Below, one piece after another: positions 1-64,000 of a stretch of 64,000 nt of DNA. Every line of letters starts with the position of its first letter. The first letter of the stretch is position 1. The stretch is from Turneriella parva DSM 21527 (GTDB lineage Bacteria; Spirochaetota; Leptospiria; Turneriellales; Turneriellaceae), in contig NC_018020.1 of the NCBI RefSeq assembly GCF_000266885.1, forward strand, positions 1,984,001 to 2,048,000, given 5' to 3'. The notes beneath the pieces were generated by a model, which saw nothing but the letters and a program-made list of their open reading frames with translations, had not been told where the DNA came from and did not search any database. Both the position numbers and the translations under genes were made by a program.

Positions 1-2
1 TG

Positions 3-1058
3 CACGGTGCGTACGCGACGCTGCTCTTGTGGCACGTTGGTGATCCTCATTATGCGACGATGGTACTCAAAGTTGTCAGCCATGCGCAACTCGCCCATCA
101 AGAAAAGGCTCTGATTCGCTTTCTGTTTCAAGACATCACCGGACACCCTTTCGCACCTCAAGACCTGCCGAAGCCGACGGGACGACAGAACCCGGCTTTT
201 CAGGCATCCATAAGTCTCTATACCGAACCGCATATTTCGACACAGCGATGGTTAGAGTTGCAGCAACAATTACCCGCTGAGCTGCGACCGTACCACCAGA
301 TTGAAGTCTCACGCAAATCGCCTGCTCGGGTCATGTACCGTGAGTCGCCGACTAATCCCCTTTTCGCCGATGCGCTCTTTCACCAGAATCTTTCGACGCT
401 GAGCCGTTACATGAGTACGAAACGCTGGCAGCGTCTCATGCAGTCGGGCAAAGCGGAGCAGTTTCGCAACTGGCTGGGCGCGCAGAAAATAGACTCGGTG
501 TGCAAGGCTCTGCTCTTTATTGCTGACCCGGAAGTCTACGAAAAAGAAGACCTGAGCCCCGAACTCCGCCGCGAGATCGTGACGCTGCTCGACGAGCAAA
601 ACGTGCGCGAGTGGTTGTTTCAGGGGGGGCGTATGCCGCCGCTGGCCGAAAGGCGCCAGTACTTCAAATTCTTTTGCCTCTTTGGCCGCCACGGAGAGGC
701 CGTACGCTGCTTCGCAACTCTCGGCGCGTTTCGCCGCGACCGCGCGCTGAGGCTCTACTACGCCCGCGCACTTTTTTCCGGCGAAATGCTGCACGAAGCA
801 TGGGCAGAGATGAGTTCGCTGCTCGCCGACTATCCGCGCGACGCAGCGGTCTTGAACGAGGCCGGCATCTATGCGCACCGGCTGGGCCGCTATGAAGAAG
901 CAGCGCAGATCTTCGCAACAGCGCGTGGTATGTTTCCCGACGATGCGACGATTGCCTACAACGAAGCGGTCTTCACTGAACAGTACAGTAAATTGCAGGT
1001 AGAAGCGAAATGGTCTGCTGTACAGAAGTTGACAGCGCCCCCGGTCATCGAAGCATGA
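3..1058 (+). CDS. TPR-like protein, 5' end outside window
   Basis: The reading frame is open from the first bases of the window, so this is probably the C-terminal part of a longer protein. A TTG at 27 or ATG at 60 could start it, but neither has a ribosome-binding site. Residues near the C-terminus (from about 215 to 330, counted from position 27) are alpha-helical and alanine/leucine-rich with one clear TPR-like pair (NEAGIYAHRLGRYEEAAQIF and following). The rest is not recognised. It ends 109 bp before the monooxygenase on the same strand. Function unknown; a scaffold or protein-interaction role is only an inference from the TPR. Confidence 0.75.
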   Translation, partial: HGAYATLLLWHVGDPHYATMVLKVVSHAQLAHQEKALIRFLFQDITGHPFAPQDLPKPTGRQNPAFQASISLYTEPHISTQRWLELQQQLPAELRPYHQIEVSRKSPARVMYRESPTNPLFADALFHQNLSTLSRYMSTKRWQRLMQSGKAEQFRNWLGAQKIDSVCKALLFIADPEVYEKEDLSPELRREIVTLLDEQNVREWLFQGGRMPPLAERRQYFKFFCLFGRHGEAVRCFATLGAFRRDRALRLYYARALFSGEMLHEAWAEMSSLLADYPRDAAVLNEAGIYAHRLGRYEEAAQIFATARGMFPDDATIAYNEAVFTEQYSKLQVEAKWSAVQKLTAPPVIEA

Positions 1059-1167
1059 AGGTGAACAAATGTTTATTATTGTCCTTGACGGCCTGATGCG
1101 CGCCCATATTTAGCGCGCAGCCTCAGCCCTGTTCTCGTTTCATAACAGGCGTGGCCAGGGAGGATTT

Positions 1168-2655
1168 ATGAAAGACACGGTTCTCGACGTACTCGTCATC
1201 GGCTCGGGTTTCAGCGGCATCGGTACTGCCATCAACCTCAAAAACAAAGGCATCACCAACTTCAAGATTGTCGACAAGGGCAAAGATTTCGGTGGCACCT
1301 GGCGCGATAATAAATATCCCGGCGCGGCCTGCGACGTGCCTTCGCACCTCTATTCATTCTCTTTCGAGCCTAATCCGAACTGGTCGCGCATGTTCGCAAC
1401 TTCTGACGAGATCGAAGCCTACATGCTGGGCGTTGTCGCAAAGCACGGTTTGCGTGAAAAAGCCGAATTCGGCGTTACCGTCGAAGGCATGAAATTCGAC
1501 GAAGCCAGCGGCGTCTGGAACGTCACCTGCAAAGGCGGCAAGACGATCGCCGCGCGCGTCGTCGTGTCAGCGATGGGGGCCCTGTCGAACCCATCGATAC
1601 CGAAGATCGAAGGTTCTGATTCTTTCAAAGGCGAAATTCTGCACACCGCGCGCTGGCGAAAAGATGTAAACATTAAGGGCAAGAAAGTTGCGGTCGTCGG
1701 CGGTGGCGCAAGCGCGATTCAGCTCGTGCCGGCAATTGCCCCTGAGGTCAAAGAACTCACGGTGTTTCAGCGCACCCCTTCGTGGATTATCCCCAAACCC
1801 GATTACGACATCGCCGAATGGGAAAAGACTATCTACCGGGCACTACCCTTTGTGCAGTCGATTCGCCGCAACACAATCTATGCGATCACCGAAATGTTCG
1901 GTGCAGGCATTGTCTTCAACACACCGATGACGACGGCGCTCGAGCGCCTGGCGCGCTTCAATATCGAGCGCACGATTAAAGACCCGGCGCTGCGGGCGAA
2001 GGTGACTCCCGACTATCGTTTCGGCTGCAAGCGCATGCTCATCTCAAACGACTGGTACCCTGCGCTTGTGCGGGATAACGTCGAACTCGTTGCCGCTCCC
2101 GTGACGAAAATAAATCCTCACGGTGTTGAATCGAACGGAGAGAAGTTTGATGCGGATGTATTAATTTACGCAACCGGCTTTGAAGTGCCAAAAGCGGGCG
2201 TGCCTTTTCCCGTGACCGGCGCCCGCGGCCATAACCTCAATAACGACTGGGCGGCAGGCGCCGAGTCATACCTCGGCATCAATGTGCATGGCTTTCCGAA
2301 TTTGTTTTTTTGCATGGGCCCCAACACCGGCCCCGGTCACACGTCGGTTCTGGTCTACACCGAGCCGCAGTACCGCTACATCGCGTCGGCGGTGTCGCGT
2401 ATGCTGACCGAAGGCCTGCAGAGCATCGAGGTTAAGGCCGAGAAACAGGCAGAATTCACGCGCTTCATCGACGAGCGCATGAAGGTCACCAACTGGACCG
2501 CAGGTTGCAAAAGCTGGTACCTCACCGATAGCGGGCGCAACACGACGCTTTACCCTGGATTCGCGGGCGAATACGTCATCAAAGCGAGCACATTTCATCT
2601 CGATGATTTTGACGTGGTGAAAAAGTCCGATATAGAGCGCAAACAAGTGGCGTGA
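1168..2655 (+). CDS. Flavin-containing monooxygenase, Baeyer-Villiger type
   Basis: 495-residue FAD/NADPH-dependent oxygenase that would insert oxygen next to a ketone or oxidise a related substrate. Residues 12-17 (GSGFSG) form the FAD Rossmann motif, and FGGTWRDNKYPGAACD (41-56) is the conserved FAD stretch. FKGEILHTARW (153-163) fits the Baeyer-Villiger fingerprint FxGxxxHxxxW, and VVGGGASA (176-183) is the NADPH-binding Rossmann motif. A good Shine-Dalgarno (GGGAGG) precedes the ATG. The following genes are a thiolase and its DUF35 partner, so a lipid, sterol or ketone degradation role is likely. Substrate cannot be told from sequence. Confidence 0.93.
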   Translation: MKDTVLDVLVIGSGFSGIGTAINLKNKGITNFKIVDKGKDFGGTWRDNKYPGAACDVPSHLYSFSFEPNPNWSRMFATSDEIEAYMLGVVAKHGLREKAEFGVTVEGMKFDEASGVWNVTCKGGKTIAARVVVSAMGALSNPSIPKIEGSDSFKGEILHTARWRKDVNIKGKKVAVVGGGASAIQLVPAIAPEVKELTVFQRTPSWIIPKPDYDIAEWEKTIYRALPFVQSIRRNTIYAITEMFGAGIVFNTPMTTALERLARFNIERTIKDPALRAKVTPDYRFGCKRMLISNDWYPALVRDNVELVAAPVTKINPHGVESNGEKFDADVLIYATGFEVPKAGVPFPVTGARGHNLNNDWAAGAESYLGINVHGFPNLFFCMGPNTGPGHTSVLVYTEPQYRYIASAVSRMLTEGLQSIEVKAEKQAEFTRFIDERMKVTNWTAGCKSWYLTDSGRNTTLYPGFAGEYVIKASTFHLDDFDVVKKSDIERKQVA

Positions 2656-2659
2656 GATG

Positions 2660-2697
2660 TTCCATTTGCCCCGGGTTTTAACCCGGGGCAAATGGAA
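2660..2697. repeat. 18-bp-arm perfect palindrome after monooxygenase
   Basis: TTCCATTTGCCCCGGGTT (2660-2677), a 2-nt spacer, then the exact reverse complement. It starts 4 bp after the monooxygenase stop codon. There is no T-run behind it on either strand, so it is not a standard intrinsic terminator. It belongs to the set of long gene-end palindromes in this window. Confidence 0.85.
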
Positions 2698-2723
2698 TAC
2701 GTCGAAAATCATCGACGCGTTGT

Positions 2724-2765
2724 CTCCGATATTTATTGTAGCGTTCGCTACAATAAATATCGGAG
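2724..2765 (+). promoter_or_regulatory. 20-bp-arm palindrome covering the thiolase ribosome-binding site
   Basis: Perfect inverted repeat, 20-bp arms (2724-2743 and 2746-2765) and a 2-nt centre. The right arm ends in CGGAG, the first part of the thiolase Shine-Dalgarno (GGAGG, 2762-2766; ATG at 2771). A transcript starting upstream would therefore fold its ribosome-binding site into the stem. The centre, TGTAGCGTTCGCTACA (2737-2752), recurs with one change at 40415-40430, which points to a DNA-binding site. Whether it acts as an operator, an attenuator or both is inference. Confidence 0.7.
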
Positions 2766-2770
2766 GATAC

Positions 2771-3952
2771 ATGAGAGAAGTCTACATCATCGGTGCGCAT
2801 GAAACCGAACACGGAAGTTTTAAAGAAAAGAACTTTCGCCATCTGATTGCCGAAGCCGGTAACGGGGCTATCCACGACGCAGGTATCGACCGCAAAGAGA
2901 TTCAGGCGCTCTACCTGGGTAACTATAACGGCAACGGTCTCAATAACCAGAATACCATGGCGGCGCTTGCCGCGACCTCGATCGGTATGCCGCACGCGGC
3001 GACGCTGCGTTTTGAAGCGGCCTGCGCATCGGGCGGAGTTGCCTTTCGCAATGCGATGATCGCTGTGGGTGCAGGCGTCTATGACACCGTGATGGTGATG
3101 GGCGTAGAGAAGATGAACGTTCCCCCCGAAGAATTGCCTTACGAAGACCAGATGAAGGCCGCGCTCTCAGGTGTGGATTATCTGTATGAAGCCGGTTCGG
3201 GCATGAACGGTTCGACCATGTTCGCGATGTTCGCACACCGCCACATGCACGAGTTCGGCACCACCCGCCTGCAGCTGGCACAAGTTGCAGAAAAGAACAA
3301 GTACCATGGTTCTCTGAATCCTTACGCTTACAAACAGCGCGAAATTCCACTCGAAAAAATTCTGAAGTCGCCGATGATTGCATCGCCCTTCAGCGCGCAA
3401 GAAGTCTCGCTGATTACCGACGGCGCGGCTGCGGTGATTATCACGACCAAAGACCGTGCGAAAGCACTCGGTAAAAAGAATGCGGTGAAAGTCATGGGCT
3501 CGGGCCATGGCGGTGCGTCGTTCAGCGTTGCGTTTCGCGCAAAGCACACCGAATCAGAAGCGACAAAGGCCGCAGCGGCCGAGGCTTATAAGATGGCGAA
3601 CCTCAAACCCTCTGACATCTCGGTTGCTGAGTGCCACGATTGCTTCAGCTTTACCGAAATCATGAACGTCGAAGACCTCGGTTTTACCGAAAAAGGCAAA
3701 GGCGGATTTTTTGCGGCAGAAGGCCATTCACGGCTCGGCGGCAAATTACCCATCAACACATCAGGTGGCCTCACCGCCAAGGGACATCCGATCGGTGCGA
3801 CGGGTGTCGGCCAGATCGTTGAGATGACCTGGCAGCTTCAGGATAAATCTGACAAACGCCAGGTGAAAGATGCGAAGTTTGCACTGACGCACGTTCTCGG
3901 TGGCCCCGCATCGGTTTCAACAGTTCACATTTTGGGAAGAGGTGATATATGA
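2771..3952 (+). CDS. Thiolase-family acetyl-CoA acyltransferase (SCP-x-like)
   Basis: 393-residue thiolase-fold protein of the lipid-transfer/SCP-x-like type that works with a DUF35 protein. The N-terminal domain has the nucleophile region EAACASGG, with Cys in the usual CASG context. The C-terminal part carries the AECHDCFSFTE and INTSGGLTAKGHPIGATG motifs of the active site. The ATG at 2771 is chosen over an upstream in-frame start because it has a GGAGG site and matches the family N-terminus (REVYIIGAHETEHG). It overlaps the next gene by 4 bp (ATGA), so the two are translationally coupled. Likely role: the last thiolytic step of a side-chain or ring degradation pathway. Confidence 0.93.
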   Translation: MREVYIIGAHETEHGSFKEKNFRHLIAEAGNGAIHDAGIDRKEIQALYLGNYNGNGLNNQNTMAALAATSIGMPHAATLRFEAACASGGVAFRNAMIAVGAGVYDTVMVMGVEKMNVPPEELPYEDQMKAALSGVDYLYEAGSGMNGSTMFAMFAHRHMHEFGTTRLQLAQVAEKNKYHGSLNPYAYKQREIPLEKILKSPMIASPFSAQEVSLITDGAAAVIITTKDRAKALGKKNAVKVMGSGHGGASFSVAFRAKHTESEATKAAAAEAYKMANLKPSDISVAECHDCFSFTEIMNVEDLGFTEKGKGGFFAAEGHSRLGGKLPINTSGGLTAKGHPIGATGVGQIVEMTWQLQDKSDKRQVKDAKFALTHVLGGPASVSTVHILGRGDI

Positions 3953-4299
3953 ACACTAGTGGTGAGCTTGGTCGAACCATACCAGCCGTTAAATGCAAAG
4001 ACTGCGGTACGCCGCACCCGAAAGGTATCGCCGCATGCCCTGCCTGCGGTTCGATGAACCTCGAAGACTATGAGGCAAGAGGCACGGGGGCGATCTACAC
4101 GTACTCGGTGAACACGTTCGTGCCGATGGGCAAGCACAAGGCGCGTGCGCCCTACTGCATGGCCGTCGTCGAAACGGATGACAAGATGCGGATCACGGCA
4201 ATCGTCGAGATGCCCGACGCGAATACCGCAAAGATCGGCGACAAGGTGCAGTTTAAGGCATACGAAGACAAACTGACGCCCATATTTGAAAGGGTCTAA
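3949..4299 (+). CDS. DUF35 zinc-ribbon/OB-fold thiolase partner
   Basis: 116 residues. An N-terminal rubredoxin-like zinc ribbon (CKDCGTPHPKG...CPACGS, four Cys) is followed by an OB-fold with the family pattern GTGAIYTYSVNTFVP. DUF35 proteins form complexes with SCP-x-type thiolases and bind acyl-CoA. The 4-bp overlap with the thiolase supports that here. Its last codons and stop lie inside the 19-bp-arm palindrome shared with the convergent acyltransferase. Confidence 0.92.
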   Translation: MNTSGELGRTIPAVKCKDCGTPHPKGIAACPACGSMNLEDYEARGTGAIYTYSVNTFVPMGKHKARAPYCMAVVETDDKMRITAIVEMPDANTAKIGDKVQFKAYEDKLTPIFERV

Positions 4300-4333
4300 G
4301 ATGATTCGCGCGAAGCGCGAATCATCTTAGACC
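4293..4333. repeat. 19-bp-arm palindrome spanning both convergent stop codons
   Basis: GGTCTAAGATGATTCGCGC (4293-4311), loop GAA, then the exact reverse complement (4315-4333). The left arm holds the DUF35 stop TAA (4297-4299). The right arm holds the acyltransferase stop (4322-4324, minus strand). Both genes therefore end in the same DNA read in different frames. No T-run follows on either side. Confidence 0.88.
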
Positions 4334-5413
4334 AAGACACCTTTGCAAAATCTGCACAGGCCCGGTGAGAAATCCCGGGCCTTTTTCGTGGGCTTTGTTA
4401 GTTAATAAAGTCAACCCATACACCAGCACGAATGTGGTAATTACCACGAACATCCAGCCGAAGAGGGTCGGCAGGCCTGGCAGATAGTTAGTCACCAGGC
4501 GCAGCACCTGTGGGTGTATCAGGTAGACGCTGAAAGTGAGGGGGGCTATTCTCTCCGCACCTCTCCCCAAGGGAGAGGTGCGGAGAGAATGCAACCACCA
4601 GATGACAACCAGCGCATAGAACATGACACTTGGGCGCGAGAAGTGGTTGTAATAATCTACCGGGGTGCCCTGCCACGAGTAATGGATGTATTCCAATAAG
4701 ACGATTGCCTGCGCGGCAATGAGGGCGATGTTGATGGCGACGCGATGCACCGGGCGGGGTGGTTCTATCGCATGCAACACACCCAGCATGAAGTAGGGCA
4801 GCCAGTAGACCACGAACGAAGCATGCCAACCCGGATGCGCCGCTCCCAGTTTGCCGAGCAGAATTTCAGAGCTGCCTTTGTAGAGAAGACCCGAGACCAG
4901 AATCAGAGCGAGCCACGTTGCGAAGGTGAAAGCAGTCGTTTTCTGGCGCGCAAACCCTGAAAGCAGCGGAAAAAGCAAATAACACTGTGCGAGAATCACG
5001 AGAAAGTAGAGGTGGTAATCAGCGCCACCGGTGCGCAGTTTGGTCGCTATGGAAATCCATAGCTCGTTTGCCGGGCCATTGTAGCTATGGAATTCCAGTA
5101 CCAGGGCCAGACCTGAGAAAAACAGGTAGGGTACAAGAATTGTGGGTAATCGCCGGCTGAGAAATGTGAGCCAGGTTCTGAAGATACCTGAATCCTCATT
5201 TTGCTTTTGCGAGATGGTTAAACCGTAGCCTGAAAAGTATATGAAAAGCGGTACGCTGAAGCGCGCCCACTGGTTCACGACAACGCTGAGAAAATCGAGT
5301 GAATTGAAATCGTGCGCCGAAGCGAAACGCGTTTCAGATTGGCTCGTCGCGTGAATGCCGACGACGGCGATTGCGGCAATGATTTTGTAAAGATCGGTCA
5401 GCGAACGGGGCAT
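4322..5413 (-). CDS. Membrane acyltransferase, Acyltransf_3 (OafA-like)
   Basis: 363-residue multi-pass membrane protein of the acyltransferase-3 family, which O-acetylates or otherwise acylates surface sugars and lipids. The N-terminus (LYKIIAAIAVVGIHATSQSE) has the early-helix His expected for the family. RFSVPLFIYFSGYGLT follows, and about ten hydrophobic segments are visible. The segment HSLRTSPLGRGAERIAPL near residue 280 is encoded by a 20-bp-arm palindrome (4548-4590) that looks like an in-frame repeat insertion between two membrane helices. It ends in the palindrome shared with the DUF35 gene. Confidence 0.88.
   Translation of the reverse strand: MPRSLTDLYKIIAAIAVVGIHATSQSETRFASAHDFNSLDFLSVVVNQWARFSVPLFIYFSGYGLTISQKQNEDSGIFRTWLTFLSRRLPTILVPYLFFSGLALVLEFHSYNGPANELWISIATKLRTGGADYHLYFLVILAQCYLLFPLLSGFARQKTTAFTFATWLALILVSGLLYKGSSEILLGKLGAAHPGWHASFVVYWLPYFMLGVLHAIEPPRPVHRVAINIALIAAQAIVLLEYIHYSWQGTPVDYYNHFSRPSVMFYALVVIWWLHSLRTSPLGRGAERIAPLTFSVYLIHPQVLRLVTNYLPGLPTLFGWMFVVITTFVLVYGLTLLTNKAHEKGPGFLTGPVQILQRCLGLR
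4358..4386 (+). terminator. Intrinsic terminator for the plus-strand thiolase operon
   Basis: AGGCCCGG (4358-4365), 9-nt loop, CCGGGCCT (4375-4382) running into TTTTT: a classic Rho-independent terminator read on the plus strand. It lies inside the 3' coding part of the convergent acyltransferase. Plus transcripts therefore probably pass the 4293-4333 palindrome before stopping here. Confidence 0.75.
4548..4590. repeat. Palindromic repeat embedded in acyltransferase coding sequence
   Basis: ATTCTCTCCGCACCTCTCCC (4548-4567), loop CAA, exact reverse complement (4571-4590). It lies wholly inside the acyltransferase ORF and is translated as about 14 residues (SLRTSPLGRGAERI). Similar CTCTCCC/GGGAGAG palindromes are familiar dispersed repeats in other bacterial genomes, so this is probably an inserted repeat that kept the frame. 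Confidence 0.75.
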
Positions 5414-5490
5414 GCACAGACTTTCGAATTGGCGATGGCAACGTAAACTATTTCGCTTGTCCGCGCAGCTTCGCTCGCAGGCGATACAAC

Positions 5491-6261
5491 ATGCATGTTT
5501 TTATTACCGGCGCCGCAACGGGTATTGGCGAAGCGACAATTGACGCGGTTTTCGAAAAAGTGCCTTCTGCCGGCTTCACAATTGCTGACAAGAACCAACA
5601 GGCACTGCAGGCCGTTTGCGAAAAGCTGACGCGGCGCGGGGTGCATAACCACGGCATCGCCTGCGATCTCACCGAACTCGACGCAATTCCGGACATTGTG
5701 AAAAGGGCGCGGGAGCAGATGGGCGAGATTGAGCTGCTCATCAACAATGCCGGTGTGATGCTCGTCGAAGACTTCGCGACCATGAGCTGGCAAAAGGCGA
5801 TGCTGACGATTAACCTCAATCTGCTCGCACCCGCGCGCCTCATGAAAGAGGTGCTGCCGTCGATGCTCGAACGCGACAAAGGGGGAGTTATCAATATCGC
5901 CAGTATGGCAGGCAAAACGCTGATGCACGGCTGTTCATGGTATGGCGCTTCAAAAGCGGGCATCGGACAAATTTCTGAAATCACGGGTATGGAAGTTGAA
6001 GGTTCGAATGTGCATATTCTGACTGTTTATCCGGGGCCAATTGACACGAATCTCGCAGCAGGGGCGCGGGCGAATCTCGAAGAAAATTTCGCTGCGCGCG
6101 TCATGCCGGTGGGTGACCGTGAGACTCTCGCCAGAAAAATGGTGAAGGCATTCTTTGATAAACAAGATGTGCTTGCGTACCCCGAAATATACGACACGGC
6201 GCGTCACTTTCACACTCTTTCGGCCTGGTTTGCGCGCAGGTTCTCGCCGCGTACGCGCTGA
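5491..6261 (+). CDS. Short-chain dehydrogenase/reductase
   Basis: 256-residue classical SDR. TGAATGIG near the N-terminus is the cofactor glycine motif, LLINNAGVML is the NNAG motif, and the catalytic Ser-Tyr-Lys set is INIASMAG ... WYGASKAG. It should reduce or oxidise a hydroxyl/keto group with NAD(P)(H). Divergent from the acyltransferase with a 77-bp gap; no strong ribosome-binding site is visible before the ATG. Its TGA runs into an 18-bp-arm palindrome. Substrate unknown. Confidence 0.9.
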   Translation: MHVFITGAATGIGEATIDAVFEKVPSAGFTIADKNQQALQAVCEKLTRRGVHNHGIACDLTELDAIPDIVKRAREQMGEIELLINNAGVMLVEDFATMSWQKAMLTINLNLLAPARLMKEVLPSMLERDKGGVINIASMAGKTLMHGCSWYGASKAGIGQISEITGMEVEGSNVHILTVYPGPIDTNLAAGARANLEENFAARVMPVGDRETLARKMVKAFFDKQDVLAYPEIYDTARHFHTLSAWFARRFSPRTR

Positions 6262-6298
6262 CATAACATCTCTGGCCATTGGCCAGAGATGTTATGTC
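6260..6298. repeat. 18-bp-arm palindrome starting in the SDR stop codon
   Basis: GACATAACATCTCTGGCC (6260-6277), loop ATT, exact reverse complement (6281-6298). The first two bases of the arm are the end of the SDR TGA stop. The following bases (TCTTGTGACAG) hold no T-run. Confidence 0.85.
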
Positions 6299-6354
6299 TC
6301 TTGTGACAGTGCTTTTTACTCATGTAACTCATTGCTCCCCACCGAGAATATAGG

Positions 6355-6588
6355 GTGGACCTGAGCATACGCGTATACGAAAAAGACGGAGAGTTTGTGG
6401 CTTCATGCCCTGAGCTCGATGTGTATACCTATGGCCAGAATGCCGAGCAGGCACGCGCGCGCCTCAAGCATGTCATTGCTTTTTATGCAGACACGGCGCA
6501 AGACCTCGGTTACAAAATCGACGCGACCGAACTGCTCTCGAGTTTTCAGAAGCCTGCACAGGCGCGCACAGAATCTTTTCTGAATTAA
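6355..6588 (+). CDS. Lone HicB-like protein
   Basis: 77 residues of the HicB/UPF0150 fold: GEFVASCPELDVYTYGQNAEQARARLKHVIAFY matches the family beta-beta-alpha pattern, here split across the motif ends (GEFVASCPELD and YTYGQNAEQARA). HicB usually neutralises the HicA mRNA interferase, but no HicA-like ORF sits beside it, and the next gene is on the opposite strand. There is no C-terminal DNA-binding domain. The start is GTG at 6355 with a weak GGG upstream. It may be an orphan antitoxin or a fold used for something else. Confidence 0.7.
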   Translation: MDLSIRVYEKDGEFVASCPELDVYTYGQNAEQARARLKHVIAFYADTAQDLGYKIDATELLSSFQKPAQARTESFLN

Positions 6589-6620
6589 ACGAACGCCTTG
6601 GGTTCAGGCAAAGCCCGAAA

Positions 6621-7748
6621 TCAAGCGGTTTGTTCTCTTCTCAGTGCGCTGAGAAGCATACCGCACATTACCAGATAGACAACCAGCGAGGTGCCACCGT
6701 TTGACACAAGTGGCAGGTTGATGCCTTTTGTCGGCAAGAGCCCCATTGTGACGCCGCTGTTGATAGTAACCTGAATAATCAGGCTCAGCAAAATACCTGT
6801 GGCCACGAGCCGCATGAACGTGTCGCGCAGCCGAGAGGCCAGCACAATACCGTATACGCCGATGACAAAGTAGGTCGCGAGTAGAAATATGACGCCGAGC
6901 GCGCCCAGGTCTTCGGCGACGATTGCCAGAATGAAGTCGGTATGGCGCTCTTGCAGATGGTGGCGCACCAGTTCTTCGCCGAGGCCTCGCCCGGTGAGCC
7001 CGCCGGCGAGAAACGCCTTCATCGAGGCGACGAGCTGAAAGCCCGCGTCGTAGCGTGCTTCCCATGGGTCGAGAAACGCCTTGATGCGGCTGAGTCGAAA
7101 AGGGGTCTTCAGAATAACGTACGCGACTGTCGCGACCGCGGCCCCGAGTGCGGCGAACTGCATCGTCAGCGGGTACCGCGTGAAGAATAGCAGGCTTAAT
7201 GCCACCAGCACGAGGTGAATCGCTGTGCCGAGATCTTGTTCGATCGCGATGAGAAATGCCGGCAACACAATTAACCCGAGAGTCGTGAAGCTGAGGCGAA
7301 GGTCTACCTCAGTTGCCTGCGAGTAGACGCGAGCCAAAACAAGAATGAGTGCAATTTTCGCAAAGTCTGACGGCTGAATAGAAAGGCCTGCAATGACAAT
7401 CCACCGGTTAGCGCCGCCCGCCCGTCGGCCGATGCCGGGCACAAAAACCAACACGAGCAGCACGAGGGTCACGGCATAGATCGGCCAAACCCAATGGCGA
7501 AAATTTTCGAGGTCGATCTGCGTCATCGCAACCATGCCGAGAAAACCGATGAACGCTGCGAAAGCCTGCTTCTTCAAAAAGAAATAAGGGTCGCTGAACT
7601 GCTCGCGCGCCATGAATGATGACGAAGCAAGCAGAATATTGAGGCCGAACACCACGAGCGCAATGATCAGACCGAAAAGAAAAAGATCAGTAGGGTTCAC
7701 CTGCGTACTTTGCCGCGCGGCGTTGAACCCGGCCCGTTCGTGTCTCAA
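6621..7748 (-). CDS. ftsW: FtsW/RodA/SpoVE-family lipid II polymerase
   Basis: 375-residue SEDS glycosyltransferase that polymerises lipid II at the inner membrane, partnered with a class B PBP. About ten membrane helices; conserved blocks GANRWI, QPSDFAKIALILVLA, ERHTDFILAIVAEDLG and GLLPTKGINLPLVSNGGTSL. The HTDF and GINLPLVSNGGTS blocks favour FtsW over RodA. The TTG start overlaps the prfA stop by 3 bp; a GTG 16 codons in is the alternative. Its pairing with prfA rather than a mur cluster is not usual for ftsW, so it could be a secondary SEDS protein. Confidence 0.9.
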   Translation of the reverse strand: MRHERAGFNAARQSTQVNPTDLFLFGLIIALVVFGLNILLASSSFMAREQFSDPYFFLKKQAFAAFIGFLGMVAMTQIDLENFRHWVWPIYAVTLVLLVLVFVPGIGRRAGGANRWIVIAGLSIQPSDFAKIALILVLARVYSQATEVDLRLSFTTLGLIVLPAFLIAIEQDLGTAIHLVLVALSLLFFTRYPLTMQFAALGAAVATVAYVILKTPFRLSRIKAFLDPWEARYDAGFQLVASMKAFLAGGLTGRGLGEELVRHHLQERHTDFILAIVAEDLGALGVIFLLATYFVIGVYGIVLASRLRDTFMRLVATGILLSLIIQVTINSGVTMGLLPTKGINLPLVSNGGTSLVVYLVMCGMLLSALRREQTA

Positions 7749-8848
7749 GTCGCCGCCGCCGCGACGGCAGTTTCTCCGGCGCGCATTTTTGCCTCGCGTT
7801 CTGCGAGCAGCAGTGCACCGATCACGTCGCCGAGTTTACCTTCCATAATCTGGTCGAGATTATGCGCGGTGAAGTTGATGCGGTGATCGGTGACCCTGTT
7901 CTGCGGGTAGTTATACGTTCTGATCTTTTCGCTGCGATCACCCGAGCCGACCTGTGCCTTTTTCTCGGTTGCGTATTTTTCCTGGCTTTCGCTGCGCTGC
8001 TTCTCGACCAGTTTCGACATCAGCGCCTTCATTGCTTTTGCGCGGTTCTTGATCTGTGATTTCTCTTCTTGGCAGCCGACGACGATGCCGGTGGGTAAGT
8101 GCGTGATGCGCACCGCCGATTCTGTTTTGTTCACGTGCTGGCCGCCCGAGCCCGAAGAACGAAACACGTCGATACGCAGATCGCCCGGGTCGATCTTGAT
8201 CTCATCTTCGTCGGCTTCGGGTATGACAGCCACGGTCACCGCAGAGGTGTGAATACGCCCGTTGGCTTCGGTGGCCGGTATACGCTGCACCCGGTGCGTG
8301 CCGGCTTCCAGGTGCAAAAGGTCGTATGCCCGCTCGCCGAGCACCAGCAAAATGGCCTCTTTGACTCCGCCGACGCCGGTTTCGGTGAATTCTTGCACTT
8401 CATAGCGAATGCCTTCGCTGTCGAAATAGCGCGTGTACATGCGAAACAGGTCGCGCACAAATAAACCGGCTTCGTCGCCGCCGGTGCCGGCGCGTATCTC
8501 GAGGTAGACGTTCTTGCCCGCATCGGCGTCTTTGGGTATAAGTTCAAGCTGCAGTTCTTCTGACAGGTTATTGAACTGTTCTTTCAGCGCTTTCAGCTCG
8601 CGCCCGAGCTCGGCTTTCATCTCTGCGTCTTTTTCACTCTGCCAGCCGCTGTCGCATTCGGCGATCTGTGTTTTCAACGCCAACCAGGTCTCAGAAAGTT
8701 CGGCTGTCTTTGCCAAACGCGCCCGCTCGCGTGACAGTTCGGTGAGGCGTTTGTTGTCGGCTGTAACCTGCGGGTCAGAGAGACGCTCCTCAACTGCTTT
8801 GAAGGTCGCCACAATCGAGCGCAGGTTGTTTTCATTTAGTTCTGCCAT
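7745..8848 (-). CDS. prfA: Peptide chain release factor 1
   Basis: 367 residues from the ATG at 8848; an upstream in-frame extension is rejected because the family starts near MAELNENN. It recognises UAA/UAG and triggers peptidyl-tRNA hydrolysis. The anticodon-like PAT tripeptide is in HRVQRIPATEANGR, and the catalytic GGQ is in [16 protein letters not shown]. Downstream of tRNA-Arg and overlapping ftsW, so the three are probably co-transcribed. Confidence 0.97.
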   Translation of the reverse strand: MAELNENNLRSIVATFKAVEERLSDPQVTADNKRLTELSRERARLAKTAELSETWLALKTQIAECDSGWQSEKDAEMKAELGRELKALKEQFNNLSEELQLELIPKDADAGKNVYLEIRAGTGGDEAGLFVRDLFRMYTRYFDSEGIRYEVQEFTETGVGGVKEAILLVLGERAYDLLHLEAGTHRVQRIPATEANGRIHTSAVTVAVIPEADEDEIKIDPGDLRIDVFRSSGSGGQHVNKTESAVRITHLPTGIVVGCQEEKSQIKNRAKAMKALMSKLVEKQRSESQEKYATEKKAQVGSGDRSEKIRTYNYPQNRVTDHRINFTAHNLDQIMEGKLGDVIGALLLAEREAKMRAGETAVAAAAT

Positions 8849-8859
8849 AGGTATTTCTT

Positions 8860-8892
8860 TGTTTGTGTTGAGGCTTCGCCTCAACACAAACA
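8860..8892. repeat. 15-bp-arm palindrome between tRNA-Arg and prfA
   Basis: TGTTTGTGTTGAGGC (8860-8874), loop TTC, exact reverse complement (8878-8892). On the minus strand it follows the tRNA by 10 nt and ends 11 nt before the prfA ATG. It could be a processing site, weak terminator or leader hairpin; there is no U-tract. Confidence 0.75.
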
Positions 8893-8902
8893 TTTATTTC
8901 TT

Positions 8903-8975
8903 TGCTCCCACCCGGAGTCGAACTGGGGTCTTCGCCTTAGGAGGGCGCTGCTCTATCCATCTGAGCTATAGGAGC
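8903..8975 (-). tRNA. tRNA-Arg, anticodon CCU
   Basis: 73-nt cloverleaf on the minus strand. The acceptor is GCTCCTA pairing with TGGGAGC (one G-T pair) plus discriminator A. The D-arm is AGCTCAGATGGATAGAGC; the anticodon loop CTCCTAA gives CCT (reads AGG). The T-arm is CCCAG TTCGACT CCGGG-like with a normal TTCGA. CCA is not encoded. Confidence 0.95.
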
Positions 8976-8996
8976 AGGAATCGAAGCTCAAACTCA

Positions 8997-9767
8997 TTAA
9001 CGAGAGGTGCGGGCAATCATATATTGAATCGCCAGCTCGAGCGCACGACCCCGATGGCTCACCATGAGTTTAGTGTCTTCGGGCACTTCACCCCAGGTGC
9101 GCGTCTCACCTTCGGGAACAAAAATGGGGTCATAACCAAAACCCAATTCGCCCCGCCGCGACGCGGCAACAAGACCCCTGTGCCTGCCAAAAAAATAAAT
9201 AGGATTGCTTTCGTCTTGCATTACGACCGCACAGGCGACAAACTGCGCCGCCCGTTTTGCGCCAGGTATCGCCGCAAGCGATGTCAGAATTTTCTCACAC
9301 CGCTCTTTATCTGTCAGCGCGTAGCGCGCCGAATAGACGCCGGGTGCATTGCCCAGCGCAGCAACCTCGAATCCCGAATCTTCGGCCAGTACCCATGGAC
9401 GGGTTAGGGCCGACGCCGCCACGGATGGCGCCTTCGCGGCGGCCAAGACCCACGGACGGGTTAGGGCCGACGCCGCCACGCCTGCCCTGAGCGCCGTCGA
9501 AGGGGATGGCGCCTTCGCGGCGGCCAAGACCCACGGACGGGTCAGGGCCGACCCTGCATTACCCTGTACCAATCGCGCGAGGGCTTTGGCCTTAATGAGA
9601 GCATTTTCGGTATAGGTGCTGCCCGTCTCATCGGCTTTGTAGCTGCTGCGAATTTCTGCAGGCAAATCGGCGACGCACTTGAGTTGCACCCCCGGCATTC
9701 TGATGTCGAAAATCCGCTTCATCTCGTGAACCTTGCCGGGGTTTTCGGTTGCAAGGTAGACGATCAT
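8997..9767 (-). CDS. rdgB: XTP/dITP pyrophosphatase with in-frame repeat expansion
   Basis: 256 residues against about 195-205 for the family. It removes non-canonical purine triphosphates (ITP, XTP) from the nucleotide pool. Family motifs are intact: ATENPGKVHEMK at the N-terminus, AEDSGFEVAALGNAPGVYSARYA, GFGYDPIFVPEG, and SHRGRALE at the end. The extra length is a block just before AEDSG, in which SALTRPWVLA appears three times through a 57-bp (19-codon) tandem unit, plus a 24-bp hairpin element between copies. The ATG overlaps the stop of the upstream gene. Whether the enlarged loop is tolerated or affects activity is unknown. Confidence 0.93.
   Translation of the reverse strand: MIVYLATENPGKVHEMKRIFDIRMPGVQLKCVADLPAEIRSSYKADETGSTYTENALIKAKALARLVQGNAGSALTRPWVLAAAKAPSPSTALRAGVAASALTRPWVLAAAKAPSVAASALTRPWVLAEDSGFEVAALGNAPGVYSARYALTDKERCEKILTSLAAIPGAKRAAQFVACAVVMQDESNPIYFFGRHRGLVAASRRGELGFGYDPIFVPEGETRTWGEVPEDTKLMVSHRGRALELAIQYMIARTSR
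9384..9552. repeat. 57-bp tandem repeat inside rdgB with nested 24-bp element
   Basis: Copies start at 9384, 9441 and 9522 (third partial). The first spacing is 57 bp, the second 81 bp because of a 24-bp insert (about 9481-9504) whose minus-strand core is CCCT-TCGACGGCGCTC-AGGG. Each full unit encodes the 19 residues SALTRPWVLAAAKAPSVAA on the minus strand. Lengths are multiples of 3, so the rdgB frame is kept. Confidence 0.85.
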
Positions 9768-10570
9768 TGTTGGCCACCTTCGGGGTTGTGAACCTGCAGG
9801 CTGTAGATACGCGTGTCGCGCAGGCGCTTGTCGATTTTGCGCGCACCAGGAAACAGTTCTTCGAGGTAATGCCAGAATGCGGGCGAGTGGTTACGGTGCC
9901 TGGTGTGCGCCAGCTCATGGCAGATAACGTAGTCGCGCACGTCTTGCGGTGCGAAGAGCAGCCTGCCGTTGAGCATAATGCGGTCGTCGTGCGTGCAATA
10001 ACCCAGACGCGATTTCTGCACCCGGACAAAAACATCTTTGACCTTGATCTGGTGCTGGTTTGCCAGTTCGTGCGCGCGCGCGATGAGATCAGCTGAACCG
10101 AATCGCATGAGTTGCGCGAGCAGATACTTTTCGAGCTGGGTGTGCAGCTTTATGCTGTTGGCGGCTTCGAAAAACTGCGGTGCCAGCCAGAAAGTCGCTG
10201 CCTGCGCTGTCTTTTCGCGGTTCACGCGGTATTGGGGGTACACAAGGTGCATGTCTTGCTCGATGCGCAGTACAAAATGTTCGTATTGCGCCTGAGAACC
10301 CGGGGTAATCGCCTGCACCCTGTGCAGAGCTCGCTCGCGCGCCCTTGCTTTCTGCATCCAGTCGCGGCGCGATTCGATAAACTGCCGGATAAAACTTTCG
10401 GGACAGTCGGCCGGTACCGAAAGCACGAACGCCCCCTGCGGGGTGAACTTCAGTGAAGCAGTGGTGCGGCGACGCGCCGAGCGGACGACTTCGACGTGAA
10501 AGGCATCGCCCGACAGCGCTGTGCCGCCGCTGTGCAGTGGGTTCGTGGTCTTGTCGGTATCAGTCGTCAT
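9764..10570 (-). CDS. YgjP-like (DUF45) zinc metallopeptidase
   Basis: 268 residues from the ATG at 10570 (a TTG four codons upstream is less likely). The C-terminal half has HELAHTRHRNHSPAFW, the HExxH zinc site with the family's downstream NHS-x-FW pattern, and KSRLGYC upstream of it, as in YgjP/WLM-type metal-dependent hydrolases. The N-terminus has the FTPQGAFVLSVPADCPESFI strand region common in this family. Overlaps rdgB and the MBL gene at its two ends, so it sits in a tight four-gene operon. Substrate unknown. Confidence 0.85.
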   Translation of the reverse strand: MTTDTDKTTNPLHSGGTALSGDAFHVEVVRSARRRTTASLKFTPQGAFVLSVPADCPESFIRQFIESRRDWMQKARARERALHRVQAITPGSQAQYEHFVLRIEQDMHLVYPQYRVNREKTAQAATFWLAPQFFEAANSIKLHTQLEKYLLAQLMRFGSADLIARAHELANQHQIKVKDVFVRVQKSRLGYCTHDDRIMLNGRLLFAPQDVRDYVICHELAHTRHRNHSPAFWHYLEELFPGARKIDKRLRDTRIYSLQVHNPEGGQQ

Positions 10571-11393
10571 GCGCGAGTACAAAGATGCGTGAAAGCAGGT
10601 CGTGGTCTTGCAGTTTCTTATTCAAAACCTGCAGTATAAAGCGGCGGTTATAGCGTTTCGAAAAATGGGTGAGTACAATCTTTTCGTTTTTGAAGAGATG
10701 CGCGTGCGCGATAATCTCATCGAGATGTATGTGGCCCCATTCGCGTGCGCGCGCCACCGGGCGCTTGTCGTCAATATACGTGCACTCAATGAAAAGCACG
10801 GTCGCCTCGCGCGCAGCCTGATTGTCTTGCAGAAACTCGATGGTCGTGTCGCCTGAAAAAGCGAAGATCGGAATATCACGGTCTTCAAAAATTGCTTCAC
10901 CGCGGTCTTTCATGCGCTTGATCTCACGTCCGTTTACTGTGAGGTATTCGTCTTTGAGTTTTCTCGTTTTGCGCACCAGCGCGTAACCGCGGCAGGGCAC
11001 CCGGTGGCTTGAGGCGAGAGCGCGTACATAAAGATCTTTGCGCACCGGTATCTCATCACCTGGTGAGAGACCCTTGAGCGCCACGGGATATTCAAACCCT
11101 TCGATTTTTTGCCAGAGGTGTAGAATTTCACGGAGCGGCGCAACGATCTCGGCGGGGCAATAAATCTCTGGCGGCGGCAGGTGCCTGAGGCTGCGCTGGC
11201 TGATGTAATAAGGCAGACCCGCAGAATGATCGAGGTGACCGTGCGTGAGAAAGACCCGCGGCATGTCGATTAGCCCGTCGGGGCATCTGCCTGTGTCAAA
11301 GGCGAGCTGAAACGCGGGCAAAATATAACAGGTTTCAATGCCACCGCGACCGATCGCGTTGACGGCAATATCTTTGTGGCGAAAATCGATCAC
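10560..11393 (-). CDS. RNase Z-like metallo-beta-lactamase-fold hydrolase
   Basis: 277 residues. HGHLDHSAGLPYY is the HxHxDH motif of tRNase Z-type MBL enzymes. Later conserved metal ligands are in FSGDTTIEF (Asp), the ECTY segment, and HIHLDEI...LTHFSKRY. The motif set fits a tRNA 3'-processing endonuclease, though the long-chain phosphodiesterase relatives cannot be excluded. GTG start at 11393. Overlaps the YgjP-like gene by 11 bp and starts 5 bp after the upstream lipoprotein stop. Confidence 0.82.
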   Translation of the reverse strand: MIDFRHKDIAVNAIGRGGIETCYILPAFQLAFDTGRCPDGLIDMPRVFLTHGHLDHSAGLPYYISQRSLRHLPPPEIYCPAEIVAPLREILHLWQKIEGFEYPVALKGLSPGDEIPVRKDLYVRALASSHRVPCRGYALVRKTRKLKDEYLTVNGREIKRMKDRGEAIFEDRDIPIFAFSGDTTIEFLQDNQAAREATVLFIECTYIDDKRPVARAREWGHIHLDEIIAHAHLFKNEKIVLTHFSKRYNRRFILQVLNKKLQDHDLLSRIFVLAHDD

Positions 11394-11398
11394 CGCGG

Positions 11399-12175
11399 TT
11401 ATAGAGGGGCGAGAAACGGCAGGCCGATCTGCAGATTCTTTTTGTGAATGTGGATCGCCATTTTACATTCGAGTTGCTCGGGCTTTGAAAAGGCTTCGTG
11501 CACAATTTCGTAGCGGTAACCACGCTTTGCCATGGCCTGGTCGAGGTTTTTCAGAATCGCCGCCGATTCTGCGACATAAAACTCGCGCGGCGGGTAATAA
11601 CGCGGGTCGAGCGTTGTCTTTTGAATGCCTTCGCGGGGTATCGTGGCGCCGTGCAGCAGCCGCATCTGCACTGCGTCACCGATCAGCCAGCGGTAGAGAC
11701 CCATGATGCGCGCATTCGTGCAGGCATTGTCGAAAAGTACGCGCTTGATCTCCATAGGCGCGCGAATTTTTTCATCGATTAGCGAGAGGTTTATCTCTTG
11801 CGGGTTGAGTTGATTCGCCTCAGCCGCCAGAATATCTGCCAGTGGGTACCCATTGTGCGGTTTGCGCGCCTTGATGAGGGTCTGCTGTTCACCGCTGTAC
11901 TTCAAGAACTCTTCATTGTCAAAATTCTCGTCGATCACCGGGGGAAAAAAGTGCGCCTTGGGGTCGAGAGGCTTCGAGAAGTCGAGCGCGAGGCCAAATG
12001 AGACAATCTGGTACGTCACCGGATCAAGAAAGCCCTCTTGCACCCGATCAAGCGGACCGATGTACGTGATTTGCGGTGGCTTCGGGCTACAGGCCGAAAG
12101 CAGCAAAACAGCGCAACAAATGAGCGGTGCGATGAAAGAAGCTTTGAGGCCCATCGTTTTGGCAGGCTGGCTCAT
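11399..12175 (-). CDS. Hypothetical lipoprotein
   Basis: 258 residues from the ATG at 12175. The signal peptide ends in LLLSACSP, a good lipobox. The mature part has no recognised domain; it includes a run DPVTYQIVSFGLALDFSKP and the block VLFDNACTNARIMGLYRW. It heads the operon with the MBL, YgjP-like and rdgB genes. Function unknown. Confidence 0.8.
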   Translation of the reverse strand: MSQPAKTMGLKASFIAPLICCAVLLLSACSPKPPQITYIGPLDRVQEGFLDPVTYQIVSFGLALDFSKPLDPKAHFFPPVIDENFDNEEFLKYSGEQQTLIKARKPHNGYPLADILAAEANQLNPQEINLSLIDEKIRAPMEIKRVLFDNACTNARIMGLYRWLIGDAVQMRLLHGATIPREGIQKTTLDPRYYPPREFYVAESAAILKNLDQAMAKRGYRYEIVHEAFSKPEQLECKMAIHIHKKNLQIGLPFLAPL

Positions 12176-12234
12176 GTGACATAACTCTGGCAAGCCCTGC
12201 CTCAGCGTGGCAAGCCGAAATTAAAACCTGAATC

Positions 12235-12266
12235 CGGCGAAAAGACGCGATCGCGGGTTTTCGCCG
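12235..12266. repeat. Inverted repeat in lipoprotein/acyl-CoA ligase divergent gap
   Basis: CGGCGAAAA (12235-12243) and TTTTCGCCG (12258-12266) flank a small self-complementary centre (CGCGATCGCG). It sits in the 229-bp divergent region 12176-12404, which holds both promoters. No convincing -35/-10 pair was found by eye. Confidence 0.5.
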
Positions 12267-12404
12267 CGGCCTTACTCAAAGAGGCTTTTTGCTTGACCCA
12301 AAAAGTTTTGTGTTGGGTCTGCACCGTACACTCGGCCCGTAACGTGTTATTGCCTCTGGCAGTTTCTGCAGGCCGCGCCTATACCGATTCGAAAGGGGAC
12401 CTTT

Positions 12405-14342
12405 ATGGAATATGTCAAGCTCAACGTCAAAACTTATGTAGAAGCGATTCAACAGTCGTTTAAGAAGAATGCACAGCGCATCGCCGTACGCTTTCGTGAA
12501 GGCAGCGAAGAATTCAAAACGCTGACCTATGCGCAGCTCGAGAAAGAGGTAAACCTCGTCGCCGCGGGCCTCGCCGCGATCGGCGTAAAGCCCAAAGACC
12601 ACATCGGCCTCATCGCTGACGTCAGCCATTATTGGATTACCGCCAACCTCGCGATTCAGCTCAACGGTGCCGCAGACGTGCCCCGCGGTACAGACTCGAC
12701 GGGCCCTGAAATTGCATACATTCTCGACCACTCGGGCAGCAACGTCGTTTTCGTGCATAACGCCGACCAGGTGAAGAAGATTGAAACGGCTCTGAAGAAG
12801 TTTAAACTCAAGGTCAAAAAATATATCGTGCTCAACGACCAGAAAACGGCAAAGGGTTCGAATGTCATGACACTCAGCGAGCTCAAGGCCGAAGGCGAAA
12901 AGCTCGTGAAGAAAGGTGGCAAGGCCCTCGCAGATTTTGAATCACGCGCTGGCAAGGTAGCTCCTTCTGATCTTTCATGTCTCGTCTACACTTCGGGTAC
13001 CACCGGTGAACCCAAGGGTGTGATGCTCAGCCACGGCAACTTTGCTTCGCAGATGCGCACGATACCTGAAGTTCTGAAAATTGGCCCGACCGACAGCGGT
13101 TTGACGCTGCTGCCACCGTGGCACGTGTTTGGTCGCATCACCGAAATGATGTTCATCGCAATCGGTGCATCGATTACGTACACCGACATCAAACACATCG
13201 GCGACGACATGCGCTCGATTAAGCCGACATACGTGCCCGCGGTACCCCGCATTTGGGAAGGCATTTACAACAAAATTATCGGCAATGTGAAGAAGGCCGG
13301 CAAAGAACCGATCTTCAACAAGTTCAAGGCAGCCGCGCTCAAATATAACCACTTCGTGTCGATGCTCACCGGCAAAGAAAAACTGCCGATCGGGCGCAAC
13401 ATTGTGTCGGCGATCGGCGCGCGTATCGTTGGCCTCTTCGGCGCAATCGTCTGGTTTATACCCAAAAAGCTCGGCGATATTCTGGTTTTCAAAAAAGTGC
13501 TCGCGGCAACCGGCGGTAATCTGAAGGCTTCTCTCTCGGGCGGTGGAGCTCTGCCGTCTTACATCGACGATTTCTTTCGCGCCATCGGCGTCCGTATTCT
13601 TGAAGGTTATGGTCTCACAGAAACATCACCGGTGCTTTCTGTTCGCCGCATGGAGCGCTTGATTCCTGGAACAGTTGGCCCGCTGATTGCCCATACCGAA
13701 TATAAACTCATCGACCTCGAAGGCCGCGATGTCACACGCATTCCCGGTGCGAAAGGCACACTGCACGTGCGCGGGCCGCAGGTGATGCAGGGTTATTATA
13801 AGAACCCGAAAAAGACTGCAGACGTTCTGACACCAGACGGCTGGTTCAATACCGGCGACCTTGTTGTCTTCAACCATTCGGGTGAAATCAGTATTGTCGG
13901 CCGCTCAAAAGATACGCTCGTTCTCGTGGGCGGTGAAAACGTCGAGCCGACGCCGATCGAAGAAAAAATGAAAGAGAGCGAGTTTATCGATCACGTGATG
14001 CTCGTTTCACGTGCCTTCGGCGAAGACCAAAAAGTATTGGGTGCACTCATTGTGCCCAATGCAGACAACCTCGCAGACTGGGCGAAGAAAAACGGCGTTT
14101 CGGGTGATTTTGCGGCTCTCATTAAAGATCCTAAAGTTCACGCGATGTATCGTCACGAGATCAACAAATACATCAACTCAGAAAACGGCTTCAAGAACTT
14201 TGAAAAGGTTGGAGTGTTCACGCTGCTGAAAAAACCATTCGAGCAGGGCGACGAACTCAACAACACGCTCAAAGTGCGCCGCCACATCGTCAGTGAGAAA
14301 TACGAGAAGCTCATCGACGACATGTACGCCGACGCGAAATAA
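12405..14342 (+). CDS. Long-chain fatty acid-CoA ligase
   Basis: 645-residue AMP-forming ligase that activates fatty acids to acyl-CoA. YTSGTTGEPKGVMLSH is the P-loop-like A3 motif, and GYGLTETSPV (A5) and DGWFNTGDL (A7) are present. The C-terminal block IVGRSKDTLVLVGGENVEPTPIE matches the long-chain ligase signature. Strong ribosome-binding site (AAAGGGGA). The CHAT gene starts 9 bp after its stop, so the two are almost certainly one transcript. Confidence 0.95.
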   Translation: MEYVKLNVKTYVEAIQQSFKKNAQRIAVRFREGSEEFKTLTYAQLEKEVNLVAAGLAAIGVKPKDHIGLIADVSHYWITANLAIQLNGAADVPRGTDSTGPEIAYILDHSGSNVVFVHNADQVKKIETALKKFKLKVKKYIVLNDQKTAKGSNVMTLSELKAEGEKLVKKGGKALADFESRAGKVAPSDLSCLVYTSGTTGEPKGVMLSHGNFASQMRTIPEVLKIGPTDSGLTLLPPWHVFGRITEMMFIAIGASITYTDIKHIGDDMRSIKPTYVPAVPRIWEGIYNKIIGNVKKAGKEPIFNKFKAAALKYNHFVSMLTGKEKLPIGRNIVSAIGARIVGLFGAIVWFIPKKLGDILVFKKVLAATGGNLKASLSGGGALPSYIDDFFRAIGVRILEGYGLTETSPVLSVRRMERLIPGTVGPLIAHTEYKLIDLEGRDVTRIPGAKGTLHVRGPQVMQGYYKNPKKTADVLTPDGWFNTGDLVVFNHSGEISIVGRSKDTLVLVGGENVEPTPIEEKMKESEFIDHVMLVSRAFGEDQKVLGALIVPNADNLADWAKKNGVSGDFAALIKDPKVHAMYRHEINKYINSENGFKNFEKVGVFTLLKKPFEQGDELNNTLKVRRHIVSEKYEKLIDDMYADAK

Positions 14343-14350
14343 CACAGGTC

Positions 14351-16294
14351 ATGCTGACCTCGATCATCATTGACCGGGTCGGCAATACCAATGTCTTCAA
14401 CATTGTTCAAGACGGGGGCGTCGGTAACCCGGCGCTAAAGGCAAACGAGCGGCTGCAGTCGATCATCGATGATGACCTCATCGGCGAATACCTCGAAGAA
14501 CTCGGCCGCATTGCCAATATTTCACGCTCGCTTTCTTCGCTGCCGCGGGGCAGTGAAGAGAGCCAGGCATTAATCTTTCAGCACCTAAACCTGAGCCACA
14601 AGCTGCGCGAAATCGGCGAGGCGCTCTTTAAGCAGTTCTTTCCGCTACCGCTGCAAGAGTTTATTCGCGACTCTCAGCAGAGTTATCTTTATTTTCACGT
14701 CGACGCAGCGCTCGCTTCACTGCCGCTCGAAATTCTGCACGACGGTTCAGCCTTCTTGTGGGAAAAATTCTTTGTCGGCAAAGCCATCAAAGGGCAGGAT
14801 ATTTCGCTCAGCGACTTTCACCCGCGTGAAATTATCAATATGCTGATTATTGCCGACCCGCGCGAAGACCTTGATTGGGCCCGGCGCGAAGGCGAAATGC
14901 TGTTCGAGCACCTGGGCGCATTTGTCAGCCCAAAAAAGATTAATCTGACACTCATAGGCGGCAAGACCGTCACGAAGCTGAATATTCTGAACGCCATACT
15001 CGACAAAGACATAATCCATTTTGCCGGGCATTTGCATTACAGCGGCAACCCCGACGAAAATGGCTGGCTATTGGCCGATGGCAAGATACTCTATGCGCGC
15101 GAATTCAAGATGAGCGGCGCTCAGCCCAAGCTGATCTTCTGCAATTCATGCCTCAGCGCGCGCTCGGGCCAACAGGAGAATGACGCCTCGTGGTATGCGC
15201 ATTTCGCTGCGGCCTTTATTCGCGCCGGGCGAACCAGCTACGTCGGTACCAACTGGGAACTTCCCGACCGGCAGCCCACGCTTGAATTTACGACGCAGTT
15301 TTATGACAATATTTTTCAGGGCAAGAGTCTCGGCGAATCGTTACAGCAGAGCCGCTCGTTTGCGCGTGAACACTTTTCTCTTAATGATCTGACATGGGCT
15401 TCTTACCTGCTCATGGGTAACCCGATGCAGACGGTATTCAGGGCTGATTCGCTGCTGCCCGACGTCACGCGTAACATGCTCGACGCCGAAGATGTTATCA
15501 TGCATTATCCTTTCCCGATTGCTGAGGCCTTTGAAAAGTTCTACCGCATTTTCAGCGCCGAAGAGCAGGCGGGGCAAGCGGGCAGCGAAGCGCGGCTCAA
15601 ATCACTCTTCTACCTCTTCACGCAGTGCCTGTTCTTTTTGTCGGGTTTGGTGCTGGCGAACTATCGCCTCTTTAACTTTCCCAAGCCGATTGCATTTCCT
15701 TTTCCGAATGCTGAGAAGACGCTCGCTGCCATGTTTTCTGCCCTAGGTGCCGTGCGCGCAATTAAGGCGCAGACCCTGGCGGTGAACTTGCTCGAGACGC
15801 TCTATATTCACAAAGACAATCTCGAAAAGGTGGCGACTCTGCAGAAGCGCTATCGCTCGGGCGCGTTGCGCGAGGCAGAATTTGAAACCTATGCTATCAC
15901 GGTACAATATCTGCTCGAATCATTACTGATAGATCTGGATTTTCTGCGCCACTATGGGTTCTATATGATTGTCGAGCCAGGCCATCGCCAGCTGAGTTTT
16001 CAAGGTGTAGAGCGGCACCATGCACATCGCGACATTATTCTGCCCACACAGGCGAACGCGATGACGTACACCGAATTGCTCGAAAAAACCTCGTATCTTG
16101 TCGGCCGCTGTGTCTTCTATTCGCCGGTGAAAAAAACTTTTCTCGACCTTTCGCCTTTTATGCGCATCAGCGCCGAAGAAGATGGTTCGTACAGTTTTGG
16201 CTTTACCAAGGCAGGGGCGGCGGCCGAAACCGCGGCCTCAGGCGCGGCATCTGCAGCGATAGCAAAAAAAGCGCGCAGTCGCCAGACAACCTGA
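14351..16294 (+). CDS. CHAT-domain cysteine protease-like protein
   Basis: 647 residues. The central part (about 110-375) is a CHAT (caspase-like) domain, with SLPLEILHDG early, catalytic His227 in HFAGHLHY and Cys267 in FCNSCLSA, and a terminal SYLLMGNP block. No TPRs precede it, unlike typical CHAT proteins. Residues from about 390 to 620 are a helical domain I do not recognise, ending in an alanine-rich tail. It begins 9 bp after the acyl-CoA ligase. Caspase-like proteases of this class process specific partner proteins, but no obvious substrate lies nearby. Confidence 0.87.
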   Translation: MLTSIIIDRVGNTNVFNIVQDGGVGNPALKANERLQSIIDDDLIGEYLEELGRIANISRSLSSLPRGSEESQALIFQHLNLSHKLREIGEALFKQFFPLPLQEFIRDSQQSYLYFHVDAALASLPLEILHDGSAFLWEKFFVGKAIKGQDISLSDFHPREIINMLIIADPREDLDWARREGEMLFEHLGAFVSPKKINLTLIGGKTVTKLNILNAILDKDIIHFAGHLHYSGNPDENGWLLADGKILYAREFKMSGAQPKLIFCNSCLSARSGQQENDASWYAHFAAAFIRAGRTSYVGTNWELPDRQPTLEFTTQFYDNIFQGKSLGESLQQSRSFAREHFSLNDLTWASYLLMGNPMQTVFRADSLLPDVTRNMLDAEDVIMHYPFPIAEAFEKFYRIFSAEEQAGQAGSEARLKSLFYLFTQCLFFLSGLVLANYRLFNFPKPIAFPFPNAEKTLAAMFSALGAVRAIKAQTLAVNLLETLYIHKDNLEKVATLQKRYRSGALREAEFETYAITVQYLLESLLIDLDFLRHYGFYMIVEPGHRQLSFQGVERHHAHRDIILPTQANAMTYTELLEKTSYLVGRCVFYSPVKKTFLDLSPFMRISAEEDGSYSFGFTKAGAAAETAASGAASAAIAKKARSRQTT

Positions 16295-16298
16295 CTCT

Positions 16299-16880
16299 TC
16301 AAGGCAGCGACTCGAGCGCCCTGCGCAATCTATTGCCTGCCTCACGAAAGTTTGCCTTCCATTCTGCGCGGGCATCGGGGCCGATGACGTTCGTTACACA
16401 GAGCACGGCAGTGAAGTCGATACCGTTATCGCGGCAGAATAGCGCGAGCGAGGCGGCCTCCATATTTTCGACAATCGGGCGCGGGTAAGACGTGGGGATA
16501 TACCCCAAATCTCGGGCAAACTTTTCTGCGCTGAGACTGAGGCCGTGATTCTGCAAGACGGTCGCTGCCGGTAAATTCATTGGCGGCAGTGCACGCCGGG
16601 TTTCGCCGCAGTGCGCCATAAATTCGGGCAGCTCTTCATGCGCTATCGAAGGGTATGCAAAGTGCTGGCAGGCAAAAACCTTAAGCACCTCGTTTCGATC
16701 TAACGAGCCACAACTGCCCGCGAGCACGACGCGCGCCGGTTTGTTCTGGGCAACCAGCGCAGAAAATTGCGCCAGAGATTTGAACTGGCCGACGCCCAGC
16801 GCGTGTGTTTGAAATCCTGCTTTTGAAAAACTGGCAAAACCGGGAATTTCTTTCTCGTGCGCAACACAGAGCCAAAGCAT
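16299..16880 (-). CDS. Nucleoside phosphorylase/hydrolase-family protein
   Basis: 193 residues, short for the purine nucleoside phosphorylase (PNP/UDP) superfamily. ALGVGQF and AGSCGSL are the phosphate/base loop region. VENMEAASLALFCRDNGI is the ribose-binding ExEAA-like block, followed by VLCVTNVIG. The pattern resembles MTA/SAH nucleosidases or futalosine hydrolase; a precise substrate cannot be assigned. ATG at 16880 overlaps the stop of the YhhQ-like gene by one base. Confidence 0.75.
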   Translation of the reverse strand: MLWLCVAHEKEIPGFASFSKAGFQTHALGVGQFKSLAQFSALVAQNKPARVVLAGSCGSLDRNEVLKVFACQHFAYPSIAHEELPEFMAHCGETRRALPPMNLPAATVLQNHGLSLSAEKFARDLGYIPTSYPRPIVENMEAASLALFCRDNGIDFTAVLCVTNVIGPDARAEWKANFREAGNRLRRALESLP

Positions 16881-17551
16881 TAGGTTTTATCTTTGAGATA
16901 GTTGTCGATGATCAGGTGCACGAAGTAGATGACTGGGGTGACGGCGACGGCGATCAGCAGTTTGTAAAAATAGTTTGAGGTGGCGACCGCGATAAATTCG
17001 CTGTAGGTCCACTTGCCGGGCAAAACGAAGGCGATGTAGAGTACAATAAACGTATCAACGAGCTGGCTGACAACCGTGCTGCCGGTTGCGCGCAGCCAAA
17101 GGTGCCGGTGGCCTGTGCGCAGTTTTAACTGGTGAAAAACGAAAAAATCGAGAAACTGCCCGACCGCAAATGCCACGAGTGAACCGATGATAATGCTCTG
17201 GCCGGTGCCGAAGACGACGTTAAAGTTTTCGTCGCTGATCGCCGAAAACGACGCTGCATGCGTATTGCCCATAAAATAAAGCGCAACGAATACATACGAA
17301 ATGAGCACGATCGTCAGCAATGTGACGCGGCGCACACCGGCCATGCCGTAATATTCATTTATCACGTCGGTCATGATGAAGACGACCGGCCATACGAGTA
17401 CGCCGACCGATAGGTTCGCGACCGTGCTCTGCCAGAAGAGCATCGCCGGAATCTGGAACGTGAAGATTTTGCCGCCGACCATCTCGGCGAGAATCGCATT
17501 CGTGACAAAGAAGCCCGCGAGCGTAATGTAGAGCTTCTCTTTGCGACTCAT
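16880..17551 (-). CDS. YhhQ/VUT-family queuosine precursor transporter
   Basis: 223 residues from the ATG at 17551; the upstream in-frame extension reads through the divergent promoter region and is rejected. Six or seven membrane segments with the family pattern: FFVTNAILAEMVGGKIF, VFIMTDVINEYYG, and VGQFLDFFVFHQLK...VVSQLVDT. Members import queuosine precursors (preQ0/preQ1). The coupling to a nucleosidase-like gene (1-bp overlap) is consistent with salvage of a base or nucleoside. Confidence 0.88.
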   Translation of the reverse strand: MSRKEKLYITLAGFFVTNAILAEMVGGKIFTFQIPAMLFWQSTVANLSVGVLVWPVVFIMTDVINEYYGMAGVRRVTLLTIVLISYVFVALYFMGNTHAASFSAISDENFNVVFGTGQSIIIGSLVAFAVGQFLDFFVFHQLKLRTGHRHLWLRATGSTVVSQLVDTFIVLYIAFVLPGKWTYSEFIAVATSNYFYKLLIAVAVTPVIYFVHLIIDNYLKDKT

Positions 17552-17603
17552 ATTTACTCGCTTTATGAATTTGACACACCCGTCAAAGAAAAAATCGTGA
17601 ACA

Positions 17604-18656
17604 ATGGTCGACAAAAAACAGCAGCGTAAAATTCTGATCGGCAAGCTCATTCACCTGAGCATCATTATGGCTGTTGCAACCGTTCTGGGTGTTTTTGCCC
17701 TGAAAATCATACTTTCTCACTATAAGCTCGAGCATAAACCGATGGAGCTTGGCGGCGAAGCGAAGGGCTTTAGAACCCATTCGCGCTCGGGTACGTACAT
17801 GAAGCTCGCCAACCTGCATTTTCGCCTGACCGACGAGATCAATATGCAGGTGAAAGAATTGATCGGCGAAGCGATACCCAAAGCAAAGGGCGGGGTCGTC
17901 AATTTCGACGATGTGAATTCATTTCGCATCGACATTCTCTCAGGTGAAGCCTTCGTGCGCACGGGCGTCATGGAATTCATCTTCAACAACAATGTCTTCA
18001 ACTACGATGGTTCGCCCCTCAAAAACATGAAGATGGAGTTTTTCGACGACGACGAGGGCGGTAAAATGGTGAAAAAGTTACGCCTCACCGGTGACATGAA
18101 ACTCGTCGTCTGGCTGGGTTTTGAGATGATCGGCAAGATGTATCTTGACCGGGAAAAGACGCTCATGGTGATCGAGGCAGAGCGCATTCGCTCGCTCGGC
18201 AACCCGTACACGAAGACGCTGCTCGATGCCGTCGGCCTCAACATGGAAAAGCTGCTGCCCGTACCCTCTGGCCGAGGTATCACCATGTCGGGTAACAAGA
18301 TTATCGTTGAGCCGTTCAAGATATTTCCCCCGCCGCAGATCGGCGGATTCATCAGCGACATGAGGGTGCAGAACGACGGCCTGCAGCTCTTCTTTTCGAG
18401 CAAGACCAAGGTGAATTTTCCGCCATTGCCGGTCAAAGACGTTAAAAACTATCTTTATCTCTACCAGGGTGACGTAAAATTCGGTAAACTCATGATGATC
18501 GACGCGCGTCTGCAGATGGTCGATGCGACGCAAAAAAGCGATTTTGACTTTTATCTGAAAAAGTACCAGTTGCCTTTGGCGCTCGGTTCTTCGAAAATCA
18601 TGCGCGATGGGTCGGTTGTGGCAACGATACCCGACTACCGCGACGCAATCAAGTAG
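17604..18656 (+). CDS. Membrane-anchored protein of unknown function
   Basis: 350 residues. One N-terminal hydrophobic segment (LIHLSIIMAVATVLGVFALKI, split here as the region about 15-35) is followed by an extracytoplasmic domain. That domain is rich in beta-type sequence (VVNFDDVNSFRIDILSG, MVVDA-type repeats) resembling lipid- or LPS-binding barrel-adjacent proteins only in general composition. Not recognised. Divergent from the YhhQ-like gene by 52 bp and overlapping the next lipoprotein gene at TAGTG. Confidence 0.75.
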   Translation: MVDKKQQRKILIGKLIHLSIIMAVATVLGVFALKIILSHYKLEHKPMELGGEAKGFRTHSRSGTYMKLANLHFRLTDEINMQVKELIGEAIPKAKGGVVNFDDVNSFRIDILSGEAFVRTGVMEFIFNNNVFNYDGSPLKNMKMEFFDDDEGGKMVKKLRLTGDMKLVVWLGFEMIGKMYLDREKTLMVIEAERIRSLGNPYTKTLLDAVGLNMEKLLPVPSGRGITMSGNKIIVEPFKIFPPPQIGGFISDMRVQNDGLQLFFSSKTKVNFPPLPVKDVKNYLYLYQGDVKFGKLMMIDARLQMVDATQKSDFDFYLKKYQLPLALGSSKIMRDGSVVATIPDYRDAIK

Positions 18657-19093
18657 TGTCACGAAAGGTATTGGTCGCATCGCTTGCGGCGGCGCTCATC
18701 GCAGCGAGCTGTCGCAAGAAAATCGAAATTTTGCCAGAAGAGGCGAAGCAAGTGACGCGCACTGACAGCACCGAGAAAGTCGACGACATGCAAGTCAAGA
18801 AGCGTGAATACCAGTTCTACCTTCACGGCAGACAATTCGTCTGCGAAGGGCGTACTTTTGAAAGTGAAGAGCACGCCTCACGCGCAGCCAAAACCAGCAT
18901 TGCCGAAAGACCAGCAGAGCGGCTCGCGACCGAAACGGCAATTTATGCGGCGAGCGGTCGGTCAGTGTGGCTGAAGACCCGGCGTGAACTCGTGTGGTGT
19001 ATGCTCGCGAGCGGCAAGGCAGACGAAATTGAGGCCGCGCTGGGCCCACTGCGCCAACTATTTAAACAGAAATTTCAGCAGGACGCAGGTTAA
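18656..19093 (+). CDS. Small lipoprotein of unknown function
   Basis: 145 residues. MSRKVLVASLAAALIAASC is a signal peptide with lipobox, Cys19 the likely lipidated residue. The mature part is charged and alpha-helical with two further Cys. GTG start inside the stop of the preceding gene (TAGTG), so coupled to it. Function unknown. Confidence 0.75.
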   Translation: MSRKVLVASLAAALIAASCRKKIEILPEEAKQVTRTDSTEKVDDMQVKKREYQFYLHGRQFVCEGRTFESEEHASRAAKTSIAERPAERLATETAIYAASGRSVWLKTRRELVWCMLASGKADEIEAALGPLRQLFKQKFQQDAG

Positions 19094-19103
19094 GGAGATA
19101 TCG

Positions 19104-19952
19104 ATGCGCGTATTTATTGTCGGGGCGGGAGCAGTTTCAGGCGGAGCGGCTATCGCAGCAGCCAAAGCAGCGGGGGCTGAGATTATCACCACGACGAGTC
19201 GCAGCGAAGACATCAGCGGCGCCGATCATACAATTCACGGCATAGACCTTGAGAATGCCGGCGCCGTCGACAAAATGCTCGCCGATGAAAAGCTGCGCGC
19301 GAAACCTGTCGATTACGTCATCTATATTCCCGCACGCGGTTCAGTCGGTATGGATGTCACCGAGTCGACAGCCGAGATGATCATGCCGAGCCTGGAATAT
19401 TCTGTGATTCCTTACCTGAAACTCAGCAAAGCGCTGAAGCCCAAGAAGACGATTGCGCTTTCGGGCTTTATGGCGCTGCCGACCCTCACGCGCATCTACG
19501 GCGCCATGACCTTTACGAAAATCGCGATGGAAGAGCTGGCTATCCGCAACCCCGACAAGCTGCAGATTATTCGCATCGGTATGTTTCTCAGCAATTCTGT
19601 GCGCGGCATCGCGATTCTCGCGCAGCGCCGGTTCAACAAAGAGCCCGGCTTTCAGCCTGAGTGGCGCGCCGAATGGAAGGCCTCGGGAAAGAAATTTCCG
19701 CAATTTTTCTATGACATGAATTACCAGAACGAAGAGAATATATACAAGGCGCACAGCAACGGCGTGCCCTTCAGGCCGACCCTGCCCGAAGACATCAGCA
19801 AAGGTTTTGGCATGGTGTTCGCCGGCGAACAGGCGCCGATCATCAACGTTCTCGGCCCCTGGCTCTGGACAGAAAACAAGATGCCTGAGCTGCCGCGAGA
19901 AATCACTTCGCGCGCCCACCTGATACCTGAATCGATCTACAAAATGCTATAA
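19104..19952 (+). CDS. NAD(P)-binding Rossmann-fold protein
   Basis: 282 residues, start at ATG 19104 with AAGGAG before it. VFIVGAGAVSGGAAIAAAKA is a glycine-rich dinucleotide motif at the very N-terminus. The rest follows an atypical/extended SDR (NmrA-like) pattern: DYVIYIPARGSVG, IALSGFMALP, and IYGAMTFTKIAMEEL, which could hold the Tyr-x3-Lys pair in altered form. Follows the lipoprotein by 10 bp. Substrate unknown. Confidence 0.75.
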   Translation: MRVFIVGAGAVSGGAAIAAAKAAGAEIITTTSRSEDISGADHTIHGIDLENAGAVDKMLADEKLRAKPVDYVIYIPARGSVGMDVTESTAEMIMPSLEYSVIPYLKLSKALKPKKTIALSGFMALPTLTRIYGAMTFTKIAMEELAIRNPDKLQIIRIGMFLSNSVRGIAILAQRRFNKEPGFQPEWRAEWKASGKKFPQFFYDMNYQNEENIYKAHSNGVPFRPTLPEDISKGFGMVFAGEQAPIINVLGPWLWTENKMPELPREITSRAHLIPESIYKML

Positions 19953-19989
19953 CCGCTTGACAGGTGCGTCAGGTGCCTAATGGGGATTT

Positions 19990-20685
19990 ATGAAGTACCT
20001 GATCGCCGTCACCCTGCTGGCAGCCATAACGCATTGTCACGATGCGGCGTTGCCCACTGACGGCATCATCGGCCGCGTGAACGGAAGCGCGCTCATTGAG
20101 CACATCGAAGCCGACGGTTCGAAAAAAACGCGCGCAGCCCGCACCGGTGAAAAAATCTATGCGGGCGATACCATCGTGACGGCTGACCAGAGCACGGTGA
20201 TCTTTCACGTGACCGGCGCCAAAATAGAAGTGCAGCAGAACACCCGGTTCGTTTATGAAAGAACGGGCGACGATAAACAGGTCTATCTGCAATCAGGCAA
20301 TGCCTGGACGATGGTCGAGCCGCTTACAGGCAACCGCAAATTTTCACTTAGAACTCCGAATTCTGTCGCCGCGGTGCGCGGTACCAAATTTTTCACTTTC
20401 ACCGATGGTCGTAACACCGGCACCTGCCACTGCGAAGGCAAAATTGCTTTTAAGAATACAACCTCTGGCAAAGAAGAGGTGAATGACCGGGATTACATTA
20501 TGTACTATCGCGAAGGTAAAGCGGTAAAGGTCTTGATTGAAGATTTGAAGAAGTTGGGTCTGCCACTGGGGCATAACCACTCATCGCTCAGCGACAGCGA
20601 GCTCGGCAAAAAAGTCAATCTCACCCCTGCGCAGATGCAGAAGATGCAGGCTTTCGTCGACCAGAAATTCGCCGCGCTCAGGTAA
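19990..20685 (+). CDS. FecR-domain lipoprotein
   Basis: 231 residues. N-terminal signal ending in ITHC (a loose spirochaete-style lipobox, Cys16). A FecR domain follows at about 30-150: GEKIYAGDTIVTADQSTVIF, IEVQQNTRFVYE, and SVAAVRGTKFFTF. In spirochaetes FecR proteins are usually surface or periplasmic ligand-binding proteins rather than iron regulators. GGGGAT ribosome-binding site. The TAA overlaps the ATG of the tldD-like gene. Confidence 0.85.
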   Translation: MKYLIAVTLLAAITHCHDAALPTDGIIGRVNGSALIEHIEADGSKKTRAARTGEKIYAGDTIVTADQSTVIFHVTGAKIEVQQNTRFVYERTGDDKQVYLQSGNAWTMVEPLTGNRKFSLRTPNSVAAVRGTKFFTFTDGRNTGTCHCEGKIAFKNTTSGKEEVNDRDYIMYYREGKAVKVLIEDLKKLGLPLGHNHSSLSDSELGKKVNLTPAQMQKMQAFVDQKFAALR

Positions 20686-22067
20686 TGAACGCAGACGTCA
20701 CACGTGCGAAGATTGAATCGGCGTTAGCGCCATTGCATGAGCGATATGCGTTTGCGCGGGCCCTTTTTATAGAAACCTCGGGGCTGAGCGTCAGCAGCAA
20801 TCTGAACCAGACCTTTGTTGAACCACTGTCTGCCCAGCGCGGTATCGTCGTGAGTATTTTGCACAACGGCCTCATCTATGAAGCCTCATCGGTTGTGCAC
20901 AGTGTTTCAGACATTAGCAAAACGATCGAAGGGTTAGAGCGAACAGTCAGGGCAAGTAAGCTCAAGGGCACGTTGGCGTTGCATGCCGAAGCGCCGGCTA
21001 CCCTGAGCGCGGGTGGGCCATCGCCCGATGAACTGAGCGAGGCAGACAAAGCCAAATTCGCTGCGCGCATCGCACGCGAAATCAAGGCGCGTAAACCTCT
21101 CGTCGCAATGGCATCGGCGCGATACAAACAGACGAACACCCGCGAAATTTACGTGAGCCGTGAAAAATCACTCGAGCAATACCTGCCGCGCTTTGAGGCA
21201 ATCTACTCCGCTGTACTGAAAGACGATACCACGAACTCAACCGCTCAGATTTATGATGGGTTCAGCCGTCGGGGTTCGTGGAACCTCATGGGTGAAAATC
21301 TCGAACTGATCGACGGCATGCTGCACGATGGTGAAAAAATTCTCGGCGCACCCCGCCTCGAACCGGGCCAATACGAGTGTATCTTCTCGCCGTCGCTTTC
21401 GGGCATGCTCGCGCACGAGGCGTTCGGGCATGGCACCGAAGCCGATACCATGCAAAAAGGCAGGGCGCGCGGCACAGAATATCTCGGCAAGGCAGTTGCA
21501 GCACCGGGTGTGCGTCTCTATGATTCTCCGCTGCTCGAAACGGCTGCAGCCAGCTATTATTTCGATCACGAGGGCATGCCTGCTTCTGAAACGCGCATCG
21601 TCGAAGGGGGAGTTCTCAATCAGCCGATGACCGACCACGCAAGCGCATCGCGGCTCGGCTACCCAAGGTCACCCAATGGCCGCCGCGAAAGCTTCGATCA
21701 TAAGATTTATTCTCGCATGACGAACACCTACTTTATGCCCGGCGAAGATTCGCTCGATGCGATGATCGCTTCGGTTGCCGACGGCTATTTCGTCGATCGT
21801 GCCACGAACGGTATGGAAGACCCGAAAAGCTGGGGTATTCAGCTCGAAGCGCTTGTCGCGCGCCGAATTCGTCACGGCAAACTGACAGACGAGTATTTCT
21901 CGCCCGTAATTGTTACGGGTTATGTACCTGAAATTCTGCAATCCATCTCCATGATCTCGCGAGACCTGCACATCAACGGCCTCGGTATGTGCGGCAAAGG
22001 TTACAAAGAATGGGTCAAGGTCACCGATGGTGGCCCTTATTTGAAATTACGCGCCCGGCTCGCCTGA
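20685..22067 (+). CDS. tldD: TldD-family metalloprotease
   Basis: 460 residues. HEAFGHGTEAD (about residue 245) is the HExxxH zinc motif of TldD, the catalytic subunit of the TldD/TldE protease that degrades or matures unfolded peptides. C-terminal GYVPEILQSISMISRDL and GKGYKEWVKVTDGGP blocks match the family end. No TldE (PmbA) partner lies in the window. Its 3' end overlaps the convergent HD gene by 21 bp (22047-22067). Confidence 0.9.
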   Translation: MNADVTRAKIESALAPLHERYAFARALFIETSGLSVSSNLNQTFVEPLSAQRGIVVSILHNGLIYEASSVVHSVSDISKTIEGLERTVRASKLKGTLALHAEAPATLSAGGPSPDELSEADKAKFAARIAREIKARKPLVAMASARYKQTNTREIYVSREKSLEQYLPRFEAIYSAVLKDDTTNSTAQIYDGFSRRGSWNLMGENLELIDGMLHDGEKILGAPRLEPGQYECIFSPSLSGMLAHEAFGHGTEADTMQKGRARGTEYLGKAVAAPGVRLYDSPLLETAAASYYFDHEGMPASETRIVEGGVLNQPMTDHASASRLGYPRSPNGRRESFDHKIYSRMTNTYFMPGEDSLDAMIASVADGYFVDRATNGMEDPKSWGIQLEALVARRIRHGKLTDEYFSPVIVTGYVPEILQSISMISRDLHINGLGMCGKGYKEWVKVTDGGPYLKLRARLA

Positions 22068-23372
22068 GGCTGCCTGCTGGTTCTGTCTGAGCCAGGCGTC
22101 TGCAGTGAGCTTTTCGTTAATGCCCTTCGGCAGCGCGGCCGCAAGCCTGCACTTGCCATATTTACCCGGGTCGATCATGACTCCCGGTCGACCCGGAAAC
22201 CGCGTCGCCTGCAGCACCTCAAGCGGAAACTGCGAATCGTAGTGTTCGCAAGCGGTCACGTGGCGATGACACATAATTTGCGTGCAGCGCGGCGTCGGGT
22301 AGGCAATTGCCGAGGGTTTTTTCGGGCAGCGGTTTTCAACTACACCAATTTCATAACCATAGTGCAGTGTGGCGAAAAGCTTTTCCCAAAGCCTTGCGGC
22401 GATTTTCTTGAATTGCGGATGAAATCTCCCCTGACCGAAGGCCCGGCCGAGGTCGTAGAACAGCAATTCGGCTGAATTCATCTTTTCGTCTTTTTTGTAC
22501 TGCGACCTCAGCTGCACAAAAATATACTCCGCGAGTGCAAGCGCTTCACCGGCAATCGCCTGCGCAGATAGCTGCGAATCGGTTTCGGGTTCATACGGTG
22601 CCGACGTGCGGTGGTGGTGCTCGATGATGTCGGTCACCTCGGCAGGCAAATCAGGAACAAGTTGCCTCGTCAGGGCAGCGCTTCGACCCGCATGCGCGCT
22701 CTCGCTGATTTTTTCGATATCGTTCAGCAGAAAATCGTCATCGTCTGCGAGCGCGATGTCATGCAACAAACCGCCGATCATTGCGTTGCGCACAATCTCA
22801 CGCGTGAGCGTGCCGCTGCCTGCATGCTTGCAGTACTGCTCGGCGAGCCCCGCTGCAACGAGCGCGACCTCGCCGAGATGCGGCAGAATCGGGTCTTCTG
22901 ATTTATCAAGCTTCAAGACGACGGGCAATATGTCGCGACGGCCAACGACGCTCGCGAGCATGCCGCGAATATTGATCTGCGAGGCATCGGCGAGCGCCTG
23001 CGCCACGTGAAAGCGACCCGGTTCGAGACAGCGCAGCAGCGTGCGGCAGACGCGATCGCGCAGTGCATTGTGCAGGGTCGCGGTATCTGCGATCAGTATA
23101 TTTTCGTTGAGATTACCGCGGTCAAAAAACTGCTGCAGGCTCTTTTGCAGAGTGGCCCGCATATGCACGCCCTTTTGCACCAACGCTGCGCCGGCCGCGT
23201 CGAGCACGGGTTCTGCAAATTCCATTTGCACATCGTCGCCGACATATGCCACAAACTGTAAGAATTCTTTGAAACTTGTAAACTGGAAAGTCGCACCGGA
23301 GGCGGGGGTAGTCTCAGCGCCGGCATCACCCGCAGGGCCGCTGTCGACGTTGTCTTCGGGCTTCAGTGTCAA
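22047..23372 (-). CDS. HD-domain phosphohydrolase-like protein
   Basis: 441 residues. The middle region holds GGLLHDIALADDDD (HD motif), SAHAGRSAAL and EHHHRTSAP, the order of metal ligands in HD-GYP-type c-di-GMP phosphodiesterases. The GYP triplet itself is absent, however, so the activity is uncertain. The N-terminal 100 residues include an FQFTSFKEFLQF helix; the C-terminus is Cys-rich (CPKKPS...CTQIMCH...C) and may bind a metal. Downstream of rlmN by 8 bp. Confidence 0.75.
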   Translation of the reverse strand: MTLKPEDNVDSGPAGDAGAETTPASGATFQFTSFKEFLQFVAYVGDDVQMEFAEPVLDAAGAALVQKGVHMRATLQKSLQQFFDRGNLNENILIADTATLHNALRDRVCRTLLRCLEPGRFHVAQALADASQINIRGMLASVVGRRDILPVVLKLDKSEDPILPHLGEVALVAAGLAEQYCKHAGSGTLTREIVRNAMIGGLLHDIALADDDDFLLNDIEKISESAHAGRSAALTRQLVPDLPAEVTDIIEHHHRTSAPYEPETDSQLSAQAIAGEALALAEYIFVQLRSQYKKDEKMNSAELLFYDLGRAFGQGRFHPQFKKIAARLWEKLFATLHYGYEIGVVENRCPKKPSAIAYPTPRCTQIMCHRHVTACEHYDSQFPLEVLQATRFPGRPGVMIDPGKYGKCRLAAALPKGINEKLTADAWLRQNQQAASGEPGA

Positions 23373-23380
23373 GGTGCCGC

Positions 23381-24430
23381 CTAAACTTTAAGCGTGTTCT
23401 CTTGCCTGCCCGCAAGCATGCCGCAGGCGCCGTCGATGTCTTTTGCGGGCGATTTGCGGTTCACCGCAACTATACCGCGCGACACAAGCGCCTGCCAGAA
23501 TTCAATTATCTTATCGTCAGAGGGGCGGTGCATGCCGTTGAATGATGTGTTCATCGGTATCAGGTTGACTTTCGCCTTCAAGAGCTTCGCCCAACGCGCC
23601 AGCTCTTTGGCATCGTCAGGGAATATATTGACCCCGTCGATCATGATATATTCGAACATCAGCTGACCCTGTTGCAGGTCGTTTCGCTTTTGCAACAGAT
23701 ATTCGAGAACCTCTTCGAATGAAAATTTCTCTTCGATATCCATAATCTGGCGGCGCTTGTCGGCAAATACCGCGTGCAGCGAAAGTGCGAGCCGGTAAGG
23801 TTGTTTTTCTTCGATGAAACGTTTGATTCCGGGTAATACCCCCGAGGTACTGAGGGTAATGCGGCGGCGCGAGATGTTCATGCCGTGCTGGTCGGCGATG
23901 AGGCTCGCTGCCCTGATCGCGTTGTCATAATTATAGAACGGTTCGCCCATGCCCATGAAGACCACGTTGCTGATGCGCCGGTCGTAGAGCTGTTGCATGC
24001 CATAAACCTGCGACAGAATCTGCCCGGCGGTCAGGTTGCCCTTGAACGCAATCTTGCCCGTGGCGCAGAAGCTGCAATCGAGCGAGCAACCCGACTGCAC
24101 CGAAATGCAGATCGATTGGCGGTTTTCATAGGGCAGCCAGACACTCTCGACCTGGCGGTTACCAAATTCGAACAGGTATTTGGCAGTCTGGTCAGAGGGG
24201 GATCTAGTCTCGTTCAGAATCTTGAATTCTGGCAGTGTGAATCTTGCCCTGAGGTAGTCATGAAACTCGGGTTTCAGGTTCGTCATCTTCGCCGGGTCGA
24301 ATACCTGCTTCAGGTGCAGCCACTGAAACACCTGTTGGGCCCTGAACTTCTTGTGGCCGTCGGCAACAAGAAGTTCAGTTAACTCTGCTTCTGTCAGCGA
24401 AAGAATTTCAGGTTTTGTTTCGATTGCCAA
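23381..24430 (-). CDS. rlmN: 23S rRNA/tRNA adenine-C2 methyltransferase
   Basis: 349-residue radical SAM methylase of A2503 in 23S rRNA (and tRNA A37). The cluster ligands are Cys115, Cys119 and Cys122 in SGCSLDCSFCATG, and the C-terminal GACGML holds the resolving Cys. The N-terminal domain with FRAQQVFQWLH is typical. TTG start, consistent with the family N-terminus. In an operon with the HD gene. Confidence 0.95.
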   Translation of the reverse strand: MAIETKPEILSLTEAELTELLVADGHKKFRAQQVFQWLHLKQVFDPAKMTNLKPEFHDYLRARFTLPEFKILNETRSPSDQTAKYLFEFGNRQVESVWLPYENRQSICISVQSGCSLDCSFCATGKIAFKGNLTAGQILSQVYGMQQLYDRRISNVVFMGMGEPFYNYDNAIRAASLIADQHGMNISRRRITLSTSGVLPGIKRFIEEKQPYRLALSLHAVFADKRRQIMDIEEKFSFEEVLEYLLQKRNDLQQGQLMFEYIMIDGVNIFPDDAKELARWAKLLKAKVNLIPMNTSFNGMHRPSDDKIIEFWQALVSRGIVAVNRKSPAKDIDGACGMLAGRQENTLKV

Positions 24431-24502
24431 AAGGGGCCTGCATCCAGCACCGTGTCAAACTAATTGCCTGCTTGTGCACACGCTGCAACGTAATTGTTTT
24501 TC

Positions 24503-24586
24503 GTCATGGTGTGACCCGCTTCGGGTCTCCGTCTTCGGTGCCTGTCGAACCATGACCGTGTCACCCTTCGACATGCTCAGGGTGAC
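24503..24586. repeat. Two hairpin elements of the covarying-stem family
   Basis: 24560-24586: stem GTCACCCT/AGGGTGAC around the loop TCGACATGCTC. 24503-24556: outer stem GTCATGGT/ACCATGAC, loop beginning TCGACAGG (minus strand) but enlarged by an inserted GACCCG/CGGGTC hairpin. They fill most of the rlmN-leuB gap (24431-24591), which shows nothing else. Confidence 0.7.
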
Positions 24587-24591
24587 AAACA

Positions 24592-26730
<2,139 letters not shown>

Positions 26731-26734
<4 letters not shown>

Positions 26735-27750
26735 TTTGCGGGCTTGTAGCGATTGGTATAACGGTGGTTGCTCACCAGGGAAGTCAGGTACGCAGTGAAA
26801 GCCATGAGCGCTTTTGCACTGTTTGCATTTTCAACGCAAAGGCCCAGGGTGTCGCAGCGTTTTTTCAGCCGGTTGAACAAATTGCGTATCATGACCTTTT
26901 TCTCGCCGGTGTATCTGCCGACAGATTCTTCGAGTTCTTTGCGGTTTGCCGACAAGAACCGGCCTGCTGCCGTGCGCGCCTTGGTCTCCGTTAAGGGAAA
27001 AACCAGTTTCAGATCTTCGTCAAAGAAGTCGGGTTCGTGCTCGATATAGAGCCTGCGCTTCTGGCGGTAGTGATTCTCCAGTTTTTTCTTGAGTGAGCTG
27101 ATGTGAAAAAAATACTGTGAGCGCTTCACTTTGACGGTCTTGTCGCCGAGGGCTGGCACGAGTGATTCAATGTACTCGAGTTTTCTCAGTGCCGGCCAGT
27201 CGGCGTAGAGTTCGCGCCAGTTCTGATCGGGGTTCAGCCACACCGCAAAGGTTTCGGCGAAATCTTCTTCGGGGTGGCTCTGTGCATAAAAGTCTTTCAG
27301 GTTTCGCACATAAGATTTGCTGTAAGGCTGGTAACGGTAATAGTCGCTGAACGGCTTTCGCGGGTGGCCAAATACTTCCCGCCAGGTCTTGCGCGCCGTG
27401 AGCTTAAAAGCATGCACGAAGGCATGCCCGCATTCGTGGCGCAGCAGGCGCATCGCCTCATCGCGGTTTTCGCCTTCGGCCTCGCCGATCATTTTGCGCT
27501 CGAGCTGCACGAGCTTTGGGTGCGCAAGGTAGAAGGGCAGAGCAATCACCGGCACCCCTTCGGGTGAAAACCATTCGTCGCCGAGATAGCAAGGCGGTTT
27601 AAACGACAGCCCGCGTGCCTCGAGTTCGGCGTACAGCCGGTCGATCACTTCTTTGAGCCAGGTGTTTTCGATGCGCAGCGGCAGATCGCAGAGCCGGCTC
27701 TGCAACAGCTGTTTTTCATCGGCGTTTTCGAGATCGATTGTCGCAGCCAC
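26731..27750 (-). CDS. Putative zinc-binding metallopeptidase
   Basis: 339 residues. RHECGHAFVHAF is an HExxH-type motif (HECGH), with EEDFAETFAVWLNPD downstream giving a third ligand Glu; the pattern fits the putative zinc-binding metallopeptidase family. The C-terminal half is basic and helical. GTG start. Tightly coupled to the ATP-grasp ligase (ATGA overlap): an amide-bond maker and an amide-bond breaker in one transcript. Substrate unknown. Confidence 0.75.
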
Positions 27751-27799
27751 CTTGCGTCTTTTCTTGTGTCACCCGCCCTTTGCCAATGATTATTTGACT

Positions 27800-27842
27800 T
27801 GGGGCGACAAGAAAATCACCAAGCGATTTTCTTGTCGCCCCA
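27800..27842. repeat. 18-bp-arm palindrome before aldo-keto reductase
   Basis: TGGGGCGACAAGAAAATC (27800-27817), 7-nt loop, exact reverse complement (27825-27842). It lies in the divergent gap between the metallopeptidase and the aldo-keto reductase, ending 22 bp before the latter's ATG. Confidence 0.8.
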
Positions 27843-27864
27843 CATCGCCTGGCAAGTTCAAGCC

Positions 27865-28671
27865 ATGGTACCCCGCATTCAATTACACGATGGTCATGAA
27901 ATTCCGCAGCTCGGCTTCGGAGTCTGGAAAGCCGCTTCGGGCGAATGTTACAAGGCGGTGCGCTCGGCCCTCGATGCGGGTTACCGGCATATAGACACAG
28001 CGCGTATTTACGGCAACGAAGAAGACGTCGGCCGCGCGATTCGCGACAGCGGCATCGCCCGCAGCGAAATTTATGTCACAACCAAACTCTGGAACACCGA
28101 CCAGGCACGCGCCGAGTCGGCGTTTGCCGGCAGCCTCGAGCGCCTTGGCCTCGACTACATCGACCTTTACCTGATCCATTTTCCCGTGACAAAAAGCCGC
28201 GCCGCCGCGTGGCAGGCGCTCGAGAATATTCACGCTTCGGGTAAGGTGCGTTCGATCGGAGTCAGCAATTATATGCCGAAGCACCTCGACGAACTTCTCG
28301 GCGCGGCGAAGATCAAGCCTGTGGTCAACCAGATCGAGCTGCACCCGTGGCTCAGCCAGACAGAACTCAAAAACTATTGCGAGTCGCGTGGCATAAGTAT
28401 CGAGGCCTATAGCCCGCTGGCGCATGGTCAAAAAGTTGAGGATCTATCCCTCAAACCGCTCGCCGAAAAGTATGGCAAAACGGTCGCGCAGGTTTTACTG
28501 CGGTGGTCGATTCAGAAGGGTAACATTGTGCTCGTCAAGTCGGTCTCGCCCGCACGCATCGCCGAGAACTTTGCTATATTTGATTTCGAAATCGATGCGC
28601 AAGACATGGCGAAGCTCGATTCGATGAACGAAAACTTACGTACCTGTTGGGATCCTTCGGGGACTCCCTAG
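27865..28671 (+). CDS. Aldo-keto reductase
   Basis: 268 residues from the ATG at 27865; an in-frame upstream extension runs through the palindrome and is rejected. AKR (beta/alpha)8 motifs: GYRHIDTARIYGNEEDVG with catalytic Asp and Tyr, VTTKLWN with Lys, YLIHFP with His, and IPK-like LVKSVSPARIAENF at the NADPH site. Reduces aldehydes or ketones, possibly 2,5-diketogluconate-type or glyoxal substrates as in its close relatives. Confidence 0.93.
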   Translation: MVPRIQLHDGHEIPQLGFGVWKAASGECYKAVRSALDAGYRHIDTARIYGNEEDVGRAIRDSGIARSEIYVTTKLWNTDQARAESAFAGSLERLGLDYIDLYLIHFPVTKSRAAAWQALENIHASGKVRSIGVSNYMPKHLDELLGAAKIKPVVNQIELHPWLSQTELKNYCESRGISIEAYSPLAHGQKVEDLSLKPLAEKYGKTVAQVLLRWSIQKGNIVLVKSVSPARIAENFAIFDFEIDAQDMAKLDSMNENLRTCWDPSGTP

Positions 28672-28677
28672 GTCAGG

Positions 28678-28736
28678 CACCCTTCGACAGGCTCAGGGTG
28701 ACAAATGTTGTCATGCTGAGCATGTCGAAGCATGAC
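28678..28736. repeat. Two hairpin elements of the covarying-stem family
   Basis: 28678-28700: CACCCT/AGGGTG around TCGACAGGCTC. 28710-28736, minus strand: stem GTCATGCT/AGCATGAC around TCGACATGCTC. They fill the gap between the convergent aldo-keto reductase and permease genes. Confidence 0.72.
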
Positions 28737-28742
28737 TGGACC

Positions 28743-30083
28743 TTAAGTTTTCTTCATCTTCTGCCAGATATAAAAGCTCACCGCACCAACCGCTGTCACG
28801 CCAATCGCCCAGAGTGATTGTTCGGTTTTGTAGATCAATGACGATATCATCATAAAGAGCGAAGCCGTCAGATACAACACCGGAAACAGCGGAAATAACG
28901 GCGAGCGGTATGGCCGGTTTGCGATAATGCGGTTCTGCTTCTTATAGTGCGAGTAGAGCAGGCCAAATACGGTGAGCCAGGGAAAAAAACTCAGAGCGAA
29001 GCCCATGAAGATCAAGAGGTTGAGCGTGCCGCCAAAGCCGAACGTCAGAATATAGACGACGCTGATTGCCGTCTGCAAAATTATCGCGAATGCAGGCGTG
29101 CCGAGCTTGGGCTGAACCTGCGCAAGTTTTTTGAAAAGCAGACCCTGGTCGGCCATCGCGTAATAGACACGCGGGCCAATCATCACTTCGGCTGACACTG
29201 AAGACACGAGAAAAAAAGCGATCAGAAAAGACAATGCTGCGCCGCCGGCTTTACCCAAAAGGGCGGTAAATGCGTTCACAGCAAGATCGGTCGTTTCGCG
29301 GTTAAATCCGGCGAATTTCAGAAAGTTATAGTTCAGCAAAAGATAGATGGCGCAGGTGATGATTGTACCGGCGACCATCGCGCGGGGCAGGTTTTTGATC
29401 GGGTCTTTTACCTCACCGCCAAGGTATGAGGCGGCGTTCCAGCCGCTATAGGCGAACATGACCGTGAGAATCAGACCTCCCCATTTCCAGAATTCGGGAG
29501 CAGCCTCGGCAACCTGCACCGCGTTGGTTGCGGGCGCCGCAACGAAAAAGAGCGCGATCGCAATGACGAAAATCAGCACGGTCTTGAGCGCAGTGAGCGT
29601 GTTCTGCATGCCTTCGCCAACTTTGACGCGGGCAATGTGAAAGAGCGCGAGAATGACGGGAACAAAAGCCGCTATCAGTTGCAGGCGAAATGACGAAACC
29701 TGCAGCTGCCGGGCCATGAGTTGCGACGAGCCCTGCACTACAAGGTCAACGATCACAAGCGAGGTGAACGCAATGGGCGCTGAAAAGCCCACGGTGAGCG
29801 AAATGAAACCGGTGAGAAACGCCGGCAGTTTACCGAAGATGCGGTTGAGGTAGGCAAATTCGCCGCCTGCCTCGGGGTACGCCGCCGCAAGTTCTGCGTA
29901 GCTCAGGGCACCCGCGAGGGCGATCAGGCCGCCGGCCGCCCAAAGAATCAGAATCGTTGTTGCGTTTAGCCGCGCGTCAAAGAAAAGTTCATTGCTTGTA
30001 CGAAATACACCCGAACCGATCATGCTGCCGATGACCGTAAATGCCGCGGTGAGAAAGCCGATTTGTCTGGTGAGAGTCGCCAT
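28743..30083 (-). CDS. APC-family amino acid permease
   Basis: 446 residues from the ATG at 30083, one base past the stop of the upstream lipoprotein gene. Twelve membrane segments. The N-terminal FTVIGSMIGSGVFRT is the conserved first-helix motif of the APC superfamily; AAAYPEAGGEFAYL follows. Most like the LAT/y+L-type amino acid exchangers. Substrate not predictable. Confidence 0.92.
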   Translation of the reverse strand: MATLTRQIGFLTAAFTVIGSMIGSGVFRTSNELFFDARLNATTILILWAAGGLIALAGALSYAELAAAYPEAGGEFAYLNRIFGKLPAFLTGFISLTVGFSAPIAFTSLVIVDLVVQGSSQLMARQLQVSSFRLQLIAAFVPVILALFHIARVKVGEGMQNTLTALKTVLIFVIAIALFFVAAPATNAVQVAEAAPEFWKWGGLILTVMFAYSGWNAASYLGGEVKDPIKNLPRAMVAGTIITCAIYLLLNYNFLKFAGFNRETTDLAVNAFTALLGKAGGAALSFLIAFFLVSSVSAEVMIGPRVYYAMADQGLLFKKLAQVQPKLGTPAFAIILQTAISVVYILTFGFGGTLNLLIFMGFALSFFPWLTVFGLLYSHYKKQNRIIANRPYRSPLFPLFPVLYLTASLFMMISSLIYKTEQSLWAIGVTAVGAVSFYIWQKMKKT

Positions 30084-30084
30084 T

Positions 30085-31269
30085 TTATGCGCCTTTGCGG
30101 TGGGCAACCATCAGGTTCGAGCGCGGTGGTCTGCGCAGCGAGCCATAGCCAAAATGAAATGGCAGTTCAACCGGATTTTTTTCAATATAGAGCGCGGCGA
30201 GTTCTGGTTGTTGTGGGTTCTTAGGGCGCACCGACATCTTGATCGCGGGTTCTCTGAAATGGCCATAAATAGCGATGTCAAAGTCGTTTTTGATGTCGAT
30301 ATAACGAAAGCCCGAATCGTCTTGCACGAGCACGTCGGGTATCTTCATGAACATCTCGCGCACCGAGCGATAATAGTCGTTGTGCATCAGGTAGACTGCC
30401 GCTTTTAGCATCATGAAGCTGCCCCGTTTCTGTTTCAGGTAACGGTAAAGCGGGTGCGTTTCTTGTGTGCTTTCGCTGTCGAGGTATTGTTCAATATAAG
30501 TGAGCGAGCGCAGGCGGCGGTCGTCGTCGGTACGAAACCAGATGCGCACTCCGCGTGGCTTGAAGTCGAGGTTTTCGTCGGTCAGGGCAACCGGAATCCC
30601 GTCGGGTGAGAGAAAAACCTTTTCCATCTCGACGATGTGCCAGCCGATACCCGCGGCGAAGGCAAGCAGCACGGGCGCAATACCGGGAATCTCTGCGTTC
30701 TTGATGATGTTCGACTTCATGTGCGCAGACGAAAAATAATTGCGGTCGGCGATGTTGTTGATCACCGCGCGCATTGTCGCGAGGCCGTGAAAGTATGCCG
30801 GTGAGTTTTTCTCAGGGTGGGGAATGTCGCCGGCTTTTTCGAGCGCGATCATGATGTACTCGCTCGCTTTGGGGCAGACTGTGTAGAGGTTAATAATATC
30901 TGCGCCACAGAGCGGGTAAACCGCCGGGCGGTTGTCACGGCAGACAACGCCGTTGGGGTTACGGTTTAATGTCGACTCGCGCCATTCGGTAACCGGTTCA
31001 ATGTTCTGGGTGCGCACCCTTTCCCAGAAGCGGGCCATCTTCTGGCGGTGCTCGCCATATTGCGGTGACGTCGTGTATTGGTTGAGGTTGCTATCCCCCG
31101 GCAGATCGAAGCCGGCCAGATAGCGTGCCATGTCGTCGTAATAAAAGCCTGTCTTGTTGTCGGCCTTTGCATTCGCCGCGCGACCTGTTTTTTCATCGAC
31201 TGCTTTTGAGGTGGCGCAGGCGCAGAGCGCAGTTGCTGCTACAAGAACTACTGCAAATTTAAGTTTCAT
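30085..31269 (-). CDS. Lipoprotein of unknown function
   Basis: 394 residues from the ATG at 31269. MKLKFAVVLVAATALCACAT is a signal peptide with lipobox, Cys18 likely modified. The mature part has no recognised domain; it contains conserved-looking blocks CRDNRPAVYPLCGADIINL and FHGLATMRAVINNIADRNYF. Follows prfB by 13 bp and abuts the permease, so it is in the middle of a three-gene transcript. Function unknown. Confidence 0.78.
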   Translation of the reverse strand: MKLKFAVVLVAATALCACATSKAVDEKTGRAANAKADNKTGFYYDDMARYLAGFDLPGDSNLNQYTTSPQYGEHRQKMARFWERVRTQNIEPVTEWRESTLNRNPNGVVCRDNRPAVYPLCGADIINLYTVCPKASEYIMIALEKAGDIPHPEKNSPAYFHGLATMRAVINNIADRNYFSSAHMKSNIIKNAEIPGIAPVLLAFAAGIGWHIVEMEKVFLSPDGIPVALTDENLDFKPRGVRIWFRTDDDRRLRSLTYIEQYLDSESTQETHPLYRYLKQKRGSFMMLKAAVYLMHNDYYRSVREMFMKIPDVLVQDDSGFRYIDIKNDFDIAIYGHFREPAIKMSVRPKNPQQPELAALYIEKNPVELPFHFGYGSLRRPPRSNLMVAHRKGA

Positions 31270-31282
31270 GTTGAATCCTGGT

Positions 31283-32401
31283 TTAGTTTCTTTTTTTATT
31301 GCGCAAGAAGGCGTCGATAAACGGGCCAAAGTCGCCATCCATCACATTCTGCACCTGCGAGGTCTCTTCGCCGGTGCGCAGGTCTTTGACCATGCTATAA
31401 GGGTGAAAGACATAACTGCGAATCTGGTTGCCCCATGAGATATCTTTGCGTTCGCCCGACCGCGATTCAATTTCGGCTTCTTTTTCAGCGCGCGCCATTT
31501 CGTACAGGCGGGCCTTGAGCATCTTCATGCACGTCAGCCGGTTCTGAATCTGGCTGCGCTGCGTCTGGCTTGAAACGACGACGCCGGTCGGTAGATGCGT
31601 CATGCGCACAGCGGATTCTGTTTTGTTAACGTGCTGGCCGCCTGCGCCGCTCGCGCGGTATACATCGATACGCAGGTCTTTCTCCAGAACTTCAATCTCG
31701 ACGTCGTCAGAGATTTCGGGCGAAACGTGCACGGCCGCGAACGAGGTGTGCCGTCTCTTGTTTGAATCGAACGGCGAAATGCGCACCAACCGGTGAATTC
31801 CGTTTTCAGCCTTGAGATATCCGTATGCGTTCGGGCCGCTCACCAGAATCGTCGCATTCTTGATGCCCGCTTCTTCGCCTTCTTGATAGTCAATGAGTTC
31901 GACATTGAACCCGGCTTTTTCGCCATAGCGCATGTAGGCGCGCGTCAGCATGTCGGCCCAGTCTTGCGACTCGGTGCCACCGGCGCCGGGGTGAATGTTG
32001 ACGAACGCGTTGTTCATATCGTCGGGGCCGGTGAGCAGGCTTTCGAGATCGAGTTTGTCAAAGGTCGCGCGCGCGTCGGTGCCGCGCTGCTCGAGTTCGG
32101 CCGCCATGTTTTCGGCGTTTTCCATCTCGGCAATTTCAGCGTATTCGAGCGCGTCGGCGATCTCGGCTTTCAGCGCTTTCCACGAGCTGATTTTGCGCTC
32201 GAGCACCGCAATGCGCGTCTGTAATTCGCGCACTTCGCCCACGCGGCTGTCATCGGCAAAGAGGCGCGGGTCTTCCATCTTTTTGTTCAGGTCGCCGAGT
32301 TCGGCTTCGACATCTTTGAGGTTGAGCTCTGTGTAACGCGCGTCGATCTGGTCGCGCAGCGCGGCAAGAGACCCTTTGACTTCTTTTAACGACTGCGCCA
32401 C
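31283..32401 (-). CDS. prfB: Peptide chain release factor 2, no programmed frameshift
   Basis: 372 residues. It reads UGA/UAA: SPF tripeptide in [18 protein letters not shown] and GGQ in [17 protein letters not shown]. The whole protein is one continuous frame. The usual internal UGA after codon 25 with its upstream Shine-Dalgarno is absent, and the equivalent segment reads [17 protein letters not shown] start at 32401, fixed by a stop codon 7 codons upstream. Levels are therefore not autoregulated by frameshifting. Confidence 0.96.
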
Positions 32402-32504
32402 GGCGTTGAGGTGCGCTTTTTAGACAGGGCGAAAACCAAAATAAGCACAAAAAGCCCTCAAAAGACCTTGAGCCGCTGAGTCTTTACGGCGGCCTGCCGC
32501 ATTC

Positions 32505-33341
32505 ATGCCGCTAAGCGACGGTAAACTGATCGGCAAATACCGGCGGCTGCTCATTCAGCACGAAGACCTGCCCGCAGAGGCGGCGCGGCTTGCACCGCAG
32601 CTCACGCGCCTCGGCGACCTGTACGCATCGGGTAAGCTCAGCGACGCCGAATATACTTTTTGGTTTGTGCTGCTCTTCACCCATGAGCGCTGCCGCCACC
32701 TCAGGCCATCACGAGCACAAACCAATCTGGCGGCTAAACTAGAATGGTTGCATAATGAGGATTCACCACCCCCACGAGCCCAGAGCGCGATAGCAAACCT
32801 GAACGCCTTTGGTATGCCGGGCATGGTCTGGCAGGTACTCGGCGACTGGCTGCACGGCCGCTTATCCGCAGATAAATCAACAGGCTCGCCTCTGCGGCTC
32901 AGCCAGGCCCCGCATAGTCCGAGAGATATGCTCGCGACTCAGGCGACCGGTGCGCGCATCGTCACGGTCGATTTCGCCGCAGCGATCGCCGGTAAGCCAG
33001 TCGGTTCGACGCGCGACGCGTTCGAGTTTGTGCTGCACGACCTCGGCCACGCTTACGCTTTTTACCTGCCAGAATACGATCCCGGGGGGCAGGTACGTTT
33101 CTTTCACTTGCTCCAGAACGACTTGCCCCACCTGCAGAATCTGGCGCAGACCGATACCAAATTCGAGGCCGACCTCGAATACTGTATGGCCGACATGAAT
33201 ACGCACCCCGAACACCTGCGCCAATACCTGCGGGGTGTCATCATCGAGGCGTTCTACCGGTTGCGGCAAGGCGATACGGCGGGCCTGTTTAGCGAAGAGG
33301 CGCTGGGCCGCTTCCTGGCGAGTCTTGGGGCGGTGGTGTAG
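32505..33341 (+). CDS. HDxGH-motif protein of unknown function
   Basis: 278 residues, cytosolic. A metal-site-like FVLHDLGHAYAFYLPEYD sits near residue 180; around it are an FHLLQNDLPHLQNL segment and a C-terminal helical region. The HDxxH arrangement recalls COQ4-like or HD-type metal binding, but the surrounding sequence is not recognised. Divergent from prfB (103-bp gap). Function unknown. Confidence 0.7.
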   Translation: MPLSDGKLIGKYRRLLIQHEDLPAEAARLAPQLTRLGDLYASGKLSDAEYTFWFVLLFTHERCRHLRPSRAQTNLAAKLEWLHNEDSPPPRAQSAIANLNAFGMPGMVWQVLGDWLHGRLSADKSTGSPLRLSQAPHSPRDMLATQATGARIVTVDFAAAIAGKPVGSTRDAFEFVLHDLGHAYAFYLPEYDPGGQVRFFHLLQNDLPHLQNLAQTDTKFEADLEYCMADMNTHPEHLRQYLRGVIIEAFYRLRQGDTAGLFSEEALGRFLASLGAVV

Positions 33342-33366
33342 GTAACCACCCCGTCGCTTCGCGCCA

Positions 33367-33439
33367 CCCCTCCTTGCCAAGGAGGGGAGAGGGATTGTTC
33401 TGTCGTCATAGCCACCGAATTAATTCGGTGGCTATGACG
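33367..33439. repeat. Two adjacent palindromes after the HDxGH gene
   Basis: 33367-33387: CCCCTCCTT-GCC-AAGGAGGGG, of the dispersed CCTCCTTGGCAAGGAGG type. 33404-33439: a 36-nt perfect palindrome with no spacer, arm CGTCATAGCCACCGAATT. They occupy the gap between convergent genes 33342-33474; no other feature is seen there. Confidence 0.75.
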
Positions 33440-33474
33440 GTGCCTGCGAAGGGGGAGTACTAAGGGGTCTACCC

Positions 33475-35109
33475 CTACAACAACCCCTCAATCTCACCCT
33501 TCACCACGCTGATCTTGCCAGCCTGCGGTACCTTCGGCAAACCCGGCATGCGCAGCATGTCGCCGGCGACCGCGACCAAGAACTCCGCGCCGCTGTTCAC
33601 GATGATGTCTTCGAAGTGGATATTAAAATTTTCTGCCACGCCGACCAGCACCGGGTCTTGTGAAAACGAATACTGCGTCTTGGCAATGCACACCGGGTAG
33701 CGCTCAGCTTCGGTGCCGGCTAGGCGTGCGAGAGTGTTTTTGGCGCGCGTGCTGAAGCTGACGGATTTTCCGCGGTAGATGTGCGTGACGACTTTGTGCA
33801 GCTTGTCCTCAGGCTTTTCTGTAAGTTCGTACGTGAAGCGAAGCGGCGTCGACTCGTTCTGCGCAATGACGCTCAGAACCTCGTTCGCCAGTTCAGTGGC
33901 ACCTTCGCCGCCTTTCGCATAGCCATCATTGAGCGCAAAGCGTGTGCCGTGCTCGCCGCACCAGTCCTTCACCATCGCGATTTCGTCGGCGCTGTCAAAA
34001 TCGTAGCGGTTGTAACCGACAACGACGGCCTGGCCGAACGACTGCAGGTTCGCGATGTGCCGTTCGAGATTCTTGAGGCCGTTCTTGAGTGCGGCCGAAT
34101 TTGCCTTGCGGATTTCACTCTCTGCTGCCCCGCCGTGTAGCTTGAGCGAGATCGAGGTGGTTGCAATGACCGTCACGGCGGGTTCGATGCCTGCATTGCG
34201 GCATTTAATATTCAGAAACTTTTCCGCTCCCAGGTCTGCGCCGAAGCCAGCTTCGGTGATGGCGTAGTCGCCATAGGTCATTGCCAATCGTGTTGCTGCG
34301 ATGCTGTTGCAGCCATGCGCAATATTGGCAAACGGTCCGCCGTGTACAAATACCGGTACACCTTCGGTCGATTGCACGAGGTTCGGGTGCATCGCGTCTT
34401 TGAGCAGAGCCATGACCGCACCTGTCGACGCCAGTTCAGAAAAGAGGAAAGGTTTACCCGATACGCGGTGACCGACCAGCACGTTATCAATCCGCCTTGC
34501 GAGATCATCGTAATCGGTCGCGAGGCAGAGTATCGCCATGATTTCTGAGGCCGCGGTGATGTCGAAGCCGGTCTCTTGCGCACCGCCGTTGCCGTCGAGC
34601 CCGGTAATAATAGAGCGCAGCGCGCGGTCGTTCATGTCGAGCGCGCGCTTCCAGAGAATTTTTTTGAGCGGGTCGTTGCCCTTGTCGTAGTAGCGCGCAT
34701 TGTCGGCGAGTGCCGCGATGAGGTTGTTCGCGCTGGTGATCGCGTGGAAGTCACCGTTGAAGTGCAGGTTGATGTCAGCAGTCGGGTGCACCTGCGAGCC
34801 GCCACCGCCGGTGGCACCGCCCTTCATGCCAAAGACCGGGCCGAGCGACGGTTCACGCAGCGCGACGACCGCATTCTTGCCGAGGCGGCGCAAACCCTGG
34901 CCGAGCGCCACTGAAGTCGTCGTCTTGCCGACGCCTGCCTTGTTCGGCGTGGTCGAGGTCACGAGAATGAGTTTGCCCTGTTTCGCGCGTGCGGCGTCGT
35001 AGAGCGAGAAGGGGACTTTGGCCTTGTGCCGGCCGTAGAGTGTCAGCGCGTCGGCTGGTATGCCGATGTCTGCGGCAATTTCTTCGATGTGTTTTAGTAC
35101 AGGTGCCAT
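33475..35109 (-). CDS. fhs: Formate-tetrahydrofolate ligase
   Basis: 544 residues from the ATG at 35109, matching the family start (KHIEEIAADIGIPADALTLYG). An extension to 35370 is rejected. It makes 10-formyl-THF from formate, THF and ATP. TPNKAGVGKTTTSVALGQG is the ATP-binding loop; EPSLGPVFGMKGGATGGG, HGGPFANIAHGCNS and EAGFGADLGAEKF are family signatures. The divergent gap to the small plus-strand ORF is 100 bp. Confidence 0.96.
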   Translation of the reverse strand: MAPVLKHIEEIAADIGIPADALTLYGRHKAKVPFSLYDAARAKQGKLILVTSTTPNKAGVGKTTTSVALGQGLRRLGKNAVVALREPSLGPVFGMKGGATGGGGSQVHPTADINLHFNGDFHAITSANNLIAALADNARYYDKGNDPLKKILWKRALDMNDRALRSIITGLDGNGGAQETGFDITAASEIMAILCLATDYDDLARRIDNVLVGHRVSGKPFLFSELASTGAVMALLKDAMHPNLVQSTEGVPVFVHGGPFANIAHGCNSIAATRLAMTYGDYAITEAGFGADLGAEKFLNIKCRNAGIEPAVTVIATTSISLKLHGGAAESEIRKANSAALKNGLKNLERHIANLQSFGQAVVVGYNRYDFDSADEIAMVKDWCGEHGTRFALNDGYAKGGEGATELANEVLSVIAQNESTPLRFTYELTEKPEDKLHKVVTHIYRGKSVSFSTRAKNTLARLAGTEAERYPVCIAKTQYSFSQDPVLVGVAENFNIHFEDIIVNSGAEFLVAVAGDMLRMPGLPKVPQAGKISVVKGEIEGLL

Positions 35110-35209
35110 GAGTACAGAGTTTGTCTGGCACGTGGGCGGGATATTGCTATTGCGCTCGATCAGCTCACGTATCCGCTTGCCATCATGAGTACGCACGAGA
35201 TCCTCAGAC

Positions 35210-35380
35210 ATGAAACTCGTACAGAATGCCGACAAACAAACCTTCACCGCGAATGAGCTTTCGTTCGCTGAAGTGAAGACTCTGCGCGATGCGCTCAAAG
35301 CATTCGCCAAAGGCGGATCAACCCAGGCGGCGAAACTGGCGGCCGAAATCGAAACGGCGCTCGACAACATGCAGGTGTGA
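35210..35380 (+). CDS. Small 56-residue protein
   Basis: ATG at 35210 to TGA at 35380. MKLVQNADKQTFTANELSFA opens it, followed by a helix-rich acidic/basic stretch (EVKTLRDALKAFAKGGSTQA). It is not recognised and the ribosome-binding site is weak, but composition and length are protein-like, and the next gene starts 28 bp later on the same strand. May be a short leader of that gene or a real small protein. Confidence 0.45.
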   Translation: MKLVQNADKQTFTANELSFAEVKTLRDALKAFAKGGSTQAAKLAAEIETALDNMQV

Positions 35381-35408
35381 TTTCAGGCAGACAATATCTT
35401 GCGACGCG

Positions 35409-36074
35409 ATGAACCCGATTAAACTGGCGAGGGCGCAAGAGACACTCGCGATCGGGGGTAGCGCTCTCAAGGTACAGCACGAAGATTTCGATGACGGGGG
35501 CGTTGACACTCTCGTAAGTTCAGGCGCGCAGAACTGGGGTGTGCCCGTGAAATGTTTCATGCAGGGTTATGGCATGTTTGTCGCCAACTGGCTGCTCGAT
35601 TTGGGTGACTATATTGGCTTTGTGCAACTCTATGAGCATTCCCGAGGCGGGCACACCGACCCGTCGATCACGATCGTCGGCCACGACGGCACGACCTTCG
35701 GCCGCATCGACAGGTATGCCGGTGATTTCGAAATTGCAGCATTCAACGACAAATATCTATGGCTGCTGAACCGCGATGGCCGCGAATACCGTGAGGCCGG
35801 GCTCGCGAACTTTACGGGCAGCTGCCTCATGCAGATCGAGCTTGCAACCGGCACGGTTGAAAGCGAAACGCCGATTCAGGTGCCGGAAAAATTCTTCAGG
35901 TCGCAGCGCCTTACGCATGCCTGGCTGACGACCGTGGGTCTCTCATCGCTGCGCGTCAAATTCGCCGAAGTTACTGGAAATGCAGTGCTCGATATCTCGG
36001 TCGTTAATTACCAACGTGACCCAAAGCATCATTACGACGCGCTGCAGATTTCCCTTGCGGATCTCGTGAGTTAA
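35409..36074 (+). CDS. Hypothetical protein
   Basis: 221 residues, ATG at 35409. No signal peptide; sequence is mixed beta/alpha with GQYGM-like MQGYGMFVANWLLDLGDYIG and a long Gly/Asp-rich middle. Not recognised. The stop overlaps the convergent ClC stop by 3 bp (36071-36074). Confidence 0.75.
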   Translation: MNPIKLARAQETLAIGGSALKVQHEDFDDGGVDTLVSSGAQNWGVPVKCFMQGYGMFVANWLLDLGDYIGFVQLYEHSRGGHTDPSITIVGHDGTTFGRIDRYAGDFEIAAFNDKYLWLLNRDGREYREAGLANFTGSCLMQIELATGTVESETPIQVPEKFFRSQRLTHAWLTTVGLSSLRVKFAEVTGNAVLDISVVNYQRDPKHHYDALQISLADLVS

Positions 36075-37294
36075 GCCCGCTGCTGCTTTGTATAAATAGT
36101 CGCTTTGCCCGAACTCAGAAATGCAATGACGCACGCAATCGCGGCATAAACCCCGGCGTCGGCGCCGAAAAGTTCCATTGCCATAACCGTGCAGGCAAGC
36201 GGCGTGTTGGTTGCGCCGGCAAAGACTGCGACAAAACCCATCGCGGCCAATAGCCCCACCGGCAGTGGCATGAAGATCGACAGAGCGCTACCCAGAACTG
36301 CGCCGATAAAGAACAACGGGGTGACTTCGCCACCTTTAAACCCCGCCGCCAGCGTCAGAATAGTGAACGCAATTTTTAAAACAAATTCGTGCGGCGCCGC
36401 CTGCATGGCGAAGGCCTGCTCGATCACCGGCACGCCGAGCCCGATATAGCGCGTGCCGACAAAATAGACAGCGACCGCAACGATCAAACCACCCACTACG
36501 GGCCGCATCACGGCGTGCGGCACCATAACCTTGAAGGTGCGCTGCAGTCTGTGCATGCCATGGCTGAAGAGCCAGGCGACAATGCCGAAGATCAGACCTG
36601 CTGCCATCGCCCACACGAACGCATTCGCATCGAGCGGGGGTATTGCACCCACACGGTAAACTGTGTGCGGCGCATGCCAGAGGTGACCTACGTAGTTGGC
36701 CAGAATGCCAGCCGCGAATGCGGGAAAGATAGCGTCGTAGCGAACCGAACCCACCAAAAAAACTTCTAGCGCGAATATTGCTCCCGCGAGCGGAGTACCG
36801 AAAACCGAACCGAAACCCGCGCTGATCGCGGCAATGAGCAGCAGCCTCTTATCATGCGCATTCATCTTGAACAGGCGAACGAGCGGGTGCGCGAGCGACG
36901 CCGACATCTGCAATGCCGTGCCCTCGCGCCCGGCCGAACCGCCGAAAAGGTGCGTGATCATCGTGCCGACGTACACCAGCGGCGCCATGCGCAGAGGCAC
37001 GCGCTGCACCGGGTCGTGTATCGCATCGATCAGCAGGTTGTTGCCCTGTTCAGCCGGGCCTGCCCAGAAATGGTAAAGCGCACCGACCACGAGGCCTGCT
37101 ACAGGCAACAGCCAGATGATTGCCGCATGAGCTTCGCGAAAGCCGGTCACCGCATTAAGCGATATCAAAAACCAAGCCGATGCAGTGCCGGCAATCGAGC
37201 CGACTAACGCAGAGATCGTCAGCCAACGCAGGCCAAAGATGAATCGGGGTAGTTGTGCCTTCGCGAATGATGTTAATAAATTTGAGGATCTCAT
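36071..37294 (-). CDS. ClC-family chloride channel/antiporter
   Basis: 407 residues from the ATG at 37294 (a GTG two codons upstream is possible). ClC signatures: FGGSAGREGTALQM (selectivity-filter GxSxGxE-type region) and AGFGSVFGTPLAGAIFALE. The C-terminal third carries further helices ending in FLSSGKATIYTK. The usual gating Glu position in GREGP is GREGT here, so Glu is kept. Cl-/H+ exchange or anion channel at the inner membrane. Confidence 0.92.
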   Translation of the reverse strand: MRSSNLLTSFAKAQLPRFIFGLRWLTISALVGSIAGTASAWFLISLNAVTGFREAHAAIIWLLPVAGLVVGALYHFWAGPAEQGNNLLIDAIHDPVQRVPLRMAPLVYVGTMITHLFGGSAGREGTALQMSASLAHPLVRLFKMNAHDKRLLLIAAISAGFGSVFGTPLAGAIFALEVFLVGSVRYDAIFPAFAAGILANYVGHLWHAPHTVYRVGAIPPLDANAFVWAMAAGLIFGIVAWLFSHGMHRLQRTFKVMVPHAVMRPVVGGLIVAVAVYFVGTRYIGLGVPVIEQAFAMQAAPHEFVLKIAFTILTLAAGFKGGEVTPLFFIGAVLGSALSIFMPLPVGLLAAMGFVAVFAGATNTPLACTVMAMELFGADAGVYAAIACVIAFLSSGKATIYTKQQRA

Positions 37295-37361
37295 AATCAC
37301 ACGCGGCCTTTACCCGACCCAACGCAGACCGCTGTGGCGTAAACAAAAGCCGGCGCTGAGC

Positions 37362-38039
37362 TTAAGGCTTTCGCTTTGCAGTTGTTGTGGTCTCAGCTTC
37401 GCTGTCGCCGTCATCGAGGCGCCAGATGTCGTCTGTCAGCCGGTAATACCGAAAAGTCGAAGAGTCTTGAATCAGCCGGCATTTTTCGTCGCGGTCACTC
37501 TGCCGCTCCGTGACGATCAGCAGGCGGTTGTCGTTCTTGTCGCGCTGCCAGGTCGCCATTTGACCGACATTACCTTCGCAGCGCTGCTGCAAAGATTGCG
37601 CGAATTGAATTTCTGAACCATGTTGGTCACGCGTATAGCCGATTTCTCCCGATGACTGCACGGTAACTGGCTGGTAATTGACCTGTCTCTCTTCTGCATC
37701 AACCACCTCAGTTCTTATGAACAGATATTTTGTCGCCCCCACTTCAATGGAATCGGCAATTTCGCCATCAAATTGCTGTGCGAATTCACAGTTTGCCCCG
37801 GTAAAGAAAGCTGTAACAATTTTCGGGCCGGCCTCTTGATCATCGGGGTCGGCCGGTAAAGTGATTTGCACCGCAGAGACCATCGGGTTCAGACGGGTAA
37901 CGCGCTTCTGTACCACGAGTGGATTTTCTTCGTCACCACCAAAGTTTTCCTGTGCCCAGGCGTTTGCAGCCTCACCGGCATCGGGGCATGCATAGAGCGG
38001 TACGTGCAGCAGCAATAGAAACAAAAAGGTCACTCGCAT
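37362..38039 (-). CDS. Secreted protein of unknown function
   Basis: 225 residues. MRVTFLFLLLLHVPLYAC is a cleavable signal peptide, possibly a lipobox-like LYAC. The mature domain has four further Cys (ANCEFA, RCEG, KCRLIQ) and ends in a Glu/Thr-rich tail. Not recognised. 89 bp from the divergent cyclase gene. Confidence 0.72.
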   Translation of the reverse strand: MRVTFLFLLLLHVPLYACPDAGEAANAWAQENFGGDEENPLVVQKRVTRLNPMVSAVQITLPADPDDQEAGPKIVTAFFTGANCEFAQQFDGEIADSIEVGATKYLFIRTEVVDAEERQVNYQPVTVQSSGEIGYTRDQHGSEIQFAQSLQQRCEGNVGQMATWQRDKNDNRLLIVTERQSDRDEKCRLIQDSSTFRYYRLTDDIWRLDDGDSEAETTTTAKRKP

Positions 38040-38128
38040 ATGCCTTTGACGCCCGCCAACGCCGATCGTTCGGGAAAATTGATCTTTAAGGCGCTTGACA
38101 GTACCTGAATCATTCGGGGCTCACGACT

Positions 38129-39811
38129 ATGCAGTGGACCCAGGCACCTATTCTGATACGTATTCGTTTTTTCGCGTCTCTCGTGCTCGTGTTCTATACC
38201 GCGACGCATTTTATGAACCACGCACTGGGCCTTGTTTCGCTTGAAGCGCTTGAAGAAGGCCGCAAGGTTTTTCTCGCCTTCTGGCGCAATACAGTATTCC
38301 AGTTTCTTTTTCCCGTGGCGCTGTTTCTGCATGCACAGAGTTCTCTCTGGCGCCTGATGTTCAGGCAGGCATGGCATTTCAGCCGCACTGAAAAAATCAA
38401 GATCTACACAGGTCTCGCAATACCCTTCATTCTGCTGATGCACCTTGCGGGCACGCGGGCGCAGTGGTGGTTGTTCGGCTACAACGACACGTATTCATAT
38501 TACCTGATGCAGAACGTCAAAGACGGCGGCATCTGGTTTGTGGTGGTCATGAGCCTCATTGTCTGGGTGCATGCCTGGTATGGGGCTACGGCAACGCTCG
38601 ATCTGAAACCGTGGTTTGCGCGCTACCGCACCGCCTTTCTCGTTTTGTGGATCGCGCTGCCAACTCTCGGGCTCGCCGGTGTGCTGGCTGCCGCCACAGA
38701 AATCACCAGACGTGCGGCCTCTGCAGACTGGGTGCAGCAGATTCTTGCGAACCACGGCGGCGATGAGAAGGAGGTTCTCAGAGTCAAAATGCTTGTCTAT
38801 GCGCTGCTGGTTGGCGCGTACCTGCTGCTCATGGCTGCTCTCTGGGCAATGCGCAGGCTTGTGAATCACCGTGCCGGCAGCAAGGCCACGATCAACGTGC
38901 AATATGCCGATGGCCCTGCGGTTAAGACCGCATCGGGTACCAGCTTGCTCGAAGTGAGTCTCTTGAATGGTATCGAGCACGCGCACGTGTGCGGCGGCAA
39001 TGGCAGGTGCTCTACCTGCCGCGTGCGTGTGCTCACGGGCTTAACAAATATCTCCCGGGCAGAATCTTCTGAACAGAGTTTGCTGAACCGCATTGGCGCA
39101 GAAGGTGATGTGCGCCTTGCCTGCCAGGCTCGGGTCACAGGCGATGTCAAAATTGCCCCCCTCATTGGCCTCGGAGAATCGGTGGCCAATGCAATGCGCC
39201 GAAAACCCGAAGCCGATGGCATCGAACGCGAGGTTGTCGTGTTTTTTTCAGACCTGAAGGGCTTCACTTCATTTTCAGAGAGCCGGCTGCCATATGACGT
39301 CGTGTTTGTGCTCAATCAATATTTTCGCAGCATGGGAAAAATCATCGAAGATGCCGGGGGCTACATCGATAAATTTATCGGTGATGGCATTATGGCAATT
39401 TTCGGATTGTCTGAATCGATTGACATTGCCGCGCAGCACGCGATCGAAGCGGCGCTGAAAATGCACGGGCAGTTGGCACTGATGAATGAATTTCTCGCCG
39501 CAGAGCTGAGGCAGCCGCTTGAACTGCGTATCGGCTTACACTCCGGCCCGGCAATCATTGGTGAAATTGGCTATGGCAAAGCAGCGCACCTGACGGCGAT
39601 TGGTGACGTTGTGAACACGGCGAGCCGACTTGAGCACGCGAATAAGAAGCTGGGAACCTGGCTACTCGTGTCTGATGCAGTCATGTCTCACTCAAAGCGC
39701 GAGGCTTTCGCTGATGCGCTGCAGCTGCGCATTCGCCTGCGTGGCAAAAGCGACGTACTGGCCGTGCATGGAGTGCGGATTGAGAGACGCACTGCTCTTG
39801 CTGAAACTTAA
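38129..39811 (+). CDS. Membrane adenylate cyclase with heme-type anchor and 2Fe-2S domain
   Basis: 560 residues in three parts. Residues 1-240 have about six helices with His27, His31, His68, His105 and His148 placed as in succinate-dehydrogenase-like diheme cytochrome b anchors. Residues 255-345 are a plant-type 2Fe-2S ferredoxin domain (Cys288, Cys294, Cys297 and Cys332 in CGGNGRCSTC...C). Residues 368-550 are a class III cyclase catalytic domain (FFSDLKGF with Asp375, FIGDGIMAIFG with Asp419, Lys415 as base-selecting residue). This would sense redox state or heme ligand and make cAMP. Directly upstream (2 bp) of a barrel-like protein gene. Confidence 0.9.
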   Translation: MQWTQAPILIRIRFFASLVLVFYTATHFMNHALGLVSLEALEEGRKVFLAFWRNTVFQFLFPVALFLHAQSSLWRLMFRQAWHFSRTEKIKIYTGLAIPFILLMHLAGTRAQWWLFGYNDTYSYYLMQNVKDGGIWFVVVMSLIVWVHAWYGATATLDLKPWFARYRTAFLVLWIALPTLGLAGVLAAATEITRRAASADWVQQILANHGGDEKEVLRVKMLVYALLVGAYLLLMAALWAMRRLVNHRAGSKATINVQYADGPAVKTASGTSLLEVSLLNGIEHAHVCGGNGRCSTCRVRVLTGLTNISRAESSEQSLLNRIGAEGDVRLACQARVTGDVKIAPLIGLGESVANAMRRKPEADGIEREVVVFFSDLKGFTSFSESRLPYDVVFVLNQYFRSMGKIIEDAGGYIDKFIGDGIMAIFGLSESIDIAAQHAIEAALKMHGQLALMNEFLAAELRQPLELRIGLHSGPAIIGEIGYGKAAHLTAIGDVVNTASRLEHANKKLGTWLLVSDAVMSHSKREAFADALQLRIRLRGKSDVLAVHGVRIERRTALAET

Positions 39812-39813
39812 AC

Positions 39814-40368
39814 ATGCCGGCACAGCGACATAGGCACTTACGGTTCATAACGCTGAGGTTAGAAATCCTCATCGTTGCCTTCACTTTCACCTCAGGCACG
39901 TTCGCCGCAGAACGTCGGGCTGCCGTGAGCTTCGCGCCGGGATTTCTGACCGCTCAGGGGGCGGTGGCGTACGGCGTTGGCGCCGAAGCGGAGTGGTATG
40001 GCCGCGCGGGTGTCTCGGTGCGTGGCGATCTCTATGCTCTGCTGGGGGCTTCGAAAAGTCTCGCGTTGCAGCAGATTTACCAGGCGATGCTCGGTATCGC
40101 GTACAATTTCGAGCGCTCAGGGCCGCTCGCGCCGTTCGTCGGTTTTCAGCCCGGGTTTGGTTTTGCGTCGGTTAGAAACGGCATTGCCGATGGTCTCTAC
40201 CTTTACCCCGTCATGTCGCCGCTTTTCGGCGCGCACCTGTTCGCCAGCGAAGGCTGGCAGGTCTCGGGCCATGTTCGTTACGTATTCGGCGAAATGAATT
40301 ATGCCGAAACCGGGGCCGTCTACCTCAGCGAGTTTAGGGCGGGGGTTAGCCTCGGGCAAACTTTTTAA
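39814..40368 (+). CDS. Outer-membrane barrel-like protein
   Basis: 184 residues. Signal peptide ending TSGTFAAE. The mature part has alternating hydrophobic strands (LTAQGAVAYGVGAEAEWYGR, GIAYNFERSGPLAPFVGFQP) and ends in Phe, the classic outer-membrane C-terminus. Two bases after the cyclase stop, so translated with it; what the pair does together is unknown. Starts the palindrome pair 40370-40436. Confidence 0.7.
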   Translation: MPAQRHRHLRFITLRLEILIVAFTFTSGTFAAERRAAVSFAPGFLTAQGAVAYGVGAEAEWYGRAGVSVRGDLYALLGASKSLALQQIYQAMLGIAYNFERSGPLAPFVGFQPGFGFASVRNGIADGLYLYPVMSPLFGAHLFASEGWQVSGHVRYVFGEMNYAETGAVYLSEFRAGVSLGQTF

Positions 40369-40369
40369 C

Positions 40370-40410
40370 TTGTGCGAGACACCGCGGCCTTAGCGCGGTG
40401 TCTCGCACAA
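40370..40410. repeat. 17-bp-arm palindrome after the barrel gene
   Basis: TTGTGCGAGACACCGCG (40370-40386), 7-nt loop, exact reverse complement (40394-40410). Starts 2 nt after the TAA. No T-run follows. Confidence 0.82.
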
Positions 40411-40436
40411 ATTCTGTAGCGTTTGCTACAGAATTT
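40409..40436 (+). promoter_or_regulatory. Candidate operator, same core as at the thiolase gene
   Basis: AAATTCTGTAGC-GTTT-GCTACAGAATTT, 12-bp arms. Its 16-nt centre TGTAGCGTTTGCTACA (40415-40430) differs at one position from 2737-2752. It lies 71 nt before the ATG of the PF10118 gene. The flanking arms differ from the thiolase site but are still self-complementary. A TetR- or GntR-type repressor is a guess. Confidence 0.6.
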
Positions 40437-40501
40437 ATTGACGCTTTGTTCACTATTTGCCTCACGGAGCCACTGTGGGCCAGCGGCCCCGAGGGGGTTT
40501 T

Positions 40502-41326
40502 ATGCAAATGACCGTGAGAAAAAATAAGGACACTTTTGCCGAGCCGGTGCCGGCGCACTGGGCGGGCAAAGACGCGCTGCAGAGCCATGTGCTCAACACG
40601 CTCAGCCTTATGTTTCCCGATGGTGAATCTTTCTTTATTCGTTCAGTAAAACACTTCGCCGATCGTGTCACCGACCCCAAAATGCAGGCGGATATCAAAG
40701 CGTTCGTGGGGCAAGAGATGCAGCACAGCATGGCGCACGAGCGTTTCAACAAAGCGGTCGCCGAAAACGTCGGCAATATGGATTGGTTCATGTGGCTCTT
40801 CACGGTGCCGACGTTTGAATGGCTCGAACCTTTTGTGCGCAAAAATCTCGGCTTTGAGTTTTTGCACCAGTGGGCGCTTTCAGTGACTGCAGCCGCCGAG
40901 AACATGACGGCGGGCTTTGCGCAGTCGCTTTTTCAGCCGGGCGAACTTGAGAAGATCAAACGCGCCGATGTGCGCGAGCTCTACGCCTGGCACGCCGCAG
41001 AAGAGATGGAGCACCGCGACCTCGCATTCGACGTGCTCGAACTGGTCGGCGGTAACAACTATGCTATGCGCATGTCGGGTATGGCGTTCGCGTATGGTAT
41101 CATTACCGCGTATGTCGCGCTGGGTACTTCATATCTGGTATTGAAAGACAAAGAGTTTCCCTGGGCGACATTGCCGCAGCAGCTCGTTGATCTTTTTACC
41201 AAAGAGAATTCACTGGGCCGCGTGTTCTTCGAAGGTATGGTCGACTACATGCGCCTGAATTTTCACCCAAGCCAGCAGCCGATGCACCCCGATGCTTTGG
41301 CGTATCTGGAAAAGATGGCGTCGTAG
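40502..41326 (+). CDS. PF10118-type metal-dependent hydrolase (ferritin-like)
   Basis: 274 residues. A helical, metal-site-rich protein: FVGQEMQHSMAHERFN, WLEPFVRKNLGFEF and WHAAEEMEHRDLAFDVLE give repeated Glu/His pairs typical of a di-iron-like carboxylate/His site; this matches the PF10118 metal-dependent hydrolase family, whose members sit near fatty-acid and ketone oxidation genes. ATG after GAGGGGG. Probably under the same control as the monooxygenase/thiolase cluster. It ends KMAS-stop inside a mirror palindrome. Confidence 0.88.
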   Translation: MQMTVRKNKDTFAEPVPAHWAGKDALQSHVLNTLSLMFPDGESFFIRSVKHFADRVTDPKMQADIKAFVGQEMQHSMAHERFNKAVAENVGNMDWFMWLFTVPTFEWLEPFVRKNLGFEFLHQWALSVTAAAENMTAGFAQSLFQPGELEKIKRADVRELYAWHAAEEMEHRDLAFDVLELVGGNNYAMRMSGMAFAYGIITAYVALGTSYLVLKDKEFPWATLPQQLVDLFTKENSLGRVFFEGMVDYMRLNFHPSQQPMHPDALAYLEKMAS

Positions 41327-41347
41327 CGCGCAGCGCTACGATGCCAT
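41315..41347. repeat. 15-bp-arm palindrome holding both stop codons, mirrored Met-Ala-Ser ends
   Basis: ATGGCGTCGTAGCGC (41315-41329), loop GCA, and GCGCTACGATGCCAT (41333-41347), one G-T mispair. The left arm holds the PF10118 TAG (41324-41326), the right arm the amidase TAG (41336-41338, minus). Read from both sides the arms encode Met-Ala-Ser-stop for both proteins. Confidence 0.88.
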
Positions 41348-42748
41348 AATCTTCTTGAACGGCTTCGCCGCCTCGAGCAAAAACGCAATCTCGAGCAGCG
41401 TGCGTTCGTCGCCGTGCGCCGCCTGAAACTGCACCGCAATCGGCAGACCCGCTTTCGATACGCCCATCGGCAGCGAAATTGCCGGGCTGCCCGCGGCGTT
41501 GTTGAGCGGCGTGAATGCGACGTACTCGGTCAGGCGTTCGAACAGGGTTTCAAACGGCGTCTCGGGGTTCAGGTGTCCGAGTTTGGGTACAGTGTGTCCG
41601 AGCACGGGGGATAGCACCGCGTCATAATCTTTCATCACCTGCGCGTAAAGATCAGCCGACCTGTACATGCGGTAGAGCATCATCGGCGTTGAAAGAATGT
41701 GTTTCTTATAGTGATCGATAAGCCCGCGGCTGAACGCGTCGAGTTTGGTCGCGTCAAAGTCGGGCGCGAGCACGAACCTGCCGAATGTGCCGAGCAGAAA
41801 CGCAAGCATCGACCAGTAGAGCGTGAAATCGGCGATAAAGCTTTTGGGTACTGGCAGCGGCATCGCCTCAACGCGGTGGCCGAGAGATTCCAGCAGTTTT
41901 GCCGTGTCTTCGACGACGGTACGCGTTTCTGCGCAGGTGGCATGGCCGTTGATCGAATCGATCACCAAACCGATGCGGAGTTTTTTCTTCGACGGGCCTT
42001 CGACGTGGCCGATAGGTTTCAGCTGTGGGTTCTTGTACACAGTCTCCATCGCCGCGTGAAAGCGCGCAGTGTCTCTGACAGATCGCGTCACCACACCTTC
42101 GCTGACGATATTCACCGGCATTGAATTCGCCGAGCTGTTATTGCGGTGGCGGTTGCGTGTCGGTTTGAGTCCGACAAGGCCGCAGCATGCAGCCGGCACA
42201 CGAATCGAACCGCCGCCGTCATTCGCGTGCGCAATCGGCACGACACCGGCGGCGACGAGTGCGGCCGAACCGCCCGACGAACCACCGGCTGAGTAGTCGG
42301 TGTTCCACGGGTTGCGTGTCGGGTGTTCGCCCGCAAACTCAGTCGAGGCGTTGAAGCCAAATTCGGGCAATGAGCTTTTGCCCAGCACGTTGAAGCCCAG
42401 TGCGAGGTATTGTTCTGTGTAGTCGCCGTGCTTTGCCGCGATCTTTGCGGTGAACGCGCGCGAACCGTTGCGTGTTGGAAACCCCTCAAGATCGGCGTTG
42501 TCTTTGATAAACGTCGGTACTCCCGCGAAGGCGGCCTGCCCGATTGGGGCATTGGCGGCATAGAGCGCTGCGTCGAAAGCGGGAACCTCTATCGCATTCA
42601 AGACTGAATTGACTTTTTGTGCACGCGCGATGGCAGCTTCGGTGACTTCAAGCGCACTCAGTTTGCGGTGTCTGATCAGCTCAGCGATACCAGTCGCGTC
42701 GTCGTCACCCAGAGCATCGTTTGTAAAGGCGTGTACCGGCTTATTCAT
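41336..42748 (-). CDS. Amidase signature family hydrolase
   Basis: 470 residues. Ser-cisSer-Lys triad: Lys in TFIKDNAD, and the glycine/serine-rich [18 protein letters not shown] with both Ser. [22 protein letters not shown] and the amidase end [16 protein letters not shown] follow. Splits a carboxamide or a nylon/6-aminohexanoate-type substrate; the true substrate is unknown. No gatB/C neighbours, so not a tRNA amidotransferase. Confidence 0.9.
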
Positions 42749-42865
42749 GGGTATAATCTCCTACCGGTAGCCCGGGCTGCAGTAAATTTCGTGTCCGAAA
42801 ATACTGAGTACAGCGTAATATGTGCGAGAGGAGAAAATCCTCATTTTTCTCAGGAGACAATTAAA

Positions 42866-43198
42866 ATGAAAAAACTGTTCACAATTCTGTCGCTCGTCAT
42901 CGCTGCGACATTCGTAGCGCCCGTAATGGCACAAGAAGCATCTACTGCACCAGCGGCAGCAGAAACAAAAGAAAGCAAAGCGGCAGCTAAAAAAGCAGCG
43001 GCAGAAGAAAAGAAAGCCAAAGCGAAAGCAGCACGCGAAGAAAAAGCAGCGAAAGCTAAAGCAGCGAAAGAAGAAAAGGCAGCTAAAGCAAAGGCAGCCA
43101 AAGAAGCTAAGGCAGCAGCCAAAGCAGAAAAAGCAGCTAAAGCGAAAGCTGAAAAAGAAGCAAAAGCAGCAGAAAAAGCCGCTAAAGCTGGCAAATAA
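42866..43198 (+). CDS. Exported Lys/Ala-rich 11-residue repeat protein
   Basis: 110 residues. A clear signal peptide (MKKLFTILSLVIAATFVAPVMAQ) is followed by about 88 residues of Ala, Lys and Glu in 11-residue periods such as AKAKAAKEEKA. That period and composition are typical of LEA group-3-like or apolipoprotein-type amphipathic helices. GGAGA ribosome-binding site and a strong Rho-independent terminator 15 bp downstream suggest high expression. Role (periplasmic chaperone, stress or envelope linker) is inferred only. Confidence 0.85.
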   Translation: MKKLFTILSLVIAATFVAPVMAQEASTAPAAAETKESKAAAKKAAAEEKKAKAKAAREEKAAKAKAAKEEKAAKAKAAKEAKAAAKAEKAAKAKAEKEAKAAEKAAKAGK

Positions 43199-43212
43199 TT
43201 CTCAGCCAACTG

Positions 43213-43247
43213 CTAATAAAAAGGCCGGCGTAAGCCGGCTTTTTTAT
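43213..43247 (+). terminator. Rho-independent terminator
   Basis: AAAAAGGCCGGC, loop GTAA, GCCGGCTTTTTT: strong G+C stem and a T-run on the plus strand. With AAAAA on the other side it also works on the minus strand, so it can serve the convergent SDR gene, which ends at 43251. Confidence 0.9.
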
Positions 43248-43250
43248 TAG

Positions 43251-43940
43251 CTACCATGAGATTTCTTTTTTATCGCGCAAGAACTTGCCGGTCGGCACCT
43301 TGTCTGCCGTTGCAAGCCAGACAATCGTTTCAGCTCCCTGTTCAACCTCGCGCGTCGCGCGTTCACCGCCCATGTCGGTTTTCACCCATCCCGGGCAGAC
43401 TGAGTTCACACTGATCTTGTCAGCAGCGAGGTCATTGGCGAAGATACGCGTCACGGCATTCAGCGCGGTTTTAGAAATGCGGTAGCCTGGGTAGCCGCCG
43501 TTCATTTCAGTCAGACCACCCATGCCGCTTGAAAGGTTAATGATGCGCGCATCACCAGACTTTCTCAAAAGCGGCAACAGTGCCTCAATCATGCGGTAGG
43601 GCCCGAGCACGTTGGTGTCAAACGTCTGGCGAATGATGTCGATATCTGCCTTCGTGCTGTCGCTGCCTTCGAGAAAGATACCGGCATTGTTCACAAGTAC
43701 GTCGAGTTTTCCGTAGCGCTCTTCGACATATTGAACCAGATGGCGCACCTGCTTCTCGTCGCGAACATCGCAGGCGCACGCATCGGTGATGACCCCTTCT
43801 GCGGCCAGATCGTCTTGCGCATCGCGAACGTGGTCGGGGTTACGCCCGGTGAGAATCGTCTTGTGACCACTGCGCGCAAGCTGGCGAATAGTCTCTTTGC
43901 CGATGCCGCGGTTGGCGCCGGTGACCAGTATCACTTTCAT
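43251..43940 (-). CDS. Short-chain dehydrogenase/reductase
   Basis: 229 residues from the ATG at 43940. Classical SDR: VTGANRGIGKETI, LVNNAGIFLEG, NLSSGMGG and YPGYRISKTALNA (Tyr-x3-Lys). PGWVKTDMGG is the C-terminal substrate-loop block. Most like carbonyl-reductase type enzymes acting on a broad set of ketones/aldehydes with NADPH. Confidence 0.9.
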   Translation of the reverse strand: MKVILVTGANRGIGKETIRQLARSGHKTILTGRNPDHVRDAQDDLAAEGVITDACACDVRDEKQVRHLVQYVEERYGKLDVLVNNAGIFLEGSDSTKADIDIIRQTFDTNVLGPYRMIEALLPLLRKSGDARIINLSSGMGGLTEMNGGYPGYRISKTALNAVTRIFANDLAADKISVNSVCPGWVKTDMGGERATREVEQGAETIVWLATADKVPTGKFLRDKKEISW

Positions 43941-44104
43941 GGCGGCAGCATATGGCACCGCCAACGGCGCGGCCAGCAAAAAGGGTTAAATCACAAAGCT
44001 CTTGCCGGCATAGCCTGTTCAGGTAACCGAACCGGTGAATCATGGCGATGCCAGCAAGAAACGGTGCTTTACCTTCGTGCCGAATATTTCTCATTTGAAC
44101 TAAT

Positions 44105-45001
44105 ATGTCTGCACGGGCCTTAATACTTTCGGGAGGCGGCGCCCGCGGTGCCTACCAGGCAGGTGTCTATCGATATCTTTCAGAAATAGACTGGAAGCCT
44201 GACCTCATCAGCGGCACATCTGTCGGGGCGATCAATGCCTGCGCCATTGCCTCGGGATTCGACGCCCGTAAACTGCAGACATTCTGGCTGAACATTGCGC
44301 AAGACAATGTATTTGCCTTTTCGTTCTGGCGAAAAATCTGGCAGTTTATTTCGCGCAGCGGATATTCAGCCGTTCTCGACACGACTCCGCTGCGAAAATT
44401 TCTCTCGCAAAATATCGACATGCGTGCGCTCGGCGAAAGTGATATCGCAGTGGTGATTTGTGCGATCAATATCGTTCGCTCGAGACTGCGGTTTTTTACC
44501 AACAAAGAAATAGGCGTTGATGAGATTATGGCTTCGAGCGCGATTCCGCTACTTTTTCCGTGGCAGAATGTGAACGGCGAACCACATTGGGACGGCGGAA
44601 TCATGGCGAATACGCCGATCTTGCCGGCGCTAGAGCGCGGTTCACGGGAGATTGTTGTCGTGCTGCTATCGCCTGTCGGTGGCACGCCTATGTCTATTCC
44701 CAAAAGCAGAAAAGGAATCGCTGAACTGATGCTCGAGCAGTCGCTTCTGGGTTCGTACCAATCATTTATGGCGGGCATTCAGTCAGAGAAGCGCATGCAT
44801 GAAGAGCTGCGTGAACAGGGTATTCTCGGCACGCTGCAAAGCATGATTCGCCCTCGCATCGTTTCGGGTGATACGAAGATTCTAACCGTGGCACCAAAAC
44901 GAATGCTCGGGGTAGCTTCGATGCTGAACTTTTCGAGAACTCAGGCCGAAGAACTCTTGATGCTCGGCTACGAAGACGCCAAAGAACAACTAGACTTCTA
45001 G
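44105..45001 (+). CDS. Patatin-like phospholipase
   Basis: 298 residues. GGGARGAYQAGV (oxyanion loop), SGTSVGAINAC with catalytic Ser and DGGIMANTP with catalytic Asp: the patatin Ser/Asp dyad. Lipid acyl hydrolase, likely in lipid turnover; no transporter or secretion signal is seen. The 164-bp gap before it (43941-44104) shows nothing recognisable apart from the likely promoters. Confidence 0.92.
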   Translation: MSARALILSGGGARGAYQAGVYRYLSEIDWKPDLISGTSVGAINACAIASGFDARKLQTFWLNIAQDNVFAFSFWRKIWQFISRSGYSAVLDTTPLRKFLSQNIDMRALGESDIAVVICAINIVRSRLRFFTNKEIGVDEIMASSAIPLLFPWQNVNGEPHWDGGIMANTPILPALERGSREIVVVLLSPVGGTPMSIPKSRKGIAELMLEQSLLGSYQSFMAGIQSEKRMHEELREQGILGTLQSMIRPRIVSGDTKILTVAPKRMLGVASMLNFSRTQAEELLMLGYEDAKEQLDF

Positions 45002-45011
45002 CAGTCTGCGC

Positions 45012-45644
45012 TCACGCCCGATAGACACCTGCGATAAATAGCAGGCCATAGTCAAACTCATCGCTTTTGACCGCGTGAAACCCCGCCGCTTCGATAGTTG
45101 CATGTGTGTCGCGGTTGAGTTGGCAGCCCTCTGCTAAATGGCGCCAAAACGGATTCATGAGATTTTGCACGCTCTGGCCGAGGCCGCTTTTGGCCCGCAC
45201 GTGTTCGAGGGCTATGAGTTTGCCGCCCGGCTTCAGCTGCCGGTAAAGAAGTGCGAGCGTCGCTGCCGGGTCTGGCACAGTGCACAGAACAAGTGTACAG
45301 ACGACTGCGTCGAAGCTGCCGGCGGGGTAGGCGGCGACGAGCCGCTCGTCTTCGAGCAGCCACGGCTCAACGCGTATGCGCGCAGCGAATTTTTCCCGTG
45401 AGAGTTTATCGAGTGCCTGTGTGCGCATCGCATCTGAGGGTTCAATTGCCAGCACTTCTGCCGCTGCAGCGTAAAATTCGAAGTTGATGCCGGTGCCGCA
45501 GCCAAGCTCGAGCACTCGACCGCTGAGATTGCCCAGAAGCGCTCTACGCCGGCCGCTGAGCGCATTTTTTTCGACGACGCTCATGAACGGGTCGTAGGCC
45601 GCCGAGAAAATCTTGTTGTACCAGCCGTTGTGTTCGTTGCTCAT
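45012..45644 (-). CDS. SAM-dependent methyltransferase
   Basis: 210 residues from the ATG at 45644. VLELGCGTGINFEFYA is the SAM motif I, DAVVCTLVLCTVPDP motif II, LKPGGKLIALEHV motif III. Small-molecule or lipid methyltransferase of the Methyltransf_11/UbiE-like kind; no quinone genes nearby. Starts 10 bp after the convergent patatin stop, read opposite. Confidence 0.87.
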   Translation of the reverse strand: MSNEHNGWYNKIFSAAYDPFMSVVEKNALSGRRRALLGNLSGRVLELGCGTGINFEFYAAAAEVLAIEPSDAMRTQALDKLSREKFAARIRVEPWLLEDERLVAAYPAGSFDAVVCTLVLCTVPDPAATLALLYRQLKPGGKLIALEHVRAKSGLGQSVQNLMNPFWRHLAEGCQLNRDTHATIEAAGFHAVKSDEFDYGLLFIAGVYRA

Positions 45645-45739
45645 AAACGCCAGCCAGGTTGCCGCAGTCAGTGTGGGTGGCAATAAGTACCCCGGGGTAT
45701 TTACTCTTTACGCGCCCGGCATTTGAGGTGATATTACCC

Positions 45740-46942
45740 ATGCGACAAATTTTGGCTGCATTCATGGTGCTTGGCGCCTCTGTTCATGCGCTAGCTGACC
45801 GGCATCCGGTTGAAGACACTTTGGTGGCATTGCCCGCTTCGGTTTCGATCGGGCTCGGCGGCACGGCCCGCCTGAGCGTTGAGGTCACCATACCTGCAGG
45901 GCACCATGCATACCTGCGCCACGCCAATGCAAAAGGCATGGCGATACCGATCGCTTTTCGGGCCGCGCCGGAATCGGGCTTTCAGCTCGCAATGACTGCG
46001 CAGCCTAAAGGTGTGCGCGTCGGCGATGAATTCGTGCTGCGCGGCAAAGGCAAGTTTACTCTCGAACTATCAGAACTCGCGATGAATGAATTCGGTCGCA
46101 CTTACGCCTTGCCGGTGAAGGTGCGCCTGCAGCTCTGCGGCGAAGCCGAGCCCGCAATCTGTTATATGCCCGAAACGATTGAAAAGACAATTTCAGTGAA
46201 TATCAATGCGCCCGAAATATTGAGCCGAACGCAAATCGACACGAGCCTGGCTTGGATAGACAATCGCGCAGCCGCATTGGACGCTGCGAAGCTCAAGAAG
46301 CAGAATGTCTTCGCGCTGATTTCTGACCCGACGCGCTGCGGGGCTTGCGTGCAACTTGAAACGAAGGTGTTGCCCAATGCAGCGGTGAACAAGCTGCTGC
46401 GCGAAAAATTTGTGCTCTACCGCGTACCGAAAAACGAGTACAGCCATGCGCCGATCAAAGGCCGTTTCGGCATTCCGTTTTATTTTGTGGTTTCGCCCGA
46501 GGGCCAGAATCTGCAGAAGTGGGTAGGTGTGCCCGGCCCGATGCAGTTTGCGCAGGGTATTGAGCCCTATGGCATTGCGGCGAGCGGCACGCCAACGGCG
46601 ACCGCCGCAACAACGAACTCAATCCCCCTGAATTCGGGTGGCAGAGAGTGTGCTGTGCCCTTGAAACAAAGTTATGCGTTTCAAGCGACACAGAAGGGTG
46701 AATTCAAGTCTGCGGGCAACATGCGCTTTGTCACGAATGCCTCAGCGCCGGGCACGTATACGGTGCTGACGCTCGACCGCACCGGTGAAATTGATGCGTC
46801 GAACAGCGCGCGCGTTGTTCATGGCAAGCTCGTTGTCGAGCGCTACCTCGGCGGCAGCGATCTCATCTTTCAGTGTTCAGCGTTCGGTATCGCCGGCAGC
46901 GTCGAAGCGCAGTCGCTCTCGCTGAGTGTTGAACTGCGCTGA
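45740..46942 (+). CDS. DsbD-N/thioredoxin-like periplasmic protein
   Basis: 400 residues. Signal peptide (MRQILAAFMVLGASVHALA). The N-terminal domain is DsbD-alpha-like (LPASVSIGLGGTARLSVEV, KGKFTLELSEL, Cys pair at LCGEAEPAICYMPE). The middle domain is thioredoxin-like with DPTRCGACVQLETKVL (CxxC = CGAC) and a cis-Pro-like region KGRFGIPFYFVV. A third part follows from about 300. It would move electrons to periplasmic disulfides. Followed 9 bp later by a GNAT gene. Confidence 0.83.
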   Translation: MRQILAAFMVLGASVHALADRHPVEDTLVALPASVSIGLGGTARLSVEVTIPAGHHAYLRHANAKGMAIPIAFRAAPESGFQLAMTAQPKGVRVGDEFVLRGKGKFTLELSELAMNEFGRTYALPVKVRLQLCGEAEPAICYMPETIEKTISVNINAPEILSRTQIDTSLAWIDNRAAALDAAKLKKQNVFALISDPTRCGACVQLETKVLPNAAVNKLLREKFVLYRVPKNEYSHAPIKGRFGIPFYFVVSPEGQNLQKWVGVPGPMQFAQGIEPYGIAASGTPTATAATTNSIPLNSGGRECAVPLKQSYAFQATQKGEFKSAGNMRFVTNASAPGTYTVLTLDRTGEIDASNSARVVHGKLVVERYLGGSDLIFQCSAFGIAGSVEAQSLSLSVELR

Positions 46943-46951
46943 GGTTTTGCT

Positions 46952-47530
46952 GTGCCGATTCGTCTCATGTCGCCCGCGACCGATCTTGATGTCGTCGCCG
47001 GCCTGGTATATGATACCGACGCTTATCTTTTTCCTCTGCTGTTCGGTTCGCGCGGGCATGCGCTGCCAATCTTGAAGAAACTCATTCAGCTCGATGCCAA
47101 TTCATTCTCGCACCGGTACATACAGGTTTATGAAGCTGAAGGCGTTGTGCAGGCAATTCTCATCGGCTACAACCACCGTGAAATCAACAAAGAAGCAGAA
47201 GAGGCGGATTTCAAAAGTGCCCTGCCTCTTGTTGACCTGATTCTTCTCGTGCCCAAGCTTTGGATTCTGCGGCCGTTCATGGACAAAAGCGACGTCACGG
47301 GGCACTATATACAGAACGTCTGCGTCGCCCCCGAGCACAGGGGCAAGGGCATCGGTTCGTTATTGATCCGCAATTTCTGCGAGACGCACGCAACAGACGT
47401 CTGGCTCGATGTCGAGCTCGGCAATACGGCCGCGCTTCAGCTCTATGAACGCCTCGGCTTTCGTGTGTCGCGGCAGATTCCCATTTTCTTACCCGGTCTG
47501 GGCAGCTATAGGTTAGTGCGTCAACCGTAG
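46952..47530 (+). CDS. GNAT-family N-acetyltransferase
   Basis: 192 residues; GTG start at 46952 (ATG at 46967 also possible). Core motif NVCVAPEHRGKGIGSLLIRNF is the acetyl-CoA-binding Q/RxxGxG/A pattern, and the last block LQLYERLGFRVSRQ is typical of the fold end. Acceptor unknown. The last codons and TAG are inside a 21-bp-arm palindrome. Confidence 0.9.
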   Translation: MPIRLMSPATDLDVVAGLVYDTDAYLFPLLFGSRGHALPILKKLIQLDANSFSHRYIQVYEAEGVVQAILIGYNHREINKEAEEADFKSALPLVDLILLVPKLWILRPFMDKSDVTGHYIQNVCVAPEHRGKGIGSLLIRNFCETHATDVWLDVELGNTAALQLYERLGFRVSRQIPIFLPGLGSYRLVRQP

Positions 47531-47561
47531 CAGGGTAAAACCCTGCTACGGTTGACGCACT
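47515..47561. repeat. 21-bp-arm palindrome over the GNAT 3' end
   Basis: Left arm 47515-47535, loop TAAAA, right arm 47541-47561; perfect. The left arm holds the last three codons and the TAG (47528-47530). No U-run follows. Confidence 0.88.
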
Positions 47562-47584
47562 GTCTTGACTTTGTACGCTGCACT

Positions 47585-48595
47585 ATGCTAAGATATAAAG
47601 CGGATGTTTTGTCAGTTTTTTACATGATCGTCACGACGGCGCTGCTGATCGTGAACTGGAACCTGCCCGAATTTAACGTGTGGCTGTTTCTGGGCTCGAT
47701 TCTGATGGCGACGAGCTGCTTTGCAATGGCGCACAACCATAACCACATACCGATGTGGAGAATTGATTTTCTGAATAAGCTCACCGACTACTGGCTGACG
47801 CTGTTCTACGGTTTTCCCGTTTATGCCTGGATTCCCACGCACAACATGAACCACCACCAGCTGAACAACCGCGAGGGCGATTACACCATTACCTGGCGCC
47901 TGTCTGAAAGAAACAACCTGCTGACGATGATCACTTTCCCGTTTGTGAGCGCGGTCTACCAGCAGAAGCCCACCTCAGATTTTCTTAAGCACTACTGGAA
48001 CGTCAACAAGCCGAAGTTCTTCTATTATATTTCGCAATACGTCGTTTGGGTTCTTTGGATAGCCGGGGCATTCTACCTTGATTCGCGCAAAGCGCTGCTC
48101 TATGTGGCGATACCCATGATTGTCGCGACTCAGTTTGTCTTGATCATTAACTACATTCAGCACGTGCACACCGACGAAGAATCGCAGTACAACCACTCGC
48201 GCAACTTCACCGGACTCTATAACAAATTCTTGCTGAACAACGGCCTGCACACCGCGCACCACGAACAAATGGGCCTGCACTGGAGCCAGCTGCCAGAAGC
48301 ACACGCGAAGATTGCGCACCGCATCGACCCGCAGCTGAATGAAGTGTCGCTTGGCTGGTACGTGATTCGTACCTACATTCTCGGTCTCTTCATTCCGAAA
48401 TTTCGCAGCAAATCAATGCGTCTCGAGCGCATGGCATTAGCCGGTGGCGGTTCGCTGACCGAACGCTTTGACGCTTCGAACCACATGGTTTCTGCTTCAG
48501 CCGCGCCGGCGGCGAAAAAAGCTGCGCCCAAGGCGAAAAAGAAAGCACCAGCGGCCAAGAAAGCGGCTGCGAAGAAGACCCGTAAAGGTCGCTAA
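47585..48595 (+). CDS. Membrane fatty acid desaturase with Lys/Ala tail
   Basis: 336 residues from the ATG at 47585. Histidine boxes: HNHNH, HNMNHHQ and HTAHH, the di-iron pattern of membrane fatty acid desaturases, with three to four membrane segments between. The last about 30 residues (AAPAAKKAAPKAKKKAPAAK onward) are an Ala/Lys-rich, histone-H1-like tail unusual for this family. It probably makes cis-unsaturated or related lipid modifications in the inner membrane. Confidence 0.9.
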   Translation: MLRYKADVLSVFYMIVTTALLIVNWNLPEFNVWLFLGSILMATSCFAMAHNHNHIPMWRIDFLNKLTDYWLTLFYGFPVYAWIPTHNMNHHQLNNREGDYTITWRLSERNNLLTMITFPFVSAVYQQKPTSDFLKHYWNVNKPKFFYYISQYVVWVLWIAGAFYLDSRKALLYVAIPMIVATQFVLIINYIQHVHTDEESQYNHSRNFTGLYNKFLLNNGLHTAHHEQMGLHWSQLPEAHAKIAHRIDPQLNEVSLGWYVIRTYILGLFIPKFRSKSMRLERMALAGGGSLTERFDASNHMVSASAAPAAKKAAPKAKKKAPAAKKAAAKKTRKGR

Positions 48596-48642
48596 AAAGT
48601 GCGCTTCGTATCCCCGCAAGGGATGCGAACCGCGGAGAGAAA

Positions 48643-49134
48643 ATGGCAGCAGAATCATCTTTCGACGTCGTCTCTGAGGTTAACTGGCAAGAGGTGACAA
48701 ACGCCATCGACCAGGTGCAGCGCGAGATCGGCACCCGGTTTGACTTTAAAGGTACCAAAGTCGCCATTACGCTTGAAAACAAAGAGCTTACCCTCATCGC
48801 CGACGACGAAGGTAAACTCAAGCAGCTGAAAGACGTACTCGATTCAAAACTCATCAAACGCGGTATTGCTCTGAAATCGGTCGATTACCAGAAACTCGAG
48901 TCGGCCTTTGGCGGTACTGTCAGGCAAAAGGCGAAGTTCATCAACGGTATCGCGCAAGAGCACGCGAAGAAGATCAACCAGCTGATACGCGATTCCAAGC
49001 TGAAGGTGCGCTCGCAGGTCATCGACGAAAAGGTGCGGGTCACCGCAAAATCAAAAGACGACCTGCAAGATGTGATGAAGCTTTTGAACGCCGCCGATTT
49101 GCCGATTCCTCTTCAATATAACAATTACCGATAG
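48643..49134 (+). CDS. yajQ: YajQ-family nucleotide-binding protein
   Basis: 163 residues, YajQ/DUF520: SFDVVSEVNWQEVTNAIDQV and DFKGTKVAITLENKELTLIADDE at the N-terminal half, KVRSQVIDEKVRVTAKSKDDL near the end, LPIPLQYNNYR C-terminus. Members bind c-di-GMP or RNA and have been called chaperones. ATG after GGAG-like CGGAGAGAAA. Confidence 0.92.
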   Translation: MAAESSFDVVSEVNWQEVTNAIDQVQREIGTRFDFKGTKVAITLENKELTLIADDEGKLKQLKDVLDSKLIKRGIALKSVDYQKLESAFGGTVRQKAKFINGIAQEHAKKINQLIRDSKLKVRSQVIDEKVRVTAKSKDDLQDVMKLLNAADLPIPLQYNNYR

Positions 49135-49143
49135 TCGGCGTGT

Positions 49144-49187
49144 CTGTGATAATGGCCACGGGCTTAAGCGCGTAGCCATTATGACAG
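49144..49187. promoter_or_regulatory. Hairpin containing the argJ start codon
   Basis: CTGTGATAATGGC (49144-49156) and GCCATTATGACAG (49175-49187) pair with one mismatch. The ATG of argJ (49181) lies in the right arm. No Shine-Dalgarno is visible between the arms. May be a regulatory hairpin or a mirrored copy of the start region. Confidence 0.5.
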
Positions 49188-50365
49188 TCAACAACACCAT
49201 TTCTGAAAGTTTCAAGTCGAAACCGCTGGCGGCGATTCCGCGTGGTTACAAGACTTTTATCACGAACGCAGGCATCAAAGACTCTTCGCTCGACCTGGGT
49301 GTCGTCGTGTCTGATGTGCCGGCAAACGCTGCGGCTGTTTTTACGCGCAACCAGATCAAGGGCAACCCGGTGCAGGTCGGCATCAGGCATATCAAAGCCG
49401 GCAAGGTCAGCGCTGTGGTGGTGAACTCGAAAAACTCCAACGTCGCCACCGGTAAACAGGGTTATGACGACTGCGTGAAGATCTGCAAGTCTGTCGCTGA
49501 TCAGCTGGGTGTGCCTGTGACGCAGGTGTTTCCCTCGTCGACAGGCGTTATCGGCCGCAGGTTGCCGGCGCAGAAGGTGATCGAAGCGCTGGGCAATCTG
49601 CAAAACAACCTCAGCGAAAATGCGGACTTCGAAGGTTTTGCCAAGGCGATCATGACGACCGATACATTTCCGAAATTTGTCTGCCGCAGGGTCGGCAAGG
49701 CGACCATCGTCGGCGTCGCAAAAGGTTCGGGTATGATAGAGCCGAATATGGCGACGATGCTGTCTTATATCTTTACCGATGCGGCAGTGCCTGCCGCCGA
49801 GCTGAAAAGGCTCTTAAAAGCCACCGTAGAGCCAACGTACAATTCATTGTCGGTCGACACCGATACATCCACCTCTGACACACTGCTCGCGATGGCGAAT
49901 GGGCTCGCAGGCAAAGTGAGCGCGTCTGCTTTTGCGAAAGCGTTTCATGAGGTCGCTCTTGAACTGACGCGCATGCTCGCCCGCGACGGCGAAGGCGCGA
50001 CGAAGCTCTTTACCGTAACCGTGAAAGACTGCCTCAATGAAAAACAGGCGAAGGCGATCGGCAAGAGCATCATCAATTCGCCGCTCGTCAAGACGGCCAT
50101 TTATAAAGGCGACCCCAACTGGGGCCGCATCTTCATGGCGATCGGCAAAACGCCGGGAGTGAAGGTTGTGCCCGAAAAGATTCGCATTCGCTGGGGGGGC
50201 AAAGCTTATACCAACGAACAGCTGGCGCAGCTCTCAGACTACCTGAACAAGAACGAAGAGTTGAAGCTCGAAATTTCTCTGGGCACAGGTAAGAAAGCCT
50301 GGACGGTTTACGGCTGCAATTACACAGAAGAGTACGTCAAAATCAACGCGTATTATACCACCTGA
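49181..50365 (+). CDS. argJ: Bifunctional glutamate N-acetyltransferase/ornithine acetyltransferase
   Basis: 394 residues. It recycles the acetyl group from acetylornithine to glutamate in arginine synthesis and self-cleaves at a Thr. MATMLSYIFTDAAV has the catalytic/cleavage Thr in the family MAT(M)L context. YKTFITNAGIKDSSLDLG, VVVNSKNSN(V)ATG and DPNWGRIFMAIGK are other signatures. No other arg genes are in the window. ATG at 49181 lies in a hairpin. Confidence 0.95.
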   Translation: MTVNNTISESFKSKPLAAIPRGYKTFITNAGIKDSSLDLGVVVSDVPANAAAVFTRNQIKGNPVQVGIRHIKAGKVSAVVVNSKNSNVATGKQGYDDCVKICKSVADQLGVPVTQVFPSSTGVIGRRLPAQKVIEALGNLQNNLSENADFEGFAKAIMTTDTFPKFVCRRVGKATIVGVAKGSGMIEPNMATMLSYIFTDAAVPAAELKRLLKATVEPTYNSLSVDTDTSTSDTLLAMANGLAGKVSASAFAKAFHEVALELTRMLARDGEGATKLFTVTVKDCLNEKQAKAIGKSIINSPLVKTAIYKGDPNWGRIFMAIGKTPGVKVVPEKIRIRWGGKAYTNEQLAQLSDYLNKNEELKLEISLGTGKKAWTVYGCNYTEEYVKINAYYTT

Positions 50366-50401
50366 AAAGTGGCGTGACCGGGCCGGCTTTTGGCCGAAAT
50401 C

Positions 50402-50656
50402 TTAAAGCGAAAACGACGAATGCACGACTTTGCGCATTTCGCCGTGCAGTTCTTTCACTGCGACCTTTTCTTCAATGCACTGGTCGAGGTGCGTCTCGAC
50501 GTAAGCCTGAGCAAACTTCTTGATCGCGTTCGAAGCTGCTTTCGCGAGCTCAATTGTCTTGACGCAGTCGGCTTCGCCAGAGGTAACAATGCGCTTCAAC
50601 GCCTCAAGTTGCCCCTGGATTCGGTTAATTCGGTGTACTAGTGCATCGCCTGGCAT
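50402..50656 (-). CDS. CsoR/RcnR-family metal-sensing repressor
   Basis: 84 residues, all-helical DUF156/CsoR fold: RINRIQGQLEALKRIV (helix 1), Cys31 in GEADCVKTIEL, His56 and Cys60 in ETHLDQCIEEK, the Cys-His-Cys set of copper-sensing CsoR. It would bind DNA until Cu(I), or another thiophilic metal or reactive species, releases it. No copper exporter or frmA is adjacent, so its target is not in the window except possibly its own promoter or the divergent FGE-like gene. Confidence 0.85.
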   Translation of the reverse strand: MPGDALVHRINRIQGQLEALKRIVTSGEADCVKTIELAKAASNAIKKFAQAYVETHLDQCIEEKVAVKELHGEMRKVVHSSFSL

Positions 50657-50711
50657 ACCTTAAGATAATAAAAGAGACCAAACGAGTCCAATTTTATAGG
50701 TAGTTTTACGG

Positions 50712-50734
50712 ATATTTCTACCCCCAGGCTGTGG
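50712..50734. promoter_or_regulatory. Possible CsoR-type operator half-site
   Basis: Between the csoR-like start (50656) and the GTG at 50770 is TACCCCCAGG (50719-50728), which has the G/C-tract and flanking TA of CsoR/RcnR sites. The matching half is not obvious. Low confidence. Confidence 0.2.
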
Positions 50735-50769
50735 CTCAAAGGTCGGTGCCAAACCGCCGATAATAGAGG

Positions 50770-51834
50770 GTGGGCAAGTTGGTGGCTTTTTTCGTTATTT
50801 TGGGCGCTCTCTGGGCCCGCGACGTGCGTGTCGTGGCGAGAGTCGAACGTGTCGACCCGGTCACGCGTCTCGCCGAAATTACGAGCGCAGAGACGATTCC
50901 CGCAGCGGCTGAATACCAGGTGCTGAACGAAACCGGGGAAACTATCGGCAGGGCCGTCGATCTGAAATCGAATGGCGCGCAGGCCTATTCATTCCGTTTT
51001 GAGGGGCGCCGCCGCAGTCTCAGCGCCGGTAGGCGCATCGTCGTTGTGCAGACGAACGAGGCGTTCAGCGCGCTTGCCGACCGACCGCGCATGACACGCG
51101 AGGTGACGACACGGCTCGTTAACCGAGACAATGCGCCGATGCAGCTGATACCCGATGGCATCGTGGTTATGGGCAATCAGCAGGCCGGCGAGCTGCATTA
51201 CGTACCCGCCCGGTCTGGTGGCCGCGCCGCGAACCGTTTTGATATTCCCGCGTTCTACATCGACAGACACGAGGTCACGATCGGCCAGTTTACGCGCTAT
51301 CTCGAAGAAACCCGGGGCAAGGTGCCGACCGCTTATCAGAGCCTCAGCCTAAACCAGCCGGTGACGCGCGTGACCTATAAGGATGCAGAAAATTACTGCG
51401 CATGGGCGGGTAAAAGGCTACCGACCGAATTCGAATGGGAGCGTGCCGCCCGTGGCAACCAGATCGTCAGCTCTCAGGCAGAAACTTATGTCGAATCGAC
51501 TTCGTTTCCCAAGGGGGATTTCTCACCGCAAGAAGCCTGCGTCACCCGGGAAAAGGCATCGGGGCCATTAGATATCGACAAACTTACCGATACCAACGCC
51601 TTTGGGCTCGTCGGCATGTGTGGTAACGCCGCAGAATGGACCAGCAGCTGGCTGCTGCCCTATCGCGGCAACACCGAACGCGATATTCGCTTCGGCAAAA
51701 AGTATAAGGTGATTCGCGGCGGCTCTTTTGAGCTCGAACTCGAATATGCCAAGAGCCATGTACGCCTCGCCGGCGGCATGCCCTCACTCGCACGCGACCG
51801 CCGTGCGGGTTTCAGATGCGCTCGAAGTGAGTAA
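50770..51834 (+). CDS. Catalytically incomplete FGE-sulfatase-domain protein
   Basis: 354 residues. N-terminal helix (KLVAFFVILGALWARD, possible signal anchor), a beta-rich region to about 130, then an FGE-sulfatase/SUMF1 fold at about 140-350: FYIDRHEVTIGQFTRYL, RLPTEFEWERAARG, and GLVGMCGNAAEWTSSW, ending GGSFEL...GFRCAR. The pair of catalytic Cys in the SxRCxxC-like C-terminal segment is absent (KSHVRLAGGMPSLA takes its place), so formylglycine formation is unlikely. It may be a ligand-binding paralogue, as in many bacteria. Confidence 0.82.
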   Translation: MGKLVAFFVILGALWARDVRVVARVERVDPVTRLAEITSAETIPAAAEYQVLNETGETIGRAVDLKSNGAQAYSFRFEGRRRSLSAGRRIVVVQTNEAFSALADRPRMTREVTTRLVNRDNAPMQLIPDGIVVMGNQQAGELHYVPARSGGRAANRFDIPAFYIDRHEVTIGQFTRYLEETRGKVPTAYQSLSLNQPVTRVTYKDAENYCAWAGKRLPTEFEWERAARGNQIVSSQAETYVESTSFPKGDFSPQEACVTREKASGPLDIDKLTDTNAFGLVGMCGNAAEWTSSWLLPYRGNTERDIRFGKKYKVIRGGSFELELEYAKSHVRLAGGMPSLARDRRAGFRCARSE

Positions 51835-51935
51835 ACAGTTCGCCCGCCGGCTAACAGCCGTGCGGGTTTCAGATGCGCCCGAAGTGAGTAAACGGTTTGC
51901 CCGACGGCTAACAGCCGTGCCGGCTTCAGGTGCGC
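51800..51935. repeat. 57-bp tandem repeat at the FGE-like gene end
   Basis: Copies start at 51800, 51857 and 51914 (third partial); the unit is 57 bp. The first copy holds the last codons and TGA of the FGE-like gene, so the duplications lie just past it. The sequence is different from the 57-bp rdgB repeat. It fills the gap to the M16 stop (51951). Confidence 0.8.
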
Positions 51936-51950
51936 ACGCACGGAGTCGAT

Positions 51951-53312
51951 TTACTGACTCAGTAATGGCTGTTTAACGAGGTTCGACAGTTTCTTCTGCG
52001 TTGCTGCCGAAATTTTCGGGCCAAGGCTTGTGATTCCCGGTGATGCACCCCGCCAGACATGTCGCAGCGCCGACAAGAATGTCGTCGGGGTGACCTTGTC
52101 GAGCTGAACCAGGTAGTCGCGCCAGTCTTTCACAATGCCATGGTAAAGGTAAGTGCGGGCGTTGTAGCTTGCACGGCGGTAGGCGCTCTCCATGGCGAGT
52201 TCAACGCTGCCGCGCAGGCCAGATTTGCTTTCTTCGAGATCACCCGCGTCGATGCCGGTGGTGAGTTCATTCACTTCTTGCAGGGCAGTCTCGACCGCGG
52301 TCGTGTACTTGTCGGGTGAGGTGGCGCAGAAAATGCCCCAGACGCCTTCGTGCAGAAATTGCGAATGAAAGGTACTGACCGAATAACACAGACCCTTTTT
52401 CTCGCGCAGCTCGACGAACAGCCGCGATGACATCGTGCCGCCGAGATAGTGCGTCAGCACCTGCAGGTCAGCCGGCTGGTTGAGCTGCGTCTTTTCGCCG
52501 GGCAAAGACAAGACGAAATTGATTTGCTCCAGATCTTTTGCCTGGTGTTTCAACAGGCGCTGCTTCGGTGCGCGTTCGGTCTGAAACTCCGCATCGCGAA
52601 ATTCTTCGCGGTGGTAACCCGGTTTACCCTGCAAAGCGTGGTCGGTGCGGTCAAAGTGCCGGGTAATTTCTGCAATGAGTGCGCGTTTCTCAGCGGGGGT
52701 TGAGTAGAGAGCGCCTGCGAGCGAAAGCACTGTGCCCTCGGGGCCATAGTGCGAACGGTAATATTCGTAGAGCTCGTCGCGTGTTGTGCGCTGAATGCCT
52801 CTGGCATTGCCCGCTATCGGCCGACCGAGTGAGTTATCACCGATCTGGCTTTCATAAAACAGGTCGAACAGGTAATCGTCGGGCTGGTCTTCGCCCATTT
52901 TCAATTCTTCAACGATCACTTTCTTTTCAGCGACGAACTCTTCATTGCTGAAAGTGGAGTCAAAAAACATGTCTGCGAGCACGTCGAGCGCCACCGGTAT
53001 ATGCCGGCTGCTCAGGCTGATGTAATAGTCGGTGATTTCTTTGCTCGTCGACGCATTCATATGCCCGCCGAGGCGGTCGATCGCGCGCGAAATCTCAGTG
53101 TAGTGGCGTTTGCGGGTGCCCTTGAAGAGCATGTGCTCGACAAAGTGCGAGTAACCCGATTCGCGTTTGCGCTCGAACCTTGAGCCGACCGGTAGCCAAA
53201 GGCCGACAGTCGCGCTGGTTCTGTGCGGAATATTTTCGAGCAACACCACCAGACCGTTTTGCAGAACGATTTTCTCGACCTGAAAAGCGGGTTTGGTGGA
53301 TATCCAACGCAT
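51951..53312 (-). CDS. M16-family zinc peptidase
   Basis: 453 residues. HFVEHMLFKGT is the inverted zinc motif HxxEH, with the downstream Glu expected in the DYLFDLFYE region. SATVGLWLPVGSRFE is the family start. C-terminal half is the non-catalytic M16 domain. Processing peptidase-like; in the same strand order as pnp (37-bp gap), a linkage common in other bacteria. Confidence 0.93.
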   Translation of the reverse strand: MRWISTKPAFQVEKIVLQNGLVVLLENIPHRTSATVGLWLPVGSRFERKRESGYSHFVEHMLFKGTRKRHYTEISRAIDRLGGHMNASTSKEITDYYISLSSRHIPVALDVLADMFFDSTFSNEEFVAEKKVIVEELKMGEDQPDDYLFDLFYESQIGDNSLGRPIAGNARGIQRTTRDELYEYYRSHYGPEGTVLSLAGALYSTPAEKRALIAEITRHFDRTDHALQGKPGYHREEFRDAEFQTERAPKQRLLKHQAKDLEQINFVLSLPGEKTQLNQPADLQVLTHYLGGTMSSRLFVELREKKGLCYSVSTFHSQFLHEGVWGIFCATSPDKYTTAVETALQEVNELTTGIDAGDLEESKSGLRGSVELAMESAYRRASYNARTYLYHGIVKDWRDYLVQLDKVTPTTFLSALRHVWRGASPGITSLGPKISAATQKKLSNLVKQPLLSQ

Positions 53313-53348
53313 GGTGTCGGTCGCTGGCCTTAGTGCCGGTCGCCCGGC

Positions 53349-55463
53349 CTATTGTTCAGCGTCGCGAATGGAAAGCGAAATTTTGCCCTGGCGGTCTATC
53401 GCCAGAACTTTCACTTTGACTTTCTGGCCTTCTTGCAGCACATCGCCGACGTTCGCAATACGTTCGGCGGCTACTTTGCTGATATGGCAAAGCCCGTCGC
53501 GGCCTGGCATAATCTCGATAAAGGCGCCGAACTCCATGATTTTGCGCACGGTGCCTTCATAGATTTTGCCAATTTCGGCTTCAGCGAACTGGCCTTCAAT
53601 CATTGCCCTCGCTTTGCGTGCCGATTCGCCGTCGTTGGATGCGATCTGAACCAGGCCGTTATCGTCGACATTGATTTCGGCGCCCGTTTTCTCGATGATC
53701 GAGCGGATATTCTTGCCACCGGGGCCGATCAGTTCGCCGATGCGGTCACGGTCGATCGTCAGCGTTGAAATGCGCGGGGCATTGTCTTTGAGTTCGGTAC
53801 GCGGTTTCGCCAGCGCCTCGCCCATCACTTTCAGAATGTGTTCACGGCCGGCCTTGGCCTGGTGAATCGCTTTCTCCATAATTTCATAGCTGATGCCCTG
53901 AACCTTGGTGTCGAGCTGAAAGCCCGTGATACCTTTTGTGGTACCCGCAATCTTGAAATCCATATCGCCGAAATGGTCTTCGAGACCGGCAATATCAGAG
54001 AGTACAGCGAACTTTTCACCCGAGGTAATGAGGCCCATCGCGATACCGGCTACCGGTGCTTTGATCGGCACGCCGCCATCCATGAGGGCGAGCGAGCCCG
54101 AGCAGACGGTAGCCATAGAAGACGAACCATTCGACTCGAGAATTTCTGACACGAGACGCATGACGTACGGGAAACGGCTCGCATCGGGAACAACTGCGGC
54201 GAGCGAGTTCTCGGCCAGTTTACCGTGACCGATTTCGCGACGGCCAGGGCCCATGAAGCGCTTCACCTCGCCCACGCTGAACGGGGGAAAGTTATAGTGC
54301 AGATAAAAACGGCTTGAAGATTCGCCTTCGACATCGTCGGTATCTTGTGCATTGCTTTCAGTGCCAAGCGTCAGCACGCCGAGAGACTGTGTTTCACCTC
54401 GTGTGAAAAGCGCTGAACCGTGGGTGCCGGGCAAAACGCCGACACCGATGCTGATCGCGCGAATTTCGTCGAGCTTGCGTCCGTCGGCGCGCACGCCGTC
54501 GTGAAAGATCTGGTCACGTACGACATCGACCTCAAGGTCGGCAATGAGCGATTTAATGAGCTTCTCGCGTTTCTCTGCGGCATCTTTTTCAAGGCCCGCA
54601 AACTCAGGTTTGAACTTTTCAAGTACTGCTTTTTTGCAGGCGTCGATTGCCGCCTGGCGCTCGAACTTGCCCTTAATTTCATTCGCCTTTTTCATATCGG
54701 CAAGACCGAGGTCGGCAATTTGCTTGCGCAGTTCGGTGTGCGTTTCGGCGGGTGCGACTTCTTGGCGCGGTTTGCCAGCTTTCGCCTTGAGCTTCAGCTG
54801 CATTTCGCAGAGGCGCTTGATCTCTTCATGACCGTGTTTGACCGCAGCGATCATGTCTTCTTCGGTCGCTTCGTCGGCGAGACCTTCGATCATTGTCACT
54901 GCTTTAATCGTACCCGCGAGCGCGAGGTTAATGTCTGCCGCCTGAATCTCATCGCGGTTTGGGAAAAGAATAAACTTGCCTGCCACGCGCGCGATACGCA
55001 CACCCGCTACCGGGCCGTCGAATGGCAGACCTGAAATGGTGAGTGCTGCTGATGCGGCTGTAATCGCATGCACATCAGCGCTGTAGTTTTTCTGCGCGCT
55101 CAGAAGCGTGATGAAAATCTGTACTTCGTTGGTGTAGTTGTCGGGAAAAAGCGGCCGAATCGGGCGGTCGATAACGCGCGACGTCAATATCTCTTTGTCT
55201 GACGGGCGATTCTCGCGCTTCAGAAAACCACCGGGAAAACGGCCACCGGCGTAATATTTCTCGCGGTATTCAACCGTCATGGGAAAGAAATCAAGGCCTT
55301 CGCCTGATTTTTTCGCCCCGGTCGCGTTCGCCATGAGCACCATATTGCCCCAGCGCAGCAGCACCGAGCCGTCGGCCTGGCGGGCCCACATACCTGTTTC
55401 GAGTTCGTATGGCTGGCCTTTGAGGTCTACTGATTCTTTGTGAACTTTAAAATCATGTTGCAT
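53349..55463 (-). CDS. pnp: Polyribonucleotide nucleotidyltransferase
   Basis: 704 residues, PNPase: two RNase PH domains, the second with FTRGETQSLGVLTLG and a DIAGLEDHFGDMDFKIAGT active region, then KH (IGPGGKNIRSIIEKTGAEI) and S1 (YEGTVRKIMEFGAFIEIMPG, KVKVKVLAIDRQGKISLSIRD). 3'-5' RNA decay enzyme. GAAGG ribosome-binding site; leader has a small hairpin (GGGCCGAAGGCTC area) that could be its autoregulatory stem. Confidence 0.97.
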   Translation of the reverse strand: MQHDFKVHKESVDLKGQPYELETGMWARQADGSVLLRWGNMVLMANATGAKKSGEGLDFFPMTVEYREKYYAGGRFPGGFLKRENRPSDKEILTSRVIDRPIRPLFPDNYTNEVQIFITLLSAQKNYSADVHAITAASAALTISGLPFDGPVAGVRIARVAGKFILFPNRDEIQAADINLALAGTIKAVTMIEGLADEATEEDMIAAVKHGHEEIKRLCEMQLKLKAKAGKPRQEVAPAETHTELRKQIADLGLADMKKANEIKGKFERQAAIDACKKAVLEKFKPEFAGLEKDAAEKREKLIKSLIADLEVDVVRDQIFHDGVRADGRKLDEIRAISIGVGVLPGTHGSALFTRGETQSLGVLTLGTESNAQDTDDVEGESSSRFYLHYNFPPFSVGEVKRFMGPGRREIGHGKLAENSLAAVVPDASRFPYVMRLVSEILESNGSSSMATVCSGSLALMDGGVPIKAPVAGIAMGLITSGEKFAVLSDIAGLEDHFGDMDFKIAGTTKGITGFQLDTKVQGISYEIMEKAIHQAKAGREHILKVMGEALAKPRTELKDNAPRISTLTIDRDRIGELIGPGGKNIRSIIEKTGAEINVDDNGLVQIASNDGESARKARAMIEGQFAEAEIGKIYEGTVRKIMEFGAFIEIMPGRDGLCHISKVAAERIANVGDVLQEGQKVKVKVLAIDRQGKISLSIRDAEQ

Positions 55464-55543
55464 AATTTACCTTCTTTAGAGAATGCGCGCAGATATACCT
55501 TGAGCCTTCGGCCCAAAGTACACCGCCCGACGCAAATAAGGGG

Positions 55544-55810
55544 TTATTTACGGAGATTGAGTTTAGCAATGATCGCCTTGTAACGATCAACGCTGTTCTT
55601 GCGCAGGTAGTCGAGCAGTCGGCGGCGACGGCCTACCATCTTCAAGAGACCTACGCGTGAGTGGTGGTCTTTCACGTGTGCCTGAAAGTGACCTGTCAGG
55701 CGGTTAATTTTTTCAGTCAGAAGCGCTACCTGAACTTCTACCGACCCGGTATCTTTCGAGCTTTTCTGGTGTGTAGCGATAAGCGCTTTCTTTTCTGCAG
55801 TTGCGAGCAT
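55544..55810 (-). CDS. rpsO: 30S ribosomal protein S15
   Basis: 88 residues, S15: [23 protein letters not shown] and [19 protein letters not shown], the 16S rRNA-binding helices. It assembles first in the platform of the small subunit. The rpsO-pnp order is conserved widely. Its promoter must lie in the about 70-100 bp between its ATG and the IS end. Confidence 0.97.
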
Positions 55811-56003
55811 ATTTCCCTTTATTTATCTTTTCCCTTATGTTTGAGACACTTTTGCTATGCAAAACAGGGTGACAAGAGTTTTGGCAAGGGGTGGCCTCGG
55901 CCAACCGGCAGATTCCAAAACGAAGTGCGAAAGGGATAAAGTAATGTAAGGCCGCTCCCGGGTTTCGAGGTTGATTTGCGAAAAACGACCACGGAGCCCC
56001 CGG

Positions 56004-56483
56004 ATGCGACCCTACGTTCAACTATCAAATGATGAAAGACTGCGTATAGAAGAAAGCCTTGCTGAGGGCCTCAAGGCCAGCCAAATCGCCAGAAATCTTA
56101 AGCGACACCCGAGCACTATTTTTCGAGAGATTCGGCGTAATTCAATGCCACGACATTACAGCGCGCGGTGCGCCAGAGACGAGGCGCGAAAGCGCCAGAC
56201 TAATACCAACGCCGCGAAGGTTACACCAGAGCTTTGGTCAGAGATCGGAGCATCGCTCAAGTCGACGCTGTCACCAGAACAGATCGCAGGCCGCATGCGC
56301 CTAGAACGTTTCGACGGTGTCTGCATGCAGACGATTTACAATCATGTGCGCAAGAAATCCGGCACATCGAATTTTTATCGCCTGTGCCTGCGCCGCAAAG
56401 GCAAACCATACAAGCGCAAAGTGAGGATTGAGGCTGAAAACAAAGGGTTTTTCGCATTCACGACCTGCCAGCCGAAGCTTTGA
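56004..56483 (+). CDS. IS30-type transposase, N-terminal half (orfA frame)
   Basis: 159 residues from the ATG at 56004. RPYVQLSNDERLRIEESLAE then KASQIARNLKRHPSTIFREI is the DNA-binding helix-turn-helix of IS30 transposases. The frame loses its homology after about 56450 at a run of five T, and the frame of the second half should take over there (a -1 shift). This is either a real programmed -1 shift or a one-base loss. Confidence 0.82.
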   Translation: MRPYVQLSNDERLRIEESLAEGLKASQIARNLKRHPSTIFREIRRNSMPRHYSARCARDEARKRQTNTNAAKVTPELWSEIGASLKSTLSPEQIAGRMRLERFDGVCMQTIYNHVRKKSGTSNFYRLCLRRKGKPYKRKVRIEAENKGFFAFTTCQPKL

Positions 56484-56968
56484 CGCGACGCAAACCCGGC
56501 TACTGGGAGGGCGATTTGGTCGAGGGTAAAATGGGCACCGGGCAGATTGCAACTTTCGTCGAAAGGCATTCGCGTTACTTGCTCGCGGCGAAACTGGAGC
56601 GCAAATTGGTGACACAGTTTAACGCTGCAGCGCGCGACCTATTCGCCGACATCGATAACGAACGGCTGCGGGGTATCATTTACGATCGGGGCACCGAGAT
56701 GAGTGGCTACCGCGACCTGCAGCAAGTGCTGAACTGCGGCATCTACTTTTGTGACCCCGGCTCGCCATGGCAGAGAGGTACGAACGAAAACACGAACGGC
56801 CTGCTGCGCGAGTCTTTTCCCAAAGGCACAGATTTTCGGCGCATCGACCAGGAACAGGTTGACGCAGCGCTTAAATTACTAAATAACCGACCACGCAAGC
56901 GGCTGAATTACCGAACCCCGGCCGAGGTCTACTTTCGCAGCCCTATCGCACTTCGTTTTGGAATGTAA
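56480..56968 (+). CDS. IS30-type transposase, catalytic half (orfB frame)
   Basis: RKPGYWEGDLVEG has the first catalytic Asp, IIYDRGTEM the second Asp, and WQRGTNENTNGLLRESF the Glu region of IS30 DDE domains. Upstream sequence in this frame (HDLPAEALTRRKPG) matches the family too, so the true join is near 56448. The C-terminus overlaps the right inverted repeat. Complete catalytic set, so activity is possible if the frame is joined. Confidence 0.82.
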   Translation: MTRRKPGYWEGDLVEGKMGTGQIATFVERHSRYLLAAKLERKLVTQFNAAARDLFADIDNERLRGIIYDRGTEMSGYRDLQQVLNCGIYFCDPGSPWQRGTNENTNGLLRESFPKGTDFRRIDQEQVDAALKLLNNRPRKRLNYRTPAEVYFRSPIALRFGM

Positions 56969-56993
56969 GACCCCTGCCAAAACGGTCGTTTGG

Positions 56994-57569
56994 CTAGAAA
57001 TCCAACGCGCGACTTCGCCCAAACGTATAGCGCAAAGCCGCAGAAACGGTAGGCCCCGAGAAATTATTCGAGTCATTATCAGCATACAGAAGTGCGTGCG
57101 CGACGCCAAATCGGGGTATAAATGAAATTTCGTGCGTGAGCAAAATCTCTACCCCCAGGCCGACTTCGGCATACATCGAGTTGATGTTCGACGACAGCGA
57201 ACCATCTTGCCTCTTCACTTTGGTCGTGATCGTACCAGCGTCGACGTAGGGCAGAAGTGTGATGAAATTGGGCAACAGGTGAATGCGGGCCTCTGTGCGC
57301 AAAGTGGGTAAAATTAGAGTGCGCTGATTAAGGCCGGGTTCGGCTATCATGCCGGTGCCGCGCAGAAACAGGTTAAAATCGCGAAACGCGAGGCCGAAAC
57401 CCAATGAGCCCCCGAGCCCCGCGGGCTGCGCCGAAGGCACCAGCGCGTTCGCGCCGATATCGAGAAGCATGCGGTCTTGAAAGGTTACCGGCGCTGCTTC
57501 GGCGGCCAGGTTTTGCGCCAGGCCGGCGAGTGAAGCGCAGAGCGCGATGCGGATTAAGGTCGTTTTCAT
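56994..57569 (-). CDS. Outer-membrane barrel-like protein
   Basis: 191 residues. Signal peptide ending AEAAP. Repeated beta-type strands (GGSLGFGLAFRDFNLFLRG, GVEILLTHEISFIPRFGVAH) and a C-terminal Phe. Small OmpX/OmpW-like barrel; no specific family recognised. Stops at the edge of the IS. Only 12 bp from the upstream gene's end, so likely co-transcribed with it. Confidence 0.78.
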   Translation of the reverse strand: MKTTLIRIALCASLAGLAQNLAAEAAPVTFQDRMLLDIGANALVPSAQPAGLGGSLGFGLAFRDFNLFLRGTGMIAEPGLNQRTLILPTLRTEARIHLLPNFITLLPYVDAGTITTKVKRQDGSLSSNINSMYAEVGLGVEILLTHEISFIPRFGVAHALLYADNDSNNFSGPTVSAALRYTFGRSRALDF

Positions 57570-57581
57570 ATTTTTCCCCGT

Positions 57582-59141
57582 TTATTTTGTCTGTTGCTGT
57601 GTCATACTGAAGATATCTTGTACAATGCCTTGCGAGATTTCATCGACGACGTTAAAGAGCCGCACGTCTACCGGCGACTCCGTTGTCGAACCGCCAATCT
57701 CTTTCTTCTTCGCAAGGTCAAAAATTTTCGATTCGATCACGATATTGCCCGTTTTGGCGCTGACTGAATAGAAACCGAAAATCAGGTAATCGGCCCCCGT
57801 CGCCGCCTGAAATTCTTTTAGGGTCTTTTCATTCACATCTGTCGGCGAACGAAAGATACGGCTGCCGGCTTCAAAGCTCTTCTTTTCGTTTGCGCGGTCG
57901 TATTCGAAGATTTTTTTCATCGAGTCGTCGATGGCAATCGATAGCGAAGATGCAAGCCAGGTATAAAGCGGGGTGTTCGTGCGGTCGTAAAAGTCGAGAA
58001 TCGCGACGCTCGCAAGGCCGCCCGATGCACCCTGCGCCGACATGCGGTCTTTCTCTTCGGCTATCTTGTTGATCTGCTCTTCGCTCAAAATTACCAGCGG
58101 ACGCTGCATCTCGCTGATCATGCTCGCGAGCATTTCAGAATTCGCCGAAGACTTCGCCGGAAACGAATCTTGATACCAGACCATGCCGCCGGTCGTCAGG
58201 TCAAAACCGCGGGCAAAGGAGTTTTTGCCGTCGGGGTTCAGCAGCAGCAGGTAGTCTGCACCGGTGCGGCCGCGTATGCGGCCGAGAATACCCCTGAGCT
58301 CCCGGTCGAAGCCATAGTCTTTGCGGGCGACGATAGCCGAAAACGCATTGTAGTCGGCGTTATTGGCTTCATTGTCCCCGGCTGCTGAAAGGGGTGGTGG
58401 CATTTCAGAAACAGTCAGCATCGGCGCGAAATACGATACCCCCTGCGTCACGAGGTGGCGCGTGTATTGCAGATCTTTGGGTGTCGTGGATTCAAAATCA
58501 CTGCCCGAAAGCGCATGTACCTTAAACTTCTGCGAAAGCAGGCTGATATAGAAATCGTTGAGTTCAACCGGTTCGAGCGGCGCCATGATTGCCAGTTTGC
58601 TCGCCGAGGTAATCGGCCTGCTGAGGTACCGGTCTTTTTCAAGTGGCAGCATGGTGCGCAACAGGTCGATCACCACGGTTTCGGGTTTCGAATAGACCGT
58701 GAAGGCCGAGATTTTTCCCGTCGAGGCGCTGTAATGATAGAGTTTTACCAGCACATATTTCTTGTCAGGCACTTCAGCGGTGGGCTCAATCTCGTTGCCG
58801 TCTTCGTCTTTCGCTTTTTCTGCATATTCAAAGATTTCACCGGTGAGCAGGTTACCGCCTTCGACCAATTTGCTGATCTGCGCGTACTCTTCAGGTGCGT
58901 AGATCACCCGGGAGGCAATTTTCTTTTCATCACGCATTCGCGAAAATTCGTTTGGGTACATGACGCGGCCTTTTTTCGCGCGCGTGTAGGCTTTGCTCAG
59001 AAAGATCGGAAAGCGCAGAATAATCTCTTTCGAGACGGGCGAATCAAACCTGCGCGAAAACGTGCCAATCGCCGTCGTGCCTGTCGCCGATAGGCTGCCC
59101 GAGGCAGCGGCAAAGACCAGAATGCAGCAGAGGCGTTTCAA
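57582..59141 (-). CDS. FlgO/CsgG-like lipoprotein-associated protein
   Basis: 519 residues. Signal peptide (MKRLCCILVFAAASGSLSATG). The C-terminal half has the CsgG/FlgO-type fold: ASVAILDFYDRTNTPLYTWL then ADYLIFGFYSVSAKTGNIVI and IESKIFDLAKKKEIGG. The N-terminal half is unknown. It is in the same transcript as a lipoprotein gene (19 bp apart) and the barrel gene. A role at the outer membrane or in surface assembly is inferred. Confidence 0.82.
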   Translation of the reverse strand: MKRLCCILVFAAASGSLSATGTTAIGTFSRRFDSPVSKEIILRFPIFLSKAYTRAKKGRVMYPNEFSRMRDEKKIASRVIYAPEEYAQISKLVEGGNLLTGEIFEYAEKAKDEDGNEIEPTAEVPDKKYVLVKLYHYSASTGKISAFTVYSKPETVVIDLLRTMLPLEKDRYLSRPITSASKLAIMAPLEPVELNDFYISLLSQKFKVHALSGSDFESTTPKDLQYTRHLVTQGVSYFAPMLTVSEMPPPLSAAGDNEANNADYNAFSAIVARKDYGFDRELRGILGRIRGRTGADYLLLLNPDGKNSFARGFDLTTGGMVWYQDSFPAKSSANSEMLASMISEMQRPLVILSEEQINKIAEEKDRMSAQGASGGLASVAILDFYDRTNTPLYTWLASSLSIAIDDSMKKIFEYDRANEKKSFEAGSRIFRSPTDVNEKTLKEFQAATGADYLIFGFYSVSAKTGNIVIESKIFDLAKKKEIGGSTTESPVDVRLFNVVDEISQGIVQDIFSMTQQQTK

Positions 59142-59160
59142 ACAACACCGCCCGTAGAGT

Positions 59161-59745
59161 CTACTTACCCTTTTGCATCGTGTCGATCATCGTGCCGACG
59201 ACGCTCTTCAAATCGTCTTTGCGGCCCACGCTGTAATTTTGCACGTACACGAGTTCCATATTGTCGAGCTTGATCACCCGCGCCCAGGTGTAACCAGCAT
59301 CCCATTTGGCGAGCGAGAGCAGAACGACGTAGCGAATGCCCATTTTTTTCTGCAGCGACTGCAGCATTTCAACTTTGAGATTCTCGAAGTTAAAAATATG
59401 CAGTTTGTAGATATTCTCAAAAACCTTGTCGGCAACCGCCACCTGACGCTGCGGGTTTTTCGGGTCGAAGAGGTTGGTGACGAAAGCCGTCTTTTTCAGG
59501 CTCTTGACATCGAGCACGTCGTCGGTCGTGTAAAAGTCGGTTGCGTTGAACGCTTTCACGTCATAACCCCCGCGCATGAATTCCATCAAAACGGCATTCT
59601 TAAAATCGTTCTCGCCTTCGACGAGCACGGCGATATTCGAATTCTTGGGGATTGCCTCTTTAATCACATAGTTGTTGCGTGTCGAGCGGCACGCGGTGAG
59701 CGTGAACAGGGCAAAAACCGCCACGATAATGGACTTCTTTGTCAT
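59161..59745 (-). CDS. Lipoprotein, partner of the CsgG/FlgO-like gene
   Basis: 194 residues, ATG at 59745. MTKKSIIVAVFALFTLTACR is a signal peptide with lipobox, Cys19. The mature part resembles one TolB/CsgG-like alpha-beta domain (NIAVLVEGENDFKNAVLMEF, MGIRYVVLLSLAKWD), so the two genes may be related halves. An upstream start at 59919 is rejected. Function unknown. Confidence 0.78.
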   Translation of the reverse strand: MTKKSIIVAVFALFTLTACRSTRNNYVIKEAIPKNSNIAVLVEGENDFKNAVLMEFMRGGYDVKAFNATDFYTTDDVLDVKSLKKTAFVTNLFDPKNPQRQVAVADKVFENIYKLHIFNFENLKVEMLQSLQKKMGIRYVVLLSLAKWDAGYTWARVIKLDNMELVYVQNYSVGRKDDLKSVVGTMIDTMQKGK

Positions 59746-59891
59746 GAATAAGACAGGGGGTATAATCTGATAAATTGTCAACAGTTTTCGATCAATATTC
59801 TGGGGCCGCGCAGGAAAACGCAAATCTGCCAGATTCTGGAAAATTTTCTTCTTCACAGACAAGAAATTGGCTGCGTTCTCCCGCGCGGCCC

Positions 59892-61142
59892 CTATAGCTG
59901 AGAAATCATGTTCTCCCAAAAGCTTGTCGCGGCGAAGCGTACGTTGAGGTCATAACTGTCGGCGATCGTCTCGGCGACGTCTGCGAGCGAGGCTCTGATA
60001 CCGAGGTTCGCCTGCCGGCGTGGTCTGAACATGCGCGAATAAACCATGAGCGGCACATATTCTCGCGTGTGGCTCGTGCCCTCGAAAGTGGGGTCGTTGC
60101 CGTGGTCAGAGACTATATAGAGCATGTCTTCGTTTTCCATCGCTCGCATGAGCCTCGGTATCTGCAGGTCGAGAGATTCGAGCGCATCGGCGTAGCCCAA
60201 CGAGTCGCGGTTGTGACCATAAAGGCCGTCAAGATCGGGCAGGGTTGCGAGCACGAACGATTGTTTTGCCTTGTTTGTCGGCGCGTCGCGAATCACCTGG
60301 TTCAACAGTTCAAGGCATTCGGCGTTATTCTTCACGCCATAGGTTTCGCTCATTGCCGCGCCTTCGATCATTTCTGAGACCTTGCCGAGCGCATAGACGG
60401 GAATTCCCGCGTCGTAGAGCGTGGTTGCGAGTGTCGGCGCCCTCGGCGGCGAATGGAACATCGCCACGGGGGCAGATTCGTCGACCACAAAGCCCGCGAC
60501 GTCGCCGCCAAAATAGTGCACGTGCAACCTGCCGAGGCCGTGCGCTGAGAGAACCTCCCATGCGGTGTGGCCGAGCAGATAGAATTCATCGGGCTGAAAC
60601 TTTTCATTGTGCACGTAGATGTGCACGAGCGAGTCGTCAGTTACCAGCAGAATGGGGCTGCCGGTATCGAGGTGCGTTTCGCCATATTTCGTGAGAAATC
60701 CCTGTTGCACATCGTTCGAATTGCCGAGAAACGTGCGGCCCGAGGCCTGCATCAGCTGCTGCATAATATCTTCGGGCACGCCCTTCGGGTACGTCAGGTA
60801 TTTGTCTTCTTGATAGGTACCCAGAAGTTCCCGGTGGCCGCCGATGCTGTCGTTGCCTTCGTTGCGCTGCGTGATTTTGCCAAAAAAGCCCAGCGTCTCT
60901 TCGTCGCGCGGCCAGCCCTTGACATACGTCAGGTTCGCCAGCCCAAGGCGCGCCAGATTGGGAATCTCGAGTTTCGGTTTGAGCTCGCCGATGTGCGAAA
61001 GTGTGTTGGCTCCGCGTGGCCCGTAAAGGTATGCATCGGGCTGCTCACCCACGCCCAGGCCGTCGATCACGAGCACTATCGATTTGCCGATACCGAGCGT
61101 CACGGGTGGAAACTTGTCGCCACCGACTCTTGCCGACAACAC
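59892..61142 (-). CDS. deoB: Phosphopentomutase
   Basis: 416 residues from GTG 61142 (a GTG at 61103 fits the family start better). Alkaline-phosphatase-like fold: VLVIDGLGVGEQPDA, LPDLDGLYGHNRDSLG, IVSDHGNDPTFEGTSHTREY with the metal Asp/His residues. Interconverts ribose-1-P/deoxyribose-1-P and the 5-phosphates in nucleoside salvage. Divergent from the cytochrome gene. Confidence 0.92.
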   Translation of the reverse strand: MLSARVGGDKFPPVTLGIGKSIVLVIDGLGVGEQPDAYLYGPRGANTLSHIGELKPKLEIPNLARLGLANLTYVKGWPRDEETLGFFGKITQRNEGNDSIGGHRELLGTYQEDKYLTYPKGVPEDIMQQLMQASGRTFLGNSNDVQQGFLTKYGETHLDTGSPILLVTDDSLVHIYVHNEKFQPDEFYLLGHTAWEVLSAHGLGRLHVHYFGGDVAGFVVDESAPVAMFHSPPRAPTLATTLYDAGIPVYALGKVSEMIEGAAMSETYGVKNNAECLELLNQVIRDAPTNKAKQSFVLATLPDLDGLYGHNRDSLGYADALESLDLQIPRLMRAMENEDMLYIVSDHGNDPTFEGTSHTREYVPLMVYSRMFRPRRQANLGIRASLADVAETIADSYDLNVRFAATSFWENMISQL

Positions 61143-61212
61143 GGATAAAATTGCGAGCTTGCAGAGGCGAATTTTTGCTTTTCACCACGCAAAACCGTCG
61201 GGTTCATCTTTT

Positions 61213-62019
61213 ATGAAAGCTGCGTATCTGCTGATCATTGCTCTGGCGTGCGTGTCAGCCTCGTGTGCGCGCAGCGAAAAATCGCTCACGGTCAAAACGG
61301 GTACGTTAGAGAAGAAGATCCCCCTTTCTGAACTCAAACAGAAGTTCGCGCCCGAAAACATAACTGTCGACGACTACTATCTTAAGCGCAGCGTCGTATA
61401 CAGAGCACTGCCGCTGGCGAAAATGCTCGCGGCGTTTGCGGTTGATTTCCCTGCCTATGATGAATTTATTTTTCGTTGTGCCGACGGCTACCTTGCGCAC
61501 GTGAGCCGTGCCGATTTTGAAGCGGGCCGGCTCGCAGATTTTTACCTCGCCTTTGGTGAAAACTCAGATGCGTTCAGTGCAAAAATACCCCAGGGCAAGG
61601 CGCTGGTATCGCCAGAACCTTTTTATGCTGTCTCGACAAACCTCGCGGGTTTTCAAACGCTCTCGTGGCCGTACGAGGTGGTCGCGATTGAGCTCGTCAA
61701 TTTCAGAGAAATGTTTCCGGCGATCTATTTTGCGGGCATGGAAAAACAACCGGGTGTGGCAATGGGCTTTGACCTCTTCAGAAAAGAATGCCTCAAGTGC
61801 CATTCGCTGAATCTGCAGGGGGGCGACATCGGCCCCGAACTCAACGTGCCGCAGAATATCACCGAATACCGCGATGCGGCGACGCTCAGAAGATTTATTC
61901 GCAATGCGTCAGCATTTCGCGCCCGCTCCAAGATGCCGTCGTATGAACATTTGAGCGATAAGCAGATTGAGAATATCCTGAGTTATCTGCGGGCGATGGC
62001 AGGTCATAAGGCCCATTGA
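61213..62019 (+). CDS. Lipoprotein with Mo-enzyme-like domain and cytochrome c
   Basis: 268 residues, ATG at 61213. Signal peptide ending CVSASC (Cys18 lipobox). Residues about 25-175 look like a small molybdopterin oxidoreductase-type domain of the YedY/SUOX kind (TVDDYYLKRSVVYRALPL, FIFRCADGYLAHVS) without clear Mo-ligand Cys. The C-terminal part is a c-type heme domain: CLKCH heme site and MPSYEHL with the likely axial Met. Periplasm-facing electron carrier; partner unknown. Confidence 0.78.
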   Translation: MKAAYLLIIALACVSASCARSEKSLTVKTGTLEKKIPLSELKQKFAPENITVDDYYLKRSVVYRALPLAKMLAAFAVDFPAYDEFIFRCADGYLAHVSRADFEAGRLADFYLAFGENSDAFSAKIPQGKALVSPEPFYAVSTNLAGFQTLSWPYEVVAIELVNFREMFPAIYFAGMEKQPGVAMGFDLFRKECLKCHSLNLQGGDIGPELNVPQNITEYRDAATLRRFIRNASAFRARSKMPSYEHLSDKQIENILSYLRAMAGHKAH

Positions 62020-62023
62020 TTAT

Positions 62024-62109
62024 GTCATGGTTCGACATGCTCACCATGACAAAATTATTTTTTTACTCTGAGCCAATTATTTGTCACCCTGAGCTTGTCG
62101 AAGGGTGAC
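62024..62109. repeat. Two more hairpin elements of the covarying-stem family
   Basis: 62024-62050: stem GTCATGGT/ACCATGAC, loop TCGACATGCTC. 62083-62109, minus strand: stem GTCACCCT/AGGGTGAC, loop TCGACAAGCTC. Together they fill the 93-bp gap between the convergent cytochrome and mltG genes. Confidence 0.75.
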
Positions 62110-62112
62110 GCA

Positions 62113-63123
62113 CTAAGGTCCTATATACTTCTTTTTGGCCGCGTTATGTTCTTTGAAGTCTTTTGAGAAATGGTGTGCGTCGTCGCCTTTGAGCACGAAG
62201 AACTTGTAGTCAGTCTTTTCAGGGTTAACCGTCGCGTTAATGGCGGCGATACCTGGCGAACCGATCGGGCCGGGGGGCAGGCCGCGCACTTTATACGTGT
62301 TATAGGGCGACTCGACTTCAAGGTCTTTGTAAAAGAGTCTTGCCTTGGGTTTTTCGAACAGGTATTGTACCGTTGCGCACGATTCGAGGGGTTCGCTGTC
62401 GCGCAGCCGGTTATGGAAAACCGCAGCGATCAGCGGCCGCTCGTCTTTGAGTTTGGCCTCACGCTCGACGATGCTTGCCAGAATCACCGTTTCATGTATC
62501 TTGCGCGGTTCAGTCGGAAAATTCTTCACTTCTTTAGCCTTCTCGAAAAAGTGCTCGATCATGTGTTCGATAATCTTGTCTTTTGGGTAACCCTGTGGCA
62601 AGAAGTATGTATCGGGAAAAAGATACCCTTCTGCTGATTGTGCAGGTATTTTGTATTTATCGAGAATCGATTTTTTGGCGGCAACCTGCAAGAATTCATC
62701 GCGCGATGCGAAAAATTTCTTTTCGACGAAGAGGTCGGCTATCTGCCGGTTGTGCAGACCCTCGGCAATCGTGATGCTGATTGTTTTGGTTTTACCGCTC
62801 GTGATCGTCTGTGCAATTTTTGCGGCCGACATGCCGTCGTGCAGGTCATAGACGCCAAATTTGATTCTGCCGGCTTTGCCGGTGAGGCGCATATAGAGTT
62901 TAAATAAGGTCTCGCTGCCGACCAGGTTCGCTTCGCTGAGGCGCGCTGAAACGTTCGAGAGGTTCGAGCCCGCCTTAACGGCAAAATCGATGTGGCGCGA
63001 GCCATCGCCGACCGACCGTAGGCTGATGTACATGGCTAAAGCGCCCATGAGCAGCGTGGCGAGCAATACACCTGCCGCTATCACCAGCGGCTTTCTGACC
63101 TGTTGCAGATTATCTTGCAGCAT
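62113..63123 (-). CDS. mltG: Endolytic transglycosylase MltG (YceG-like)
   Basis: 336 residues. One N-terminal membrane anchor, a LysM-like part (AKIAQTITSGKTKTISITIAE) and the YceG catalytic domain: LASIVEREAK with the catalytic Glu, SPYNTYKVRGLPPGPIGSPG, and NATVNPEKTDYKFFV. It cuts nascent glycan strands to set their length. ATG at 63123. Confidence 0.95.
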   Translation of the reverse strand: MLQDNLQQVRKPLVIAAGVLLATLLMGALAMYISLRSVGDGSRHIDFAVKAGSNLSNVSARLSEANLVGSETLFKLYMRLTGKAGRIKFGVYDLHDGMSAAKIAQTITSGKTKTISITIAEGLHNRQIADLFVEKKFFASRDEFLQVAAKKSILDKYKIPAQSAEGYLFPDTYFLPQGYPKDKIIEHMIEHFFEKAKEVKNFPTEPRKIHETVILASIVEREAKLKDERPLIAAVFHNRLRDSEPLESCATVQYLFEKPKARLFYKDLEVESPYNTYKVRGLPPGPIGSPGIAAINATVNPEKTDYKFFVLKGDDAHHFSKDFKEHNAAKKKYIGP

Positions 63124-63177
63124 GCGTGCGGCTACAACTGATTGACGTGCTGTAAAGCGTACATCCCCCTTACGTCT

Positions 63178-64000
63178 ATGCTATCTAAAGGCATCTTGTT
63201 TGCCGCCAGCTGCTATCTGCTCGTCTGTTGCGGGCGCACTTCTGCAGAGGCGAATCTCTTGCATGAGTATGCCGACCTGCCGGGTGGCCAGGGTGTGAAT
63301 TACCTCAGCGAATATGCGCGCGCGCAGAGACTAAAGAGCCCTGCCGACCGGCCTCTGCAGCAGCAGGCCTATCTGGCGAGCGCCTTTCGGGATGCGGCGA
63401 AGGCACCCATCTGCGCCGATGCAGCCTGCGCCGAGGCGGCAATTCGCGCACTAAAGGGCTCTGATCGCTCAAAACTCGCGGACTATGCGGCGTTTCACCT
63501 GGCAGACCTCGCTGCCCGTGACAACCAGACCGCCATTGCTCTCTCTCTCTTGCAGCAAATCTCGAACCCACCCGATAGCCTGCAGCGAAAAGTCTCGCTG
63601 CTCAAAGGCCGCTTGCTTCAGCTTGGCGGCCAGGCGCCGCAGAGCGCGCAGCTCTTTCGCGAACACCTCGAAAAGTTCAAAGACGGCGAGTCTCTGTATC
63701 TGGCCGCCGACGCTTTCGACCGGGCAGGTGATAAGTCAGCTGCGCTCGCCACGGCAATTCAGGGCCTCGAGCACCCCGAGGCAGATTTCGCGTTCGCCCA
63801 AAACGGACTGCACATTCGCAATCTTCTGGGGCAAGGTATCTACAGCATGAGTGCACCCGTTACCCGCATTCGCCTCATGGAGGCTCTGCGCGTCGCGAAA
63901 GACAAAGCGAGTGCGCACAAACTGTTTTCAGGTCTCGTAAACCAAAAGCTCTCGAAACACGACCGCGATCTCTTCGTGCACTACGGTTCACGGCTGATGA
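63178..64000 (+). CDS. TPR-like lipoprotein, 3' end outside window
   Basis: ATG at 63178, open to the last base (274 codons seen). MLSKGILFAASCYLLVCCGR is a signal peptide with lipobox. The rest is helical and Ala/Leu-rich with TPR-like pairs (YAAFHLADLAARDNQTAIAL, ESLYLAADAFDRAGDKSAAL). This resembles the N-terminal superhelix of soluble lytic transglycosylase (Slt), which would fit beside mltG, but the catalytic domain would be beyond the window. Confidence 0.7.
   Translation, partial: MLSKGILFAASCYLLVCCGRTSAEANLLHEYADLPGGQGVNYLSEYARAQRLKSPADRPLQQQAYLASAFRDAAKAPICADAACAEAAIRALKGSDRSKLADYAAFHLADLAARDNQTAIALSLLQQISNPPDSLQRKVSLLKGRLLQLGGQAPQSAQLFREHLEKFKDGESLYLAADAFDRAGDKSAALATAIQGLEHPEADFAFAQNGLHIRNLLGQGIYSMSAPVTRIRLMEALRVAKDKASAHKLFSGLVNQKLSKHDRDLFVHYGSRLM

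Follow-up and report, generated by a model that had tools for sequence, protein, structure and literature searches.

The window analyzed here, a 64,000-nt stretch of the genome of Turneriella parva DSM 21527, a free-living leptospiral spirochaete (PMC3746428), contains an rdgB gene whose coding sequence carries an insertion (Table 1). The product scores 163 bits against the Pfam profile Ham1p_like (PF01725; cut-off 22.5) and 152.8 bits against TIGR00042 in NCBIfam (above the cut-off of 145.35), and RdgB structures in the PDB also match this open reading frame. On alignment, it retains every residue that is invariant across 28 RdgB sequences, including the catalytic residues, and displays the family motifs ENAxxKA, DSG, FGYDP, and SHR. 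The AlphaFold model (mean pLDDT 85.5) has a core above 90 and falls below 50 only at residues 74–117, which form an unstructured excursion joining a helix (residues 52–72) to a strand (residues 125–135), while a Foldseek search matched the model to the E. coli RdgB–ITP structure 2q16 (TM-score 0.90 of the target). The protein shares the fold, motifs, and catalytic residues of RdgB/Ham1 pyrophosphatases, from which it is set apart by a largely disordered loop of 55 residues that precedes the AEDSG strand. An earlier sequence-only reading of this DNA had predicted an in-frame insertion giving a 256-a.a RdgB with an extra surface or active-site loop and had proposed modeling that loop; the confident core, the disordered residues, and the Foldseek match support such an insertion, with the loop beside the active-site strand. 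The simplest inference would be a functional enzyme that carries a tolerated loop.

The decapeptide SALTRPWVLA occurs three times in the protein, immediately N-terminal of the catalytic AEDSG, and both the open reading frame and the DNA copies confirm the initial claim of a triple repeat with all lengths being multiples of three. In the DNA, the starts of the in-register copies are separated by 57 and 81 nt, the larger spacing resulting from the same 57 nt plus a 24-nt repeat located within the loop of one of the hairpins described below. The inner two copies share 94% identity over 54 nt, whereas the outermost copy reaches only 69% because it extends into rdgB sequence. The span first proposed for the repeat (9384–9552) is close to that delimited by comparison with an empty congener allele. 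Read in the gene direction, the insertion consists of a simple hairpin (H2), a bulged hairpin (H1) with the nested 24-nt repeat, a second H2, an intact H1, and a third H2. The intact H1 comprises an outer stem (GGCCG.CGC/GCG.CGGCC), a GAAGG bulge, an inner stem (CGCC/GGCG), and an ATCCGT loop, and the interrupted copy has 26 loop residues where our covariance model of H1 (R1) has two. These two copies are the only R1 matches within the window. As a single strand, the window copy has an unexceptional folding energy (z −1.2 to −1.9), owing to its high GC content, and our structural claim for H1 consequently rests on comparative covariation.

Table 1. Features of the rdgB locus in the window.
Feature	Position (nt)	Strand	Basis
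rdgB (non-canonical purine NTP pyrophosphatase, Ham1 family), with insertion	8997..9767	-	256 a.a; profile, PDB, AlphaFold, and Foldseek matches
H2 simple hairpin ACCC-GTCCAT-GGGT, adjoins AEDSG codons	9391..9404	-	sequence; hairpin downstream of H1
Insertion, 165 nt (55 codons) relative to the empty G003 allele	9393..9557 (approximate)	-	DNA and protein comparison with L050/L021
H1 bulged hairpin, intact copy	9407..9445	-	covariance model R1, 48.7 bits, E 2.7e-9 (window); fold
H2 simple hairpin ACCC-GTCCGT-GGGT, middle copy	9448..9461	-	sequence; repeats
H1 bulged hairpin, second copy, loop interrupted by 24-nt repeat	9464..9526	-	R1, 33.8 bits, E 1.1e-5
Nested 24-nt repeat CCTTCGACGGCGCTCAGGGCAGGC in H1 loop	9480..9503	-	other genome copies; same position in other H1 loops
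H2 simple hairpin ACCC-GTCCGT-GGGT, first copy in gene direction	9529..9542	-	sequence; repeats

We compared rdgB alleles across seven genomes of the genus, the congeners being fragmented assemblies, and one genome of a neighboring genus (G007). The closest congener (G003; locus L050 on a Spirochaetota MAG contig) reads LARLVKG-TVLSEDSG with no insertion, placing the window protein 55 residues longer, and the insertion is also absent from G004, G002, and the neighboring-genus genome. Two congeners have the element at the very same point, which counters the notion that the insertion is peculiar to the rdgB of the window: G005 carries a single unit (ADAKTASVPATALIHPWIL, 19 residues) and G006 carries approximately one and a half units. 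The site is thus filled in three of the seven genus genomes, with similar loop peptides in the filled alleles (ALTRPWVLA, ALIHPWILA, and SFIHPWILA).

A BLAST search of the T. parva genome with the whole rdgB repeat returned only the query itself and short, weak matches, the matches elsewhere being confined to the CCTGAGCnnnGTCGAAGG motif. The private repeat that this search suggested was overturned once congener copies served as queries, as the G005 and G006 repeats gave many short matches across the genus genomes, including several arrays with a spacing of 55–60 nt. Read side by side, the copies resolve into a unit of ~57 nt formed by H1, a few bases, and H2. In H1, 6–9 pairs form the outer stem and ~4 pairs the inner one, the two being separated on the 5′ side by a 5-nt, usually AAAGA-like bulge, and the hairpin closes in an ATCCRT loop. 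H2 has 3–6 pairs and the loop NTCCRT or a shorter variant. The stem sequences vary among loci with their complementarity kept. Across 21 H1 copies, some of them chosen by a hairpin scan, 60 cells over 13 pairs were changed on both sides, compared to 19.0 ± 3.4 after shuffling, and the covariation score was 0.569, compared to 0.156 (none of 500 shuffles reached it). Given the hairpin scan had picked some of these members, we reran the test on 12 distinct copies fetched by BLAST with the core sequence only; outer-stem pairing was 84/108, against 54 ± 5 with the arms shuffled among copies (0/10000). The element contains few stop codons. We did note that arrays often open with a half unit composed of the 3′ arm of H1 followed by H2 (L206, L122, L193, L199, L065, and 9527–9557 in the window). 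In an intergenic copy in G002 (L059, contig C393, ~440–580), the gene-strand sequence of the H2 loop is AAGGAGG, with an ATG following a few bases later, so this element may supply a ribosome-binding site.

Units with this bulged-hairpin architecture, built on other stems, lie at ~30 loci of the T. parva genome, in which R1 gives 55 matches at E ≤ 1. At E ≤ 0.01, each of the seven genus genomes has 10 to 43 matches, and beyond the genus, only two of 54 relatives have any, namely G009 of the same family (one match) and G054 (six weak matches). Across 393 genomes sampled from the whole phylum, R1 matched all seven genus genomes and one of the 386 others, again G054. This spirochaete of another family contains at least three similar bulged hairpins (L150, L158, and L165) with the loop ATCCRT and the stem CCCCTCGC/GCGAGGGG; the hairpins are followed by ACATCGTGT, and their stems are identical from copy to copy. 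The element had no match in Rfam, and our search of one literature library, including the type-strain genome paper (PMC3746428), found no description of repeats in Turneriella; the family appears to be undescribed so far.

The 24-nt repeat nested in the second H1 copy has a distribution of its own. Its CCTGAGCnnnGTCGAAGG motif has nine exact-pattern copies in the T. parva genome, and three further H1 loops carry such a repeat at the same position (at 454.6 kb in T. parva, in mutS of G002, and in one H1 of G004). With the window copy included, repeats of the CCTTCGACnnnGCTCAGG type were seen in H1 loops at four loci in three genomes (the window, L120 at ~1630, L190 at ~1575, and L191 at ~325), always after NTC(C), and at L017, the loop of a different hairpin holds a similar repeat. 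While few, these cases suggest that the nested repeat targets or prefers hairpin loops, and it looks closer to the widespread REP-type repeats than H1 does.

Gene contexts, read from the stretches around loci of interest, revealed conserved genes that are interrupted or extended by the element, with Pfam domains flanking or surrounding the inserts. The view that the insertion is peculiar to rdgB is not supported, given the same structural element occupies dozens of other places, housekeeping genes included. In T. parva, the hosts include glgA, selO, an FMN oxidoreductase, an adenylate/guanylate cyclase, an alpha-amylase, an Lhr-type helicase (with four copies at a spacing of 57 nt), an rlpA-like gene, and a CrtI-like oxidoreductase. 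Those in congeners include pheS, ileS, mutS, ndh, a phosphomannomutase, a pseudouridine synthase, a nitronate monooxygenase, and tgt, in which the element occurs in two species within the same region. Copies near the N-termini of purC, hemW, and ispF may be untranslated. Elements within genes occur in both orientations, and compared to insert-free congeners, the net insert in glgA and selO is exactly 19 codons, as in G005 rdgB. The offset of the direct repeats was a multiple of three at 14 of 14 coding places and at 5 of 23 non-coding places (Fisher p = 2e-6), or at 12 of 12 coding places when a single site per gene was counted (p = 7e-6), these p-values being indicative since sites were sorted by hand into coding and non-coding, the length for glgA was taken from the alignment with congeners, and only 6–9 matching bases underlie some of the offsets.

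Taken together, the rdgB repeat very probably represents two units of a genus-specific, hairpin-forming interspersed element that inserted in frame and then grew in tandem, leaving a tolerated loop. The 57-nt period first noted is real, but it is the unit of a dispersed, genus-wide element and not a simple duplication of rdgB. The element would have entered rdgB at a point flanked by the helix and the strand leading to AEDSG, with the frame kept. Given the element has few stop codons, a net length that is a multiple of three would give a flexible loop of ~19 residues with function kept; selection would purge out-of-frame copies from genes, and other lengths would survive outside genes only. 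Copies may spread via a folded, single-stranded hairpin intermediate, probably with a transposase acting in trans, and the arrays may lengthen by replication slippage at the hairpins. We infer the movement of copies, the slippage, and the tolerance of the loop from the comparisons above. A linked transposase was not found, with no H1 in the 1.5-kb flanks of the three Y1_Tnp genes of the T. parva genome. Direct repeats of 6–9 nt, spaced 57–60 nt apart, flank several of the single-copy sites, though only some of them, which is compatible with target-site duplication but is not proof of it.

The strong divergence of stems among copies is odd for recently moved DNA. A more speculative proposal, which we hold tentatively and consider a minor possibility, is that this is a mobile element recognized by its shape, with only the loops, the bulge, and a few stem pairs fixed, the stems remade when a copy is made (e.g., by hairpin-templated synthesis), and a second element specialized for insertion into the hairpin loops. 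If true, a shape-recognized element would have colonized the housekeeping genes of a free-living spirochaete genus.

The preservation of structure through many compensatory changes could also be expected of hairpins kept as RNA or DNA signals, be it for processing, attenuation, ribosome binding, replication, or recombination, with the protein loop as a by-product, and in at least one intergenic H2 (that at L059), AAGGAGG is shortly followed by an ATG. Positional stability would, however, be expected of a conserved regulatory site, whereas the positions of the element differ across the genus (the rdgB site being a case in point), both orientations occur in genes, and the host genes are functionally unrelated, all of which makes this explanation unlikely. 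We consider it quite unlikely that polymerase slippage privately duplicated part of rdgB with no interspersed element involved. The tandem, nearly identical units at rdgB and the outcome of the genome search with the whole repeat would fit such an event, but the closest congener lacks even one unit, and the dispersed units of the same architecture in T. parva and in all genus genomes refute it as a full account. Slippage is nonetheless the likely cause of the growth in copy number at rdgB.

That the loop is an adaptive change of RdgB, altering its substrate range, oligomerization, or partner binding, has a slim prospect. The loop does adjoin the active-site strand, and it recurs in the genus at the same place with similar peptides; however, its modeled residues fall in the low-pLDDT range, the closest relative manages without it, and the peptides are set by the H2/H1 DNA consensus, with similar ones found in unrelated proteins. 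Finally, although short reads can miscount 57-nt tandem repeats, a sequencing or assembly artefact, about which the sequence-only reading had cautioned, is very unlikely indeed, given two other species, assembled independently, carry the element at the same site, the type-strain genome was taken to finished quality with 1,675x Illumina and 47x 454 coverage (PMC3746428), and none of the lengths breaks the frame.

Most known cases of in-frame, protein-coding palindromes come from Rickettsia, with a few other lineages adding to them. The Rickettsia palindromic elements (RPEs; Ogata et al. 2000/2002, as cited in PMC2996958 and PMC10969869), ~150 nt long as first reported, are likewise small palindromes dispersed through a single genus, and many unrelated housekeeping genes carry them in frame and gain flexible peptides from them. 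The H1–H2 element differs in its ~57-nt unit, its two distinct hairpins, its variable and covarying stems, its often tandem arrangement, and its free-living spirochaete host. Among described phenomena, RPEs come nearest, and in a wider sense so do the intragenic REPs that lie in frame in several genomes (PMC3733652, PMC10969869, PMC2996958). The best reading, by analogy, would be an element that is RPE-like in behavior; we do not claim membership in a described RPE or REP family, and it is by description that we set it apart from RPEs. Intragenic GTAG and CGTC REP sequences, which are palindromes of 20–40 nt found in frame in genes including those for tRNA synthetases and DNA repair (Di Nocera et al. 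2013, PMC3733652), resemble H1–H2 in their placement within coding genes and in their grouped copies, but H1 differs by its 5-nt asymmetric bulge, its constant ATCCRT loop, and its regular H2 partner. By inspection, neither of the tags by which the two large REP classes are defined, GTAG and CGTC, lies beside H1 or H2, the listed copies beginning with GGTY/AGTC within the stem, nor was the association with a RAYT-type Y1 transposase, as in the GTAG class, seen at the three Y1_Tnp genes. Wolbachia palindromic elements and the protein-coding palindromes of Methanocaldococcus jannaschii, as cited in PMC2996958, are also palindromic insertions in protein-coding sequence from other lineages, and we liken them to H1–H2 by description. 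Bacterial MITEs share with H1–H2 a short, non-autonomous nature and possibly short target duplications, but for H1–H2, we identified no resident transposon with matching terminal inverted repeats.

H1–H2 forms a family of its own, hosted by a genus of free-living spirochaetes. With its single- and multi-copy states, empty congener sites, and host genes such as pheS, ileS, mutS, rdgB, and glgA, it offers a comparative set for how selfish DNA survives in essential genes and becomes new protein segments, and its covarying stems prompt one to ask by what means elements of this kind are copied. In annotation, the family accounts for the odd low-complexity inserts seen in many Turneriella proteins.

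Other repeats were noted in the window. A 57-nt tandem duplication at 51800–51935 (2.4 copies, 91%), located at and beyond the 3′ end of an open reading frame (50770–51834) that we take, by sequence impression only, to be formylglycine-generating-enzyme-like, was considered as a member of the same family and rejected, as R1 gives no match there. Low-complexity tandem repeats with the consensus AAAGCAGC and similar units occur at 42979–43188, and a REP-like repeat of the TTTTGTCACCCTGAGCC type is present as a tandem copy at 62053–62094.
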